The notes under the pieces are model-generated. The model had not been told where the DNA came from and did no database searches. It worked only from the letters and a program-made list of their open reading frames with translations. Positions 1-50,456 of a stretch of DNA of 50,456 bases are shown piece after piece (within the stretch, counting starts at the first letter, position 1; each line of letters begins with the position of its first letter). Origin of the DNA: Candidatus Brocadia sp. (GTDB taxonomy: Bacteria; Planctomycetota; Brocadiia; Brocadiales; Brocadiaceae). The translations under genes and the position numbers were made by a program. Where the stretch lies: contig WYAU01000053.1 of NCBI GenBank assembly GCA_011525665.1, positions 1-50,456 of the forward strand. Direction: 5' to 3'.

Positions 1-49
1 ACCATATAGTATGCTGTTCTCAACCCTTATTTTTCAGGCTATTCCGGTC

Positions 50-92
50 ACACCAACCTCACTTCCCTTACGGAGTGCTGGTTAGCTGGTGT
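50..92. repeat. imperfect hairpin near left edge
   Basis: The arms ACACC-AACC-T-CACT and AGTG-CT-GGTT-AGCT-GGTGT can pair over about 13 bp with small bulges around a 10-nt loop. It looks like a REP-type bulged hairpin. I see no convincing gene elsewhere in the first 274 bases; a 21-codon minus-strand reading frame (150-215) is too short to support. Confidence 0.4.
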
Positions 93-274
93 TTGCTCTA
101 TTTTTCGCGCAACTTATGTGTATATACGTTTTTCATTATTTTAACAATTTCAATCCTCTGCGTCTAATTCTTTATCCATGTCATTCGTAAATTCCAAGTA
201 AGCTTCTTCAGTCATAATTTGGCCACAGTTAATAACGGTTGTATGGTGAAACTAAATAATAAAACAATCAAATA

Positions 275-429
275 ATGGGTCACAAAGATATTAGAATGAC
301 GCAAAGGTACGCTCATCATTGCCCGGAAAGTTTGCGTGATGGCGTTCAAATTTTAGAGGTCGGTCACAATTTGGTCACCGTAGAGGGAAAACAGAAATGT
401 GTCGAATGTCTGAAAACACTTGAAATTAC
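275..429 (+). pseudogene. tyrosine recombinase (integrase) 3' fragment, left copy
   Basis: The reading frame encodes only the last part of a phage/island-type tyrosine recombinase: GHKDIRMTQRYAHH, the conserved region holding the second catalytic His (GH) and the catalytic Tyr (QRY), followed by an ESLRDGVQILE tail. Everything upstream (core-binding domain, first Arg, HxxR box) is missing, so the gene is a fragment. It runs directly into a truncated tRNA-Ala remnant. The same fragment, with a few substitutions, recurs at 2308-2526 next to the intact tRNA-Ala, so the two copies are the ends of a direct repeat. The frame stays open through the tRNA remnant to position 610 by chance; that extension is not real coding sequence. 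Confidence 0.8.
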
Positions 430-473
430 TGGTGGAGCTGAGAGGATTCGAACCCCTGACATTTTGAATGACA
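430..473 (-). pseudogene. truncated tRNA-Ala 3' half (att-site remnant)
   Basis: These 44 bases match the 3' half of the tRNA-Ala at 2542-2617, from the CCA end through the T-arm to the anticodon loop, with three substitutions. Identity stops at the anticodon loop, where the flanking sequence becomes unrelated. That is the classic footprint of site-specific integration into a tRNA gene: the incoming element carries a copy of the tRNA 3' end. I read this as the distal att site of a decayed island whose other end is the intact tRNA. Confidence 0.8.
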
Positions 474-606
474 TATACTGTAAAGGGTATTTGCCTTTTT
501 GTCTATTGTTTTCTATTGCTTGGTTTTGTTGGAAATTCTTAAGCATAAGGGGTAACATCTTTGTTGGTAAAATAAATATTTTGGTTGCTGATTTATTGAA
601 TGCCCA

Positions 607-804
607 TTGAAATTTTCGGTTATAAAAGAAAGCACTATTAAAAAAGCCCTTCGGGTTAAAAAAGACTCAAACTACTCATATTGGGACAGTCTGGTAATAG
701 CATCCGCATTAGAAAATAACTGTTCAATCCTCTATACAGAAGACATGCAACATGGGCAAACCATCGAGAATAGTTTAAAAATTACTAATCCTTTTAAAGA
801 ATAA
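607..804 (+). pseudogene. PIN-domain (VapC-like) toxin, C-terminal remnant
   Basis: The 65 residues correspond to the C-terminal half of a VapC-type PIN ribonuclease. The segment SYWDSLVIASALENNC carries the conserved Asp of the WD-x-(L/I)-I/V-A motif, and LYTEDMQHGQ holds the following conserved Asp. The normal ~130-residue domain needs an N-terminal FVDTN-type strand with the first catalytic Asp, and this is not in frame. The only ATG-like start is a TTG. A partly similar NIFVGKINILVA stretch lies just upstream in another frame (within 550-605), which could be the decayed N-terminus. No VapB antitoxin gene is recognisable beside it. It lies inside the island between the two integrase fragments, so it is probably degraded cargo. 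Confidence 0.65.
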
Positions 805-834
805 TAGGCTTAAATTTTTGTTTTCCTGTATTTA

Positions 835-1709
835 TCAATGGGAAGTATATTTTGAGGATTTTTTTATAGATTCTAACCTCGATCTGACTTTTAAAGTAAT
901 TGGATGGTTATCTCCGTATTCAGCTTTATATATGTTGAGTGCCTTCGTGAAATACGCGATGGCCTTTTGTGCATCGCCTAACTGAAACCACGCCGAACCG
1001 AGATTATTGTAATCTCTTGCAACATTGGGGTGACTTTCCCCATACACCTTGAGGTTGATATCGAGGGACTTCGTGTAATACTCGATGGCTTCTTTTGAAT
1101 TACCTAAAGTATGTAATATCATTCCATACTTATTGAGGTATGTGCTATTGTGTGGATCATACTCGACTGCCTGCTTATAAAAATCCCTGGCTTCCACATA
1201 ATCTAATTGCAATTCTTTTATCAAGCCTAGCTCATAAGAGTCTGATGCAGCGGATTTTTCTTTTCCAGAGATTGTTGTAAAAGTTTCTCGGCACCTTCAA
1301 GATCCCCGGCATCCAATCTCTCCTTCGCTTGAGCAGCAAGGGTATCACCGGCCGGTCGTTATGCAAACTGAGACTCTAATTCCTTGTATTTTCCTATCCA
1401 TTTTTGAATCTCTTCATCACGCTTTTTTATATCAATATCTTTTTCATCCAGATTTTTCAGCAATCGATCTATCGTCTTTTGGTTTCCTTTAACGGTCTCT
1501 GCCAATGCATTGAAGGCTTCCTGGGATACACCATAACTAACGGCTACGTTCCCACCTGCAATTATTGCAGGACTTTGATTACCCGTGGTAGTCTGAGTAC
1601 CTGATATTTTGGCAAAAGACTGATCGCTATGAATAAAATGAGAGAAAATAATTATCAATACCGTAATGGCAAGAACAGGGGATTTTATTTTATAACGCAT
1701 ATTCTTCAT
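835..1709 (-). pseudogene. exported TPR protein, broken by a stop codon and a frameshift
   Basis: Two minus-strand frames belong to one gene. The 5' piece (1709-1359) begins with a signal-type hydrophobic segment, then a GNQSPAII-GGNVAVSYG motif and a coiled-coil-like charged helix. An in-frame TAA at 1359-1361 ends it. Reading on past the stop gives RPAGDTLAAQAKERLDAGD, a normal TPR-like helix. A shift near the T5-C-T4 tract (1254-1264) is then needed to continue as KSAASDSYELGLIKELQ into the 3' piece (1224-835). That piece holds three tetratricopeptide units (YKQAVEYDP, YYTKSLDIN, YFTKALNIY). The combined protein would be about 290 residues: exported, probably a periplasmic scaffold. Two independent lesions favour true decay over sequencing error. 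It lies 12 bases downstream of the other QSPAI-motif gene, suggesting a former operon. Confidence 0.75.
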
Positions 1710-1721
1710 TCTTTCTTATTA

Positions 1722-2168
1722 TCATAATGTTATATTCACATCGCCATTTGATATGATTGCAGGGCTTTGATTTCCTTCCGTGTGTTGTTCGGTATCGGAA
1801 ACTTTATTTGAGGAAACAGCTGTATGCGTATCATGAGGAACATCTGGTTTGGTCTGATTATTTTCCTTCGGAGCGACTCCATATTGTAAATTAACTTGTG
1901 AATCTTGCCCTTTATTCATAATGGCAGGTGATTGATCGCCTGTTGTAGTCTGGATGTTAATTACTTCTTTGTTATTATTTTCGTAAGATTTTTTAAAGGC
2001 AAGCACAAAACCAGAAATAATAACAATAATTCCAATAATAAATGCATATAAAAGGCATTGTCGCAATAATCGCTCTAAAGATTTTTTCGGGATATTGAGA
2101 ATACCCTTTGTTAGCAAGGGTTTGATAGTAACAAACAAAAGCATGAGTGCAAACCCAATAAGTACCAA
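1722..2168 (-). CDS. small membrane protein with two GNQSPAI motifs
   Basis: I do not recognise a family. The protein has two predicted membrane helices (about residues 2-16 and 38-60), then a polar tail with TTTGDQSPAIMNKGQ followed by NLQYG, and at the very end EGNQSPAIISNGDVNITL. The same motif occurs in the neighbouring broken TPR gene, so the two proteins probably share a partner or fold. The start shown is a TTG. The frame is open upstream to about 2240 (reading ...PFPWIPYLKEP before the TTG) without an ATG, so the 5' end may have been cut by the rearrangement that created the adjacent integrase fragment. It lies inside the degenerate island and may be non-functional. Confidence 0.55.
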   Translation of the reverse strand: MVLIGFALMLLFVTIKPLLTKGILNIPKKSLERLLRQCLLYAFIIGIIVIISGFVLAFKKSYENNNKEVINIQTTTGDQSPAIMNKGQDSQVNLQYGVAPKENNQTKPDVPHDTHTAVSSNKVSDTEQHTEGNQSPAIISNGDVNITL

Positions 2169-2307
2169 TGGTTCTTTTAAATAGGGAATCCATGGGAAAG
2201 GTTGGATGATGGCATGAAAGAGGTTCCTTACGATTGTTCATTCAATATCATTGAGGTGCGCCTATTAAACCTAAAGAATTATAAAACATTGGCAAGGGAT
2301 CTCAATA

Positions 2308-2526
2308 ATGATTTTGGGAGTAGAGAAACATACCTTTGCTACCCGATTGGCGCAAAGAGGAGTCGATTTGTACAAGATAGCAAATCTGTTAGGGCATAAA
2401 GATATTCGGATGACTCAAAGATATTCACATCATTGCCCGGAAAGTTTGCGTGATGGAGTTCAAATTTTAGAGGTCGGTCACAATTTGGTCACAGTAGGGG
2501 AAAACAGAAATGTGTCGAATGCCTGA
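2308..2526 (+). pseudogene. tyrosine recombinase 3' fragment, right copy
   Basis: This copy is longer than the one at 275: HTFATRLAQRGVDLYKIAN followed by LLGHKDIRMTQRYSHH and ESLRDGVQILEVGHNLVTV. It contains the conserved LLGH block and the catalytic Tyr. The residue before HTFATR, normally the Arg of the HxxR box, reads Lys, and the sequence upstream is not integrase-like in this frame, so the protein is truncated and inactive. It reads toward, and stops about 16 bases before, the tRNA-Ala gene, the usual position of an island integrase next to its att site. Confidence 0.8.
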
Positions 2527-2541
2527 AACCCTTGAAAATAC

Positions 2542-2617
<76 letters not shown>

Positions 2618-2658
2618 ACCTAATTAGTATTCAGTTATCTTACGTTGAATCTTGCTAA

Positions 2659-2687
2659 AAAATAACATGATACATAATTATTGTCAA
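2659..2687 (-). promoter_or_regulatory. sigma-70-type promoter of tRNA-Ala
   Basis: On the minus strand a perfect TTGACA (2682-2687) is followed after 17 bases by TATTTT (2659-2664). This places transcription initiation about 35 bases upstream of the tRNA 5' end. No other gene on that strand could use it. Confidence 0.7.
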
Positions 2688-2738
2688 GGCTTTTCGGTCT
2701 GAATTTAGATTGATTCAGCATGAAATTTTGATAAAATT

Positions 2739-2770
2739 CACATTCTTCTGAATCCATTCAGAAGAATGTG
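2739..2770. repeat. perfect 14-bp stem hairpin
   Basis: CACATTCTTCTGAA and its exact complement flank the tetraloop TCCA. It lies between the divergent tRNA-Ala and leuS. Neither strand shows a clean T-tract right after the stem (TAAAAT on plus, TGAATTTTAT on minus), so a terminator role is uncertain. It could be a transcriptional insulator or a protein-binding palindrome. Confidence 0.65.
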
Positions 2771-2826
2771 TAAAATAAGCATATTTATCTAACGTATAGA
2801 ATTTCGATCTTTTTGATTGTTCCTTT

Positions 2827-2900
2827 ACACACCCCTGCCCCTCTTTTAGAGGGGAGAATAGCGGAGTCCCCTTTATCAAGAGGGTAATCAGGGAGTGTGT
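2827..2900. repeat. MITE-like C-rich interspersed repeat upstream of leuS
   Basis: The element has terminal inverted ends (ACACACCCCTGCCCCTC and the complement of GGGTAATCAGGGAGTGTGT) and an internal hairpin CCCCTCTTTTAGAGGGG. The same architecture (ACAACCCCCT...CCCCCTT...AAGGGGG) recurs at 5585, 46531 and, as a half element, near 50316. The rest of the 2618-2958 interval holds the hairpin at 2739 and the leuS ribosome site AAGGGA. Confidence 0.55.
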
Positions 2901-2958
2901 GATAACAAGTCTTTGGGGTTTCGTCTTTTAAATACAAACTAATTTTAAGGGAATTTGG

Positions 2959-5460
2959 ATGGCAGAGAGGGAATATAACTTTACCGATATTGAATGTAAA
3001 TGGCAGGGTTTTTGGGAAGGTTGCGGACTGTTCCGTGCCGATGAAGCCAGCAGGAAAGAAAAATTCTACTGTCTCGTCATGTTCCCGTATCCATCGGGCA
3101 CCCTGCATGTTGGTCATGGCAGAAACTACATTATCGGTGACGTTGTTGCGCGTTACAAGATTATGAAGGGTTACAACGTCCTTTCGACCATAGGGTGGGA
3201 TGCCTTCGGACTTCCCGCCGAAAATGCAGCCATCAAGGGTGGTGTCCATCCTGCCATCTGGACAAAGAACAATATTAAGGCTATGAAACAGCAACTCCAC
3301 AGGTGGGGTGTCGGATATGACTGGGACAGAGAGATTACGTCCTGTAATCCCGATTATTATAAATGGACACAATGGATATTTCTGAAACTCTACGAAAACA
3401 ATCTGGCTTATAAAAAGAAGGCCGCGGTGAACTGGTGCCCGTCCTGCGCTACCGTGCTGGCCAACGAACAGGTCGTGGACGGTTGTTGCGAACGCTGCGA
3501 TACCCCTGTACGGCAGCGGGACCTTGAGCAGTGGTTCTTCCGGATCAGTCAATATGCCCAAAAACTGCTGGACGACATTTCTTTGTTAGAAGGTTGGCCT
3601 GAGCGGGTTAAGACCATGCAGGCAAACTGGATCGGTCGCAGTGAAGGAGTTCGGGTCGATTTTAAGTTAGAAGGTTCAGGCAAGACTTTACCTTGCTTTA
3701 CTACACGTCCCGATACGCTTTATGGAGTGACCTTTGTTTCTTTAGCACCAGAACATCCCGTAATTGGAGAATTGATTTCAGGCACTCCTCAGGAAAAGGC
3801 AGTGGCGGACTTTGTGGACAAGGCACGCAACCAGGGGATGATGGAACGGACTGCCGAAGGGACAGAGAAGGAGGGGATATTTACGGGCAAGTACGTCGTT
3901 AATCCTGTCAATAACGATAGAGTCCCCATTTGGGTAGCCAACTATGTACTTATGGAATACGGTACGGGGGCCGTTATGGGTGTACCTGCCCATGACCAGC
4001 GGGATTTCCTCTTTGCAAAGAAATATAAGCTTCCCATCAAAATTGTTATTCAGCCTGGAGACAGGGAACTGCATGTTGACACGATGAAAGAGGCATACGT
4101 CGATGACGGCATACAAGTAAATTCGGGCAATTTCGACGGGATGCCGAATACAGAGGCAATAAAAAAAATTGCCATATACCTTGAATCCAAAGGACTTGGT
4201 ATGAAGACCGTAACCTATCGGTTGAGGGATTGGCTCATCTCCCGTCAGCGTTACTGGGGTGCACCTATCCCTATTATCTATTGTGAAAAATGCGGTATGT
4301 TACCGGTGCCTGAATCACAACTCCCGGTAGTACTACCCGAAAAGGTGGAATTTAAGCCGCACGGTATGAGTCCTCTGGCAGAAGTGGATTCCTTTATCAA
4401 CACAATTTGTCCGGAGTGTTGCGGAACGGCGCGGCGCGAGATTGATACGATGGATACATTTGTGGATTCAAGCTGGTATTTTCTGAGATACCTTTCTCCA
4501 AAGGATGAGAGACAACCGTTCGCCACAGAGAAGGTCAACAAATGGTTGCCGGTGGATCAGTATATCGGCGGGGTAGAACATGCCATTCTGCATCTGCTCT
4601 ACTCACGTTTTATTACCAGGGTGCTTTATGATCTCGGCTACATCAACTTTAAGGAGCCTTTTGAACACCTTTTTACACAGGGTATGATTATCAAGGAAGG
4701 GGCAAAGATGTCCAAGTCCAGGGGTAATGTGGTAAGCCCTGATATCCTCATTGATAAATACGGAGCGGATACGCAGCGACTCTATATACTTTTTATAGGC
4801 CCGCCCCAAAAAGATGCCGAGTGGAATGACCGGGGGGTGCTGGGTGCTCACCGGTTTCTGAACCGTTTGTGGCAAAAGATCAGCGACTATGACGACGTAT
4901 ATGTCAGGGTACAGAGAACAGAGATTCATATCCAGAAACTTTCGCCTGAGGCAAAAACCCTTTACCGCCAGACGAATCAGACGATTAAGAAGGTCGCAGA
5001 CGATATGGAAACTTCCTGGCATTTCAATACAGCTATTGCCTCTGTAATGGAGTTATTAAACAATGCAGATGTATTTAACGTTGTCATGCCCAGCAATGCT
5101 GCGGAAGAGCTTAATTTTAATGTCTTTCGCCACTCCATGGAGACAATCCTCCTGTTGATGGCCCCTTTTACCCCGCATATTTGCGAGGAATTGTGGGAAA
5201 TAATGGGAAATAAACCAAGCATCTTTCACCAGAGATGGCCTGCGTATGATAAAAATGCCATTCAGGAAGAAGTGGCAGAAATCGTAATTCAGATCAATAG
5301 CAAAGTCAGAAGCCGTCTATCTGTGCCAGTTGATATCAGTGAGGATGAATTGAAAAGGCGTGTGTTGAGCGATGAACGCATCGCCGGATTTTTGAACGGT
5401 AAGAAAGTTATTAATACCATTGTAGTGCCCAGGAAATTGCTGAATATCGTGGTGAAATAA
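2959..5460 (+). CDS. leuS: leucine--tRNA ligase
   Basis: Class I aminoacyl-tRNA synthetase that charges tRNA-Leu in the cytoplasm. At 833 residues it has the usual bacterial length. The ATP-binding HIGH signature appears as HVGH (50-53) and the second signature as KMSKS (583-587). A zinc-ribbon-like cysteine cluster (NWCPSC...CCERC) lies near 158-180 and a second (CEKCG...CPECC) in the 440-500 region. The CP1 editing domain lies at about 220-410, with the characteristic GTGAVMGVPAHDQRD block. The C-terminus carries the anticodon-binding helical bundle and a short beta domain. The start is supported by AAGGGA about 7 bases upstream. It stands alone between the tRNA-Ala/repeat region and a convergent ferredoxin gene. 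Nothing is missing, and it should be functional. Confidence 0.97.
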   Translation: MAEREYNFTDIECKWQGFWEGCGLFRADEASRKEKFYCLVMFPYPSGTLHVGHGRNYIIGDVVARYKIMKGYNVLSTIGWDAFGLPAENAAIKGGVHPAIWTKNNIKAMKQQLHRWGVGYDWDREITSCNPDYYKWTQWIFLKLYENNLAYKKKAAVNWCPSCATVLANEQVVDGCCERCDTPVRQRDLEQWFFRISQYAQKLLDDISLLEGWPERVKTMQANWIGRSEGVRVDFKLEGSGKTLPCFTTRPDTLYGVTFVSLAPEHPVIGELISGTPQEKAVADFVDKARNQGMMERTAEGTEKEGIFTGKYVVNPVNNDRVPIWVANYVLMEYGTGAVMGVPAHDQRDFLFAKKYKLPIKIVIQPGDRELHVDTMKEAYVDDGIQVNSGNFDGMPNTEAIKKIAIYLESKGLGMKTVTYRLRDWLISRQRYWGAPIPIIYCEKCGMLPVPESQLPVVLPEKVEFKPHGMSPLAEVDSFINTICPECCGTARREIDTMDTFVDSSWYFLRYLSPKDERQPFATEKVNKWLPVDQYIGGVEHAILHLLYSRFITRVLYDLGYINFKEPFEHLFTQGMIIKEGAKMSKSRGNVVSPDILIDKYGADTQRLYILFIGPPQKDAEWNDRGVLGAHRFLNRLWQKISDYDDVYVRVQRTEIHIQKLSPEAKTLYRQTNQTIKKVADDMETSWHFNTAIASVMELLNNADVFNVVMPSNAAEELNFNVFRHSMETILLLMAPFTPHICEELWEIMGNKPSIFHQRWPAYDKNAIQEEVAEIVIQINSKVRSRLSVPVDISEDELKRRVLSDERIAGFLNGKKVINTIVVPRKLLNIVVK

Positions 5461-5584
5461 GCAAATAGTGCAGCATCGCCGCAATCAAAATAACCACCCC
5501 TCTTTCCCCTCCTTCGCAAGCTTACAGTTGGGCAAAAATTGGCTGGACAAAATAACAGTAAACTGATTATGTAACGTGCACGCC

Positions 5585-5627
5585 AACCCCCTGAATCCCC
5601 CTTAGAAACTAGGGGGCGAAGGGGGTT
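5585..5627. repeat. nested C-rich palindromic repeat
   Basis: Outer arms AACCCCCT/AGGGGGTT enclose an inner hairpin CCCCCT-TAGAAACT-AGGGGG. It follows leuS and, with TTGTATTTT after the stem, may also act as its terminator. The rest of 5461-5842 holds a related C-rich stretch near 5495 and the ferredoxin terminator; I see no gene there. Confidence 0.6.
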
Positions 5628-5770
5628 GTATTTTACACCCATTTCAAATATAGGTTGAACTGTATATTTTGACAAGGCGTATTTTGTGAACTATACGCCA
5701 AAACCCTTGAATAATTGGGTATTTCCTGCCATAAACTTGTCCAGCAAAAAATTGTCCAACAGTTATACTA

Positions 5771-5801
5771 CCAAATAAAAGGGGCGAACAGCTATTCGCC
5801 C
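5771..5801 (-). terminator. rho-independent terminator of the ferredoxin gene
   Basis: On the minus strand the stem GGGCGAA/TTCGCCC with a 6-nt loop is followed by CTTTTATTT. It lies about 42 bases beyond the stop codon of the 4Fe-4S protein gene. Confidence 0.75.
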
Positions 5802-5842
5802 TTCTCGGTATTTATAAACTTACATCTTTTTGGTATCTCACT

Positions 5843-6295
5843 TTAGACGAGCTGATATTTAGCGTGCTTCTCTGTATATACCAATGCACCGGTCTTGCAT
5901 GCCTCCACACAGGCCATAGTGTCAAACCCCTTGCAATCATCGCAGTTAAAGGCAAAGTTGAGCTCAGTATCTTTCGTAATAGCTCCGAAAGGACATTCCG
6001 TTACACACGCCCAGCATCCGACGCATTTTTTTGTGTCAATAATCACGTTCCCGTCTTCATGTTTTGTAATTGCCCCATACTCACAGGCTGCCATACACTT
6101 TGGTTTTGCACAATTCTGGCATACTGTCATATGCGGTTTGTCTTTCCTGATAGACACTTGTAACCGGTATTGGGATTTGGGTGTTTCTGTAAAGGCTTCA
6201 TACAGGTTCATTGATACCGAGTGTCTCACTGCACACTCCATCATACATTGCTTGCACGTAACACATTTGTCTTTTATAAATTTTTTTTTCAGCAT
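5843..6295 (-). CDS. four-cluster 4Fe-4S ferredoxin (CooF/HycB type)
   Basis: A 150-residue soluble electron-transfer protein. Four cysteine groups are visible: CVTCKQCMMEC (about 11-21), CQNCAKPKCMAAC (about 60-72), CVGCWACVTEC (about 91-101) and CDDCKGFDTMACVEAC (about 118-133). This is the pattern of the CooF/HycB/DmsB-like polyferredoxins that relay electrons between a catalytic subunit and a partner. There is no Tat or Sec signal, so it is probably cytoplasmic. AAGGAG eight bases before the ATG supports the start. It is monocistronic with its own terminator and no catalytic subunit adjacent, so its partner (CO dehydrogenase, hydrogenase or another oxidoreductase) cannot be told from here. 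Confidence 0.85.
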   Translation of the reverse strand: MLKKKFIKDKCVTCKQCMMECAVRHSVSMNLYEAFTETPKSQYRLQVSIRKDKPHMTVCQNCAKPKCMAACEYGAITKHEDGNVIIDTKKCVGCWACVTECPFGAITKDTELNFAFNCDDCKGFDTMACVEACKTGALVYTEKHAKYQLV

Positions 6296-6553
6296 TTCTA
6301 GGCACTCCTTGTGTTTTTGAGGTAAATAGATAAAATAATTTTATAATAAATTTCAATAAGCCGCAACCAAAAAAGGTGAATTTTAGCGGAGATAATTGCC
6401 CGAAAAGTAAAAAATGTGGGATAAATTTATCCGTTTGTTTTCTAGGGCAATCCATTTTTTGTTTTAAGAATGGGCCAGTGTTATATACTATACGTATATT
6501 TTTGAATTGCTTTTCTTTATTTCAAAACTCATTTCCGGGGAATTGAACATCTG

Positions 6554-7708
6554 ATGGATTCAAAGGATAAGGAATTGAGCATTTGCATTGCCAATCATGA
6601 CCAGAAAAACCTGGTAAAAGAAGAATCGTTCCTGGGTAATCACTACAAGGTCATCTCCCGTTCCGGTCTGAATGTTACCGAAATACAAATTATTGAAATC
6701 CTTAAAGAACTTTCCGCTCCCGAAAGAATTTTTTTTCTCGGAAACAGGACAGGTGTGTGTGGCATTATTGCAAGGTACCTATACCCTGAAGCGGAGATAA
6801 CCATGCATTGCCTGGATTTGTATTATGCCAACAAAATCAAGCGGAACCTGTCAAGAAACGGTGTTTCGTCCGTGACGGTGTGGTGTAAGCCGTATATAGG
6901 GCAGAAAGAGGTTTTTGATGTAATTTTTCTTCAATTGTCAAAAGGCGGTGCCACAAAAGAATTGGTACTGGATTTTATTCAACAAGTACACCAGGCATTG
7001 CAAACAGGTGGGAAATGCTTTTTTTCACTCGAGGGGAATGACCCGTGGATTCAAAAACAAGTAGAAAAGGTTTTTGGGGGATTCTCCGTTTACTCCCAGG
7101 TCAAAGCAGGCTACTGTATAGTAACCACAAAGAAGGAAAGACTGAAAAGAGTGAGAAACTTTCAGGCAGAGTTTATCCTGACAATTTTTGGGAAAAAACC
7201 TATTCGCCTCATTACCGTTCCTGGTGTCTTTTCACACAGAGAGATAGATCAGGGGGCGCTGGCCCTCGCAGAAATTTCAGTTTCGGAATCCCAAAGAGGC
7301 GATGCCGTACTGGATATGGGTTGTGGTTGCGGAGCCGTCGGGATATCGGTTGCTGTAAACCAGGATGTAAGCAGAGTTTGCTTCGTTGATTCAAATTCAC
7401 GCGCTGTTTCTATAACTGAAAAAAATTGCCATCTCAACGGTCTGGAACGTTATGAAGTGGTAATGAGTGATACAGGAATAAAGGAAGAAGGTGGATTCAC
7501 CCTTTTTACAGGAAATCCGCCATATTTTTCCCATTACAAAATTTCGGAACTCTTTATTAACAGTGCATATAAGGCGTTAAAGCCGGGTGGAAGGGCGTAT
7601 ATTGTGGCAAAGACAGCCACATGGCACCGGAAATTTATGCAGAACGTGTTTGGTAATGCAGAGGTGATCAACAGAAGGGGATACGAGATTATAAAATCGA
7701 TCAGATAG
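6554..7708 (+). CDS. RsmC/RlmG-like class I SAM methyltransferase
   Basis: 384 residues in two halves, as in RsmC/RlmG (16S G1207 and 23S G1835 m2G methyltransferases). The N-terminal half (about 30-190) looks like a degenerate Rossmann methyltransferase domain with no clean SAM motif. The C-terminal half carries motif I VLDMGCGCGAVG (252-263) and the catalytic motif IV NPPYF (321-325), the N-P-P-(Y/F) type used on exocyclic amino groups of guanine or adenine. The exact target base cannot be decided from sequence. The start ATG follows GGGG at suitable distance. A pseudouridine synthase gene begins 38 bases downstream on the same strand, so the two probably form an rRNA-modification operon. 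Confidence 0.8.
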   Translation: MDSKDKELSICIANHDQKNLVKEESFLGNHYKVISRSGLNVTEIQIIEILKELSAPERIFFLGNRTGVCGIIARYLYPEAEITMHCLDLYYANKIKRNLSRNGVSSVTVWCKPYIGQKEVFDVIFLQLSKGGATKELVLDFIQQVHQALQTGGKCFFSLEGNDPWIQKQVEKVFGGFSVYSQVKAGYCIVTTKKERLKRVRNFQAEFILTIFGKKPIRLITVPGVFSHREIDQGALALAEISVSESQRGDAVLDMGCGCGAVGISVAVNQDVSRVCFVDSNSRAVSITEKNCHLNGLERYEVVMSDTGIKEEGGFTLFTGNPPYFSHYKISELFINSAYKALKPGGRAYIVAKTATWHRKFMQNVFGNAEVINRRGYEIIKSIR

Positions 7709-7746
7709 ATGTGTAAGGAATTTTTCCCCAGATTTTTCAGAAAGCA

Positions 7747-8577
7747 ATGCAAAAATTTATATTTAGCCGTGAAAGTGACGTACACACACTGCTCAATTTT
7801 ATTGCCCGGAAACTGACCGTATCCAAAAAAAAGGCGAAAGAGCTCCTGGATGAACGATTGGTTTTTGTAAATAAGAGACGGGTCTGGATCGCATCCTACC
7901 GGCTCCGCGAGGGGGACGTAGTTGAAATCCTTACGAGAGAGACAAAACCCCAAAAATTTCAGAAAAACACGATCCTATTTCAGGACAATCATTATCTGAT
8001 CGTTTCAAAACCCCCGGATATTGTAACAAATGGTCCGGAAAGTCTTGAAAGCAAACTGAGGGAGTATTTTAAAGACAACCGTATTCGGGCTGTTCACCGA
8101 CTGGACAAGGATACCTCGGGCGCCGTCATCTTTGCAACGACCAGGGATGCTTTTGAGCGTATAAAGGAATTATTTAAAAAAAATCTTATCGAAAAGGTCT
8201 ACAGGGTGATTGTGAAGGGTGGCGTAGGTAAAAAAACCTTTACCATAGACACCCCAATCCATGGACAAAAGGCCGTGACACATGCAAGACTCGTAAAAAA
8301 GGGCAAAGTTGCTTCCTATCTGGAGGTGAATATCGAAACAGGCAGGACGCATCAGATCCGGATACACCTCGCCTCTGCAGGATATCCTGTCATCGGAGAA
8401 ACAGAATACGACCGCAGACCTGTCGAGCATCCGTTATTAAGGAAAATCCGAAGGCAGATGCTCCATGCTTATCAACTATCTTTTATCCATCCGTATACTC
8501 AAAAGGCAGTATCCGTTACAGCAGATATTCCCGGCGATTTCAGTCACTGTCTTAAGACTGTGGGGCTTGCGGAATAA
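7747..8577 (+). CDS. RluA-family pseudouridine synthase
   Basis: Isomerises uridine to pseudouridine in structured RNA. The 276-residue protein starts with an S4 RNA-binding domain (about 13-60, LTVSKKKAKELLDERLVFVN). The catalytic domain follows, with the RluA motif HRLDKDTSG at 117-125, so Asp120 is the nucleophile. The GRTHQIRIHLA block (about 199-209) is the other conserved RluA motif. Domain order and length match RluC/RluD-type enzymes acting on 23S rRNA, but the site is not predictable. It follows the RsmC-like methyltransferase by 38 bases, pointing to co-transcription. The ribosome site is weak. Confidence 0.9.
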   Translation: MQKFIFSRESDVHTLLNFIARKLTVSKKKAKELLDERLVFVNKRRVWIASYRLREGDVVEILTRETKPQKFQKNTILFQDNHYLIVSKPPDIVTNGPESLESKLREYFKDNRIRAVHRLDKDTSGAVIFATTRDAFERIKELFKKNLIEKVYRVIVKGGVGKKTFTIDTPIHGQKAVTHARLVKKGKVASYLEVNIETGRTHQIRIHLASAGYPVIGETEYDRRPVEHPLLRKIRRQMLHAYQLSFIHPYTQKAVSVTADIPGDFSHCLKTVGLAE

Positions 8578-8668
8578 AAATACAATGGGCAGATTTCATT
8601 TTTCTTTTTGCGTGAAGTTTTAACTATGACGAAGGGTGCATGGTTTTGTGCTTCTTCCCAGCGCTTCA

Positions 8669-9082
8669 TTACGGCTTTTTATCCGCTTCGAGGACCGTCG
8701 GGGCGACCACCCTCTTTAAACCGGCCCCTTTTGCAGCATCCATGACATCAACGACGACACCGTAAGGGACATTCTTATCTGCCCGAAGAACAAGCGTTCT
8801 GTCGTCGTGTTTGGAAAAGGCATTCTTTAAAACCGTGACAAGGTTCTTTCGTTCCACAGGTTCATTCTGGAAAAACAGCTTTCCATCCTGTGAGATGGTT
8901 AAGACCCGCTCCTCGATCTTGCTGGTAGAGGCATATTTTGTTGAGGGCAGTTCTAGCTTGATATTTGGCTGTTCAATGAAACTGGATGTAACCAGAAAAA
9001 ACAGGAGGATGAGGAACAGCATGTCTACCATGGGGGTAAGATTTATAATAGATTTGGTAACGCGTTTTTCACGGAATTGCAT
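8669..9082 (-). CDS. exbD: ExbD/TolR-type biopolymer transport protein
   Basis: A 137-residue inner-membrane protein with one N-terminal transmembrane helix (about 12-34) that contains the conserved proton-path Asp in TPMVDMLF (Asp20). A periplasmic domain follows, with the family pattern LVLRADKNVPYGVVVDVMD. ExbD works with ExbB to convert proton-motive force into movement of a TonB- or TolA-like protein. It is the last gene of the TonB-like/exbB/exbD operon, 69 bases after exbB. TolR and ExbD are hard to separate by eye; there are no tolB or pal genes nearby. Confidence 0.9.
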   Translation of the reverse strand: MQFREKRVTKSIINLTPMVDMLFLILLFFLVTSSFIEQPNIKLELPSTKYASTSKIEERVLTISQDGKLFFQNEPVERKNLVTVLKNAFSKHDDRTLVLRADKNVPYGVVVDVMDAAKGAGLKRVVAPTVLEADKKP

Positions 9083-9151
9083 GGTTTTATAGAACAGGAA
9101 AAAACTTGCGGAAAAGAAAAGTTTCCCTAAAGTAATACAATGATCTGATGC

Positions 9152-9769
9152 TCATTTGTTATCGTGATCCTGAGCAGGGTAAAGTTTATTAAGGACAAGC
9201 ATGGAGTATTCTTCCATTTCCAGGACAAAGGTATCTACCTTTTTGTCGAAATAACTATAGGCAACCAGCGATGGGATTGCTATAAAAAGCCCAAACACGG
9301 TTGTTCGGATCGCTTCTGCCAGTCCTGCGGAAAATGCCTTGGCCTGCCCCAGTCCCAGTTCGGAAATAACACCGAAGATATCCTCTAATCCCAGCACCGT
9401 TCCAAGTAATCCTAATAAGGGAGCAACGGCAGTAATGACTTCTAATACCAAAAGTCTCCTTTCGAGCGACTTGGTTTCCTGCCGACCCGCGGCCTGGATG
9501 TCGATAAATTTTTCTTCCCGTGTGAGGTGGTTATTTGTAAGTATCCGCCGTAAGAGATTAGAAAAAGGACCGGAAATCACTTCACATTTCGAGATCGCAA
9601 AGGGTATATCTTTGTGACTGTGAATTGCTTCTATGGTTTGGATGATCTCCGGTTTTAAGATTTTATCCCTCCGTAAATTTATTGCCCTTTCAATGATCAC
9701 CGCAAGGGCTAAAACGGAACAAATGAGTAGTGGTATCATGAGAGGACCACCGCCTATAAGCCATTCCAA
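9152..9769 (-). CDS. exbB: MotA/TolQ/ExbB proton channel protein
   Basis: A 205-residue membrane protein with three transmembrane helices: about 10-30, 105-130 (VAPLLGLLGTVLGLEDIF) and 150-172 (TTVFGLFIAIPSLVAYSYF). The TVLGLEDIF and GL.IAIP segments are the MotA/TolQ/ExbB signature, including the conserved Thr residues lining the proton path. Translation most likely begins at the TTG 9769-9767, because AGGAGG sits about 10 bases upstream and no in-frame ATG lies near. It sits between the TonB-like gene and exbD on the same strand. It supplies the pentameric motor for the TonB-like protein. Confidence 0.9.
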   Translation of the reverse strand: MEWLIGGGPLMIPLLICSVLALAVIIERAINLRRDKILKPEIIQTIEAIHSHKDIPFAISKCEVISGPFSNLLRRILTNNHLTREEKFIDIQAAGRQETKSLERRLLVLEVITAVAPLLGLLGTVLGLEDIFGVISELGLGQAKAFSAGLAEAIRTTVFGLFIAIPSLVAYSYFDKKVDTFVLEMEEYSMLVLNKLYPAQDHDNK

Positions 9770-9825
9770 AGTATTATTTCCTCCTGTTTATAAAAAGCGT
9801 ACACAACGTAACAAAATCATTATTG

Positions 9826-11319
9826 TCAGAAAAAATAGAAATTAAATCTCACATCGATTGATGGCTCCTTGATGTGGGATGGGAAGGGATTCAATGGTGC
9901 TGCATTTTTGATCGAGGATACAAGACGGGAGGCAAGATTAAAATTCCCCGCATCGTCCACAATCTTTACTCCATCAATAGAACCATCCGGTAATACCTTA
10001 AATTCTACAATAATCGGTTTGTCATCTCTGGTTTCTAATTTAATCTCGGCACGGGTTCCGTATCCCAGGAACCAGTACAGGGATATTCTGTCCCTGATAT
10101 GTTTAAAATAATCGGCGTATTCATGCCTTTTGACGTTAAAAGACGGCGCACCGGGGATTACTGCATTTGATATCGTGTCCTCAAAAAGCACCGGGTCGTG
10201 GTTTGCACCCTCTGTCTTTGCGTTAACGGCAAAAGAGACCTTGGGTTTCTTTGATTCTTCCGGGCTTTCTTGTTCATCCAGGCCTCGTTCGAGTCTGCGC
10301 TGCGGTTCAATGCCCGGCAATTCCGGAGGAAGTACAGGTAGTTCAGGTATAGCGGCATCCATCCTCTTCATTTCCTGTGTTTCGCTTATTTCCTTTGCAT
10401 CCGTATCGGTCTCTTCTCTTGTTTTTTGTTTGCGGAGTAATGGCTGTAACGATTCTTCTTCTGTTTCAGCCTCCGTGTTTATTTCATTCCGTTTCTCCGT
10501 AAATAGCATCCCCTCGCTAGGGGGCAGATGTTCCGTTGCCTCTTCCTGGCTGATACTACGCCCGATGGTCAGTCGTTCTCTTTTGGACGGTTGTACGGTA
10601 TTTTCCGTTTTTATCGTTTTGTCCGGTTTTGTGGTCTTTTCCTCTGACGTATTCTCCCTTCTTTCTTCAGATGGTAATTGACTCTGTGGCATACGAAGAG
10701 GTTTCGCAGGAGGAGATTCTTGCTTCTCCAGACCTTTGGGCAAATTGGCATAGAGGGCCGGCGAATCTTTATCATGGACACTATCCTCAGGGATAATTGC
10801 CTGTGCCGTAACCTCCTGTTCGTGTGATTGTCGTCTGCTATCATAAGGTGCACCTGATTTTCCCTTGCCCAATAATGGCGCTTTGGAATGCCCTTCAGCG
10901 TGGGGTTCATTATTGACCGATTGTTTGTCGTCAGGAAAATTATCCTTTGCTATGGCTCCCTTTTCACCGATTTTATCTGTATCAGCGGTTGTTTCCTCGT
11001 CTTTGGCATTTTCTGAAGTATCGGTAAATATTTTGTATTTCTTTTTTTCAGAATCATCCTTCTTCTCCTGCCCGGTTTCGTCTTCTTTTGTATTTTGGCT
11101 TGCGGTGTTTTCTCTCCGGTCATCTGCATTTTCCAGTTCCAGGGTAACAGCATATTCACTCGGTTCACGAATAAAACTGTCTCGAAGTGACCTCAAACTG
11201 AAAATTTGATTTGCCTGCGGGGACATGAAAATGAGGACTGCATGTATGGCAAGGGACGCAACGATAAGAAGCAAAAACAGGTTTTTACTGAAAAATTCCG
11301 AACGTATCTTAAAGAACAT
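9826..11319 (-). CDS. TonB/TolA-like energy transducer with a long charged linker
   Basis: 497 residues. One N-terminal membrane anchor (about 13-32) is followed by roughly 330 residues of low-complexity, Glu/Lys/Asp/Thr-rich sequence predicted to be disordered. The C-terminal domain (about 400-497) contains YADYFKHIRDRISLYW, then LPDGSIDGVKIVDDAG, the TonB/TolA C-terminal alpha-beta pattern. The linker is longer than in E. coli TonB (239 residues total) and could span the periplasm to contact outer-membrane receptors. It is first in an operon with exbB and exbD. No TonB-dependent receptor is in the window (the porin at 28-29.4 kb is a trimeric-type porin), so the receptor it drives lies elsewhere. 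TonB versus TolA cannot be settled. Confidence 0.8.
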   Translation of the reverse strand: MFFKIRSEFFSKNLFLLLIVASLAIHAVLIFMSPQANQIFSLRSLRDSFIREPSEYAVTLELENADDRRENTASQNTKEDETGQEKKDDSEKKKYKIFTDTSENAKDEETTADTDKIGEKGAIAKDNFPDDKQSVNNEPHAEGHSKAPLLGKGKSGAPYDSRRQSHEQEVTAQAIIPEDSVHDKDSPALYANLPKGLEKQESPPAKPLRMPQSQLPSEERRENTSEEKTTKPDKTIKTENTVQPSKRERLTIGRSISQEEATEHLPPSEGMLFTEKRNEINTEAETEEESLQPLLRKQKTREETDTDAKEISETQEMKRMDAAIPELPVLPPELPGIEPQRRLERGLDEQESPEESKKPKVSFAVNAKTEGANHDPVLFEDTISNAVIPGAPSFNVKRHEYADYFKHIRDRISLYWFLGYGTRAEIKLETRDDKPIIVEFKVLPDGSIDGVKIVDDAGNFNLASRLVSSIKNAAPLNPFPSHIKEPSIDVRFNFYFF

Positions 11320-11699
11320 GATTTTGTATTAAATATTCGCAGGAAATGCTTTACGTTCACGATAAGACTTTCAAGCCAGATATGTAATGGCAAGAAGCGC
11401 CTCTGCCACTACGGTTATAAAAATTACCCGAGGCCTAATTTATGTGTAACTGTATAACTATAAACCGCAGTTAAAGTTAGAAATGATAATTGATTTTCAA
11501 TCTTTCAGAAAAGTGTACAGCATGTGCATTTTGTTGTCAATGAGATTCTGGCATAGAGATCAGGGATGAAATTTCGGACAAATGTATTAATTCGTGTCCC
11601 CCTTGCAGATTTTTATTCTATAGGATTTTTATTGTATTTATGTGGTTTGTAGAGCGACGAGCCCCGTCGCTCTCCGGTGTAAGGTCTCGTATGCCCGAT
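11320..11699. other. intergenic region with a GAGCGACG palindrome
   Basis: No gene is visible. A perfect 9-bp stem AGAGCGACG/CGTCGCTCT with loop AGCCC lies at 11651-11673. It is not followed by a T-tract on either strand, so it looks like an interspersed palindrome rather than a terminator. An imperfect palindrome TGGCAAGAAGCGCCTCTGCCA lies at about 11390-11411, upstream of the TonB-like gene, and could be an operator. Confidence 0.5.
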
Positions 11700-12224
11700 T
11701 TAAGCACGACTGTCCGCAGGACTTTTTTTAAGCCTTGATAACAAAAAATCGACGATCAGAGAAGCGTTGTCATCGACATGGAAAAAAGGTATATCGATTT
11801 CTGATTTTTTATCGCCAACGACTGCTATCAGGTTCGGATCGTTCTTACATACCAACTCAGCGCTGATCTCTGAGCGCAGGACCTCGATCTTCGGCACAGC
11901 AAGGCTCTTGTACCCTTCTGCAAGAATAACATCCATATCCGTCAAGTAGGTGTTTACAATATCTGACAGGGGAAGTTCCCCGGACGTCATACGTATGATT
12001 CCTGTCATCTTTTGTGAGGCGACGACAATTGCGTCGGCTCCCGCCCTCGTATGCAGCCAGCTATCCTTTCCTTCCTTATCGATTTCGAAGCTATGGTGGC
12101 TGTGTTTAATAGTGGCTACCTTAAAACGCCTGGATTTCAGTTCCCGGACGAGTCGTACAATCAGGGTAGTCTTGCCGCTGTTGGATTTGCCTACAATGGA
12201 GATTAGTGATGATTTTAATTGCAT
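11700..12224 (-). CDS. mobB: molybdopterin-guanine dinucleotide biosynthesis adaptor MobB
   Basis: A 174-residue GTP-binding P-loop protein that assists MobA in attaching GMP to molybdopterin, giving the MGD form of the molybdenum cofactor. The P-loop GKSNSGKTT lies at 12-20. KVATIKHSHHSFEIDKEGKD (about 34-53) and the RAGADAIVVAS segment are family hallmarks, and the DVILAEGYKS block near 113-122 is the Walker-B-like region. Length matches E. coli MobB. It is transcribed away from the divergent NapG-like ferredoxin gene. moaA lies about 7 kb to the right, so molybdenum-cofactor genes are loosely grouped here; mobA is not seen. Confidence 0.92.
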   Translation of the reverse strand: MQLKSSLISIVGKSNSGKTTLIVRLVRELKSRRFKVATIKHSHHSFEIDKEGKDSWLHTRAGADAIVVASQKMTGIIRMTSGELPLSDIVNTYLTDMDVILAEGYKSLAVPKIEVLRSEISAELVCKNDPNLIAVVGDKKSEIDIPFFHVDDNASLIVDFLLSRLKKSPADSRA

Positions 12225-12308
12225 AAATATTCATTATAAAAGATACATTTCAGAAATAAAAACGAATTTTATAGCTTTTCGGCGTATGGGGATGATAGGG
12301 ATTTAACC

Positions 12309-12338
12309 TTGACAAACCAACTATTGGTAAATTAAAAT
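12309..12338 (+). promoter_or_regulatory. sigma-70-type promoter for the ferredoxin-Mrp operon
   Basis: A perfect TTGACA (12309-12314) lies 18 bases before TAAAAT (12333-12338). Between them is the short dyad ACCAA-CTA-TTGGT, a possible operator overlapping the core promoter. A second TTGACA at 12435 is too close to the start codon to be useful. Confidence 0.55.
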
Positions 12339-12465
12339 TCAGTTACTATGCCGTGTTTTTTTTGAGATCGGTTTCTCGTAAAACGCTTTAAAAACAGCCA
12401 ATTCCGGGTGGAACGATCCTGCAAGCAGATCATCATGTTGACAATTTGAAAAGGACGTTTCTTTT

Positions 12466-13053
12466 ATGGATAATACGGAAAAAATAGTGGACAGACGACA
12501 ACTTTTTAAGGATATGTTTTTCTTTGTGGGAAACAAGGTTGCGGATTATGCCAGTAAAAAAGTTGACCGCGTAATGCCGAAAGGTGATTATTTGCGACCC
12601 CCCGGCGCTGTCGAAGAGGCGGAATTTCTCTCCGTGTGTACCCGTTGTGACGAGTGTATCAAGGCATGCCCTGCGAAGGCTATCAAGAGGTACCAGGGAC
12701 TGATGGATGTGGCTGTGGGCACGCCTGTTATTATACCCCGGGAGAATCCCTGTGTCTTATGCAACGGGTTATTGTGCATTGCTGCCTGTAAAGAAGGGGC
12801 TTTGAAACCCCGGGAGCACGCGGATAAAGTTAAAATGGGTATTGCCAGGATTAATCAGTCGCGATGTCTTGCATGGGGGGGACAGGATTGCCAGTTGTGC
12901 TATATAAAATGTCCTTTACGGGGAGATGCGATTTATCAGGAGGACGGCAAGCCCGTGATCAATGAAGAGAAATGCGTAGGTTGTGGCGTGTGTGAATACG
13001 CATGCCATACGATCAATAACACCTGTGCAATTAAGATTGTGTCGAAAAGGTAG
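12466..13053 (+). CDS. NapG/MauM-like multi-cluster ferredoxin
   Basis: A 195-residue iron-sulfur protein. It begins with DRRQLFKDMFFFVG, a partial twin-Arg-like segment, but with no clear hydrophobic signal core. It then carries four cysteine groups: CTRCDECIKACP, CVLCNGLLCIAAC, CLAWGGQDCQLCYIKCP and CVGCGVCEYACH. The unusual third group, with the extra CLAWGGQDCQLC spacing, is typical of NapG/MauM. Those proteins pass electrons to periplasmic nitrate reductase or methylamine dehydrogenase maturation. No napA, napH or mau gene is adjacent. An Mrp-type iron-sulfur carrier gene follows by about 45 bases, so the pair may be co-transcribed and the carrier may serve such proteins. Confidence 0.8.
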   Translation: MDNTEKIVDRRQLFKDMFFFVGNKVADYASKKVDRVMPKGDYLRPPGAVEEAEFLSVCTRCDECIKACPAKAIKRYQGLMDVAVGTPVIIPRENPCVLCNGLLCIAACKEGALKPREHADKVKMGIARINQSRCLAWGGQDCQLCYIKCPLRGDAIYQEDGKPVINEEKCVGCGVCEYACHTINNTCAIKIVSKR

Positions 13054-13099
13054 TTTTCGTCTAAGGGTGTAAAATAAGACCATTATGAAAGGGAATGTG

Positions 13100-14062
13100 A
13101 TGTCAGACTGTAAGATTCCGTTTACCTGTGAGCTCTGTGAAAAACAGTTATCGTGTCAGTTGGACCAGATAGAACACAACAAGTGGGCGATTGCCCAGCG
13201 CATGAAGGATATTAAATATAAAATCGTTGTAATGAGCAACAAGGGCGGGGTAGGGAAGAGTACGGTGACAACAAATCTCGGCGTTGCTTTAGCCCGCAAG
13301 GGCCATAAGGTCGGAATAGCCGATGCGGATATTCACGGTCCCAATATCCCGATAATGTTAGGCGTGGAGGGAAAAAGACTCAAGGGCAGCAGTGGCGGTG
13401 TGCTTCCTCTGGAAGTATTGCCGAATTTAAAAGTGGCATCGCTTTCCTTTTTAATTGAAGATCCGTCAATGCCGGTCATCTGGAGGGATTCTGCAAAATG
13501 GGATTTTCTTTGCGAGTTGATGGGAAGTGTATGCTGGGGAGACCTGGATTATCTTTTGGTGGATTTACCGCCAGGTACAGGGAACGAGGCAATTTCTATT
13601 ATCGAGCTTATTGGAAAGGTAGATGGTTCTGTGATCGTTACAACACCCCAGGATGTGGTATTGTTGGACGTAAGGAAGGCTGTTGTTTTTTCCCGCGATA
13701 GCAATGTGCCCATTATTGGGATTGTTGAAAATATGAGCGGTCTTATATGTCCCCACTGTAATACCCAGATTGATGTCTTTAAAACGGGAGGGGGGGAGAA
13801 GATTTGTGGAGAATTGGGCGTGGAGTTTCTTGGCAAGATACCGTTGGACCCCGGCATTACGGAAAAATGTGATACCGGTGAGGCGTTTGTAACTGCCTAT
13901 CCCGATTCAGAGGCGGCAAAGGCATTTGATGAAATAGTCAGAAAATGTGAAGCCTTCGTGATGACTCGCAAAGAAGAACTCGATACAGTCACCGAGTTTA
14001 GAGAGGTTCCTTTTTTGGGCAAGGTGCCGGTTGATCCAAAGTTTGTGGAAAAACTCCCCTAA
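13100..14062 (+). CDS. Mrp/Nbp35-type iron-sulfur cluster carrier ATPase
   Basis: A deviant-Walker P-loop ATPase (KGGVGKST, residues 53-60 counted from the upstream ATG at 13085) that binds and transfers 4Fe-4S clusters. DADIHGPNIP and the dimer-bridging CPHC (222-225) are conserved. The N-terminus has C9, C15, C18 and C24; the CxxC-x5-C spacing equals the essential N-terminal ferredoxin-like motif of eukaryotic-type Nbp35, while most bacterial Mrp proteins lack it. I prefer the start at 13100, because AAAGGGA lies at the right spacing before it and nothing resembles a ribosome site before 13085. The C-terminal EVPFLGKVPVDPKFVEKL echoes the internal FLGKIPLDPGITEK. It follows the NapG-like ferredoxin gene. 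Confidence 0.88.
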   Translation: MSDCKIPFTCELCEKQLSCQLDQIEHNKWAIAQRMKDIKYKIVVMSNKGGVGKSTVTTNLGVALARKGHKVGIADADIHGPNIPIMLGVEGKRLKGSSGGVLPLEVLPNLKVASLSFLIEDPSMPVIWRDSAKWDFLCELMGSVCWGDLDYLLVDLPPGTGNEAISIIELIGKVDGSVIVTTPQDVVLLDVRKAVVFSRDSNVPIIGIVENMSGLICPHCNTQIDVFKTGGGEKICGELGVEFLGKIPLDPGITEKCDTGEAFVTAYPDSEAAKAFDEIVRKCEAFVMTRKEELDTVTEFREVPFLGKVPVDPKFVEKLP

Positions 14063-14349
14063 CGACGCTATTACTTTATGAAAGGAGAATTTGCCCTCTG
14101 TGTTATTCTCAAGCCATGTATGGTATCTGGCAATCTGTCCGGGAAGATACGGGTATGAATCAGGGAAGAGGGTGTGACGGGCTGTGTTTTTTCCTGAAGA
14201 TTTTTCCGCAATTAATTTTCATGCATTAATTTTCGGTTTTTAGTACCATCCTTTTTTGAGCATTTCGGAGTACCCTTCCCCAAAATATCGTGATAATTTT
14301 TTATGTGTAATCGGTCACTCAACGATCCCCTTGCAGTAAGAGTAGCGCA

Positions 14350-17300
14350 ATGTTTCGTTCAATCAAGAACAAATTAATTTTTCTCTTCCTCGTTGCTGTC
14401 CTTACGCCATTGCTGGTAATGCGTCTTATTGCCTATCCTTCCGCTCAAAAGGCCATCCAGAAAACGACGATAAACAATTTACAGATGGTGGGTTCTAAAA
14501 AAGTATCCGGGGTAAATGAGTGGTTAAAGAGCGTGAAGGACAAGGCAGAGCGCATCGCCCGTGATCCGTTAGTGATAAGCGCAGTGAATGTGACAAAAAC
14601 GGATACCGATACCATTTCTGAGTTTCTTTCCCACATACCATTGCAGCCGGGGTTTCACAGATTACTGATTAGCGACATGTCGGGTAATGTCAGATTGTCC
14701 ACGGATGACAAACTGATAGGGTTAAACATTGGTGACGTTGAAGGTTTCAATCAGGCCGCGGAAGGAAAGACCTATGTTTCAGATATTGTATCCTCCGTTT
14801 TCTATGATCTGGATGAATTCGGGAACAGGTCGGAAGGATTACCGATTATGTATATCTCTGTACCGGTTAGGAGCGCGGACGGGCATGTGGCCGGGGTTAT
14901 AATGTTACAGACCGATCTGGCCTCTCTTAACAGGGAAATCCGGGAGATGCGGTATGGGGATAATTACGATACGTATATCATCAATCAGTTCGGCATGATG
15001 ATTTCCGAACCCAGGTATGTCGACCGGGTAAAACAGATTGGATTAATCAGGAAGAGGGCAACACTGGAACTGGCGGTTGTTGAACCACAGACGAGGCAGT
15101 TTACCAAAAGCGTAATTTCATGTTTAAAGGGTGGCAGCGGTTTTGATGTGAATGGCTACACGAATTATGCGGGGGACAAAGTAGTGGGGGTATGGTACCT
15201 CATTCCTGAACTGAAATGGGGAGTCATTACAGAAGTCAGCGCCAGTGAAGTGTCTTTAGCTATAAATAATCTCAAAAATCCTATTTTAAAGATTCTCTCT
15301 TACCTGACTATTGCGGGAGTGGTTTTGGCAGTTGCCGGGATTACTTTTGCCCTTGTGATCGGGCAGAAGATCGCCAATCCTCTTATGGAATTGATAACAG
15401 CAACCCGGAAGATGTCCGCGGGGGATTTGTCTCAGCGGGTTCTGATAAAGACCGAGGACGAAGTGCGCGAGCTGGGGGATGCATTCAATGTAATGGCAGA
15501 ATCCGTCCAGGAGAAGACAACGAAGCTGCAGGAAACATCAAATTTCTTAAATAGCATTCTGGTAAGTTCCACCGAGCATTCAATTATAGCGGCTGATCTT
15601 GAGGGGAATATCCTGGCCTTTAATGAGGGAGCAAAAAGGATGTTCGGCTATGAGCCGGAAGAATTGATTCAAAAATCAGGCATCCATGTCCTCTATACAA
15701 AAGCAGACATCGAATCGGGAAAGGTGAAAAAGATTCTGGAGACAACACGGGTTACCGGAAGATATAAAAGCGAAATGCAATTGGTGCGCAAGAATGGAGA
15801 GGAATTTACGGGATACAGCACATTCACTACGCGGCAATCTGCCGGAGGGATACCGATCGGCTTTGTGTTGATCGCACGAGATATAACGGAACAAAAATTA
15901 TTAGAGGAGGAACTCCACAATTATACGGTACACCTGGAAAAAATTGTTGATGAAAGGACGAAAAAACTGAGAATATCAGAAGAAAAATACAGGCGTCTCT
16001 TTGAGACCAGCAAAGACGTTGTTTTTTTCTGTGATACGGAATGCCGGTTTGTAGACATTAATCAGGCCGGCGTGGACTTATTCGGATATGAGTCAAAAAA
16101 CGAGATCTTGAAATTGAATCTGGTTCAGCATCTGTTTTTTAGCCCGGCGGAAGGGAAGGCGACTAAGGAAATGGTATGTAAAAACGGTTTTATCAAGGAT
16201 TACGAGGTAGAATTAAAAAGGAAAGACGGAGTCAGGGTGCCCTGCCTGATGACGAGTAATCTGAGACGGGATGAACGGAACAGCATCATTGGCTATGAAG
16301 GGATTATCATTGACCTAACCGAAAGGAAGAAGATAGAGCAGGAGAAGGATATCATGAATAACATCAACAAAATTCTGGCATCCAACCTTGATATTCGGGA
16401 GGTGTATAAATCTTTCAGTGAAGAGCTGAATAAGGTCATTGATTTTGACCGCATGAGTATTACCCTTCTTGATGAAAAGCGGGACGAATTTCTCATTTTT
16501 GCTGTTTCGAAAGATTACCGCGGCTCAAAATTAGACGAGGGGATGCATTATTCGAAATATGGAACACTGGCCGGTAAGGTTGTGGAAAATGGTGAAGTGT
16601 ATATGGTCAGTGATACCTCTCAAGGGTCTTTCTCTACAGATCCCATTCTGTTTAAAGAGGGGATCAAGTCACGCCTGTCGTTTCCACTGGTGTGCAAGGG
16701 TGAGATTATCGGGAGCCTCAACTTCGGGAGTAAAAATGTCAAGAATTACTCTGAAAATCATGTTGAAATTATTAATAAGATCGCTCCTCAACTGGCTATT
16801 GCGATTGACAACACACGCCTTTTTGATAAAATCAAAGAGTCGGAAGAGAAGTACAGGAACCTCGTCGAGGACATTGAAGACGTCATATTCAGGTTGGATA
16901 AAAAAGGAAGATATTTGTTCCTCAATAGTGCATTAAAGAATGTAACGGGATATGACCCGCGCGAATTTTACGAAAACCCCGCCATTGCCCGGGAAATAAT
17001 CCATAAGCATGATGTGGAACTGGTTGGGGAAACAATACGAAGGGTACTGGAAGGCGAATTAAAGGTATCAAAAGATTTGGAATACAGAATTTACTGTAAG
17101 AGCGGAGAAGAACTCTGGGTCTCCCAAAATACCTATCCGATTAAAAACAAAAAAGGAAATATTATTGGTATCGAAGGGATTATGCGGGATATCACGGACA
17201 GTAAAAAAATCGAAGAGCAGATACGGCGCTCCGAGCGGCTGGCCTCAATTGGCGAGCTGGCTGCCTCGATAGCCCATGAGATCCGTAATCCTCTCGGTGC

Positions 17301-17934
17301 CATATCGAACTCAGTGGGTATGCTGAAAAGGGACTTATCCCTGAAAGGCGACGATCAAAGGTTGTTTGAGATGGTTGTGGAGGAAACTGACCGGCTCAAT
17401 AGTATTATCACCAACTTCCTTACCTTTGCGCATTCCGCCGAGTATCATTTCGCCAGGAGCAATATCCTCGATATTATCGATGAAACTCTGTTTTTGTTGG
17501 AGCAGGACGCGCGGTTTCATGAAGAAATAAAGATTGTGAGAATTTATGGGAATGACATCCCCCGGGTCGATGTCGATCGAAATTGGATCAGGAAGGTTTT
17601 CTGGAATCTTCTGGTAAATTCGATTGATGCAATGCCACGGGGCGGAAAAATCTTTATCCGGGTGAGAGAATCGAAAACTTCCGACAGTAAAGCGATAGAG
17701 ATCGTGATTGCGGATACGGGTGTAGGGATTCCACCGGAAATTATCAGAAAGGTGTTTGAGCCTTTTTTCACCACAAAAAAATCAAAGGGAACCGGATTGG
17801 GACTTTCTATTGTGCATCGTATTATAGACAACCATGGTGGTGTGATCGATGTGAAGAGCAAGAGAAACAAAGGGACAATATTTACGATACGATTACCGGT
17901 AAAGAACAGACACATGAATGCCATTTCAGTATAG
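14350..17934 (+). CDS. membrane sensor histidine kinase (Cache-HAMP-PAS-PAS-GAF-PAS-HisKA-HATPase)
   Basis: A 1194-residue two-component sensor. Transmembrane helices at about 9-28 and 313-337 bracket a ~280-residue extracytoplasmic domain with the dCache pattern (FNQAAEGKTYVSDI, YISVPVRSADG). HAMP follows (about 338-390), then PAS (about 398-515), a coiled coil, PAS (about 545-660), GAF (about 680-835) and PAS (about 836-955). The kinase core has the phospho-acceptor His976 in SIAHEIRNPLGAI, an N box NLLVNSIDAM, G1 DTGVGIPPE and G2 KGTGLGLSI. All catalytic motifs are intact. The next gene encodes an NtrC-type sigma-54 activator only 16 bases from this stop, so they form a cognate pair. The ligand is unknown; a periplasmic small molecule and a cytoplasmic PAS/GAF signal may be integrated. 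Confidence 0.93.
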   Translation: MFRSIKNKLIFLFLVAVLTPLLVMRLIAYPSAQKAIQKTTINNLQMVGSKKVSGVNEWLKSVKDKAERIARDPLVISAVNVTKTDTDTISEFLSHIPLQPGFHRLLISDMSGNVRLSTDDKLIGLNIGDVEGFNQAAEGKTYVSDIVSSVFYDLDEFGNRSEGLPIMYISVPVRSADGHVAGVIMLQTDLASLNREIREMRYGDNYDTYIINQFGMMISEPRYVDRVKQIGLIRKRATLELAVVEPQTRQFTKSVISCLKGGSGFDVNGYTNYAGDKVVGVWYLIPELKWGVITEVSASEVSLAINNLKNPILKILSYLTIAGVVLAVAGITFALVIGQKIANPLMELITATRKMSAGDLSQRVLIKTEDEVRELGDAFNVMAESVQEKTTKLQETSNFLNSILVSSTEHSIIAADLEGNILAFNEGAKRMFGYEPEELIQKSGIHVLYTKADIESGKVKKILETTRVTGRYKSEMQLVRKNGEEFTGYSTFTTRQSAGGIPIGFVLIARDITEQKLLEEELHNYTVHLEKIVDERTKKLRISEEKYRRLFETSKDVVFFCDTECRFVDINQAGVDLFGYESKNEILKLNLVQHLFFSPAEGKATKEMVCKNGFIKDYEVELKRKDGVRVPCLMTSNLRRDERNSIIGYEGIIIDLTERKKIEQEKDIMNNINKILASNLDIREVYKSFSEELNKVIDFDRMSITLLDEKRDEFLIFAVSKDYRGSKLDEGMHYSKYGTLAGKVVENGEVYMVSDTSQGSFSTDPILFKEGIKSRLSFPLVCKGEIIGSLNFGSKNVKNYSENHVEIINKIAPQLAIAIDNTRLFDKIKESEEKYRNLVEDIEDVIFRLDKKGRYLFLNSALKNVTGYDPREFYENPAIAREIIHKHDVELVGETIRRVLEGELKVSKDLEYRIYCKSGEELWVSQNTYPIKNKKGNIIGIEGIMRDITDSKKIEEQIRRSERLASIGELAASIAHEIRNPLGAISNSVGMLKRDLSLKGDDQRLFEMVVEETDRLNSIITNFLTFAHSAEYHFARSNILDIIDETLFLLEQDARFHEEIKIVRIYGNDIPRVDVDRNWIRKVFWNLLVNSIDAMPRGGKIFIRVRESKTSDSKAIEIVIADTGVGIPPEIIRKVFEPFFTTKKSKGTGLGLSIVHRIIDNHGGVIDVKSKRNKGTIFTIRLPVKNRHMNAISV

Positions 17935-17950
17935 GTTTTCACAAAAAATT

Positions 17951-19333
17951 ATGTTTAGTATTCTGGTTGTTGAAGATCAAAAAAATATGCGGGAATCTCT
18001 CGTAATAGCTTTTAAGAGGGCAGGCTATAATGTGGATAGCGTTGAAAGCGGGGAAAAGGTTGTGGAACTTCAAAAAAACCACGTCTACGATTTGGTTGTC
18101 GTGGATCTCAAGATGGAAGCGATGGATGGCCTGGAGGTGTTGTCGCGCATTAAACGTATTACTCCCTCGACAGAAGTTATTGTCATGACTGCTTTCGGCA
18201 CGATTGACAGTGCAATTCAGGCGATGAGGAACGGCGCTTACGATTATGTCACCAAGCCTTTTCAACTCTCCGATATACTTTCCGTTGTCGAACGGGCATT
18301 AGAAAAGAAACGTTTATCGGACAAGGTCAATAACCTCCAAAAAGGGGTTAAAGAAAAGTATAAATTCGAGGGTGTTATCGGCAATTCCCCTGTGATGATG
18401 AGGCTCCTGAATATTCTTGTGGAATTGACAAACAGTGAAAGCACCGTCCTGATTACCGGAGAAAGCGGCACGGGAAAAGAGTTAATCGCCCGTGCTATCC
18501 ATAACAATAGCCGCAGGAGCGATAAACCGTTTGTTGTAGTAAATTGCGGGGCGTTGCCGGAAAATTTGCAGGAGAGCGAATTGTTCGGGCACGTTATGGG
18601 GTCGTTTACCGGCGCGGTAAAAGATAAAAAAGGCATCTTCTTAGAGGCAGAGGGGGGCACCCTGTTTTTAGATGAGATTGGCGAGACGTCACTTTCGACC
18701 CAGGTCAAACTCCTTCGATTCCTCCAAAATGGAGAGATACGGAAGGTCGGTGACAATAAACCGATTTATCTTGATATCCGGATCATTGTGGCGACAAATA
18801 AAGACCTTGAAGAAGCTACAAAAAACGGATCATTTAGAAAAGATTTATTTTACCGGCTCAATGTTATCAGAATCCATTTGCCACCGCTCAGAGAAAGAAA
18901 AGAAGATATCACACTCTTAATCAGCTACTTCGTGAATCTGTACTCAATTAAGCTGAAAAAGAGACCGCCGGAGATATCCGGAGACGCAATGGCGCTACTC
19001 CTGAATTACACATGGCCGGGGAACGTACGGGAACTGGAGAATGTAATCGAGAGGGCCGTGACGCTTGCGAAGGGCAGCCACATAACCGTAGCTGACCTGG
19101 CGTTGCAGACGGTGTCACCGGCAGATACCATTAATGTTATGATTGAAATGGGGGGTATCCGGGCCGCCCTGGCACAGGAGGAAAGAAAGACAATTGTTGA
19201 ATCCCTGAGGAGATGTGCGGGAAACCGCAAACAGGCTGCAAGCAGTCTGGGGATTTCCACAACAACCCTCTGGAGAAAGATGAAGGAATACCAGATAGTA
19301 TCAAAGACAAGTTATAATACGGAAAATACCTGA
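17951..19333 (+). CDS. NtrC-family sigma-54-dependent response regulator
   Basis: Receiver, AAA+ activator and Fis-type DNA-binding domains in order. Counting from the ATG at 17951, the phospho-acceptor is Asp52 (VVVDLKM), Walker A is GESGTGKE (170-177) and the sigma-54 contact loop reads GSFTGA (217-222) in place of the usual GAFTGA. The arginine-finger region (FRKDLFYRLNV) is present, and a helix-turn-helix (NRKQAASSLGISTTTLWRK) ends the protein. An upstream in-frame ATG at 17918 overlaps the kinase gene by 17 bases and would add 11 residues before the normal receiver start MFSILVVEDQ, so I chose 17951. It is the cognate partner of the preceding kinase. Target genes are unknown; I found no clear -24/-12 promoter in the window. 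Confidence 0.93.
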   Translation: MFSILVVEDQKNMRESLVIAFKRAGYNVDSVESGEKVVELQKNHVYDLVVVDLKMEAMDGLEVLSRIKRITPSTEVIVMTAFGTIDSAIQAMRNGAYDYVTKPFQLSDILSVVERALEKKRLSDKVNNLQKGVKEKYKFEGVIGNSPVMMRLLNILVELTNSESTVLITGESGTGKELIARAIHNNSRRSDKPFVVVNCGALPENLQESELFGHVMGSFTGAVKDKKGIFLEAEGGTLFLDEIGETSLSTQVKLLRFLQNGEIRKVGDNKPIYLDIRIIVATNKDLEEATKNGSFRKDLFYRLNVIRIHLPPLRERKEDITLLISYFVNLYSIKLKKRPPEISGDAMALLLNYTWPGNVRELENVIERAVTLAKGSHITVADLALQTVSPADTINVMIEMGGIRAALAQEERKTIVESLRRCAGNRKQAASSLGISTTTLWRKMKEYQIVSKTSYNTENT

Positions 19334-19439
19334 CGCGGCGAAGGCGTAATCAAATAATCAACAACTTACAGAAAGAACAAGCATCAAGCACCAAATAACA
19401 AATAAATTTCAATTCTAAAAAGAAGTTTTTGCAGTATGA

Positions 19440-20429
<990 letters not shown>

Positions 20430-20754
20430 AGAGAGAGTTCTATACACAACTTTACCCGTCAGCCCTACCAGACTGACTATACGGCTCTCTCTGGTTGCGT
20501 AAGGTTGGGTAATATAAGTGAAACCCAACATAAACCGTTTTTATTCGTTGGGCTTCGCATCTCAGTCCAGCCAGATGACCATCCGTACTCTCCTTATGCT
20601 ATATGGTGGCTGCAGTAAAATCAATGGATTGTTTCTTCTGGTGAAACGGGTGAAACAGGACATATGAAACAATTTCCAGCATTATAGACTTGCATATTGA
20701 AGAATTAAAACGATACACACGGTCATGGATAATTGCGCAGTAATCACAGCCAGA
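20430..20754. other. intergenic region between convergent moaA and phoU with interspersed hairpins
   Basis: No gene is visible. GTTGGGT (20504-20510), ACCCAAC (20523-20529) and GTTGGG (20547-20552) form two alternative hairpins sharing the middle arm. The surrounding GGTTGCGTAAGGTTGGG text resembles a widespread dispersed bacterial repeat. An AGAGAGAG/CTCTCTCT pairing (20430s with 20480s) could terminate moaA. Confidence 0.45.
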
Positions 20755-21420
20755 TTAATACTTCGACACATTTATCTCTTCCATCTTTCCCGTGACCATA
20801 AAGACAATCCGTTCGGCGATATTGGTAACCCTGTCCGCAATGCGTTCCAGGTTGTGGGACACCCAGGTGAGATAGGTAGCCATATGGATGATCCGTGGGT
20901 TCTCCATCATCAGCACCAGGAGTTCCCGGTAAATCTGGTCATGAAGGGCGTCGACTTGATCATCCTCATTGCAGATACGCCGTGCCGTCTCCGTATCCCT
21001 ATTGATAAACGCCTTGAGACATTTATCCAGCATGGAGAGTCCTATCTCGGTCATCCTGGGGATATCTATCAGTGGTTTTACCAGTGGTTCGTTACCCATT
21101 AAGATGTTTATCTTTGCAATCCCCTCCGCATGGTCACCCATCCGTTCAAGGTCTGTTATGATGCTTAAGATAGAGGTCAACTCCCTCAAATCGACCGCCA
21201 TGGGTTGTTGCGTGGCAATAAGAGAGATACACTTTTCTTCAATATCAAACCGTTTTTTATTGATAAGGAGGTCATTCTTTACAATCTCCCGGGATGTATT
21301 AATGTCCCTTTTTTGTAACGCCTCCACAGAGTTTCTTATGGCGTTTGTCACCATCTCCCCCATAAGGAGCACTTCATCCTCGAGACTTTTTAATGCCTTG
21401 TGATAGGCCTCACGTGTCAT
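20755..21420 (-). CDS. phoU: phosphate-specific transport regulator PhoU
   Basis: A 221-residue all-helical cytoplasmic protein made of two related three-helix bundles, each with a family metal-binding motif: DLERMGDHAEGIA in the first and HNLERIADRVTNIAE in the second. PhoU dampens the Pst transporter and the PhoR kinase when phosphate is sufficient. GAGGAG before the ATG supports the start. It is the last gene of the porin-pstS-pstC-pstA-pstB-phoU run, 137 bases after pstB. No phoR/phoB pair is adjacent; the kinase/regulator at 14-19 kb is of NtrC type and is not an obvious PhoRB. Confidence 0.95.
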   Translation of the reverse strand: MTREAYHKALKSLEDEVLLMGEMVTNAIRNSVEALQKRDINTSREIVKNDLLINKKRFDIEEKCISLIATQQPMAVDLRELTSILSIITDLERMGDHAEGIAKINILMGNEPLVKPLIDIPRMTEIGLSMLDKCLKAFINRDTETARRICNEDDQVDALHDQIYRELLVLMMENPRIIHMATYLTWVSHNLERIADRVTNIAERIVFMVTGKMEEINVSKY

Positions 21421-21557
21421 GGTTTCTCCTCATTTTTATTTTAAAACCAGGACAGAGATCTTCACAGATATACACGGATACCTGCATATCCGTTCTGATT
21501 TTATATTTTGATACTCTGTGTTCATCCGTGTCCAACAGGAAACTTCCTGCAGCACAT

Positions 21558-22337
21558 TTACCCAAACCTGCCCGTGATGTAGTCTTCCGTCTGTTTTTCC
21601 CGGGGGTTCGTGAATATCTCGGTAGTTACGTTAAACTCGACAAGCTCCCCCAGCATAAAGAAACCGGTGAAGTCCGATATCCTGGCTGCCTGTTGCATAT
21701 TATGCGTGACAATGATCACGGTATAATCCCTTTTTAATTCCACGAGCATATCCTCTATCTTGGCTGTGGCGATGGGATCGAGGGCGGAACACGGTTCGTC
21801 GAGGAGTATAATCTCGGGTTCCATGGCTATTGCCCTGGCAATGCAAATTCGCTGTTGCTGGCCTCCGGAAAGGTCAAGGGCATTGGTATGGAGCCTGTCT
21901 TTTACTTCTTCCCAGAGGGCAGCCTTCTTCAGCGCCTTTTCACAAATCTCGTCCAGGACGCCTTTTTTGCCGATACCAACGATACGGGGGCCGTATATTA
22001 CATTTTCATAAATAGTTTTCGGGAAGGGATTGGGCTTCTGAAAAACCATACCCACCCTTCGTCTGAGTTCAGTGACATCAATTGCGGGATCGTAAATATC
22101 CTTGCCGTCTATTCTGATACTCCCTTCGATAGTTACGCTTTCTATGAGATCGTTCAGACGGTTCAAACACCTGATCAGTGTGGACTTCCCACACCCGGAA
22201 GGACCGATAAAAGAGGTTATCTTTTTCCGTGAAACATCCAGGTTTATTCCCTTCAGCGCCTTCATTTTTCCATAATAAAGGGCAAGGTCTATGATATTGA
22301 CTATCGGTTCAGGAACTTTTATTTTTTTATTTTCCAT
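21558..22337 (-). CDS. pstB: phosphate ABC transporter ATP-binding protein PstB
   Basis: ATPase subunit of the high-affinity phosphate importer. Walker [10 protein letters not shown] lies at 45-53, the ABC signature LSGGQQQR near 155-162 and Walker [14 protein letters not shown] near 174-186; the switch His is in IVTHNMQQA. PstB-specific features include the long [15 protein letters not shown] segment and [17 protein letters not shown]. At 259 residues it has the typical length. It is 48 bases downstream of pstA and is preceded by ACAGGT. It should energise the PstA/PstC pair encoded just upstream. Confidence 0.97.
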
Positions 22338-22385
22338 ACCTGTTCACCAGGGAACTGCATAGTTACTCACGATAGTGCCATTTTT

Positions 22386-23984
22386 TTACATCGATCCGGT
22401 ACTGTACCATTTTTTCAATTTATTTCTCGCCACGATAGCCGTAAGGTTCAGCACGAGCACCGTGAAGAGCAAAACAAGGGTTGTGGTATAAACCATGGGA
22501 ATGGCAGCTTCCACGTTGGGTGATTGAAAGCCGACATCGTAAATATGAAATCCCAGGTGCATAAATTTTCTCTCCAGATGGATATAGGGAAAGTGCCCGT
22601 CAATCGGCAGGGAGGGAGCCAGCTTCACGACGCCGGTAATCATCAGGGGCGCAACCTCTCCGGCAGCCCGTGCCATAGCCAGGATGGTGCCCGTAAGTAT
22701 GCCGGGGGTAGCCTGGGGGATCACCACTTTCAAGAGCGTTTCAATCTTTGTGGCACCGAGCGCATAAGAACCCTCCCGCAGGGACATGGGAACGGCCGAG
22801 AGACCCTCTTCCGTTGCCACAACAACCACGGGCACCGTCAGGAGCGCCAGGGTAAGCGACGCCCATAAAATCCCCCCTGTTCCATACGTAGGCGTTGGCA
22901 GCGACTCAGGAAAAAATAATTTGTCTATGCCTCCGCCGATAAAATAGATGAAAAATCCGAGGCCAAAGACACCAAAGACGATTGACGGCACCCCCGCCAG
23001 GTTACTCACCGATATCCTGACAAGCCTGGCGATAAAATTATCGCTGGCATATTCTTTGAGGTATACTGCCGTCAGTACACCGAGCGGGACAACGGCAATG
23101 CTCATGATCAGCACCATCATAACCGTCCCAAATATAGCGGGAAACACGCCACCTTCCGTATTTGCCTCCCGCGGTTCACCCCAGATAAACTCCCAGAATT
23201 TTGCTGAATAAAAGCCCATTTTGGCAAAAACTCCCATCTCGTTTGGCGCTGAGACACGGATGATCTGAAAAACGGGCAAAATCTTTTCCCTGCCGTCCGC
23301 AAGGAGCACAACAACCTCTTTCTCCCTTGCCTTTGCATAAAGCCCGGCAAGGGTGTTTTCTCTTTCCCGGTAGATTGTTTCCAGACGCTCCATGCCGGCC
23401 GTTACGGCGGCCACTTTTTTCTGAATTTTTTCGGTCGGCTGCAGGCATGCAAGACGCTTCAATTCAAGGCGGGATTTTTCCATCCGGTAATTTATATCGC
23501 CAATTTCTTTTTTCTCAACGTACCGTATCTTTTTGTAAAGGGCCCGGCTCTCTTTGAGCAATGGCGCCAGGCCATTGAATCTCAGGGGTTTAACACCGTC
23601 ATCCTGTCTTAAACCGTGCAAAAAGCCATACATATTGCCCCATTCCCGTCTTTCAAAAGCCAACGCATGCGGGGGGTAGTCCCGGGATACAACATCTGCG
23701 TCGTCTATCCACCTGAAATCCATTCCGTAGACATCCCTGTTACCAACCTTTAATTTTGTCCGGGAAGCGTCTTTTTGATGGGGAATGGACTCCTTCTTTG
23801 CAACTTCTCCCATAACTACCTCACCGTCCCGAAGGGTAAACTGAACGATCGTGCGGGGCCAGAAGATGCCGAATCCATTGACCATAATCAGCACAATTAA
23901 ACCACATATCATCAGGAGACAGACTGTCAGCGTTCCCGCGGTCAGCCATATATAAGGATTTCCGGTTCTAAAAAGTTTTTTCAT
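22386..23984 (-). CDS. pstA: phosphate ABC transporter permease PstA, enlarged
   Basis: Inner-membrane permease subunit of the Pst phosphate importer. The conserved permease part (about 285-532) has the EAA-type loop PMSLREGSYALGATKIETLLKVVIPQ (split across about 398-423) and ends with VARNKLKKWY. It is 532 residues, against about 295 for E. coli PstA. The excess is an N-terminal membrane helix (about 14-36) plus some 230 periplasmic residues, including a Lys/Glu-rich coiled-coil segment (about 150-215). Enlarged PstA/PstC pairs also occur in Pseudomonas, so this is a known variant. Its start overlaps the pstC stop by four bases (ATGA), indicating translational coupling. Confidence 0.92.
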   Translation of the reverse strand: MKKLFRTGNPYIWLTAGTLTVCLLMICGLIVLIMVNGFGIFWPRTIVQFTLRDGEVVMGEVAKKESIPHQKDASRTKLKVGNRDVYGMDFRWIDDADVVSRDYPPHALAFERREWGNMYGFLHGLRQDDGVKPLRFNGLAPLLKESRALYKKIRYVEKKEIGDINYRMEKSRLELKRLACLQPTEKIQKKVAAVTAGMERLETIYRERENTLAGLYAKAREKEVVVLLADGREKILPVFQIIRVSAPNEMGVFAKMGFYSAKFWEFIWGEPREANTEGGVFPAIFGTVMMVLIMSIAVVPLGVLTAVYLKEYASDNFIARLVRISVSNLAGVPSIVFGVFGLGFFIYFIGGGIDKLFFPESLPTPTYGTGGILWASLTLALLTVPVVVVATEEGLSAVPMSLREGSYALGATKIETLLKVVIPQATPGILTGTILAMARAAGEVAPLMITGVVKLAPSLPIDGHFPYIHLERKFMHLGFHIYDVGFQSPNVEAAIPMVYTTTLVLLFTVLVLNLTAIVARNKLKKWYSTGSM

Positions 23985-26512
23985 AGCTTGCTGTACCTGA
24001 GCCTCATCCTTTGTCTTACCATTTCCGCCACGGTATTAACAACGAAGGTTGTCACAAAAAGGAGCAACGCTGCGAAAAACAGCACACGATAGAGCGTTCC
24101 TCCCAAAGGCGCCTCCGGTATCTCAACCGCTATATTTGCCGAAAGCGCCCGGAAACCATTGAATAAATTCCAGTCCATAATGGGGGTGTTGCCGGTGGCC
24201 ATAAGCACGATCATCGTTTCGCCCACCGCCCGACCGAATCCGATCATGATGGCTGAAAAAATTCCCGGACTTGCAGTGGGTAAAACCACCCTGACAGCCG
24301 TCTGCCAGGGGGTAGCTCCGAGCGCAAGCGACGCAGACCTCAGGCTGTTGGGGACATTGCTCATGGCATCTTCCGATATGGTAAAGATAATGGGTATTAC
24401 GGCAAATCCCATGGCAACACCCACGACAACTGCGTTTCTCTGGTCATACTGCAACCCGAGGATATTTGAAATCCACTCCCGGTAATCGCCTCCCATAAAG
24501 AAGGATTCAAAGGCGCCGCCGAACCGGACAGACACATATACCGCCCCGATAAGAAAAGGTATTAAAACAAGTGCCTCTGTTCCATACCGGTACAAGCCCT
24601 TTCCGAATACCGGCAGGATCTTCCAGATAACAAGGGCTATGACAATGGAAAGGGTAATGAAAAACGGCATGATGATGATTGCAGGAAATATTCTCTCCAT
24701 TAAGGGCGCAAGCCAGAGTCCGGCGAGAAAACCAAGAATGACGCTGGGAAGCGCCGCCATGATTTCAATAACAGGCTTTATGATTTTCAGGGAATTGTGG
24801 AGAAACTGGGATGTATAGAGTGCGGCAAAGATGCCAATAGGCACGGCAATAATTAAAGCATAGAGTGTACCTTTAATCGTCCCGAAGATCAACGGCACGA
24901 GGCTCAGCTTCGGTTCAAAATCATCCGTCCCGCCGGTGGACTGCCAGATAAATTCCGGCTCTTCGTATCCCTCGTACCACACCGGCCCAAACAGGGTTTT
25001 TAAGGTCGTTTCCGGGTGCGGATTTGAAATGGTCCATTGAAAGAGGCGGTTACCCGCATCGGCCACCAGAATACCGTTGGCCTTTGGCGAAAAAGCAACC
25101 GATGCCGGGACAGATTTTATCCCGATGTTTAAAAGCGTCTGTTCGGAGGTTGCGTGATTGAGGTGGATCATTCCATCCGCTGCCGCTGTAACAAAACCCT
25201 TATCCCTCATGGATGGAACAATTGCGGTAACCGGAGCGCCATGCGATGCAAGGGTATGCACCTTCTTCAGCGCCCAGCCCGAGGGCGATACCTCATCCCT
25301 TACCTGCATCCATACCCTCACTCCGCCGCCGGCATCGCCAATGACAAGCGAAACGTCACCCAGCAAAAAACCTAATGCTGTAATTGCTTTTTCGGACGCC
25401 CTTACCCTTTCTGCAAGAAGGGGATTGTTTCTGTCCCTCACATTTATGTGGAAGACCTCACCCGAAGATGTTCCCACGTAAAGATTTTCCAGAAAAAGAT
25501 CAAGCGCCAGGGCGGTTATTTCCCGTGTGTTTTCCTCTGCCGCTTCTGTCAAAGGCATCGGGTTGTGGGATACAAGCTGTATGTCATGCCGTGGATTTCC
25601 TCCCTTTTGCGGGGGGATGTTCTTATCCCCGGATGATTTCAAAAAGGCTCTGTCGCGGCGATGCTGCATGACGATATCGGTAATGTCCTTTTTGAAATCT
25701 TTTCTTTCTCCCTCGCCAAAAAGCGACCGCTCTGTCTCAGAGGATATGAGCATCAGCCTTTCATCTTCCGTGAGGACCGCTGTAACCGTTACCCCTTCGT
25801 CTCTCCGGGAAACAACACACCGGATACCATCCCCCTCAGCGGGAACCTGTACCGTTTCCATCTCCGCTATCTCCGGCTGTATAAGCCTTTTCTCTTGATC
25901 AAACGATTCAGAAAAATCAACGGATACCGTTACAAGCCTGCCGTCATTCGTTCCGAAAACAAGCCGATTGTTGTCTTTACTAACCGACGTTATATAACGA
26001 CCCTGTGAATCTGTTTTTCGGGAAAAAGTTTTCCCGTCCCCTTTATCCTTCCCGTGAGAAGAGGGGTCAATTTGATTACGGCCTGCTCTGTCTTCCCCGT
26101 GCGCCGAGTGGACAATTCCCGCATGACCGGCCGCGTTTCCTTCCTGCAAAGAGGAAGAATGGGGGGATAAATTCATTGCATCCCCCCGGCGTGTGAGAGA
26201 AGAAGCGCGAAGACCCGCAATGCGATGTTTTTTCACGATCTCTCCGTTTGAAAGGGAGATAAACTCTATAACGCCATCGCTGTAAACGGCATAGGCGACC
26301 TCCTGGTGGTTATCTACTCCTATGGAAACCACCTTACCCTCTAAAGTATAGGTATTTTCGTCCGTTACCCTGGCGCCCTGTAAGAGCGGATAAACCTCCA
26401 GAAAAATAAAGAAAAACAAGGCAAGGATAACAAAAACAGTAGCCGCGCCACCGAGTGTGATTACCCAGTGGGCGGCCTTATCGGTAAACTTTCTTCTTTT
26501 TTGACTTTTCAT
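23981..26512 (-). CDS. pstC: phosphate ABC transporter permease PstC with a large propeller-like periplasmic domain
   Basis: Inner-membrane permease partner of PstA. After one transmembrane helix (about 18-40) comes about 460 residues of periplasmic sequence with repeated WD40-like strands (ITALALD...LYVGTSSGEVFHI, ITALGFL...VIGDAGGGVRVW, VTAIVPS...VTAAADGMIHL), so probably a beta-propeller. The permease (about 535-843) carries the EAA loop SLRSASLALGATPWQTA. At 843 residues it exceeds both E. coli PstC (319) and the enlarged Pseudomonas type (about 680, from memory). At least three low-complexity inserts in the propeller (about residues 108-122, 148-160 and 298-308) are translated palindromic repeats. 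The gene starts 4 bases after pstS ends. The extra domain may sense or tether a periplasmic partner. Confidence 0.9.
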   Translation of the reverse strand: MKSQKRRKFTDKAAHWVITLGGAATVFVILALFFFIFLEVYPLLQGARVTDENTYTLEGKVVSIGVDNHQEVAYAVYSDGVIEFISLSNGEIVKKHRIAGLRASSLTRRGDAMNLSPHSSSLQEGNAAGHAGIVHSAHGEDRAGRNQIDPSSHGKDKGDGKTFSRKTDSQGRYITSVSKDNNRLVFGTNDGRLVTVSVDFSESFDQEKRLIQPEIAEMETVQVPAEGDGIRCVVSRRDEGVTVTAVLTEDERLMLISSETERSLFGEGERKDFKKDITDIVMQHRRDRAFLKSSGDKNIPPQKGGNPRHDIQLVSHNPMPLTEAAEENTREITALALDLFLENLYVGTSSGEVFHINVRDRNNPLLAERVRASEKAITALGFLLGDVSLVIGDAGGGVRVWMQVRDEVSPSGWALKKVHTLASHGAPVTAIVPSMRDKGFVTAAADGMIHLNHATSEQTLLNIGIKSVPASVAFSPKANGILVADAGNRLFQWTISNPHPETTLKTLFGPVWYEGYEEPEFIWQSTGGTDDFEPKLSLVPLIFGTIKGTLYALIIAVPIGIFAALYTSQFLHNSLKIIKPVIEIMAALPSVILGFLAGLWLAPLMERIFPAIIIMPFFITLSIVIALVIWKILPVFGKGLYRYGTEALVLIPFLIGAVYVSVRFGGAFESFFMGGDYREWISNILGLQYDQRNAVVVGVAMGFAVIPIIFTISEDAMSNVPNSLRSASLALGATPWQTAVRVVLPTASPGIFSAIMIGFGRAVGETMIVLMATGNTPIMDWNLFNGFRALSANIAVEIPEAPLGGTLYRVLFFAALLLFVTTFVVNTVAEMVRQRMRLRYSKL
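25595..25619. repeat. palindromic repeat inside pstC (first)
   Basis: ATCCCCCCGCAAAAGGGAGG-type palindrome on the coding strand, translated as NIPPQKGGN. It resembles the C-rich interspersed repeats found between genes in this window and appears as a polar insert in the PstC periplasmic domain. Confidence 0.5.
26037..26067. repeat. palindromic repeat inside pstC (second)
   Basis: CCCC...GGGG arms enclosing CTTCTCACGGGAAGGATAAA on the coding strand, translated as DPSSHGKDKGDGK. It is in frame and adds a hydrophilic loop between propeller strands. Confidence 0.45.
26161..26187. repeat. palindromic repeat inside pstC (third)
   Basis: GGGGGGAT and ATCCCCCC-like arms flank a 13-bp spacer, translated on the minus strand as RRGDAMNLSPHSS. 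It is in frame, in the same low-complexity part of PstC as the other two copies. Confidence 0.5.
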
Positions 26513-26515
26513 GCA

Positions 26516-27487
26516 CTATTCTATCTTCTTCAGTTCCCCTTCGACAGCAGACGCAGGCAGTGGTATATATCCATCTTTTATCACCACTTCCTGACCCTCT
26601 CTGCTCAGAACAAATTTCACAAACTCTCTTACCAGAGGATCGAGCGGCTGCCCCGGCTTCTTATTGATATAGACGTAAAGGAACCGCGCCAGCGGATAGG
26701 AACCACTCATTACATTCTCCATTTCCACCTCCTGGTACGGCGCTCCTTCCTTAAAGGAAAGGGGGATGGCACGCACACCGGAGGTTTTATACCCGATTCC
26801 ACTGTATCCCATGGCATACCGGTCTTCTGTCACTCCCTGAACCACCGATGCAGAGCCAGGCTGCTCTTTCACTTCGTTCCTATAGTCTCCTTTAAAAAGC
26901 GCATGCTCTTTGAAAAACCCATAGGTGCCGGAAGCTGAATTACGACCATAGAGGCTTATGGGCCTTTTTGCCCATTCCCCCGTTAAACCGAGCTGTCCAA
27001 AGGTCTTGATTTCTTCCTTATACCCTCCCTTGCGGGTCTTGGAAAAGACAGCATCCACCTGCGGCAGGCTTAGACCCTTTATTGGATTGTCCTTATTTAC
27101 ATACACCGCAAGGGCATCGAGGGCTGTCTTTATTTCCGTAGGCTTGTATCCGTACTTCTTCTCGAAGGCATCAATTTCCGTCGGTTTCATCGCCCTGCTC
27201 ATGGGGCCGATCTGTGCCGTCCCGGAGATCAGGGCAGGTGGAGCGGTAGTGGAACCCTTTCCCTCTATCTGAACCTTCACATTCGGATACACCTTGTTAA
27301 ACCCCTCAGCCCAATAAGTCATAAGGTTATTCATCGTGTCAGAACCGATGCTGTTCAGGTTTCCGGAAACCCCGCCCACTTTGGCATACGACTTGATATT
27401 CCGATCGACTTGAACAGTTTCAGCCCCTATAGACGCGCCAGCCAGAGCTATAGGAAAAACTGACATCAAAAGCCATAACGTTTTCAT
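26516..27487 (-). CDS. pstS: periplasmic phosphate-binding protein PstS
   Basis: A 323-residue solute-binding protein for the Pst importer. An N-terminal signal peptide (about 1-22, ending near GAS/GAE) is followed by the phosphate-binding fold. Visible ligand motifs are GSDTMNNL (about 48-55), the PMSRAMK segment and GRNSASGTYGFF near 185-196, which provides the Ser/Gly contacts of the anion pocket. No lipobox Cys is present, so it is probably soluble. AAGGAGG before the ATG supports the start. It is followed by pstC with 3 bases between. A small secreted protein and a porin gene lie upstream on the same strand. Confidence 0.95.
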   Translation of the reverse strand: MKTLWLLMSVFPIALAGASIGAETVQVDRNIKSYAKVGGVSGNLNSIGSDTMNNLMTYWAEGFNKVYPNVKVQIEGKGSTTAPPALISGTAQIGPMSRAMKPTEIDAFEKKYGYKPTEIKTALDALAVYVNKDNPIKGLSLPQVDAVFSKTRKGGYKEEIKTFGQLGLTGEWAKRPISLYGRNSASGTYGFFKEHALFKGDYRNEVKEQPGSASVVQGVTEDRYAMGYSGIGYKTSGVRAIPLSFKEGAPYQEVEMENVMSGSYPLARFLYVYINKKPGQPLDPLVREFVKFVLSREGQEVVIKDGYIPLPASAVEGELKKIE

Positions 27488-27539
27488 CGTATATCTTCCT
27501 CCTTAAAATTAGGGTTTGTGGACACTATCTTAATCAAAT

Positions 27540-27869
27540 TTATTTCAGAAGTCGATTCATTTTTTCAGAATGACATTTATCATATTCTTTCACGGCCTCA
27601 TCGGAATCAAAGACAACCGTTTTGCCATCGGGACCGTGTCCTATCTTTATGATACCTTTACCAATCTCTCCCAATTTCTCAAACGCTGTCTTCCCCTCCA
27701 CGGAAGAAAAGACGTACAGTCTTCCGTCCCTTTCAACCTCCTGATATGCGCTAGCCGCTGACGACCCGGCGTCAGCAGACACTACCACGTGAAAGGCAGC
27801 AGAAAAGGACATGGAGGCCACGACCGTTACAAAAAGTGAACACAAAAACATCCCGTTACATTTTTCCAT
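27540..27869 (-). CDS. small secreted protein of unknown function in the pst operon
   Basis: I do not recognise a family. The 109-residue product has an N-terminal signal-type hydrophobic stretch (about 8-32), then a compact domain with YQEVERDGRLYVFSSVEGK, LGEIGKGIIKIGHGPDG and VFDSDEAVKEY. The GRLYVFSS...F pattern is reminiscent of small YHS/NosL-like modules, but the metal-ligand residues are not evident. It lies between the porin and pstS on the same strand, with 52 bases to pstS, and so probably belongs to the phosphate operon. A role in delivering phosphate or stabilising the binding protein or porin is a guess from position only. Confidence 0.7.
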   Translation of the reverse strand: MEKCNGMFLCSLFVTVVASMSFSAAFHVVVSADAGSSAASAYQEVERDGRLYVFSSVEGKTAFEKLGEIGKGIIKIGHGPDGKTVVFDSDEAVKEYDKCHSEKMNRLLK

Positions 27870-27991
27870 ACTCTTTCTTACCTCCTTTGATTAGGTATTC
27901 GGCCACTTACACGCACCCCTTTTTGCTACAAAATTCAGGCCACCCCCCCGATGGGGAAAATTACTGGGGGTTGAGTGTGAAATTCTCCCCA

Positions 27992-29374
27992 TTAAAATAC
28001 GATCTGATATTGCATCCTGATCCTGTTTTCGTTCCTGTCATGATCGTCGCCCTTTTCTGTCACAAAGTGTCCTGCATCCGCCTGTATCTTCGATCGGTGT
28101 CCTCTAAAATAATAGTTTATGCCGCCGCTGTATTCTCTCTCAATATTATCATTAACATCTTCGTCGGGATCAAACATGGAATAACGGGCGGCGAACTCCA
28201 GCCTTTTGGGTATTACAAAATAGCCCGCCTGGGTAAAAAATCCATTCGACTCCACGGACTCTCCACCGGATTCAGGGTCATCGCTCCGCGCAAAAATTTC
28301 ATTGTGCCACGAAATTCCCCTGTATTTCATGCTGAGTTCCACCACTCCGAGTATGCCATCGGAATCCACAAGCTTTTCATCTCTCTCTTTAGGGTTAACA
28401 ACCACGGATGCCGCCACCGATGCCTTGAATTTTTCCGTAAAATTCAGGTCGGATTCGTCAACGGTATCGTATTTTCCGAACGGGTTATATCGTATATTAA
28501 ACACGTACATGAGTTCATTGTTGAGATTGTCATCGGTGCCCCTGTCTTCAGGTTCTTCACCAGCGCCCTGAAAAATTGCCGCATGGTATTCCATGTATCC
28601 ATCAAAGGGTTTTCCATAAATATCAAATCCATAATCACGGTCCTGATCAAATTGCTCACTGGCAATGGATCTGTCCTGGAACAGGAGTTTCGCAGAGGTT
28701 GTCATCCTTTGTTGATTAAACGGCACCTTAAAATATCCAATCTTGGCATTTAATGCTTCCAGCGGAGTCCAGTATACATAAAAATCCCTTATGCCTACAT
28801 CAAAGCTGTCACCATCAATTTCGACATAGTAATGTATTATTTTGCTATAGACATTTCCCCCGAGGCTAAGCCGTGCCCTGCGCACATCAATATTATTCGT
28901 GTCTCGCTTCCCAAAATCTTCATCATTATCCTTAAATGTATAACGGAATTGCAACCTGCCACCGATGCCAAGTGAATATTTGTCGTCGGGCGATTTAAAC
29001 ACTATTGAGAATTTCTCTTCATCGGGCGTATAGAGAGCCGTCAGACCCGGCATGCCAAGCCCCATTTTCTTTCGCGCCTCTTCTGAAGCAAGATAATCCT
29101 CAATTTCGTGTTTAATCTCTTCCTTTGTTACCGGCGGTTTCTCAACGCTCAAAGCCTCTATCCGGGTTTTTAAGGCCTGTATCTGCTCCTGCTGTTTCCG
29201 AAACAACTCCTCCATTTGCTTCAACTGCCATTTTAGATCCTCCGCCTCATCTTTTACCGCCTCTTCCGGCTGCACCGTTTGCTGGGCGAACGCAGTGGAC
29301 AACATACTGCCGCTGAATACGTTACCCATTATCATTACAGACGACAATACCCCTTTATGCCATTTATTCCACAT
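27992..29374 (-). CDS. phosphate-selective porin (OprP/OprO type)
   Basis: An outer-membrane protein of 460 residues. A signal peptide (about 1-31, ending STAFAQQ) is followed by a short coiled coil (about 42-72, LKWQLKQMEELFRKQQEQ) as in periplasmic trimerisation segments of porins. A beta-barrel follows with alternating strands (LGIGGRLQFRYTF, KIIHYYVEIDGD, KIGYFKVPFNQQ) and a terminal Phe in MQYQIVF, the BAM recognition end. The FKVPFNQQR segment and strand layout fit the Porin_O_P family. GGAGGG seven bases before the ATG fixes the start. It is first in the run with pstS, pstC, pstA, pstB and phoU, consistent with phosphate or polyphosphate uptake across the outer membrane. Confidence 0.88.
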   Translation of the reverse strand: MWNKWHKGVLSSVMIMGNVFSGSMLSTAFAQQTVQPEEAVKDEAEDLKWQLKQMEELFRKQQEQIQALKTRIEALSVEKPPVTKEEIKHEIEDYLASEEARKKMGLGMPGLTALYTPDEEKFSIVFKSPDDKYSLGIGGRLQFRYTFKDNDEDFGKRDTNNIDVRRARLSLGGNVYSKIIHYYVEIDGDSFDVGIRDFYVYWTPLEALNAKIGYFKVPFNQQRMTTSAKLLFQDRSIASEQFDQDRDYGFDIYGKPFDGYMEYHAAIFQGAGEEPEDRGTDDNLNNELMYVFNIRYNPFGKYDTVDESDLNFTEKFKASVAASVVVNPKERDEKLVDSDGILGVVELSMKYRGISWHNEIFARSDDPESGGESVESNGFFTQAGYFVIPKRLEFAARYSMFDPDEDVNDNIEREYSGGINYYFRGHRSKIQADAGHFVTEKGDDHDRNENRIRMQYQIVF

Positions 29375-29469
29375 TTACAATCCCTCCTTTTCCACGAACA
29401 GATCTTTTCGACAACAGTACAAAAAACGTCCCTTTAAATTAAACCTACGGGAACTTACTTCCTCTGCTT

Positions 29470-29487
29470 CCCTCCGTTTTCGGAGGG
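29470..29487. promoter_or_regulatory. stable hairpin in the porin/pst leader region
   Basis: A perfect 7-bp stem CCCTCCG/CGGAGGG with a TTTT loop lies about 95 bases upstream of the porin start, in a 250-base gap after the EAL gene. It could be part of a structured 5' leader or a terminator for the EAL gene. I did not find a clear Pho-box pair nearby. Confidence 0.45.
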
Positions 29488-29627
29488 CCATTGAAACACG
29501 TACATTAGGCCTTTTGGCGACTTTGGCAACGTGCCGTGTCAAGGCGCGCCTCAACACCACGTAGTTTGCGGGAGGATATTTATTGCAGGAGGATATTATT
29601 GCCACACCGCCAGCATATTTTCCTTTT

Positions 29628-30449
29628 TCATACCGGCTCATCATTAAAGAAAAGGGATGGCTCGCCAAGGTAGTATCCCTGAAGCAATTCGATATCCATG
29701 CCCAGGACCCTTTCGCTCTCTCCCTTTCGTTCTATATCCTTTGCTATAACCTTTATACCGACCCTGTGGCATGTAGCAACAACACGGTCAACAAGATTCA
29801 AATCTCCCTTTGATTTCTCCGTGTTCGACATGCGGTGTATGTCTATTTTTATAAAGTCCGGCTCGATACGTGAGAGCATCTTTAAACCATGATAGCCGGC
29901 GTCAAAGTCATCTATGGCTATTTTATAACCCTCATCCTTATAGCAGGAAACTATCCGTTTGAAGAGGTCATAGTCATGAATGACGCTTTTTTCGATAATC
30001 TCGAAGACGATCTTTCCTTTTGATAAACCCCACCTCTCGACAAACTCTCCGGTCGCCTGAATTCCGTAAGAATTGTCCATCATTGTTTTTACACATATAT
30101 TGATGAATAAATACATATCCTTCCGGCGTATTTCCCAGGTAGCCGCTTCTCTCATGGCATTCTCCTGGCACAGGGAATCAAGGAAAGCGATGACATTTCC
30201 CCCAAGAACCTTTCTGGACAACTCGCCGGTATTGACATAACGCTCATCCCCCTTTATTCTTGTCAATGCCTCATAGCCGTAAATAGCGCCACTCTTTGCA
30301 AAAAAGATCGGCTGAAAATAGACTGACAGGGCATTGTCATTCAATAATCCGGGGATTTCTCGCCGGTTGATTTCACGAAAATCACGCGCTGTGGAAGAAC
30401 CACTCCCGCAATCTTTTCTCTTCCGTGCCGGTTTTACAGCCATCTCCAC
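29628..30449 (-). CDS. EAL-domain protein, probably degenerate c-di-GMP phosphodiesterase
   Basis: 273 residues, essentially a lone EAL domain. Conserved positions present: YEALTR (EAL motif), FINICVK (metal-ligand Asn), FEIIEK (Glu), IDDFDAGYHG (Asp-Asp), IKIDI (Lys) and LLQGYYLGEP (Gln). The EGVE motif reads KDIE. In the RocR numbering the first Glu of EGVE (Glu352) is the general base, and here it is Lys, so hydrolysis is doubtful and a c-di-GMP-binding role is possible. The start is a GTG at 30449 or an ATG two codons in. No transmembrane or sensory domain is fused. It is transcribed toward the porin/pst genes with about 250 bases between. Confidence 0.85.
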   Translation of the reverse strand: MEMAVKPARKRKDCGSGSSTARDFREINRREIPGLLNDNALSVYFQPIFFAKSGAIYGYEALTRIKGDERYVNTGELSRKVLGGNVIAFLDSLCQENAMREAATWEIRRKDMYLFINICVKTMMDNSYGIQATGEFVERWGLSKGKIVFEIIEKSVIHDYDLFKRIVSCYKDEGYKIAIDDFDAGYHGLKMLSRIEPDFIKIDIHRMSNTEKSKGDLNLVDRVVATCHRVGIKVIAKDIERKGESERVLGMDIELLQGYYLGEPSLFFNDEPV

Positions 30450-30566
30450 CGCCAGTCAGGGGTTATACGTTCATTTTGCGCTTCGACAGTCACAGGGGAA
30501 TTATAATATTTTTTATTAAGGAACTATTAACAAAATATGAATTATTCATTAAAATCTATTTTCAGC

Positions 30567-31181
30567 CTACAATTTCACCACGATCACCTGCACCAGCCCG
30601 ATGATGAATCCCACCACAGCACCCATAATTTCCACAAATTTGAATTCTCTTTTCATAATGGAGACGAGTATTTCTTCCAGCTTATCGGACGAAAAGTTGG
30701 CCACCTTGCCGGCAATGGTAGCTTCCATATCCACCACGTCCAGCGCTTTTTCTATACCCTGTTTATACGTATCTAAAATAAGGGGGAGGAGCGTCTCGAT
30801 TTCCTTCAAAGTAACGTCTTTGAATTGACGGATGATGTAATTATAGATGAACATCACGATTTGTGGATACGCCTCTTTTAACTTTGTGTTCAAAAAATTA
30901 TGCACATGTCTGTCTATCAGTGCTTTTACTTCATGATCGATGTTTGATTGGATGATTTTTTCTTTTATATCGCGGGAAGAAACCAGTTCCCGGGCCACGA
31001 TCCTCCCCAATTTATCAGCAAAAATCCTTTGCCTTTTGGGAAATACGCCCTGGATCTCAAAGCAACCTATCTTGATTGGCTTCTTTGGGTGAAACAGCAT
31101 TTTAATGGCTATCAGGTTGGTAAACCAGCCAATTAATGCGGCAACAAGAGGCAATTCAACGCATTGAATGATATTGTTCAT
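30567..31181 (-). CDS. DUF445-family membrane protein
   Basis: A 204-residue protein with an N-terminal membrane segment in the DUF445/YheB pattern (AALIGWFTNLIAIKMLFHP, then FPKRQRIFADKLG), a helical middle and a C-terminal hydrophobic segment (about 185-204, AVVGFIIGLVQVIVV). The conserved N-I-A-I/V-x-M-L-F-x-P motif is intact. Biochemical function is unknown for the family. It is last on the minus strand after the HMA-like and DUF3562-like genes, 34 bases from the former, so it is probably part of the P-type ATPase cluster and may help anchor or organise envelope components. Confidence 0.8.
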   Translation of the reverse strand: MNNIIQCVELPLVAALIGWFTNLIAIKMLFHPKKPIKIGCFEIQGVFPKRQRIFADKLGRIVARELVSSRDIKEKIIQSNIDHEVKALIDRHVHNFLNTKLKEAYPQIVMFIYNYIIRQFKDVTLKEIETLLPLILDTYKQGIEKALDVVDMEATIAGKVANFSSDKLEEILVSIMKREFKFVEIMGAVVGFIIGLVQVIVVKL

Positions 31182-31215
31182 GGCTCCGGAAAAATGAGGG
31201 TGTGATGATTGTGGT

Positions 31216-31500
31216 TTAATTTCTCAATAATTTTTGTATCTCCGCATTGGATGAAAGAGAATCAAGGGCGGATTGAATAAATTCCATGACGTCCACTTCC
31301 TTCGGTTCATACGTAATAACAAGGCTTCCCGCAAACGGGTTTGCCCTGATATCTTTTATTCCCGACGGTATGGAAATAAATGACAGGTTTTTAATGTGGT
31401 CGGGGACGTTTCTTGCCATAACCAGCCTTTTTATAAGAGGCACTCTCAATCGTATACGTCCGGCGATGTGGTGGACAACGTCATACGCAATCATGCACAA
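31216..31500 (-). CDS. cysteine-less HMA-like domain protein (HMA_2 type)
   Basis: 94 residues with the beta-alpha-beta-beta-alpha-beta ferredoxin-like fold of heavy-metal-associated domains, as in HMA_2: HHIAGRIRLRVPLIK (strand 1 and loop), helix, IKDIRANPFAGSLVITYEP (strands 2-3) and a C-terminal helix. The metal-binding CxxC of classic HMA domains is replaced by AGRIR. The same AGR-x-R signature is in the N-terminus of the P-type ATPase and in the product of 38114-38488, so these are paralogous modules. The start overlaps the end of the DUF3562-like gene by 10 bases, showing tight coupling. Confidence 0.75.
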   Translation of the reverse strand: MCMIAYDVVHHIAGRIRLRVPLIKRLVMARNVPDHIKNLSFISIPSGIKDIRANPFAGSLVITYEPKEVDVMEFIQSALDSLSSNAEIQKLLRN

Positions 31501-31733
31501 ACTCCTTCATGGGCTGATTCTGTCAATTTTAGGAGCATACCCATTACCTCCCTCTTTACCAAAATGGGTAAAAAATCCTTGACCCTGGCGTGTTCTTTCA
31601 TTTTTTCCAATGCCGCTTCGTAAATCAAACCGACCTTCTCCTCGGGAATCCCCGTTTCCTTTGCAATGGCGCGAATGGCATTCAGATGGAGTTTTTCTTC
31701 GATCTCGTTTTCATATAAGAGAATAGTGCCCAT
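31491..31733 (-). CDS. small DUF3562-like helical protein
   Basis: 80 residues, all-helical. HLNAIRAIAKETGIPEEKVGLIYE...ARVKDFLPILVKREVMGML matches the pattern I know as DUF3562 (an ETG-P-x-E-x-V-x-x-x-Y-E block, then R-x-x-D-F-L-P-x-L-x-x-R-x-V). Function is unknown. Members tend to lie beside metal-transport or envelope genes. Here it overlaps the next HMA-like gene by 10 bases and follows an mgtE remnant. An intact homologous cluster might therefore have had MgtE between MetK and this gene. Confidence 0.65.
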   Translation of the reverse strand: MGTILLYENEIEEKLHLNAIRAIAKETGIPEEKVGLIYEAALEKMKEHARVKDFLPILVKREVMGMLLKLTESAHEGVCA

Positions 31734-31774
31734 AGTGCAGATTTCCTATGCCCATTTTTCAGGTCTGTAAGGGT

Positions 31775-31880
31775 TCACATAATCAGTACATTGGCGATAA
31801 CAAGGTAGATAAGCAAACTTAACACATCTTGAATAATCGTGGCAACGGGGCCGCTCCCCAATGCGGGGTCTTTGCCTGTG
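31775..31880 (-). pseudogene. C-terminal remnant of MgtE-type Mg2+ transporter
   Basis: On the minus strand the sequence just after the metK stop reads GKDPALGSGPVATIIQDVL followed by SLLIYLVIANVLIM and a stop. This is the last transmembrane part of MgtE, whose family signature is DPA-x-x-(S/A)-GP-x-x-T-x-x-D. Nothing else of the ~450-residue transporter is present, and the fragment begins directly at the metK end. It is too short for function. It suggests that an mgtE gene was replaced or deleted when the metK/P-type ATPase block arrived. Confidence 0.7.
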
Positions 31881-31885
31881 CAGAA

Positions 31886-33079
31886 TTATGTATACTTCAG
31901 GAGATTGACCTTGTCGATTAATTCCCATGGCAGCCCGATATCCATCCTGCCCACATGTCCGTAAGCCGCAAGTTTTTTGTAAAACCCACCCCTCACCAGT
32001 GATGGCATATACCTGAGGTTGAACTGTTTGATGATACTCGCGAGGCGAAAATCAAAGTGTCTCTCAACGCGCCTGGCGATTTCGTCATCAGATATTTTCC
32101 CCGTGCTGAATGTTTCCACCTGAATGCTTACCGGCCTTGACATCCCTATGGAATAACTGAGCTGAACTTCACATTCATCGGCAAGTCCTGCGGCAACCAC
32201 ATTTTTTGCCGCATACCGGGCTGCATATGCGCCTACCCTGTCAATCCTCGTCGGATCCTTGCCGCTGAGGGCAGCCCCGCTGTGACGCGCATATTCCCCA
32301 TACGTATCTATGGCATTTTTTCGTCCCGTGAGTCCGGAATGTACAGACGGCCCTCCCATAACAAAGGGACCGTCAGGATTGACAAATATCCTCGTTCTGC
32401 CGTCAGGCTGAATAGGTTCATCGCGAAAGACGGACTCAACCACGGCCTCCCGCACGTCGCCTTCCAGTTTCTGCAACGTCGGCGCATCAGCCCTTTTCTG
32501 GCTTGCAATGACCGTTAAGCTATGAATCCTGTAAGGCTTCCGATTCCGGTACTCTATACCCACCTGTGTCTTGCCGTCGGGTTCAAGATACGGGAGTATT
32601 TTTTGAAGCCTTGCGGAAGTGAGCTTTCGGGAAAGCCTGTGGGCAAGCCATATGGGTAGCGGCATGAATGCCGGTGTCTGGCTGCACGCAAAACCAAAAA
32701 CGGTAACCTGATTTTTTACCGGAATCCTTTCAATTTCCTCGTCAGACAGCGTCCTTTCGTCAAAGTAACGATACTCATCCTCCGGCATCTCTTTCAGGCT
32801 GGTAACGATGCCACAGGTCTTTCCGTTGAAGGATTGCTGCTCATAGCCGATCTGATTAATGACCTGACGGGCGATATTCGGAAAATCTGCAATCACGTCC
32901 GAAACAAATCTCGCCGCTATGAATATAATGGAAGTAGATACAGCGCATTCAGCGATTATCGAAGAAAAGGGATTTTGCTGCAGGAAGTGATCAACTATCG
33001 CATCGCTGATCAAATCACACAGTTTATCCGGGTGTCCTTCTGTCACGGATTCAGAGGTAAAGATAAAGTCGTTTTTCAT
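31886..33079 (-). CDS. metK: divergent S-adenosylmethionine synthetase (MetK-like)
   Basis: About 397 residues from the ATG at 33079, preceded by AAGGA. Conserved features are SESVTEGHPDKLCD with the catalytic HPDK, SGKDPTRIDR (phosphate-binding loop), AAYAARY-like YAARYAAKNVVAAGLAD and SIGMSRPVSI. Several nearly invariant sites are altered. The usual GDAGLTGRK reads VHSGLTGRK, and the GE-ITT segment after the first strand reads FIAARFVSDV. The usual housekeeping sequence differs at many positions along the N-terminal half. Its start codon overlaps the P-type ATPase stop (ATGA), so the two are translationally coupled. It may be a specialised paralogue making SAM, or a related compound, for this cluster. 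Without another metK in view I cannot exclude that it is the only one. Confidence 0.8.
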   Translation of the reverse strand: MKNDFIFTSESVTEGHPDKLCDLISDAIVDHFLQQNPFSSIIAECAVSTSIIFIAARFVSDVIADFPNIARQVINQIGYEQQSFNGKTCGIVTSLKEMPEDEYRYFDERTLSDEEIERIPVKNQVTVFGFACSQTPAFMPLPIWLAHRLSRKLTSARLQKILPYLEPDGKTQVGIEYRNRKPYRIHSLTVIASQKRADAPTLQKLEGDVREAVVESVFRDEPIQPDGRTRIFVNPDGPFVMGGPSVHSGLTGRKNAIDTYGEYARHSGAALSGKDPTRIDRVGAYAARYAAKNVVAAGLADECEVQLSYSIGMSRPVSIQVETFSTGKISDDEIARRVERHFDFRLASIIKQFNLRYMPSLVRGGFYKKLAAYGHVGRMDIGLPWELIDKVNLLKYT

Positions 33080-36000
33080 GGTATCATTCCTTTTTCCCCG
33101 TCTTTTTTGACGCTTTCGTTTATGAGGAGCGGCATGATGGCGCTCCCGCAAACCACCAGACCGTCAAGGATGCCGATGGGCGAAAGTCTCAGGATATTTC
33201 TCAATCCGGGAACGGCAAGCGTCAATATCTGGAGAAACAGGGAGCCACCAACGGCAATGTTCAGGTATTTATTGAGAGGCAATGGCGGACGGTTTCTCAA
33301 TCTATCAAAAATGCTGTGTGTCTCCGAGCGGCTGCTTATTGCATGAAGGAGCTGTGCTGTTGTCAGGCTTAAAAAGGAGAGGGTACCTGCCCTCGGTCCC
33401 ATGCCATATCGCAGTACACCGTACAGATAAGCGCCGAGCGCACCCGCAGAAAGCGTTGATGCTTCCAGGGTGATCCGTTTAAAATCAGCGCCCTTGATAA
33501 TGTGCTCATGGGGATTCCGGGGCGGCCTTTTCAGCACATCCGGCTCCGGCGGCTCCAGTGAAAGCGCAATGGCAGGAAATACGTCTGACATAAGGTTTAT
33601 CCAGAGGAGTTGCATAGAATTCAGAGGCTGCCCCAGTCCTCCGGAAATAGCCCCAAACGTGACGATTATCTCACTGAGGTTCGTCGAGAGCAGAAAGCGG
33701 AGCGATTTTCTGATATTATTGTATATCGTCCTTCCGTGACTTACCGCAGTCACCATCGTATCGAGGTTGTCATCCTCCAGAACGATATCCGCCACCTCTC
33801 TTGCCACGTCTGTTCCCGAGTGCCCCATAGCAATACCGATATCGGCCGCCTTCAGTGCTGGCCCGTCGTTGATCCCGTCCCCGGTCATGGCAACCACCTT
33901 GCCGGCCCGCTGGAGGGCCTGAACGATCTGGAGTTTGTGCGCAGGACTGACCCTTGCAAACACGTGCACCTTCTCACAGAGCACCTTCAGCACCTCCGGG
34001 TCAATATTTGTGAGATGGGAGGACTCAAGGATTTTCAGTTCGCCGTTCCCGCTCAGATTCAACTCTTTTCCTATTGCATATGCCGTCGGCGTCTGATCCC
34101 CGGTTATCATAACCGTATCAATACCGGCGCCGTGAAACTCACTGATCAACTCATTGACTCCCCTCCTGACCGGGTCTGTCATACCGATAAGGCCGAGCCA
34201 GATAAAACCGTTTTGCAAATCCGGCTCGTCCCCGTCATTCTCTGTATGCTGGTATGCAACGCCCAGCACCCGCAGGGCGCCGCCAGCCATGCGCTCATTT
34301 TCTTTCCCGAGCATCGCCCTGTCCTCATCCGTCAGGGGCATCTTTTCGCCATCCCTTATCTGCCATCTGCACATTGCCTGCACTTCGGCAGGATTTCCTT
34401 TCACGCCAATAAATTTTCTCTGCTGACAGGACCGGTGGATAGTAATCATGAAATTCCGTCTTTCCGCCCGGTGCTTTACGTGCAAAAGCGGATACCTTTC
34501 CCGGAGCGCTATTACATCAATCCCCGCGCTGATTGCCATCATAACAAAGGCGCTCTCGGTTGGAGATCCCCTCAGCGCATAACCGTCTTTTTGCACCTGT
34601 ACCTCGGTCTCATTGCACAGCGTTGTTACGTGAATGAGTTTCAGAAGTTCCTTGCATGCGTGCGGATTAAGCGTTTCGCTTTGTTGCAGAAACTTGCCAT
34701 CCGATACCTTCAATCGCTTCATACCGGCACACACCTCTACCACCGTCATCCTGTTCAGGGTGATCGTCCCGGTCTTGTCAAGGCAGATCGTCTGAATAGA
34801 ACCCAGCGACTCAACGGCATCAAGGTGGCGGATAATGACGTTGCGTTTTCGCATATTCATGATGCCAAGGGTAAGGGTTGTCGTGGCCACGGTCGGCAGC
34901 CCCTCCGGTATTGCAGCAACTGCAAGGGATATGGATATTTTGAGCATTTCAAGCAGGCCGTACCCCCTGAGGAGCCCAATGAAAAAGACGATCCCGCACA
35001 CGCCGCCCCCAATGGCAACCAGTTGTTTGCCAATCTTATTCAACTGCCTCTCCATGGGGGTTTCCGGCGGTTTTGCCTCCCCCACAAGAATCTGTATCTT
35101 GCCAATCTCGGTAAATCTCCCCGTTGCAATCACGATCGCGAGTCCCTGGCCGCCCGTGATCAGGGTGCCTGCATAGACCATATTCATTCTGTCCGCAACG
35201 GGAATCTCCCTTCTTTCAGGATTCACCGGAAGTGTCTCGGATATCTTCATAACCGGCAGGCTCTCTCCCGTCAGTGCAGACTCGTCCACGCTCAGAAGGC
35301 TAGCGTCAATGACCCTGCAATCCGCTGTGATATATACTCCCGCCCTGAGGAACAGAATATCGCCGGGAACAACCTCTTCTGCGCTGATCTCTTTCTGAAT
35401 GCCATCTCTGATTACCCGTGCGGACGGTCTGATAAGTCTCTTGAGGGAGTTGATGATCCTCTCCGCCTTTGTTTCCGTAATGTAACCGATTGCCGCATTG
35501 ATTGCAACAACACCCATGATTACCAGTGCGTCCGCGACACCGCCAGTGAATATCGATAATCCGGCCGCAATCATCAGGATCATCACCGGAATGGATCTGA
35601 ACTGTTCACACAAAATACTGAACGCAGAACGTGGAGGTGATTCCGGCATGACATTGTAACCGTATTGTTGCAATCGCCTGACGGCGACATGGGACGACAA
35701 ACCCTTATCCCTAGGAGATGAAAAACAATCCAACGCATACCGGACATCCTTGTAATGCCATGATTCTGCCCTTTGATCGACCGCACGAGCGGGAAGTTTT
35801 CCGTTACTTGCCCTTTTTTGTTTCTCACGCGCCTTGCCCTGCGGTTTTTTTCGTTCCGGAGTCAGCCAAATCCTTTTCGGTCTCTTCCGCTCCCGCCTTT
35901 CAGAAAAACGGCTGCCGCTTACCTCTTTGTACTCCAGCACAAAACCTTCTATGCGGGCGGCAATTTCCGAGTGCTTGTTGTACAATTCGTAAAACACAAG

Positions 36001-36168
36001 GACGTTTCCCGTCAATGCGCTCACAGAAAAACTCCGTATGCCGTCATCACCGGAAAGGCTTGACTCAAGGTGCCTTTTCAGAAGCTCAGATTGGTAAAGA
36101 CCTTTCACATTAAACCGTGCGCGTCCGGCCACCACGGTATGAACAGGTTGTACAAAGACTTCGCGCAT
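33076..36168 (-). CDS. P2-type cation-transporting ATPase with N-terminal HMA-like domain
   Basis: 1030 residues. Residues 1-80 form a cysteine-less HMA-like module (VVAGRARFNVKG). A basic linker follows (about 85-140, ERRERKRPKR...). The Ca2+-ATPase-like core begins with WHYKDVRYALDCF (cation ATPase N domain). Visible motifs are TGES (ALTGESLP), the M4 ion-site PEGLP (AAIPEGLPTVATTTL), the phosphorylation site DKTGT with Asp464, MITGDQ, and TGDGINDGPALK near the hinge. M6 reads NLMSDVFPAIALS. PEGLP and NLMSD-type M6 place it with P2A/P2B pumps moving Ca2+, Mn2+ or similar ions, not with P1B heavy-metal pumps, although the N-terminal fold resembles a P1B metal-binding domain. It is followed by overlapping metK and preceded by the amphipathic-repeat gene. 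Confidence 0.9.
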   Translation of the reverse strand: MREVFVQPVHTVVAGRARFNVKGLYQSELLKRHLESSLSGDDGIRSFSVSALTGNVLVFYELYNKHSEIAARIEGFVLEYKEVSGSRFSERRERKRPKRIWLTPERKKPQGKAREKQKRASNGKLPARAVDQRAESWHYKDVRYALDCFSSPRDKGLSSHVAVRRLQQYGYNVMPESPPRSAFSILCEQFRSIPVMILMIAAGLSIFTGGVADALVIMGVVAINAAIGYITETKAERIINSLKRLIRPSARVIRDGIQKEISAEEVVPGDILFLRAGVYITADCRVIDASLLSVDESALTGESLPVMKISETLPVNPERREIPVADRMNMVYAGTLITGGQGLAIVIATGRFTEIGKIQILVGEAKPPETPMERQLNKIGKQLVAIGGGVCGIVFFIGLLRGYGLLEMLKISISLAVAAIPEGLPTVATTTLTLGIMNMRKRNVIIRHLDAVESLGSIQTICLDKTGTITLNRMTVVEVCAGMKRLKVSDGKFLQQSETLNPHACKELLKLIHVTTLCNETEVQVQKDGYALRGSPTESAFVMMAISAGIDVIALRERYPLLHVKHRAERRNFMITIHRSCQQRKFIGVKGNPAEVQAMCRWQIRDGEKMPLTDEDRAMLGKENERMAGGALRVLGVAYQHTENDGDEPDLQNGFIWLGLIGMTDPVRRGVNELISEFHGAGIDTVMITGDQTPTAYAIGKELNLSGNGELKILESSHLTNIDPEVLKVLCEKVHVFARVSPAHKLQIVQALQRAGKVVAMTGDGINDGPALKAADIGIAMGHSGTDVAREVADIVLEDDNLDTMVTAVSHGRTIYNNIRKSLRFLLSTNLSEIIVTFGAISGGLGQPLNSMQLLWINLMSDVFPAIALSLEPPEPDVLKRPPRNPHEHIIKGADFKRITLEASTLSAGALGAYLYGVLRYGMGPRAGTLSFLSLTTAQLLHAISSRSETHSIFDRLRNRPPLPLNKYLNIAVGGSLFLQILTLAVPGLRNILRLSPIGILDGLVVCGSAIMPLLINESVKKDGEKGMIP

Positions 36169-36308
36169 AATCTCTCTTTATTTTCTCACGGTTCAGGTGA
36201 GGGATTTACACGGGTAATTCCTCTTGCGAATGAGGAGGAGAGGGGGTGTTTTTCACTGACTCATAGCATGGATCTGAAATTTGTTTCCGCAGGACGCCTG
36301 ATGGGACA

Positions 36309-36944
36309 TTATTCATCAGACCCTGAATCATTAGTGCCTGTTTTCTTTTTCGGAAAAAGGGAGGATGCAACATCCTTTACTCCTTCCACGACTCCGACCA
36401 GGATGCCCTTTACAGAGTTTACAGCCGTATTTCCTATATCGCCTGCGGTTTCTATTGCCCCGGTGACTGCCACTTTTGCCGTCTCTTCAACATTACCGCC
36501 GATTTCCCTGGCGGCTTCAACGACACCGTCAACTGACCTCCGTGCCACGAGGGCCACATCAGCACCTGTCTCATAAGCGCCTTTCACTGCCCCCTTCACC
36601 GTCATCTCCGCTGCCCTGAGGACATCACCGCCGACATCATTTACCCCCATAACAACACCCTTTGCGACACTTTTTGTGCTCACCATAAGGCCTGCCCCCA
36701 CCTCCGACGTGGCATCCAGTGCGCCCTTCAGGACGTCCTTTGTGATATTCACACTCTCCTGGGTTACATCACCCGTTGTTTTAAAGGTATTGGAAACCGT
36801 GCTTCTGACAAGGGTCACAATTTCGGCCTCGATTTCATTGATGCCTTTCAGGCAGCCGATAATGCCATCTTTCACCTGTGCGCCCACCTTGCCTAGCCCT
36901 TCTTTTTCTCGCTTTATATTGTTTACAGATTCATTATTCATCAT
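36309..36944 (-). CDS. amphipathic-helix repeat protein, unknown function
   Basis: No known family recognised. The 211 residues are built from about six imperfect repeats of 20-24 residues with the theme V-K-G-(A/V)-(V/L)-x-(G/A)-x-x-(E/D)-(V/I/T)-G-x-(D/N)-V, for example TVKGAVKGAYETGADV and VAVTGAIETAGDIGNT. This gives an Ala/Gly/Val-rich amphipathic helix with no charged core, reminiscent of LEA- or apolipoprotein-like membrane-surface proteins. No signal peptide is visible. GAGGAGG precedes the ATG. It lies 140 bases upstream of the P-type ATPase on the same strand. A membrane-curvature or scaffold role for the pump is an inference from composition and position. Confidence 0.7.
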   Translation of the reverse strand: MMNNESVNNIKREKEGLGKVGAQVKDGIIGCLKGINEIEAEIVTLVRSTVSNTFKTTGDVTQESVNITKDVLKGALDATSEVGAGLMVSTKSVAKGVVMGVNDVGGDVLRAAEMTVKGAVKGAYETGADVALVARRSVDGVVEAAREIGGNVEETAKVAVTGAIETAGDIGNTAVNSVKGILVGVVEGVKDVASSLFPKKKTGTNDSGSDE

Positions 36945-37322
36945 TTTCCATCCTCCTCAAGTCAATCACGGACAGACGAAGTGCGTCCGTGCCAACCAAA
37001 AACCCGCTTAAATAAAATAAAAATCCCCTACGAACAAATTTATGGTTTCTCGTAACCATTTTCCTGGCATACGGCACAGCCCCTTTACCTCCCGGATTTT
37101 TCTCAGGAGTACTTCTTCATGGCCCCCCTAATATAGGGGAAATCAAAGGGGTTTGACTCACATAAGGTTTACTGCGTCTGGTTCATTTGAAATACCCCTT
37201 ACCATTACCACCTGCCATCAAAAATGGAAACTTTTCTCATCTTTTGCGGGAGGAAGTATGGGCGAGGGCGGTATTTTTCGGATTCTTTTCTCTTTGAGTC
37301 CGGTATTGCAATCAGGAAAGCT
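36945..37322. other. intergenic region inside the ATPase cluster
   Basis: No gene is visible. A hairpin CACGGAC/GTCCGTG with an 11-nt loop lies at 36967-36991, just before the ribosome site of the repeat protein gene. A C-rich half-repeat (CCCCCCTAATATAGGGG) lies near 37123-37139. The promoter of the ATPase transcription unit should lie here, but I could not assign -35/-10 boxes with confidence. Confidence 0.45.
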
Positions 37323-37790
37323 TTATCGGACCGGCTTTCTCATCAAAAAAACATTTAATGCATACCAAAAAGCGGCATGCCAGGGCAGCGCCTGGGCTTT
37401 CCCCGCTGTAATTTGAGAAACGCCAAGACCCAGGAGTGTTAAAAAAGCAATACCGGGAATATCTATCTCCTTTCCGGTAAGGCTTTTTATACGGTCATCA
37501 AAGTTATTAAAACGTGCTTTTAACCTGCTGTTGAACCGCGGCGAAGAAGGATGTGTCTTCACCGTAAAAAAATTCCCTTTCTCCGCATATTCCCGAATCG
37601 TTCGAAAATCTCCCGTGTGGGTAAAAAGGATACTCCCCGTAACCGGATTGATAGTGACGGCCTCAACCCCCTCATATCCCTTAAAACTATCGCTTATCCG
37701 GGCGAAATATGTTTCATCGCCACGCTTTGAAGGCACCTTAATTCGTACCCTGCGAAAACACCGGTGACTTACATAGGCATCAGGGATCAT
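37323..37790 (-). CDS. HMA_2-like domain protein with membrane segment
   Basis: 155 residues. The N-terminal ~75 residues have the cysteine-less HMA-like pattern (RRVRIKVPSK, helix, VEAVTINPVTGSILFTH). A linker and a C-terminal hydrophobic region (about 112-150, IAFLTLLGLGVSQITAG and HAAFWYALNVFL) give one or two membrane helices. The protein ends RKPVR. Its ATG overlaps the stop of the DUF5132-like gene by one base (TAATG), so they are co-translated. It is one of four cysteine-less HMA-like modules in the cluster, and probably an inner-membrane partner or regulator of the P-type ATPase. Confidence 0.72.
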   Translation of the reverse strand: MIPDAYVSHRCFRRVRIKVPSKRGDETYFARISDSFKGYEGVEAVTINPVTGSILFTHTGDFRTIREYAEKGNFFTVKTHPSSPRFNSRLKARFNNFDDRIKSLTGKEIDIPGIAFLTLLGLGVSQITAGKAQALPWHAAFWYALNVFLMRKPVR

Positions 37791-38077
37791 TATTTTCCCC
37801 CTTCTCCCGGGGGGCTGACAACTTCCTCTTCCTGCTGCACCCCGGCGGCCTCAGCCTTTGCCTCCGCCACTACGTCTTCGGCGACCTCTTTCACCTCGGC
37901 AACAACCTCACGGCCTTTTCTGTAAGCAGTGATGCCGCCCTTGATGGCCGCTTTTGCAAGTGGCTTTGCCGCAGCGGCAATAATAGGAACGACCACCGGA
38001 GCGAGCACCGCAGCTCCAACACCGATAGCAAGACCCATAAGCACATTTTTACTCTTTAAAGTATCCAGCAATGCCAT
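37790..38077 (-). CDS. small membrane protein, DUF5132/PacL-like
   Basis: 95 residues: a hydrophobic Gly/Ala/Val-rich helix near the N-terminus (about 13-36, GLAIGVGAAVLAPVVVPIIAA), the segment KPLAKAAIKGGITAYRKGRE, and an acidic amphipathic helix (EVKEVAEDVVAEAKAEA). This matches what I recall as DUF5132 and has the same layout as the mycobacterial PacL/DUF1490 proteins. Those assemble with the P-type ATPase CtpC into membrane platforms for zinc efflux. The Asp/His metal-binding tail of PacL1 is absent here. It is one base from the next HMA-like gene and close to the HMA-like gene upstream. A scaffold role for the P2-type ATPase in this cluster is a reasonable inference. Confidence 0.72.
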   Translation of the reverse strand: MALLDTLKSKNVLMGLAIGVGAAVLAPVVVPIIAAAAKPLAKAAIKGGITAYRKGREVVAEVKEVAEDVVAEAKAEAAGVQQEEEVVSPPGEGGK

Positions 38078-38113
38078 ATACGCCTCCTCGTGAAAAATTG
38101 TGTGAAAAAAATT

Positions 38114-38488
38114 TCACAAGAGAACGGCTAAATACGATAATGCCGTCCCCTCGAATGCAGTCCCAACAAACGTCCCCACCACAGCCTTCTTCATTACACT
38201 GCCGGCGCGAGATACTGCATTGTAAATATAATGATCGTTCGTTATTGCCCTCGATGGATCAAAATACCCGGCCAGCCGAAGTCTTTCAACGATATCCTCT
38301 TCCATGACCACCTTAGGCTGATAATTGACAACAATGCTGCCTGTTATGGTATTAATATCAAATGATTTGATGCCGCTTATCGAGTAAAGCAACCCTTCAA
38401 TCCCCACCACGCCATCACTATTCATGCCCTTCACAAGAGGCGATTTAATCCTTAATCTTCCCGGCACACCATGGAAATAATAACTCAT
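38114..38488 (-). CDS. cysteine-less HMA-like domain protein (HMA_2 type)
   Basis: 124 residues from the ATG at 38488, which AAGGAGGGA precedes. The longer open frame to 38572 lacks a ribosome site. MSYYFHGVPGRLRIKSPLV opens the domain with PGRLR where classic HMA proteins have CxxC. A helix and the strand pair IKSFDINTITGSIVVNYQP follow, then a C-terminal part (about 75-124) with a Gly/Ala-rich weakly hydrophobic segment (VVGTFVGTAFEGTALSYLAVLL) that may associate with the membrane. It is the first gene of the cluster, 36 bases upstream of the DUF5132-like gene. Confidence 0.75.
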   Translation of the reverse strand: MSYYFHGVPGRLRIKSPLVKGMNSDGVVGIEGLLYSISGIKSFDINTITGSIVVNYQPKVVMEEDIVERLRLAGYFDPSRAITNDHYIYNAVSRAGSVMKKAVVGTFVGTAFEGTALSYLAVLL

Positions 38489-38903
38489 TTTATCCCTCCT
38501 TAAAATGTATTTGCGTTTCTTCCCTGCAAGAGCCCCTACGCGCCTCCGGTATGCAGCAGGCACCATGGACAATACCGGCGAAAAAGGGAAATCCTTGTCA
38601 CACGCGGACTATTGTAAATCGAGAATATTAAGGAAATGTTAAGATTGTGTTAATTTTCCGTTAAACTTTACAAGGTCTTCTTTTGCAAAAAGCGATAATG
38701 GTGCGACCGTTGAAAAACAGAAACAAAAAAAGCCTTACTGCAAAACTCAAAATATATTTTGCACTAAGGCGGTCTTGTTTTTTCAAAAGAAATCTCCAAA
38801 CTACATCCCTGTACGTTCAAAGACCCCTTCTTGTGCCCCCCCGATCATTCAGCGTTTTCCCTTATCGTGGTTGGTATCGAAAATTGTGAAAGAACACCAC
38901 AAA

Positions 38904-38941
38904 TTTGCTTTACTTGATATATATATATCAAGTAAAGCAAA
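38904..38941. repeat. 38-bp perfect palindrome
   Basis: TTTGCTTTACTTGATATAT followed by its exact reverse complement, with no spacer. It is centred on an alternating AT tract, in the gap between the HMA cluster and the PhoX-like gene. The remaining 38489-38996 interval holds no supportable gene. Such a palindrome can bind a dimeric regulator or extrude as a cruciform. Confidence 0.85.
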
Positions 38942-38987
38942 AAATTAACTACTGAGGGAGTGGTCAAGAACTGTAACCCTCTGCAGA

Positions 38988-39022
38988 TAAAAAAAAGGCA
39001 CAGCGGTGTAATCCGCTGTGCC
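38988..39022 (-). terminator. rho-independent terminator of the PhoX-like gene
   Basis: On the minus strand a 10-bp stem GGCACAGCGG/CCGCTGTGCC with a 6-nt loop is followed by eight T residues. It begins 37 bases past the stop codon. Confidence 0.92.
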
Positions 39023-39058
39023 CGGAGGAGGGTTTTTCCGCAACGCAACCACGGCGCG

Positions 39059-40591
39059 TTATTTCAAAACCTGCATAAGAAGCAATTGACCGCCTTCTAC
39101 AAGTTCCTCAGTATTATATGGTGCCTCTGTTTTGTGAGCCTGGACGTTCAGCAAGAAATAACGATACTTTATCGTATCATAGCCTTCTACCTTCCTAAAG
39201 ATGTCGGTAGCATCAATGATACCGGAAGATTCTTCGTCTTTACTAAAAGGAGACGTGGCCGGAACAGAGAGGTCCCCAAAGCGGGCCACATCATGCAGAG
39301 CGATTTGTGTCAGCCACACAGAATCTGGCCTGTAAATCCAAATCTTTGCGTTGTAGGCCTGATTGCCCGGGTCTTCCTGCAAATAGACGTCACCCCTGGC
39401 ATTGACAGTAATATTGTCAAACATCTGATATGGTCCTGTCCCGTCAAGCAACAGCTCTATGGTGCCTCCCATCTCTGGCTGTGATATATCGTCAAAGGTT
39501 AACCTCCATAACCGTGAACGGCCAACCTGTGTCCCGACTCCATCCTTAACCTGATCATAGCGATCCGTGGTTACAAAATAGAATCTTTGGGGATTTCTCG
39601 TGTCCCATGCACCGTCTTCGGGGCGGAGAAAGTTGGTCACGCCATTAGCATTGCCGATTGTCTGCAGCTCTTCTCCCGAAAGACCCCTTGCGTCACCGTA
39701 GGGAAAGAGGGTAAAGGTATTTCCTGCTATGCCCGTGTCCCTGTCTTCGTTTGGTGTATTCTTCACCTGAATGCCATACAAGGTACCGCCATGGAGTCCT
39801 GCCCTTTCAACCGGATTTCCCTTTTGCTGCTTCATACCGACATAGACAAGCACCTTTCCAACCCCTTCTCCATCATCCAAACCAATAACGACCGTTTTAT
39901 CCTGCCTGAAATTGCATGCCACCGCATTTTCCCAGCTTATTTTTCCCAAAGACGGCAGTTCATAGCTTACCCCTGCTTGCGTACCACTTATCACAGTCGC
40001 AAATGCACGCCCGTTGTCTACCTCTTCTCCATTCATGAAGATATACCCAGCGTATCCCTTCTTTGTGTCCGAATTATAGAATGCCCTATGCTTCGGGAGG
40101 TCTGCCGAACAAAACCGGTTAAAACTGGTATCCGGGGAATCGATAAAACTTCCGCTTGGGATATCCCAGAGTTTGACATTCTTGATTAAATCTTCGCCAT
40201 GTATTACCCGGAGATCGCTTTTATTCACGATCCACTTTGAAACGAACGCCCCCTTCCCATCGGGATCGGTTATATTATGTTCGCGCGGTATACCCCGGTC
40301 ATTTCTCAGTTCATGATTCATCAGAATGGTAAAGGTGCCGTCTTTATTATCGTATACCCCCAAACCATCCGGGAGGCCAACCAGGGCATATGGCGAACCA
40401 TCATCCTTGTTGTTCACCGAGTCGCCTACCGTCAGGATCGAGGTAAAAGAAACCCCAGACATCCGGGGGGTCAAATAAGGGTCATGGGAACTGCTTGGTC
40501 CTGTTGCGGCAAAACACGGGTTAACGACAGACATCAGAATTGCAGAAACAGCAATACCACAGGTATTTCTATAAAATACATTTAACAACAT
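39059..40591 (-). CDS. secreted DUF839/PhoX-like phosphatase family protein
   Basis: 510 residues from the ATG at 40591, chosen because GGAAGGAGG lies just upstream; the frame is open 54 bases further. A Sec signal peptide (about 1-29, ending NPCFAA) leads into a DUF839 propeller. Visible family patterns are MNHELRND (acidic/His metal site near 95), VVIGLDDGEG, RPEDGAWDTRNP and YLQEDPGN, which contain the Glu/Asp ligands that bind Fe/Ca in PhoX. PhoX enzymes cleave phosphate esters outside the cytoplasm, which suits the pst genes 10 kb away. PhoX usually uses Tat export, while this signal has no twin arginine, so its activity is an inference. It is followed by a strong terminator. Confidence 0.8.
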   Translation of the reverse strand: MLLNVFYRNTCGIAVSAILMSVVNPCFAATGPSSSHDPYLTPRMSGVSFTSILTVGDSVNNKDDGSPYALVGLPDGLGVYDNKDGTFTILMNHELRNDRGIPREHNITDPDGKGAFVSKWIVNKSDLRVIHGEDLIKNVKLWDIPSGSFIDSPDTSFNRFCSADLPKHRAFYNSDTKKGYAGYIFMNGEEVDNGRAFATVISGTQAGVSYELPSLGKISWENAVACNFRQDKTVVIGLDDGEGVGKVLVYVGMKQQKGNPVERAGLHGGTLYGIQVKNTPNEDRDTGIAGNTFTLFPYGDARGLSGEELQTIGNANGVTNFLRPEDGAWDTRNPQRFYFVTTDRYDQVKDGVGTQVGRSRLWRLTFDDISQPEMGGTIELLLDGTGPYQMFDNITVNARGDVYLQEDPGNQAYNAKIWIYRPDSVWLTQIALHDVARFGDLSVPATSPFSKDEESSGIIDATDIFRKVEGYDTIKYRYFLLNVQAHKTEAPYNTEELVEGGQLLLMQVLK

Positions 40592-40970
40592 TTTTTTCCT
40601 CCTTCCAAAAAACTTTACCGTAAAATATTTTTTCACAAACCACAAAACTTAAATATACTCCCTGCCTCCTTTCAGGGAAAATTTCACCCTCCCCCCACCT
40701 CCTTACTCCTCATATCAATAATGAAAAGCAGAAGACTTTTTTCCTTCCGGTGAAATTTTATAAACGATGCATGTTAAGAGAAAATAAAGAAATCATGAAT
40801 TTTGTGTAAAATTGAAGGAGAAAACAGACCGTTTCTTTCACAGCGTTTTCTGTAACACTTTTTAATTTCTCCCCCTGAGGAGAAAAAACTTCTCTGGGAT
40901 TATTAATCCTTGATATGTTACTTAAGTAACGGGTATGATCACTAATCACTGTGGTATACTGATTTAATAA
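40592..40970. other. divergent intergenic region with small palindromes
   Basis: No gene is visible. It separates the divergent PhoX-like and glycerophosphodiesterase genes, so it should carry both promoters. A perfect GTTACTTAAGTAAC palindrome lies at about 40917-40930, roughly 40 bases before the diesterase start, and could be an operator. TTCTCC...GGAGAA near 40866-40883 is a second dyad. Confidence 0.5.
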
Positions 40971-42887
40971 ATGTATATAAATATGGTGACATTAAAAAAG
41001 ATAAAAAATGGCATCTTTGACCCGGTGATTCTTTTGTCATTGCGCAGGGTGATAGATAACTGGAAGACCATGTTGCTCTGGACGATCCTTGTCTGGGTAT
41101 TCATGGCGATGATTTTCGGACCCTTGTCTTCCCTGTTCCTGAGTATTCAAGTATTCCGGGGCGGGAGACTGGTGGTAAGCAATCTGGAATTGATCAACTG
41201 GATGCAATCGCCGGCGGGGATAGCGTATATCCTTTTCGCTTTTATTTTGATGCTTATCGGTGTTATTGTCCGCTTCGCCGGAATTTTTCAAATTGTTTCT
41301 GATGCAAGAGAGGGCACCAGAACTTTCATTTTTCATACTTTTTTCACTATCATAGCGAAACTGCCGGCAATAGCTAAAGTAAGCTTTTTTGCGGTAATAG
41401 CTGCACTCATACTGATGTTCTTTGGCATCATCGGGATGGGTATCGTGTATGCCATCTTTCTTGGGAACTATGATATCAATTATTATCTCAACACGAAGCC
41501 ACCAGAGTGGTATACTGCTCTGATCATCGCCATTATCTGGTTACTCATGTGGCTTATGGGGGCATCGTATCTTTTCGCGCGCATGGTATTAACGGTTCCG
41601 GCTTATTTAGCTGGGTACAATTCCCTTCGAACCGCCCTATTGAAAGCATGGTATTTGGCAAAAGACCGTGCTGGCAGATTGATAAAACTACTTATCATTA
41701 CCATAGGCCTATGGCTTTTCCTTGTATTGTTCCTGGATGCCGTGATTTTTTTCACGGCATCATTCATTATTCAATGGATTGCTGACATATCTTCGAGTTT
41801 GAGGCTGGTCGTGCTTTTCTCCGGATTTTATGCATTCATTACGTTAATTGCTGGGGCGATGACTTCATTTTTTGGATTTTCACTTGTCTCAACCGTTATT
41901 ACAAAATATTATTATGATGACACAGATTTACATAACTCTGCGCCGCTAACGCCGAAATTGCTTAAATTGAGAGCGAAAACTATTTCGATATTATCATATC
42001 TGCTCAGACCAAAATATTTAGTTCCCATGACAGGGGTTCTTTTCATTGCCTGCATTTTTATCAGTGGGATGATGCTTGAACGGATTCCCCATCTTCAGCC
42101 GGTAAAAATTGTAGCACATCGCGGCGGCCCCTCGCCGGCGCCGGAAAACACACTGTCGGCTCTGGAATCTGCTATAAATGCCGGCGCTGAATATGCTGAA
42201 ATTGATGTGCAACTTACCCGCGATAGGGTAATAGTGGTAGTACATGATGCCGACTTGATGCGGGTTGCCCGGGATTCACGCAAAATTTCGCAGACAGATT
42301 ATCATGATATTGCCAGGCTTGTACAAATACCGGATGATGGTTCTCGCCCGGAGGATCGAAGAATAGCGACTCTGCAGGATTTTATAAACAGAGCAAACAA
42401 GAGAATAAACTTGATGATAGAGCTAAAATATTACAACTCGCAGCCGGAACTGGCAAAAGAAGTTATCGATTTAATTGAAGAGAATGATGTGCAAAGGCAG
42501 TCGATGATTATCTCTTTGGATAGCAATGAAATAAAAAATGTACGGAAACTTGCGCCCCAGAGCAAAACCGGTTTTGTTTCTGCCTTAACCCTGGGAGAAC
42601 TCAGTCAACTGCCCGTAAATGCGCTTATGATAAACAAACGCAAGGTCAATGCCCAATTATTGCGCAGGGCAAAACAACAAAATATGGACGTTTACGTGTG
42701 GACAGTAAACAGCGCAGAGTTGATGGCAGAGATGATAGAGCTTGGCGTGGATGGAATTATTACCGATTATCCACAATTAGCCGTGAGAGTGCAGGAAGAG
42801 TTGACAGAGATGACGGCAGTAGAAAGGTTGCTTTTGAGGTTCCGGAAATTTATGCTGAAAGAAGAAGAGATTGAATTTGTTTTTTGA
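40971..42887 (+). CDS. membrane-anchored glycerophosphodiester phosphodiesterase
   Basis: 638 residues in two parts. The N-terminal part (about 1-375) has seven or so transmembrane helices and matches the membrane domain found fused to GDPD enzymes in Firmicutes and others. The C-terminal part (about 378-615) is a TIM-barrel GDPD with catalytic motifs AHRGG (H383), PENTLSALESA, EIDVQLTRD and VVHDADL, then MIELKYY and VYVWTVNSAELM...GVDGIITDYP. It releases glycerol-3-phosphate from deacylated phospholipids or related diesters, probably at the outer face of the membrane. Start M1 or M5 (40983); neither has a clear ribosome site. With the PhoX-like and Pst genes it forms a phosphorus-scavenging set. 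The YihY-like gene follows by 62 bases. Confidence 0.9.
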   Translation: MYINMVTLKKIKNGIFDPVILLSLRRVIDNWKTMLLWTILVWVFMAMIFGPLSSLFLSIQVFRGGRLVVSNLELINWMQSPAGIAYILFAFILMLIGVIVRFAGIFQIVSDAREGTRTFIFHTFFTIIAKLPAIAKVSFFAVIAALILMFFGIIGMGIVYAIFLGNYDINYYLNTKPPEWYTALIIAIIWLLMWLMGASYLFARMVLTVPAYLAGYNSLRTALLKAWYLAKDRAGRLIKLLIITIGLWLFLVLFLDAVIFFTASFIIQWIADISSSLRLVVLFSGFYAFITLIAGAMTSFFGFSLVSTVITKYYYDDTDLHNSAPLTPKLLKLRAKTISILSYLLRPKYLVPMTGVLFIACIFISGMMLERIPHLQPVKIVAHRGGPSPAPENTLSALESAINAGAEYAEIDVQLTRDRVIVVVHDADLMRVARDSRKISQTDYHDIARLVQIPDDGSRPEDRRIATLQDFINRANKRINLMIELKYYNSQPELAKEVIDLIEENDVQRQSMIISLDSNEIKNVRKLAPQSKTGFVSALTLGELSQLPVNALMINKRKVNAQLLRRAKQQNMDVYVWTVNSAELMAEMIELGVDGIITDYPQLAVRVQEELTEMTAVERLLLRFRKFMLKEEEIEFVF

Positions 42888-42949
42888 GGAAGCGATAATC
42901 GCACGTAACAAAAAATATTGTAGACATTTACCGCTATTAGAAGAAAACG

Positions 42950-46285
<3,336 letters not shown>

Positions 46286-46522
46286 CATCCTGCACTGCTC
46301 CTCTGGGAGAAAAGCAAGCGTGATGAAATGATAGAGTTGCTGAAAGATTCTGGCTATGGCAAGAGTGAGGCATTCTATCGCGTTGCCCAGGCTATTTCTG
46401 AAACCTTGCCCAATGAAAGTAAGGAAAAGAAACTGCTGGATGGATTCCTGGCTGGTCGGGAAAGGTTGCGGGAAGAAATAACAAAAGAATCATCAATGCC
46501 GAAGCAAAAGAAACTGTTTTAA
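46286..46522 (+). pseudogene. C-terminal remnant of a large protein (DUF1156/adenine methylase-like)
   Basis: The frame opens right after a stop at 46283-46285 and reads HPALLLWEKSKRDEMIELL, then KDSGYGKSEAFYRVAQAIS, ETLPNESKEKKLLDGFLAG and a charged tail. I recognise the ALLLWE-x-x-KRDEM and ETLP-x-ESKEKKLLDGFL text as the C-terminus of DUF1156 adenine-specific DNA methylase-like proteins, which are usually about 900-1000 residues and linked to defence loci. Everything upstream is missing. The first ATG (46328) would give a 64-residue product with no plausible ribosome site. It is probably the relic of a deleted restriction or defence gene. Confidence 0.55.
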
Positions 46523-46530
46523 TGAGAAAA

Positions 46531-46692
46531 TACACAACCCCCTTGCCCCCTTTTTTAAGGGGGATTTCAATTAAGTTTTTAATGGGGATAGAACAGGAAG
46601 TTTTCCTTTACTAAGGAGAGCATTAAGTTCCCTTAACAAAGGGGAAAATTTTAAAGTCCCCCTTAATAAAGGGATATAAGGGGGTTGTTGTT
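46531..46692. repeat. MITE-like element with C-rich inverted ends
   Basis: The left end reads ACACAACCCCCTTGCCCCC then TTTTTTAAGGGGGATTT. The right end is its inverted counterpart, with AAAGTCCCCCTTAATAAAGG then GATATAAGGGGGTTGT. Between them lies another CCCTTAACAAAGGGG dyad. With inverted ends and no coding capacity this looks like a short non-autonomous element or compound repeat, related to those at 2827 and 5585. The rest of 46523-46891 shows nothing else. Confidence 0.6.
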
Positions 46693-46891
46693 CTCCGGAT
46701 GAAAAAGATATTTCCGTTTTTAGCATAATCCTGCTGATTCTGATTGATATCAGATATAGTATAAAATAACTGTTGGCAATTATAAAATAAAAGATTAATG
46801 TTTGCATCAATATTCAGGAGACATATTCAATGTACGTAGCCCACTCTCAGTTATCCTTAAATTATTCTGATTCGAATAAATCTGGAGATAT

Positions 46892-47573
46892 ATGGACTTT
46901 GTGAAATTCAATAGTTTAATAAGCAATAAGTCCTTATTTTTCTGCCGGGTTGATAAATTTTATGATACGTGGGAAGGTATTTTTCCAATCAAGATGATTC
47001 AAAAGTTTGAATTAGATTCAAAACAGTTTCCATCTATAGATGGAAATATGTACACCCTCTGTCAGTGGCAAATTACAGAAAGAAGCCCGCTCTCATTTAA
47101 TTAATTGTTGGCATGTAAATGAAAATGAGTCATTTGCAATGTGGAAAATTTACACTAAGGATTCACCATCTATCGCTATTCAGTCTACTATAGGGCGCTT
47201 AAAACGTTGTTTTGATGTAAATAGTGAAAGAATATGGATCGGTGAAGTAGAGTATATAGATTTCAGGGAATGGGAACCTAAAAATCGCTTTTTTAACGCT
47301 GATACACCAAATACACTAAAAACGTTTTTCTTAAAGTGGCATTACTTTCAATATGAAAATGAAATCCGGGCTGTTATTAATAAAGCATACATTAATCATA
47401 AAAGTGAAACTGGAATCTTAGTAAGTATTAGCTTAAATGAATTGATCGAATGTATTTATCTTTCTCCAGATACTGACCAAGAAAATGAAAAAAAAGTCAA
47501 GGATCTCTTAGAAAAATATAATTATTCATTTCCAATAAAGAAATCAGATTTGGGAATGAGACTATACATGTGA
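46892..47573 (+). pseudogene. DUF2971-family gene with a frameshift
   Basis: Two overlapping frames form one DUF2971 protein. The first (46892-47104) gives KFNSLISNKSLFFCRVDKF and YDTWEGIF, the usual DUF2971 N-terminus. The second (to 47573) continues LINCWHVNENESFAMWKIY, IAIQSTIGRLKRCF, FLKWHYFQYENEIRAVI and YLSPDTDQE, the rest of the domain. The switch falls at about 47075-47100, near GAAAGAAGCCC, where one indel would restore a ~226-residue protein of normal length. DUF2971 function is unknown; such genes often occur in accessory and cassette regions. A sequencing indel cannot be excluded. About 40 bases downstream is an attC-like palindrome, so the gene may be an integron-type cassette. 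Confidence 0.7.
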
Positions 47574-47609
47574 TTTATTTTAAATAAAGTATGAAATTTA
47601 ATAAAAAGC

Positions 47610-47730
47610 TGCTAACAACTCAATCCACGAGACCGCAAACAGTGCTTTTGTTTGTGCACCGTTTCACAACTGGGGTATCCGAGGGAATGGTGCATTGAAG
47701 TGTTTGCATCTGGCGTCTCAGGCGTTATAC
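47610..47730 (+). other. attC-like imperfect palindrome after the DUF2971 gene
   Basis: The left side begins TGCTAACAACTCAATCCACG, close to integron attC left ends (R'' box with AAC). The right side ends GTCTCAGGCGTTATAC, resembling an L'-R' end (GCGTTA). Nested pairings are AACAACT/AGTTGTT (to 47739), CC..GAGAC/GTCTC..GG, GCAAACA/TGTTTGC and TGCACC/GGTGCA, with unpaired bases on one side. The length of about 121 bp is in the range of long attC sites. The R'' box is not a perfect match to RYYYAAC, and no integron integrase is in the window. Confidence 0.5.
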
Positions 47731-47776
47731 ATTAGTTGTTTCTTACAAGACCTTTTCTCTTGACTCGAAGTATTGA

Positions 47777-48520
47777 ATGCATAACGAACAAGCATCTTCT
47801 AAGGTACCTGTAATTCTGTGCCATGAGAGTAGCGTTCCAGCATATTCGATATTTAATCCGAATGACTGGAATGGTGCCAGCAAAGCAATCATTCATTCAT
47901 GTGCGGCCCAATATAGCCTTCTTCTATACGAATCATCAAAGCTAAAGGTGATTTTCCAAAACGCAGATGCTTTATGTCAGCCCAGATTTGCAGATTTAGA
48001 AAGTCAGTGGAATACTGCAAAGTGGGAAATTAATACTTGCTCTTATTTTGTCGAGATTCCTGATGCTCATCTCAGTATTCAGGCGTTTCTTGGGTCGATT
48101 AAGATTTTTCTTGATATAATCGTTCAGTTAATTTCTGCACAAGGTATTGTTTTTCAACAGATACATGGATTTCATAAGAAAGATGGCGATGTTGGCGGAA
48201 AGCTTATTAATGCATTGAGAAAAAATGCAAAAAAGGAAACCCAGAAGATAGCAGTAAAATTGGATGATTTGATTACTCGGCACAAAGCTATATGGATAGA
48301 TCAGGCTGTAAAAGCACGGGATATTTTTATACATCCTGAAAAGGGATTTTCCAGTGTGATGTTTGCCCTTGATCTTCAAGTTGATGAAGGGAAACTACGA
48401 CTGGTCCGGGTGATCAAGCCATCGATTAACGAAGAAGAGTTTGATAGATATGCTGAAAAAACTACTGGGTATATCGCAGAGTTTTCTGAACAGTTTCTAC
48501 AGCTCATAAAAAATGTCTAA
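47777..48520 (+). CDS. hypothetical protein with a possible HEPN RNase motif
   Basis: I do not recognise a named family with certainty. The 247 residues are mostly helical after a short N-terminal strand region. AVKARDIFIHPEKG near 177-190 contains R-D-I-F-I-H, the R-x4-H arrangement of HEPN ribonucleases and of HEPN-fold proteins annotated as Cthe_2314/MAE_28990-like. Helices before it (AFLGSIKIFLDIIVQLISAQ) fit the four-helix HEPN bundle. No partner nucleotidyltransferase (MNT) gene is adjacent. The stop codon lies within GTCTAAC, which matches the attC R'' consensus, but no matching right end at normal distance was found. Its ribosome site is weak. It could be a toxin or a defence effector; this is an inference. 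Confidence 0.55.
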   Translation: MHNEQASSKVPVILCHESSVPAYSIFNPNDWNGASKAIIHSCAAQYSLLLYESSKLKVIFQNADALCQPRFADLESQWNTAKWEINTCSYFVEIPDAHLSIQAFLGSIKIFLDIIVQLISAQGIVFQQIHGFHKKDGDVGGKLINALRKNAKKETQKIAVKLDDLITRHKAIWIDQAVKARDIFIHPEKGFSSVMFALDLQVDEGKLRLVRVIKPSINEEEFDRYAEKTTGYIAEFSEQFLQLIKNV

Positions 48521-48556
48521 CTGCCATTTGATGAAGGGTAGGTTAAGCGAATGCGA

Positions 48557-48600
48557 ACCCACTCCTGAGCCCTCTTCCATGATGTGATTCAGGGGTGGGT
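48557..48600 (+). terminator. hairpin after the HEPN-like gene
   Basis: ACCCACTCCTGA and TCAGGGGTGGGT pair over 12 positions with one G-T, around a 20-nt loop, followed by AATAAAAAGG. It lies between the HEPN-like gene and the toxin-antitoxin operon. There is no T-tract on the plus strand, so termination is not certain. Confidence 0.45.
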
Positions 48601-48620
48601 AATAAAAAGGTGGATACGGC

Positions 48621-48785
48621 ATGAAAGACAAGGAAGAATTTAAAGAGTTATATGGATGGGATAATGGAAAGATATATTTTATGGATGAAGAGCGCAAAAA
48701 AGAATGGTGTGTAACTGATAATAAAGAATTGTATAATCAATTGATAGAAATTTACAGAAAATATTTTAGGAGTAATTACAAATGA
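48621..48785 (+). CDS. 54-residue protein upstream of and overlapping the DUF433 antitoxin
   Basis: The ORF runs ATG to TGA for 54 codons: it starts MKDKEEFKELYGWDNGKI, has an acidic/aromatic middle (DEERKKEWCVTDNKEL) and ends RKYFRSNYK. AAAGGTGG lies about 6 bases before the ATG. Its TGA overlaps the DUF433 ATG as ATGA, the classic sign of translational coupling, which supports it as a real gene. I know no family for it. It may be a third component, or an antitoxin accessory, of the DUF433/DUF5615 operon. Confidence 0.65.
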   Translation: MKDKEEFKELYGWDNGKIYFMDEERKKEWCVTDNKELYNQLIEIYRKYFRSNYK

Positions 48786-49012
48786 AGGTATTTGATCGGA
48801 TTGAGATTAATCCACGAATATGTAATGGTAAGCCGGTAATTAAGGGCACTCGGATACCCATATCGGTGATTCTTGAACTGATAGCAGAGGGTAAATCTTG
48901 GCAGGCTATACTCGATGGTTATCCTGAATTGACGAAAGATGATATCTATGCTGCCGTACATTATGCAAAGGTATCCCTCGATCATAGTGAGTTAGAAGAA
49001 ATTAATGTCTAA
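48782..49012 (+). CDS. DUF433 antitoxin
   Basis: 76 residues of the DUF433 type, a small helix-turn-helix protein (VapB-like antitoxin family). The family signature is complete: RIEINPRICNGKPVIKGTR, then IPISVILELIAEG, SWQAILDGYPELTKDDI and AAVHYAK. AGGAG lies upstream of the ATG. It is the antitoxin partner of the DUF5615 PIN-like protein next door, whose gene overlaps its 3' end by 8 bases. DUF433 proteins bind DNA and usually repress their own operon. The upstream 54-residue ORF overlaps its start. Confidence 0.9.
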   Translation: MKVFDRIEINPRICNGKPVIKGTRIPISVILELIAEGKSWQAILDGYPELTKDDIYAAVHYAKVSLDHSELEEINV

Positions 49013-49376
49013 TTCGTTAAGGCTCTATTTAGACCAAATGTTTCAAGTTGATGTCGCTCAAGCCTTGCGTGAGCAAGGATATGATGTATTGCGCGCTTCC
49101 GAAACCGGTCTGGCAAGGGTGGATGACTGTCAGATTTTAGAAAAGGCAATATCCGAAAATCGCATATTGATTACCCTGGATGAACATTTTGGAAATTGGG
49201 TAGTATTGCCGCTTAGTAAACATCCAGGTGTTATACGAATTAAGGTGACTCCAACTACCTCTAGTAAAGTTATTAAACTGCTGTCGCATTTCTTACGGAA
49301 TCATACACAGGAACAATTTATAGACCATTTAGTTATACTATCAGGAAAATGCGCAAAGTGGATTTTGACAGCATAA
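49005..49376 (+). CDS. DUF5615 PIN-like toxin
   Basis: 123 residues of the DUF5615 (Mut7-C/PIN-like) family. LRLYLDQMFQVDVAQALREQ carries the first acidic residue (normally LLDE/N), GYDVLRASE and DDCQILEKAISENR follow, then ILITLDEHFGNW, with the second acidic pair that completes the PIN active site. The tail (KVIKLLSHFLRNHTQEQFIDHLVIL) is typical. It pairs with DUF433 in known toxin-antitoxin operons and is predicted to be an endoribonuclease. The start overlaps the antitoxin gene by 8 bases (ATGTCTAA). Confidence 0.88.
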   Translation: MSNSLRLYLDQMFQVDVAQALREQGYDVLRASETGLARVDDCQILEKAISENRILITLDEHFGNWVVLPLSKHPGVIRIKVTPTTSSKVIKLLSHFLRNHTQEQFIDHLVILSGKCAKWILTA

Positions 49377-49386
49377 AATAATACGC

Positions 49387-49659
49387 ATGGACAACGAATA
49401 TAAAGAAACATACACAAAGCTACACAAAATTTACAAGAAATATCAAAAGAAGTATAAATGTAACCCAGACTCACATCAAATGTGTTGTATGTGGTCAACG
49501 GAGGATCCCCCGGATACAATCGAGGATACTGAACAAATATATGAAATAGAGAAGGCTTTTGAGATAAATTTGGATGAAGATGAGGCACTTGTACTTTATG
49601 ATATGGAGTTAGATGAAGCAGCTCAAAGGATTATTGAGATAAAGAGGAGAAAATGCTAA
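49387..49659 (+). CDS. small acidic hypothetical protein
   Basis: I do not recognise a family. The 90 residues start with a Lys/Tyr-rich helix (ETYTKLHKIYKKYQKKYKC), followed by a cysteine-containing turn (HQMCCMWSTEDPPD) and an acidic helical C-terminus (EINLDEDEALVLYDMELDEA). It begins 10 bases after the toxin gene and may be the fourth gene of that operon. The stop codon lies in TGCTAACAAGG, similar to the left end of the attC-like site at 47610, but no right end is visible. The ribosome site is weak. Confidence 0.55.
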   Translation: MDNEYKETYTKLHKIYKKYQKKYKCNPDSHQMCCMWSTEDPPDTIEDTEQIYEIEKAFEINLDEDEALVLYDMELDEAAQRIIEIKRRKC

Positions 49660-49713
49660 CAAGGCACTCAAAACCGACCCTCAAAAATTGCCCGTTTTTA
49701 TAATTCTTCGCGC

Positions 49714-49769
49714 CCTTCGTGTTCTTTGTAGTGAAAAAAGACGTATACAAATCACGAAGGACACGAAGG
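49714..49769. repeat. inverted repeat CCTTCGTG / CACGAAGG
   Basis: CCTTCGTGTTCTTTGTAG on the left and two tandem copies of CACGAAGG on the right form a hairpin between the small acidic gene and hicB. This 'cttcgtgttctttgt' text is a common dispersed sequence in environmental bacterial genomes. The C-rich half-repeat near 50316-50335 is a separate family. Confidence 0.5.
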
Positions 49770-49817
49770 TAATAATTTAGTTTTTTCGAAATTCCAGTAA
49801 TATAGGAGGTCATACAT

Positions 49818-50042
49818 ATGATCACATATAAATTTTCGGTGGTAATCGAAAAAGATCGTGAGGGTTATTTTGCCTTTTGTCCCGAACTCCAGGGTTGCTA
49901 TACACAGGGAGACACTTATGAGGAGGTATTGGAGAATATCAAAGACGCTATAAGGCTTCATATAGACGACAGAATTGCAAGCGGTGAAGATATTCCACAA
50001 TCTGAATCCGTGAGTTTGACACTTATGGAAGTATCAGTATGA
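49818..50042 (+). CDS. hicB: HicB-type antitoxin
   Basis: 74 residues. The HicB partial RNase-H-like fold is clear: FSVVIEKDREGYFAFCPEL, QGCYTQGDTYEEVLENIKDAI and RLHIDD, ending in a short tail rather than a separate DNA-binding domain. It neutralises HicA by binding its active site. AGGAGGT lies about 7 bases before the ATG. The stop overlaps the hicA start by four bases (ATGA), so they are translationally coupled in antitoxin-first order. Confidence 0.93.
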   Translation: MITYKFSVVIEKDREGYFAFCPELQGCYTQGDTYEEVLENIKDAIRLHIDDRIASGEDIPQSESVSLTLMEVSV

Positions 50043-50269
50043 CAGAGAAGTTGCCAAGAGTCACCGCTGTAGATACTATCAAGGCATTGGAAAGGGCAGG
50101 CTTTTACTTTTCCCGACAGAGCGGAAGTCATAAGATATACAAAAATAAAGAAGGTAAAAGAACGACAGTTCCTTATCATTCAGGCAAAATACTTCATCCC
50201 AAGACATTAAAGAGTATTTTAAGAGATGCGGATCTTACGATAGAAAAATTTAAAGAATTGATGAAATAA
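50039..50269 (+). CDS. hicA: HicA mRNA interferase toxin
   Basis: 76 residues of the double-stranded RNA-binding-like HicA fold. SGSHKIYKN carries the catalytic His (SGSH), and the VPYHSGKILHPKTLKSIL block is the second signature. The length (60-80) is typical. HicA cleaves mRNA when HicB is degraded. It is coupled to hicB by an ATGA overlap. Confidence 0.93.
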   Translation: MTEKLPRVTAVDTIKALERAGFYFSRQSGSHKIYKNKEGKRTTVPYHSGKILHPKTLKSILRDADLTIEKFKELMK

Positions 50270-50382
50270 AAAAAAATAATTGTATAATCAAATAATTGAA
50301 ATTTTAGAAAAGAAACACAACCCCCTGAATCCCCCTAGTTTATTCTAGTCAAGTATTATTTTATAATAAATTAAGATTAATT

Positions 50383-50435
50383 TGATTGTGGCTAACGGAA
50401 GGAGGGCGTAGCCCGACTGGAGTTAGCCACAATCA
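50383..50435. repeat. REP-like palindrome at the right edge
   Basis: Perfect 14-bp arms TGATTGTGGCTAAC and GTTAGCCACAATCA enclose a 25-nt segment with its own GGGC-GTA-GCCC hairpin. This is the bulged structure of REP-type elements. A half copy of the C-rich repeat (ACAACCCCCTGAATCCCCCT) sits just upstream at about 50316-50335. Confidence 0.7.
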
Positions 50436-50456
50436 CCGCTCATTTTTCACTTCATC

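Follow-up and report, generated by a model that had tools for sequence, protein, structure and literature searches.

A dispersed palindromic repeat of Brocadiaceae lies in frame within the phosphate permease gene pstC

Palindromic DNA within a coding sequence raises the question of whether a dispersed repeat has entered the gene or whether the palindromes arose there by chance. The question is posed here by pstC, located in a window of 50,456 nt (the whole stretch of DNA that was analysed, contig C44) from the 3.63 Mb genome, in 111 contigs, of a Candidatus Brocadia-like member of the Planctomycetota. An earlier note on this DNA had read three low-complexity segments of the PstC protein as independent insertions of a CCCC/GGGG palindrome, translated in frame as in Rickettsia, and had held them partly responsible for the length of the protein. 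The analysis presented here leads us to conclude that pstC very probably carries insertions of a small repeat element dispersed across the Brocadiaceae, most likely as a tolerated genomic parasite. The element recurs in the genome, is found sense and in frame in pstC, and differs between species in whether it occupies a given exact site.

Gene calls were based on ORF length and Pfam, which for the pstC product yields BPD_transp_1 (E 5e-14) together with WD40-type matches; a Foldseek search with the PstC model leads to WD40 propellers as well. The gene is adjoined by permease, ATPase and phosphate-binding-like genes, and its named relatives come from Candidatus Brocadia, Loosdrechtia, Kuenenia and Scalindua. 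The length of PstC is mainly that of its WD40-like propeller, across which Marinobacterium homologues (758 and 769 aa) also align, and the part of the length that can be credited to the inserts, as proposed earlier, comes to roughly 60-100 of the 843 residues. A second pstC-like copy, broken by many stops, was observed in a related genome (G003:C1:457574-459809) about 20 kb from the intact pstC.

The three palindromes drawn in the earlier note are all present in pstC and in frame (Table 1). As such they are unremarkable, since 22 distinct inverted repeats (arms of at least 8 bp, loops up to 30) occur in the 50 kb window, and by this window-wide count palindrome statistics alone do not place those of pstC above chance. 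In two of them, 26161-26187 and 25613-25630, an element arm is joined to a neighbouring stretch in a palindrome that is not common to relatives, and on sequence grounds these are coincidental pairings. The third, 26019-26036, had also been considered a chance palindrome, as relatives have similar residues on non-palindromic DNA; that reading was dropped, the palindrome being the tail of a full element. It is the only one of the three for which the same residues (TFSQKT) are found on non-palindromic DNA, and these residues belong to the element tail. Across the genome, ATCCCCC...GGGGGAT occurs at 11 places, against 0 for the backward control, and GGGGGAT...ATCCCCC, the arm order as first drawn, at 2 places against 1; these counts pointed to a genuine repeat whose arms stand in the reverse order. 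Other palindromes of the window include a perfect one with 19-bp arms, TTTGCTTTACTTGATATAT/ATATATCAAGTAAAGCAAA, at 38904-38941, apart from the element, and C-run/G-run palindromes at 46538-46684 and 5584-5628, which are short and form a related type of their own.

Table 1. Positions of pstC, its insert loops and the associated repeat features in the window.
Feature	Position	Strand	Evidence or remark
Partial element copy, apart from any long supported gene	5465-5520	+	nhmmer E 1e-12; BLAST; covariance model
pstC, phosphate ABC transporter permease, 843 aa, WD40-like propeller	23981-26512	minus	ORF, Pfam, Foldseek
Insert loop 2, residues 283-327	25532-25666	minus	NIPPQKGGN at 25595-25621; worn copy by orthology
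Palindrome, 6-bp arms, loop 6	25613-25630		In pstC, in frame
Putative leader-like remnant ATGCAGCATCGCCGCGAC, loop 2 start	25652-25669	minus	Best local alignment to consensus leader; weak
Full-length element copy, in frame, sense, about AGRNQIDPSSHGKDKGDGKTFSRKTDSQGRYIT	25991-26090	minus	nhmmer and end-to-end alignment
Insert loop 1, residues 106-172	25997-26197	minus	Alignments; AlphaFold pLDDT <50
Palindrome CGGGAAAA/TTTTCCCG, 8-bp arms, loop 2	26019-26036		Tail of the element; non-palindromic in relatives
Possible worn second core (ATCCCCCCATTCTTCCTCTTTGCAGGAAGG)	26139-26168	minus	Holds one arm of the 26161-26187 palindrome
Palindrome, 8-bp arms, loop 11	26161-26187		In pstC, in frame

The element itself is ~117 bp long, and ~142 bp where the optional inner module ACTTCGTCGTGAGCTCAGTCGAACGATGAA is included. 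It runs from a leader (GCGCAGCATAGCCGCAACCAAATTGACC) through a nested CCCC/GGGG palindrome (ACCACCCCTCTTTCCCCTCCTTCGCAAGGAGGGGATAAAGGGGAGGT) to a tail hairpin (AAAACTT...AAGTTTT), and RNA folding of the 117 and 142 bp consensus gives nested hairpins of -39.8 and -44.2 kcal/mol, respectively, made of the nested core hairpin and the tail hairpin. What stands of the CCCC/GGGG palindrome as the inserted unit is that a dispersed repeat is found in frame; the real unit spans 100-142 bp and includes leader and tail. Nested C-run/G-run palindromes recur in 441 kb of the own genome (window included), and copies agree in their flanks far past the palindrome. The core CCCCTCCTTCGCAAGGAGGGG was found at 14 places in 475 kb with up to 4 mismatches, versus 2 for the reversed control, and the leader CAACCAAATTGACCACCCC at 22 places in the genome with up to 3 mismatches, versus 1 for the reversed pattern. 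With 40 of 162 candidates scored, BLAST of the element against the own genome yields at least 46 matches. A covariance model built from 12 copies yields at least 78 at E<=0.01 with 150 of 2135 candidates scored; some of these matches are opposite strands of a single palindrome. Most copies fall outside long ORFs. Rfam, at gathering score over 65 kb, contains no family that matches the element, a tRNA being the only match.

Under stricter filters the element is present in 44 of 59 genomes of the order and in 32 of 33 of the family (f1, Brocadiaceae); outside the family 12 of 26 genomes match, more weakly (best E 4.5e-10). Loosdrechtia aerotolerans YC1 (G013) shows no match at the stricter filter. 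A contig of the same assembly (L010/L058) carries a PstC that shares 81% identity with that of the window and falls inside the Brocadia clade, which suggests horizontal transfer or a binning error.

For the identification of copies inside PstC, an nhmmer DNA profile was built from 12 copies of the own genome, none of them in pstC. It matches the window at 26082-26009 with an E value of 3.3e-7, and the end-to-end alignment of 26090-25991, within which the palindrome 26019-26036 sits, scores 35.5, against a maximum of 21 among 384 control segments (0/384 as good). Neither of the remaining segments resembles the element significantly when taken alone, with 12 of 388 controls as good for 26168-26139, a possible worn second core on the left of loop 1, and 93 of 389 for the NIPPQKGGN segment of loop 2. 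A copy in loop 2 of the window is nonetheless supported because orthologous PstC genes have significant copies in the same loop, and from this orthology we infer an element worn almost beyond recognition. In place of three independent inserts there are thus two insert loops, with one copy proven and the other placed by orthology. Among the 30 PstC genes compared, 10 match the profile at E<1e-3, always on the coding strand and always within loop 1 (L009, L013, L027) or loop 2 (L010, L011, L012, L014, L015, L017, L022), and no match at this threshold lies elsewhere in any of the 30. L011 and L017 hold the long form of the element, translated as PPPSQKGDFVVSTQSNNDGGGK and HSQGGDFVVSGQSNDEGEGGK. 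The aligned span of loop 1 is 78 aa in the window versus 10 aa in most relatives, five outgroup genomes included, and that of loop 2 is 55 aa versus 21-24 aa in the five outgroup genomes. Together, alignments and profile matches show that relatives either have or lack inserts at these same two loops, which is the comparison that the earlier note had called for.

These same loops could be pictured as hypervariable low-complexity linkers, with a length driven by slippage and with G/C runs that give palindromes by chance. Their lengths do vary freely across species, the palindromes as drawn occur at chance frequency, and two of the three window segments are not significant against the element. 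Such an origin is nevertheless very improbable: a profile made of copies at unrelated loci matches one loop of the window from end to end and, among the PstC genes, matches only at two loops; sister species have the long form, whose inner module is not repetitive; and the same element is found in PriA, SelA and other proteins. The profile matches go most of the way to refuting slippage.

Concerning structure, the AlphaFold model of PstC (mean pLDDT 69; 23 sequences) falls below 50 at residues 104-169 and 285-328, which are flanked by strands near 90; values below 50 are also observed at 523-538 and 768-789. Since both loops have low pLDDT between strands of the WD40-like propeller, the inserts are predicted to be disordered loops and not propeller blades, so that an alignment of the segments to blades, which would have spoken against insertion, is not what the model suggests.

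The search for similar inserts in the other proteins of the genome was successful. In-frame copies, 15 in all, lie in eleven further ORFs of 394-1132 aa, which together with pstC makes 12 hosts and 16 copies. Ten of the eleven were scanned and named by Pfam: a U32 peptidase with DUF3656 (three copies), a spermidine-synthase-like protein, YfhO (two copies), two TPR proteins, a glycosyltransferase 9 (GT9) whose alignment is too weak to place the insert exactly, PriA (two copies), SelA, a P-type ATPase and a radical SAM protein. The eleventh, L254, we take from its motifs to be a UvrD/RecB-type helicase. Not counted as hosts were an ORF of 144-155 aa in L157/L257 and ORFs below 240 aa (L174, L176, L212, L222 and one of 133 aa in the window), some of which run antisense to the element. 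The P-type ATPase aligns with 7qbz to residue 503 and again from residue 551, where the 7qbz chain has 9 residues between, and the alignment of PriA with 4nl4 resumes at residue 329. An SPPSQGGD-type core peptide is found in most host proteins, with PPCEGG/PPCKGG in L253 and L254; the L255 copy is read in another register. A local cluster was also observed in the own genome (C97:79500-92700, L249), where TPR, YfhO and spermidine-synthase-like genes within 10 kb contain four copies. It is likely that the Brocadiaceae host a large family of protein-coding palindromic elements of their own, and that this family has entered essential enzymes time and again (PriA, SelA, P-type ATPase, PstC).

Presence and absence among relatives were compared for PstC, PriA, SelA and the U32 protein, with alignments of 18 of 30 loci for PriA (L260-L277), 14 of 30 for SelA (L290-L303) and 22 of 22 for U32. 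The PriA insert, of ~52-90 aa between CKK and QPKPG, is present in 5 of 11 genus genomes (own, G002, G003, G005, G009); the site is precisely empty in the other 6 and in 7 of 7 aligned genomes of other genera. SelA contains an insert in the own genome and varied forms of it in G009, G004, G006 and G010, and lacks it in G001, G007 and G008, and the U32 protein has three variable sites across relatives. In other genera the U32 loops (L337, L326, L327) show different repeat-like peptides, e.g. CFVDAQHDKDKEFSLTNCHSEHSEES, SIVIPLCPLLEKEGWGDLKG and NPPFLKHSPLPPFLKEDQGG, which suggests that several repeat families may invade the same tolerant sites.

Filled and empty sites would also result if the insertion were ancestral and precise deletions, between short repeats at its flanks, had removed it from the species that now lack it. 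Loop 1 of PstC has remnants of intermediate length in L010, L011, L012 and L017, and loop 2 is long throughout the genus, both in agreement with such losses. The empty PriA sites, within and outside the genus, speak against them; an ancestral insertion therefore needs several precise losses, and we consider it unlikely. For loop 1 of PstC, gain and loss look indistinguishable by sequence comparison.

Repeated insertion being our preferred reading, the next point is whether the inserted segments are of use to the protein. In ten pairs of PriA sequences the dN/dS of the insert is 0.45-1.11 versus 0.10-0.15 in the flanks, and in six pairs of PstC that of loop 2 is 0.55-0.96 versus 0.12-0.18. Values so far above those of the flanks indicate little constraint on residues with the frame kept; the inserts evolve near-neutrally. 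The open frame and the dN/dS support translation of the inserts, and the cell probably translates the element as an extra floppy stretch of protein. A selected protein module, such as a flexible linker or an interaction segment kept for its function, could account for the recurrence of the SPPSQGGD-like peptide in unrelated proteins. It could also account for the orientation of the in-gene copies: 14 of 16, pstC included, score best in sense, even though among full-length copies the antisense is open in 19 of 37 and the sense in 15 of 37. The antisense counts exclude a single open frame as the source of the sense bias, since open frames do not account for the excess. The copies in L253 and L254 score higher in antisense (39.1 vs 29.3 and 36.7 vs 32.7 bits). 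Against a function of this kind stand the dN/dS of the PriA inserts and PstC loop 2, nearer neutrality than the flanks, the patchy presence across close species and the majority of copies outside long ORFs; we regard it as highly unlikely.

We infer that the element is or was mobile, and it is probably non-autonomous. Y1/RAYT transposases were rejected as mobiliser, as copies are not enriched beside Y1_Tnp loci (1 of 7 with a copy, 0.5 expected, small numbers). The empty PriA site reads CTTACACAG and the filled one in L261 CTA|GCAG...TTA|CACAG, a single case that is suggestive of a TA duplication. As to MITE features, no transposase, terminal repeat or target duplication was established, and the ends were not matched to an insertion sequence. 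In the mechanism we propose, the element would land in a gene and selection would remove the insertions that break genes. The copies that survive would be those that fall in the surface loops of a protein able to tolerate them and whose length and frame leave the ORF uninterrupted. An inserted copy would then provide a flexible segment rich in Pro, Ser, Gly and Lys, of the SPPSQGGDKGEVK type, which may subsequently drift under little constraint except for the frame. The element is most likely a genomic parasite that is tolerated and not needed for phosphate transport.

The best-known cases of palindromic repeats invading proteins in frame come from the obligate intracellular Rickettsia and Wolbachia. 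If the present reading is true, anammox bacteria, which are not intracellular, offer a system for tracing, from one species to the next, how new protein segments derived from selfish DNA are born and decay, and filled and empty sites, in enzymes with solved relatives, allow a direct test of segment origin, tolerant sites and decay rate. Annotators should be warned that such segments lengthen PstC, PriA and SelA and can mislead alignments and structure predictions. Our literature search, which covered titles and abstract openings, returned no description of this element or of protein-coding palindromes in anammox bacteria. Section 4.2 of a 2024 review treats such a process in other prokaryotes as no more than conceivable (PMC10969869), and intragenic REPs had already been catalogued in 2013 (PMC3733652).

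Three features that mark protein-coding palindromic elements are found here, namely dispersed copies, unrelated in-frame hosts and presence or absence among orthologues (PstC, PriA, SelA, U32). Rickettsia palindromic elements (RPEs; Ogata et al. 2000, 2002) are described, in the relevant parts of two articles, as repeats of ~100-150 bp inside and outside genes, in frame in unrelated conserved proteins whose orthologues differ in their presence (PMC10969869, PMC3767692). By these partial accounts the Brocadiaceae element is similar, being palindromic, ~100-150 bp long, in and out of genes, in frame and variable among orthologues. The central claim of the earlier note, a genomic palindromic repeat in frame inside PstC in the manner of Rickettsia, is borne out by the profile match, the two loops and the other hosts. 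The host differs, a planctomycete with a 3.6 Mb genome instead of obligate intracellular Rickettsiales, and so do the leader-core-tail layout and the optional inner module, the comparison being one of descriptions and not of sequences. Wolbachia palindromic elements (WPE) are reported, in an excerpt of PMC4224334, as in-frame insertions in addA, addB and priA. As far as that excerpt goes the likeness, again one of description, extends to PriA and probably a UvrD/RecB-like helicase as hosts, with sites compared by gene only; the phylum of the host is different. PriA and a probable RecB-type helicase as hosts in both systems would make a striking parallel. GTAG- and CGTC-tagged REPs, in the sections of PMC3733652 that deal with them, are units of 20-40 bp with the tag at one palindrome end, which lie within ORFs of several species, including Thauera and the PVC member Opitutus terrae, many of them in replication and repair genes. 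To the extent of those sections, the Brocadiaceae element is like them a palindromic repeat inside ORFs. Unlike them, it shows no Y1/RAYT association, and its consensus core, ACCACCCC...GGGGAGGT, is without either tag at its ends, CGTC occurring within the optional module only. Since it works like RPE, WPE and intragenic REPs and does so without the REP tag, the element represents a new family within a kind already known, set apart from RPEs by description.

Follow-up and report, generated by a model that had tools for sequence, protein, structure and literature searches.

Does a gene followed by an attC-like string near the end of a contig represent an integron cassette when no integrase gene stands beside it? 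The question is raised by a stretch of 50,456 nucleotides (the window), which is an entire contig of the 3.63-Mb draft genome of Candidatus Brocadia, an anammox bacterium. The original prediction proposed an integron-type cassette, based on a DUF2971 gene and a palindrome-like string behind it. Our results support that reading, but on different grounds: an attI site upstream, a covariance-model match to the string and agreement between the cassette boundaries. The palindrome, which had been the stated reason, proved weak. The integron reading is now much firmer because the attI, previously unseen, lies directly upstream of the DUF2971 gene. We conclude that the locus is very probably a decayed, integrase-less integron head that comprises attI, a DUF2971 cassette, a decayed attC and a probable second cassette.

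The DUF2971 gene and its surroundings

The DUF2971 gene (46892-47573, + strand) is frameshifted, with the N-terminal part (46892-47104) and the body (47040-47573) in different frames and an apparent additional frame break ahead of 46892. The break, for which an assembly error may be an alternative cause, had been overlooked in the original prediction; the identity of the gene was correct. By tblastn the body matches plasmid proteins annotated as DUF2971, and its 177 amino acids match the PADLOC candidate defence family PDC-S31 (E 3.5e-22). A Pfam search returned no match for the gene. Its function in the window is doubtful because the reading frame is broken. Intact homologues exist, and two of them, from genomes belonging to this family, each precede an intact attC scoring 28.8 bits (L230, 2160-2269; L233, 2003-2057). 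L233 also has an additional attC 5′ half at 2711, and the two genes after its DUF2971 homologue look like a nucleotidyltransferase/HEPN pair, judging from their sequences.

Upstream of the DUF2971 gene is a remnant of an HmaB-type DNA methylase of the Hma defence system (46286-46519, + strand). It retains the last 78 residues, which by tblastn share 91% identity with residues 841-918 of HmaB in L082, a locus of a related genome. A MITE-like repeat with G+C-rich ends (46527-46699) follows the remnant, and pieces of it, 35-70 bp long, are found repeatedly across the Brocadia genomes that were searched. All the genes of the window tail are on the + strand, as noted previously. Those farther downstream include a DUF433/DUF5615 pair (48782-49376), a 90-aa gene of no assigned function (49387-49659) and a HicB/HicA toxin-antitoxin pair (49818-50269). 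A damaged copy of the 90-aa gene on contig C5 (L063) adjoins an hmaC-like gene. The contig ends inside a repeat (50313-50456) that contains the inverted repeat GTGGCTAAC...GTTAGCCAC, and pieces of this repeat with 97-100% identity were found on five other contigs.

The attI element and its promoter

Between the MITE-like repeat and the DUF2971 gene is a + strand element (46704-46802) whose Pc-like promoter has a TTGATA box and an AT-rich -10 region; the element ends at a crossover G|TT (46800/46801). It matched our attI sequence model, R1, with an E-value of 8.7e-15, which is optimistic given that the window copy is among the 12 sequences used for the model; the nhmmer E-value was 3.9e-13. Copies were detected behind an intI remnant on contig C93 of the same genome, in the related genome G007 and, in two Brocadia genomes, at the intI locus. 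Those located beside intI agree as far as ATG|TT and diverge beyond this point. Likewise, among 43 attI copies, conservation extends from a TTGACA -35 box to ATGTT and falls to background level immediately after, as expected for the crossover point. We read 46704-46802 as the attI of the anammox integrase, with a sigma-70-like promoter directed into the cassette.

The element is widespread, with about 50 strong copies across 11 Brocadia genomes. Many of these copies lack intI and some lack G|TT, so part of this attI-like family may be promoters only. Some copies form tandem attI-gene-attI arrangements, in which elements 600-1700 bp apart enclose one or two genes (e.g., L126, L127, L128 and L130). 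The abundance of copies favors an alternative in which the window element is a mobile promoter or 5′ leader, the attC resemblance arose by chance, and DUF2971 and the gene behind it (ORF247) are ordinary island genes. We consider this improbable. In three anammox genera, represented by B. pituitae, Kuenenia hertensis and Scalindua rubra, the element keeps a nearly constant distance from an intact intI, about 464 bp ahead of where the aligned gene begins, and its conservation ends precisely at G|TT. The DUF2971 homologues described above are cassettes elsewhere, which also argues against a mobile promoter, as do the attC scores and the cassette boundaries described below.

The attC site and cassette boundaries

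The string TGCTAACAACTC...GGCGTTATAC spans 121 bp (47610-47730, + strand) and begins 36 bases past the DUF2971 stop codon at 47573. It consists of an R″ box TGCTAAC (47610-47616), a canonical 5′ half, a decayed L′ and an R′ box GTTATAC (47724-47730). The string, its length and its spacing from the gene were thus correctly described before, but its significance as an imperfect palindrome was not borne out. The half-versus-half complementarity of 11 was equalled by 89 of 400 dinucleotide shuffles, and folding of the bottom strand was no better than that of shuffled sequence (z -0.16). For comparison, seven attC-like sites from elsewhere in Brocadia were folded as well: six gave z from -2.3 to -6.7, and one gave -1.8. 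The hairpin with R boxes forced has an energy of -11.5 kcal/mol, versus -13.7 kcal/mol for unconstrained folding. Unconstrained folding did not tell the window site apart from shuffled sequences. The site was also missed by two anchored R″/R′ scanners, because just four of the seven R-box positions pair with the R′ that follows. Such limited pairing fits an R′ that is part of the next cassette. The lack of a palindrome is a point in favor of the mobile-promoter alternative.

Planctomycete attC sites have been modelled earlier (PMC8352920). For this study, a covariance model that includes both the R and the L boxes (R2) was trained only on 28 attC sites of diverse non-Brocadia bacteria, each taken from the side of an integron integrase on which the cassettes lie. 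Applied to the 50-kb window, R2 returned 47610-47730 as the top match with 17.4 bits (E 0.028, the R2 E-values being rough), and the runner-up scored 10.5 bits. Intact Brocadia attCs mostly score 22-34 bits, and others 13-21 bits. For the 5′ half of the attC, a position weight matrix gave 21.4 bits at the window site (p 2.6e-8 per position), the highest value on both strands, versus a maximum of 17.5 bits in ten shuffled copies of the window. The 3′ half scored only 2.7 bits, which counts against the integron reading. The 5′-half score and the R2 match led us to reject a chance attC resemblance, and they stand against the mobile-promoter alternative. From these scores, and the range of R2 scores among intact Brocadia attCs, the site reads as a genuine attC that has decayed in its 3′ half. 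A blastn search with 47610-47730 found no match in the same genome or in plasmids.

The first bases of a cassette and its R″ box derive from one site in the circular form, so the two are expected to be complementary. This boundary rule holds at 14 other attI loci, where 39 of 56 variable positions match; the mean of permuted pairs was 25, and none of 10,000 permutations did as well. The cassette start matches its own R″ at all seven positions in six of the 14 loci. In the window, the first cassette (46801-47724, + strand, 924 bp) carries the DUF2971 gene, and its start, (G)TTTGCA, matches its R″ TGCTAAC at six of seven positions. That the rule holds here is further evidence against an element that is simply a mobile promoter.

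A second cassette probably follows directly (47725-48521, + strand), carrying ORF247 (47777-48520) and ending in an R″ box GTCTAAC (48515-48521). The original prediction had pointed out this string and a TGCTAAC (49654-49660) as R″-like, and indeed both are present and each holds the stop codon of its gene. Two observations suggest that ORF247 is a cassette gene: it starts right behind the attC, and GTTATAC, where the cassette begins, matches GTCTAAC at six of seven positions, as predicted by the boundary rule. A less likely variant, compatible with the decayed integron head, is that DUF2971 is a true cassette whereas ORF247 is unrelated and GTCTAAC occurs by chance. In favor of a single cassette, the 27-base 5′-half score at 48515 is -9.2, and an RYYYAAC string across a TAA stop codon is not rare. 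Nothing else of the second cassette's attC is left: from 48528, seven bases past the R″, the sequence already resembles the L082 flank. ORF247 has no relative in Pfam, PADLOC, NCBIfam, plasmids, phage or viral contigs. Its only homologue found in the phylum (L227, 35% identity) is not visibly a cassette, which again fits a single cassette. On balance, we think that ORF247 is probably a second cassette.

An isolated attC 5′ half, TGCTAACAAGGCACTCAAAACCGACCC, is located over the stop codon of the 90-aa gene (49654-49680, + strand). With 18.4 bits it is the second best match to the position weight matrix in the window; its 3′ half is absent, and R2 gave no match there.

Integrase genes and related loci

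The TIGR02249 search of the window's contig detected nothing beyond a weak match at 2326-2433, in a tyrosine-recombinase remnant at 2326-2448. This C-terminal integrase remnant adjoins a tRNA gene (2545-2617), which suggests an old tRNA-borne integrative element; an Rfam search returned tRNA only. There is thus no local integron integrase, and the only intI found in the genome is a broken copy on contig C93. The wider genome does hold further integron pieces. R2 returned ten matches up to E 10 across it, the best with 39.6 bits and six with 24-40 bits, and the window's best match, 47610-47730, is therefore exceeded elsewhere in the genome. The original prediction was to be refuted by a site scoring below threshold in a genome devoid of further attC sites and of an integrase; the top rank of 47610-47730 in the window, the stronger matches elsewhere and the intI remnant on C93 speak against that outcome. 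Across the genus, the attC 5′-half pattern is enriched relative to a reversed control.

The C93 locus (L049, 338-1800) is a second integron head, with the intI remnant, an attI, an ankyrin-repeat gene and an attC-like site that is strongly palindromic (z -6.7). Its cassette start GTTCGCG matches the R″ CGCGAAC by eye; the matrix scan missed this cassette.

The closest comparison to the window comes from L082 (G007:C1:260000-275000, 2966-10642), which has the order intact hmaB, attI, a gene encoding a 317-aa protein, a DUF433 gene and hmaC. Its HmaB and HmaC were identified by PADLOC (E 1.9e-135 and 6e-124, respectively). The 317-aa gene behind the attI is an orphan and differs from the first gene in the window. 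Thus, the first gene in one slot of an Hma defence locus differs between two species, which is what a cassette platform would produce. The L082 comparison is weakest in that no recognisable attC was found behind the 317-aa gene, a result that would fit a mobile promoter.

L082 also bears on whether the DUF2971 cassette was inserted at an ordinary genomic position of the attG type, next to a coincidentally attI-like sequence. Such sites are recognised as integron-integrase substrates (PMC12901181), and Shewanella genomes often carry solitary attC cassettes (PMC9229058). We regard this alternative as very unlikely: the attI match (E 8.7e-15) stops exactly where the cassette starts, and L082 has the same attI at the matching place with a different gene.

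Under the preferred reading of a decayed integron head, an anammox-type IntI would have inserted the DUF2971 cassette into the attI between G and TT, and the attI promoter would have driven its expression. A second cassette, carrying ORF247, would have come to lie after the DUF2971 cassette. The intI would then have been lost, with the 3′ half of the attC and the DUF2971 frame decaying in place. Of the attC of the second cassette, only the R″ box may have survived, at the point where similarity to the L082 flank sets in. We infer that the site in the window is now immobile.

Comparison with known integrons and implications

The locus is not a complete integron, as the attI with its cassette promoter is present and no adjacent intI is. 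The term SALIN, for a single attC site lacking an integron-integrase, has been used for Shewanella (PMC9229058). The window resembles a SALIN in having one attC beside one gene, no integrase nearby and further attC sites scattered in the genome; it differs in keeping an attI and promoter upstream and in the truncated second cassette that probably follows. It fits SALIN as used in that study, with attI retained. A CALIN is a cluster of attC sites lacking an integron-integrase, for which the IntegronFinder 2.0 default requires at least two attC sites (PMC9024848). The window likewise has cassettes without an integrase, but it contains one attC plus half sites. We rejected a CALIN assignment, as only one attC stands out by model and the sites at 48515 and 49654 are partial.

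The window shares the attI/promoter, the attC consensus and the boundary rule (tested in Brocadia) with the chromosomal integrons that other anammox bacteria carry, namely B. pituitae (AP021856.1), Kuenenia hertensis and Scalindua rubra. Unlike the window, these integrons have an intact intI that faces away from the attI. Integrons of anammox bacteria are apparently not treated in the searched papers that bring up integrons together with Brocadia or anammox, as far as titles and abstracts indicate. For attI copies distant from intI, the nearest precedent is provided by the Delta-attI cassettes found in mobile integrons (PMC12901181). In these an attI also occurs away from its canonical position, as in the Brocadia tandem L126; they belong to resistance integrons with tested recombination, whereas the Brocadia case is deduced from sequence.

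As an integrase-less fragment produced by integron decay, the locus is of an ordinary kind. It illustrates such decay, in that the integrase is gone and the attI and attC boxes are still legible. What lifts it above ordinary decay is the dispersed attI family and the tie to a defence locus. In anammox bacteria, the analysis links integron cassettes to a candidate anti-phage family, DUF2971/PDC-S31. It provides an attI model with which integron heads that lack intI can be located in Brocadia, Kuenenia and Scalindua. It also raises a testable question, namely why there are so many attI copies. One speculative answer, which we put forward tentatively, is that Brocadia chromosomes carry many separate attI/promoter platforms, every one holding a captured gene of its own and some of them lying within defence operons (Hma, for example). 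A single integron integrase would load these platforms, or would have loaded them in the past, from a distance, making them a distributed integron in place of one long array.
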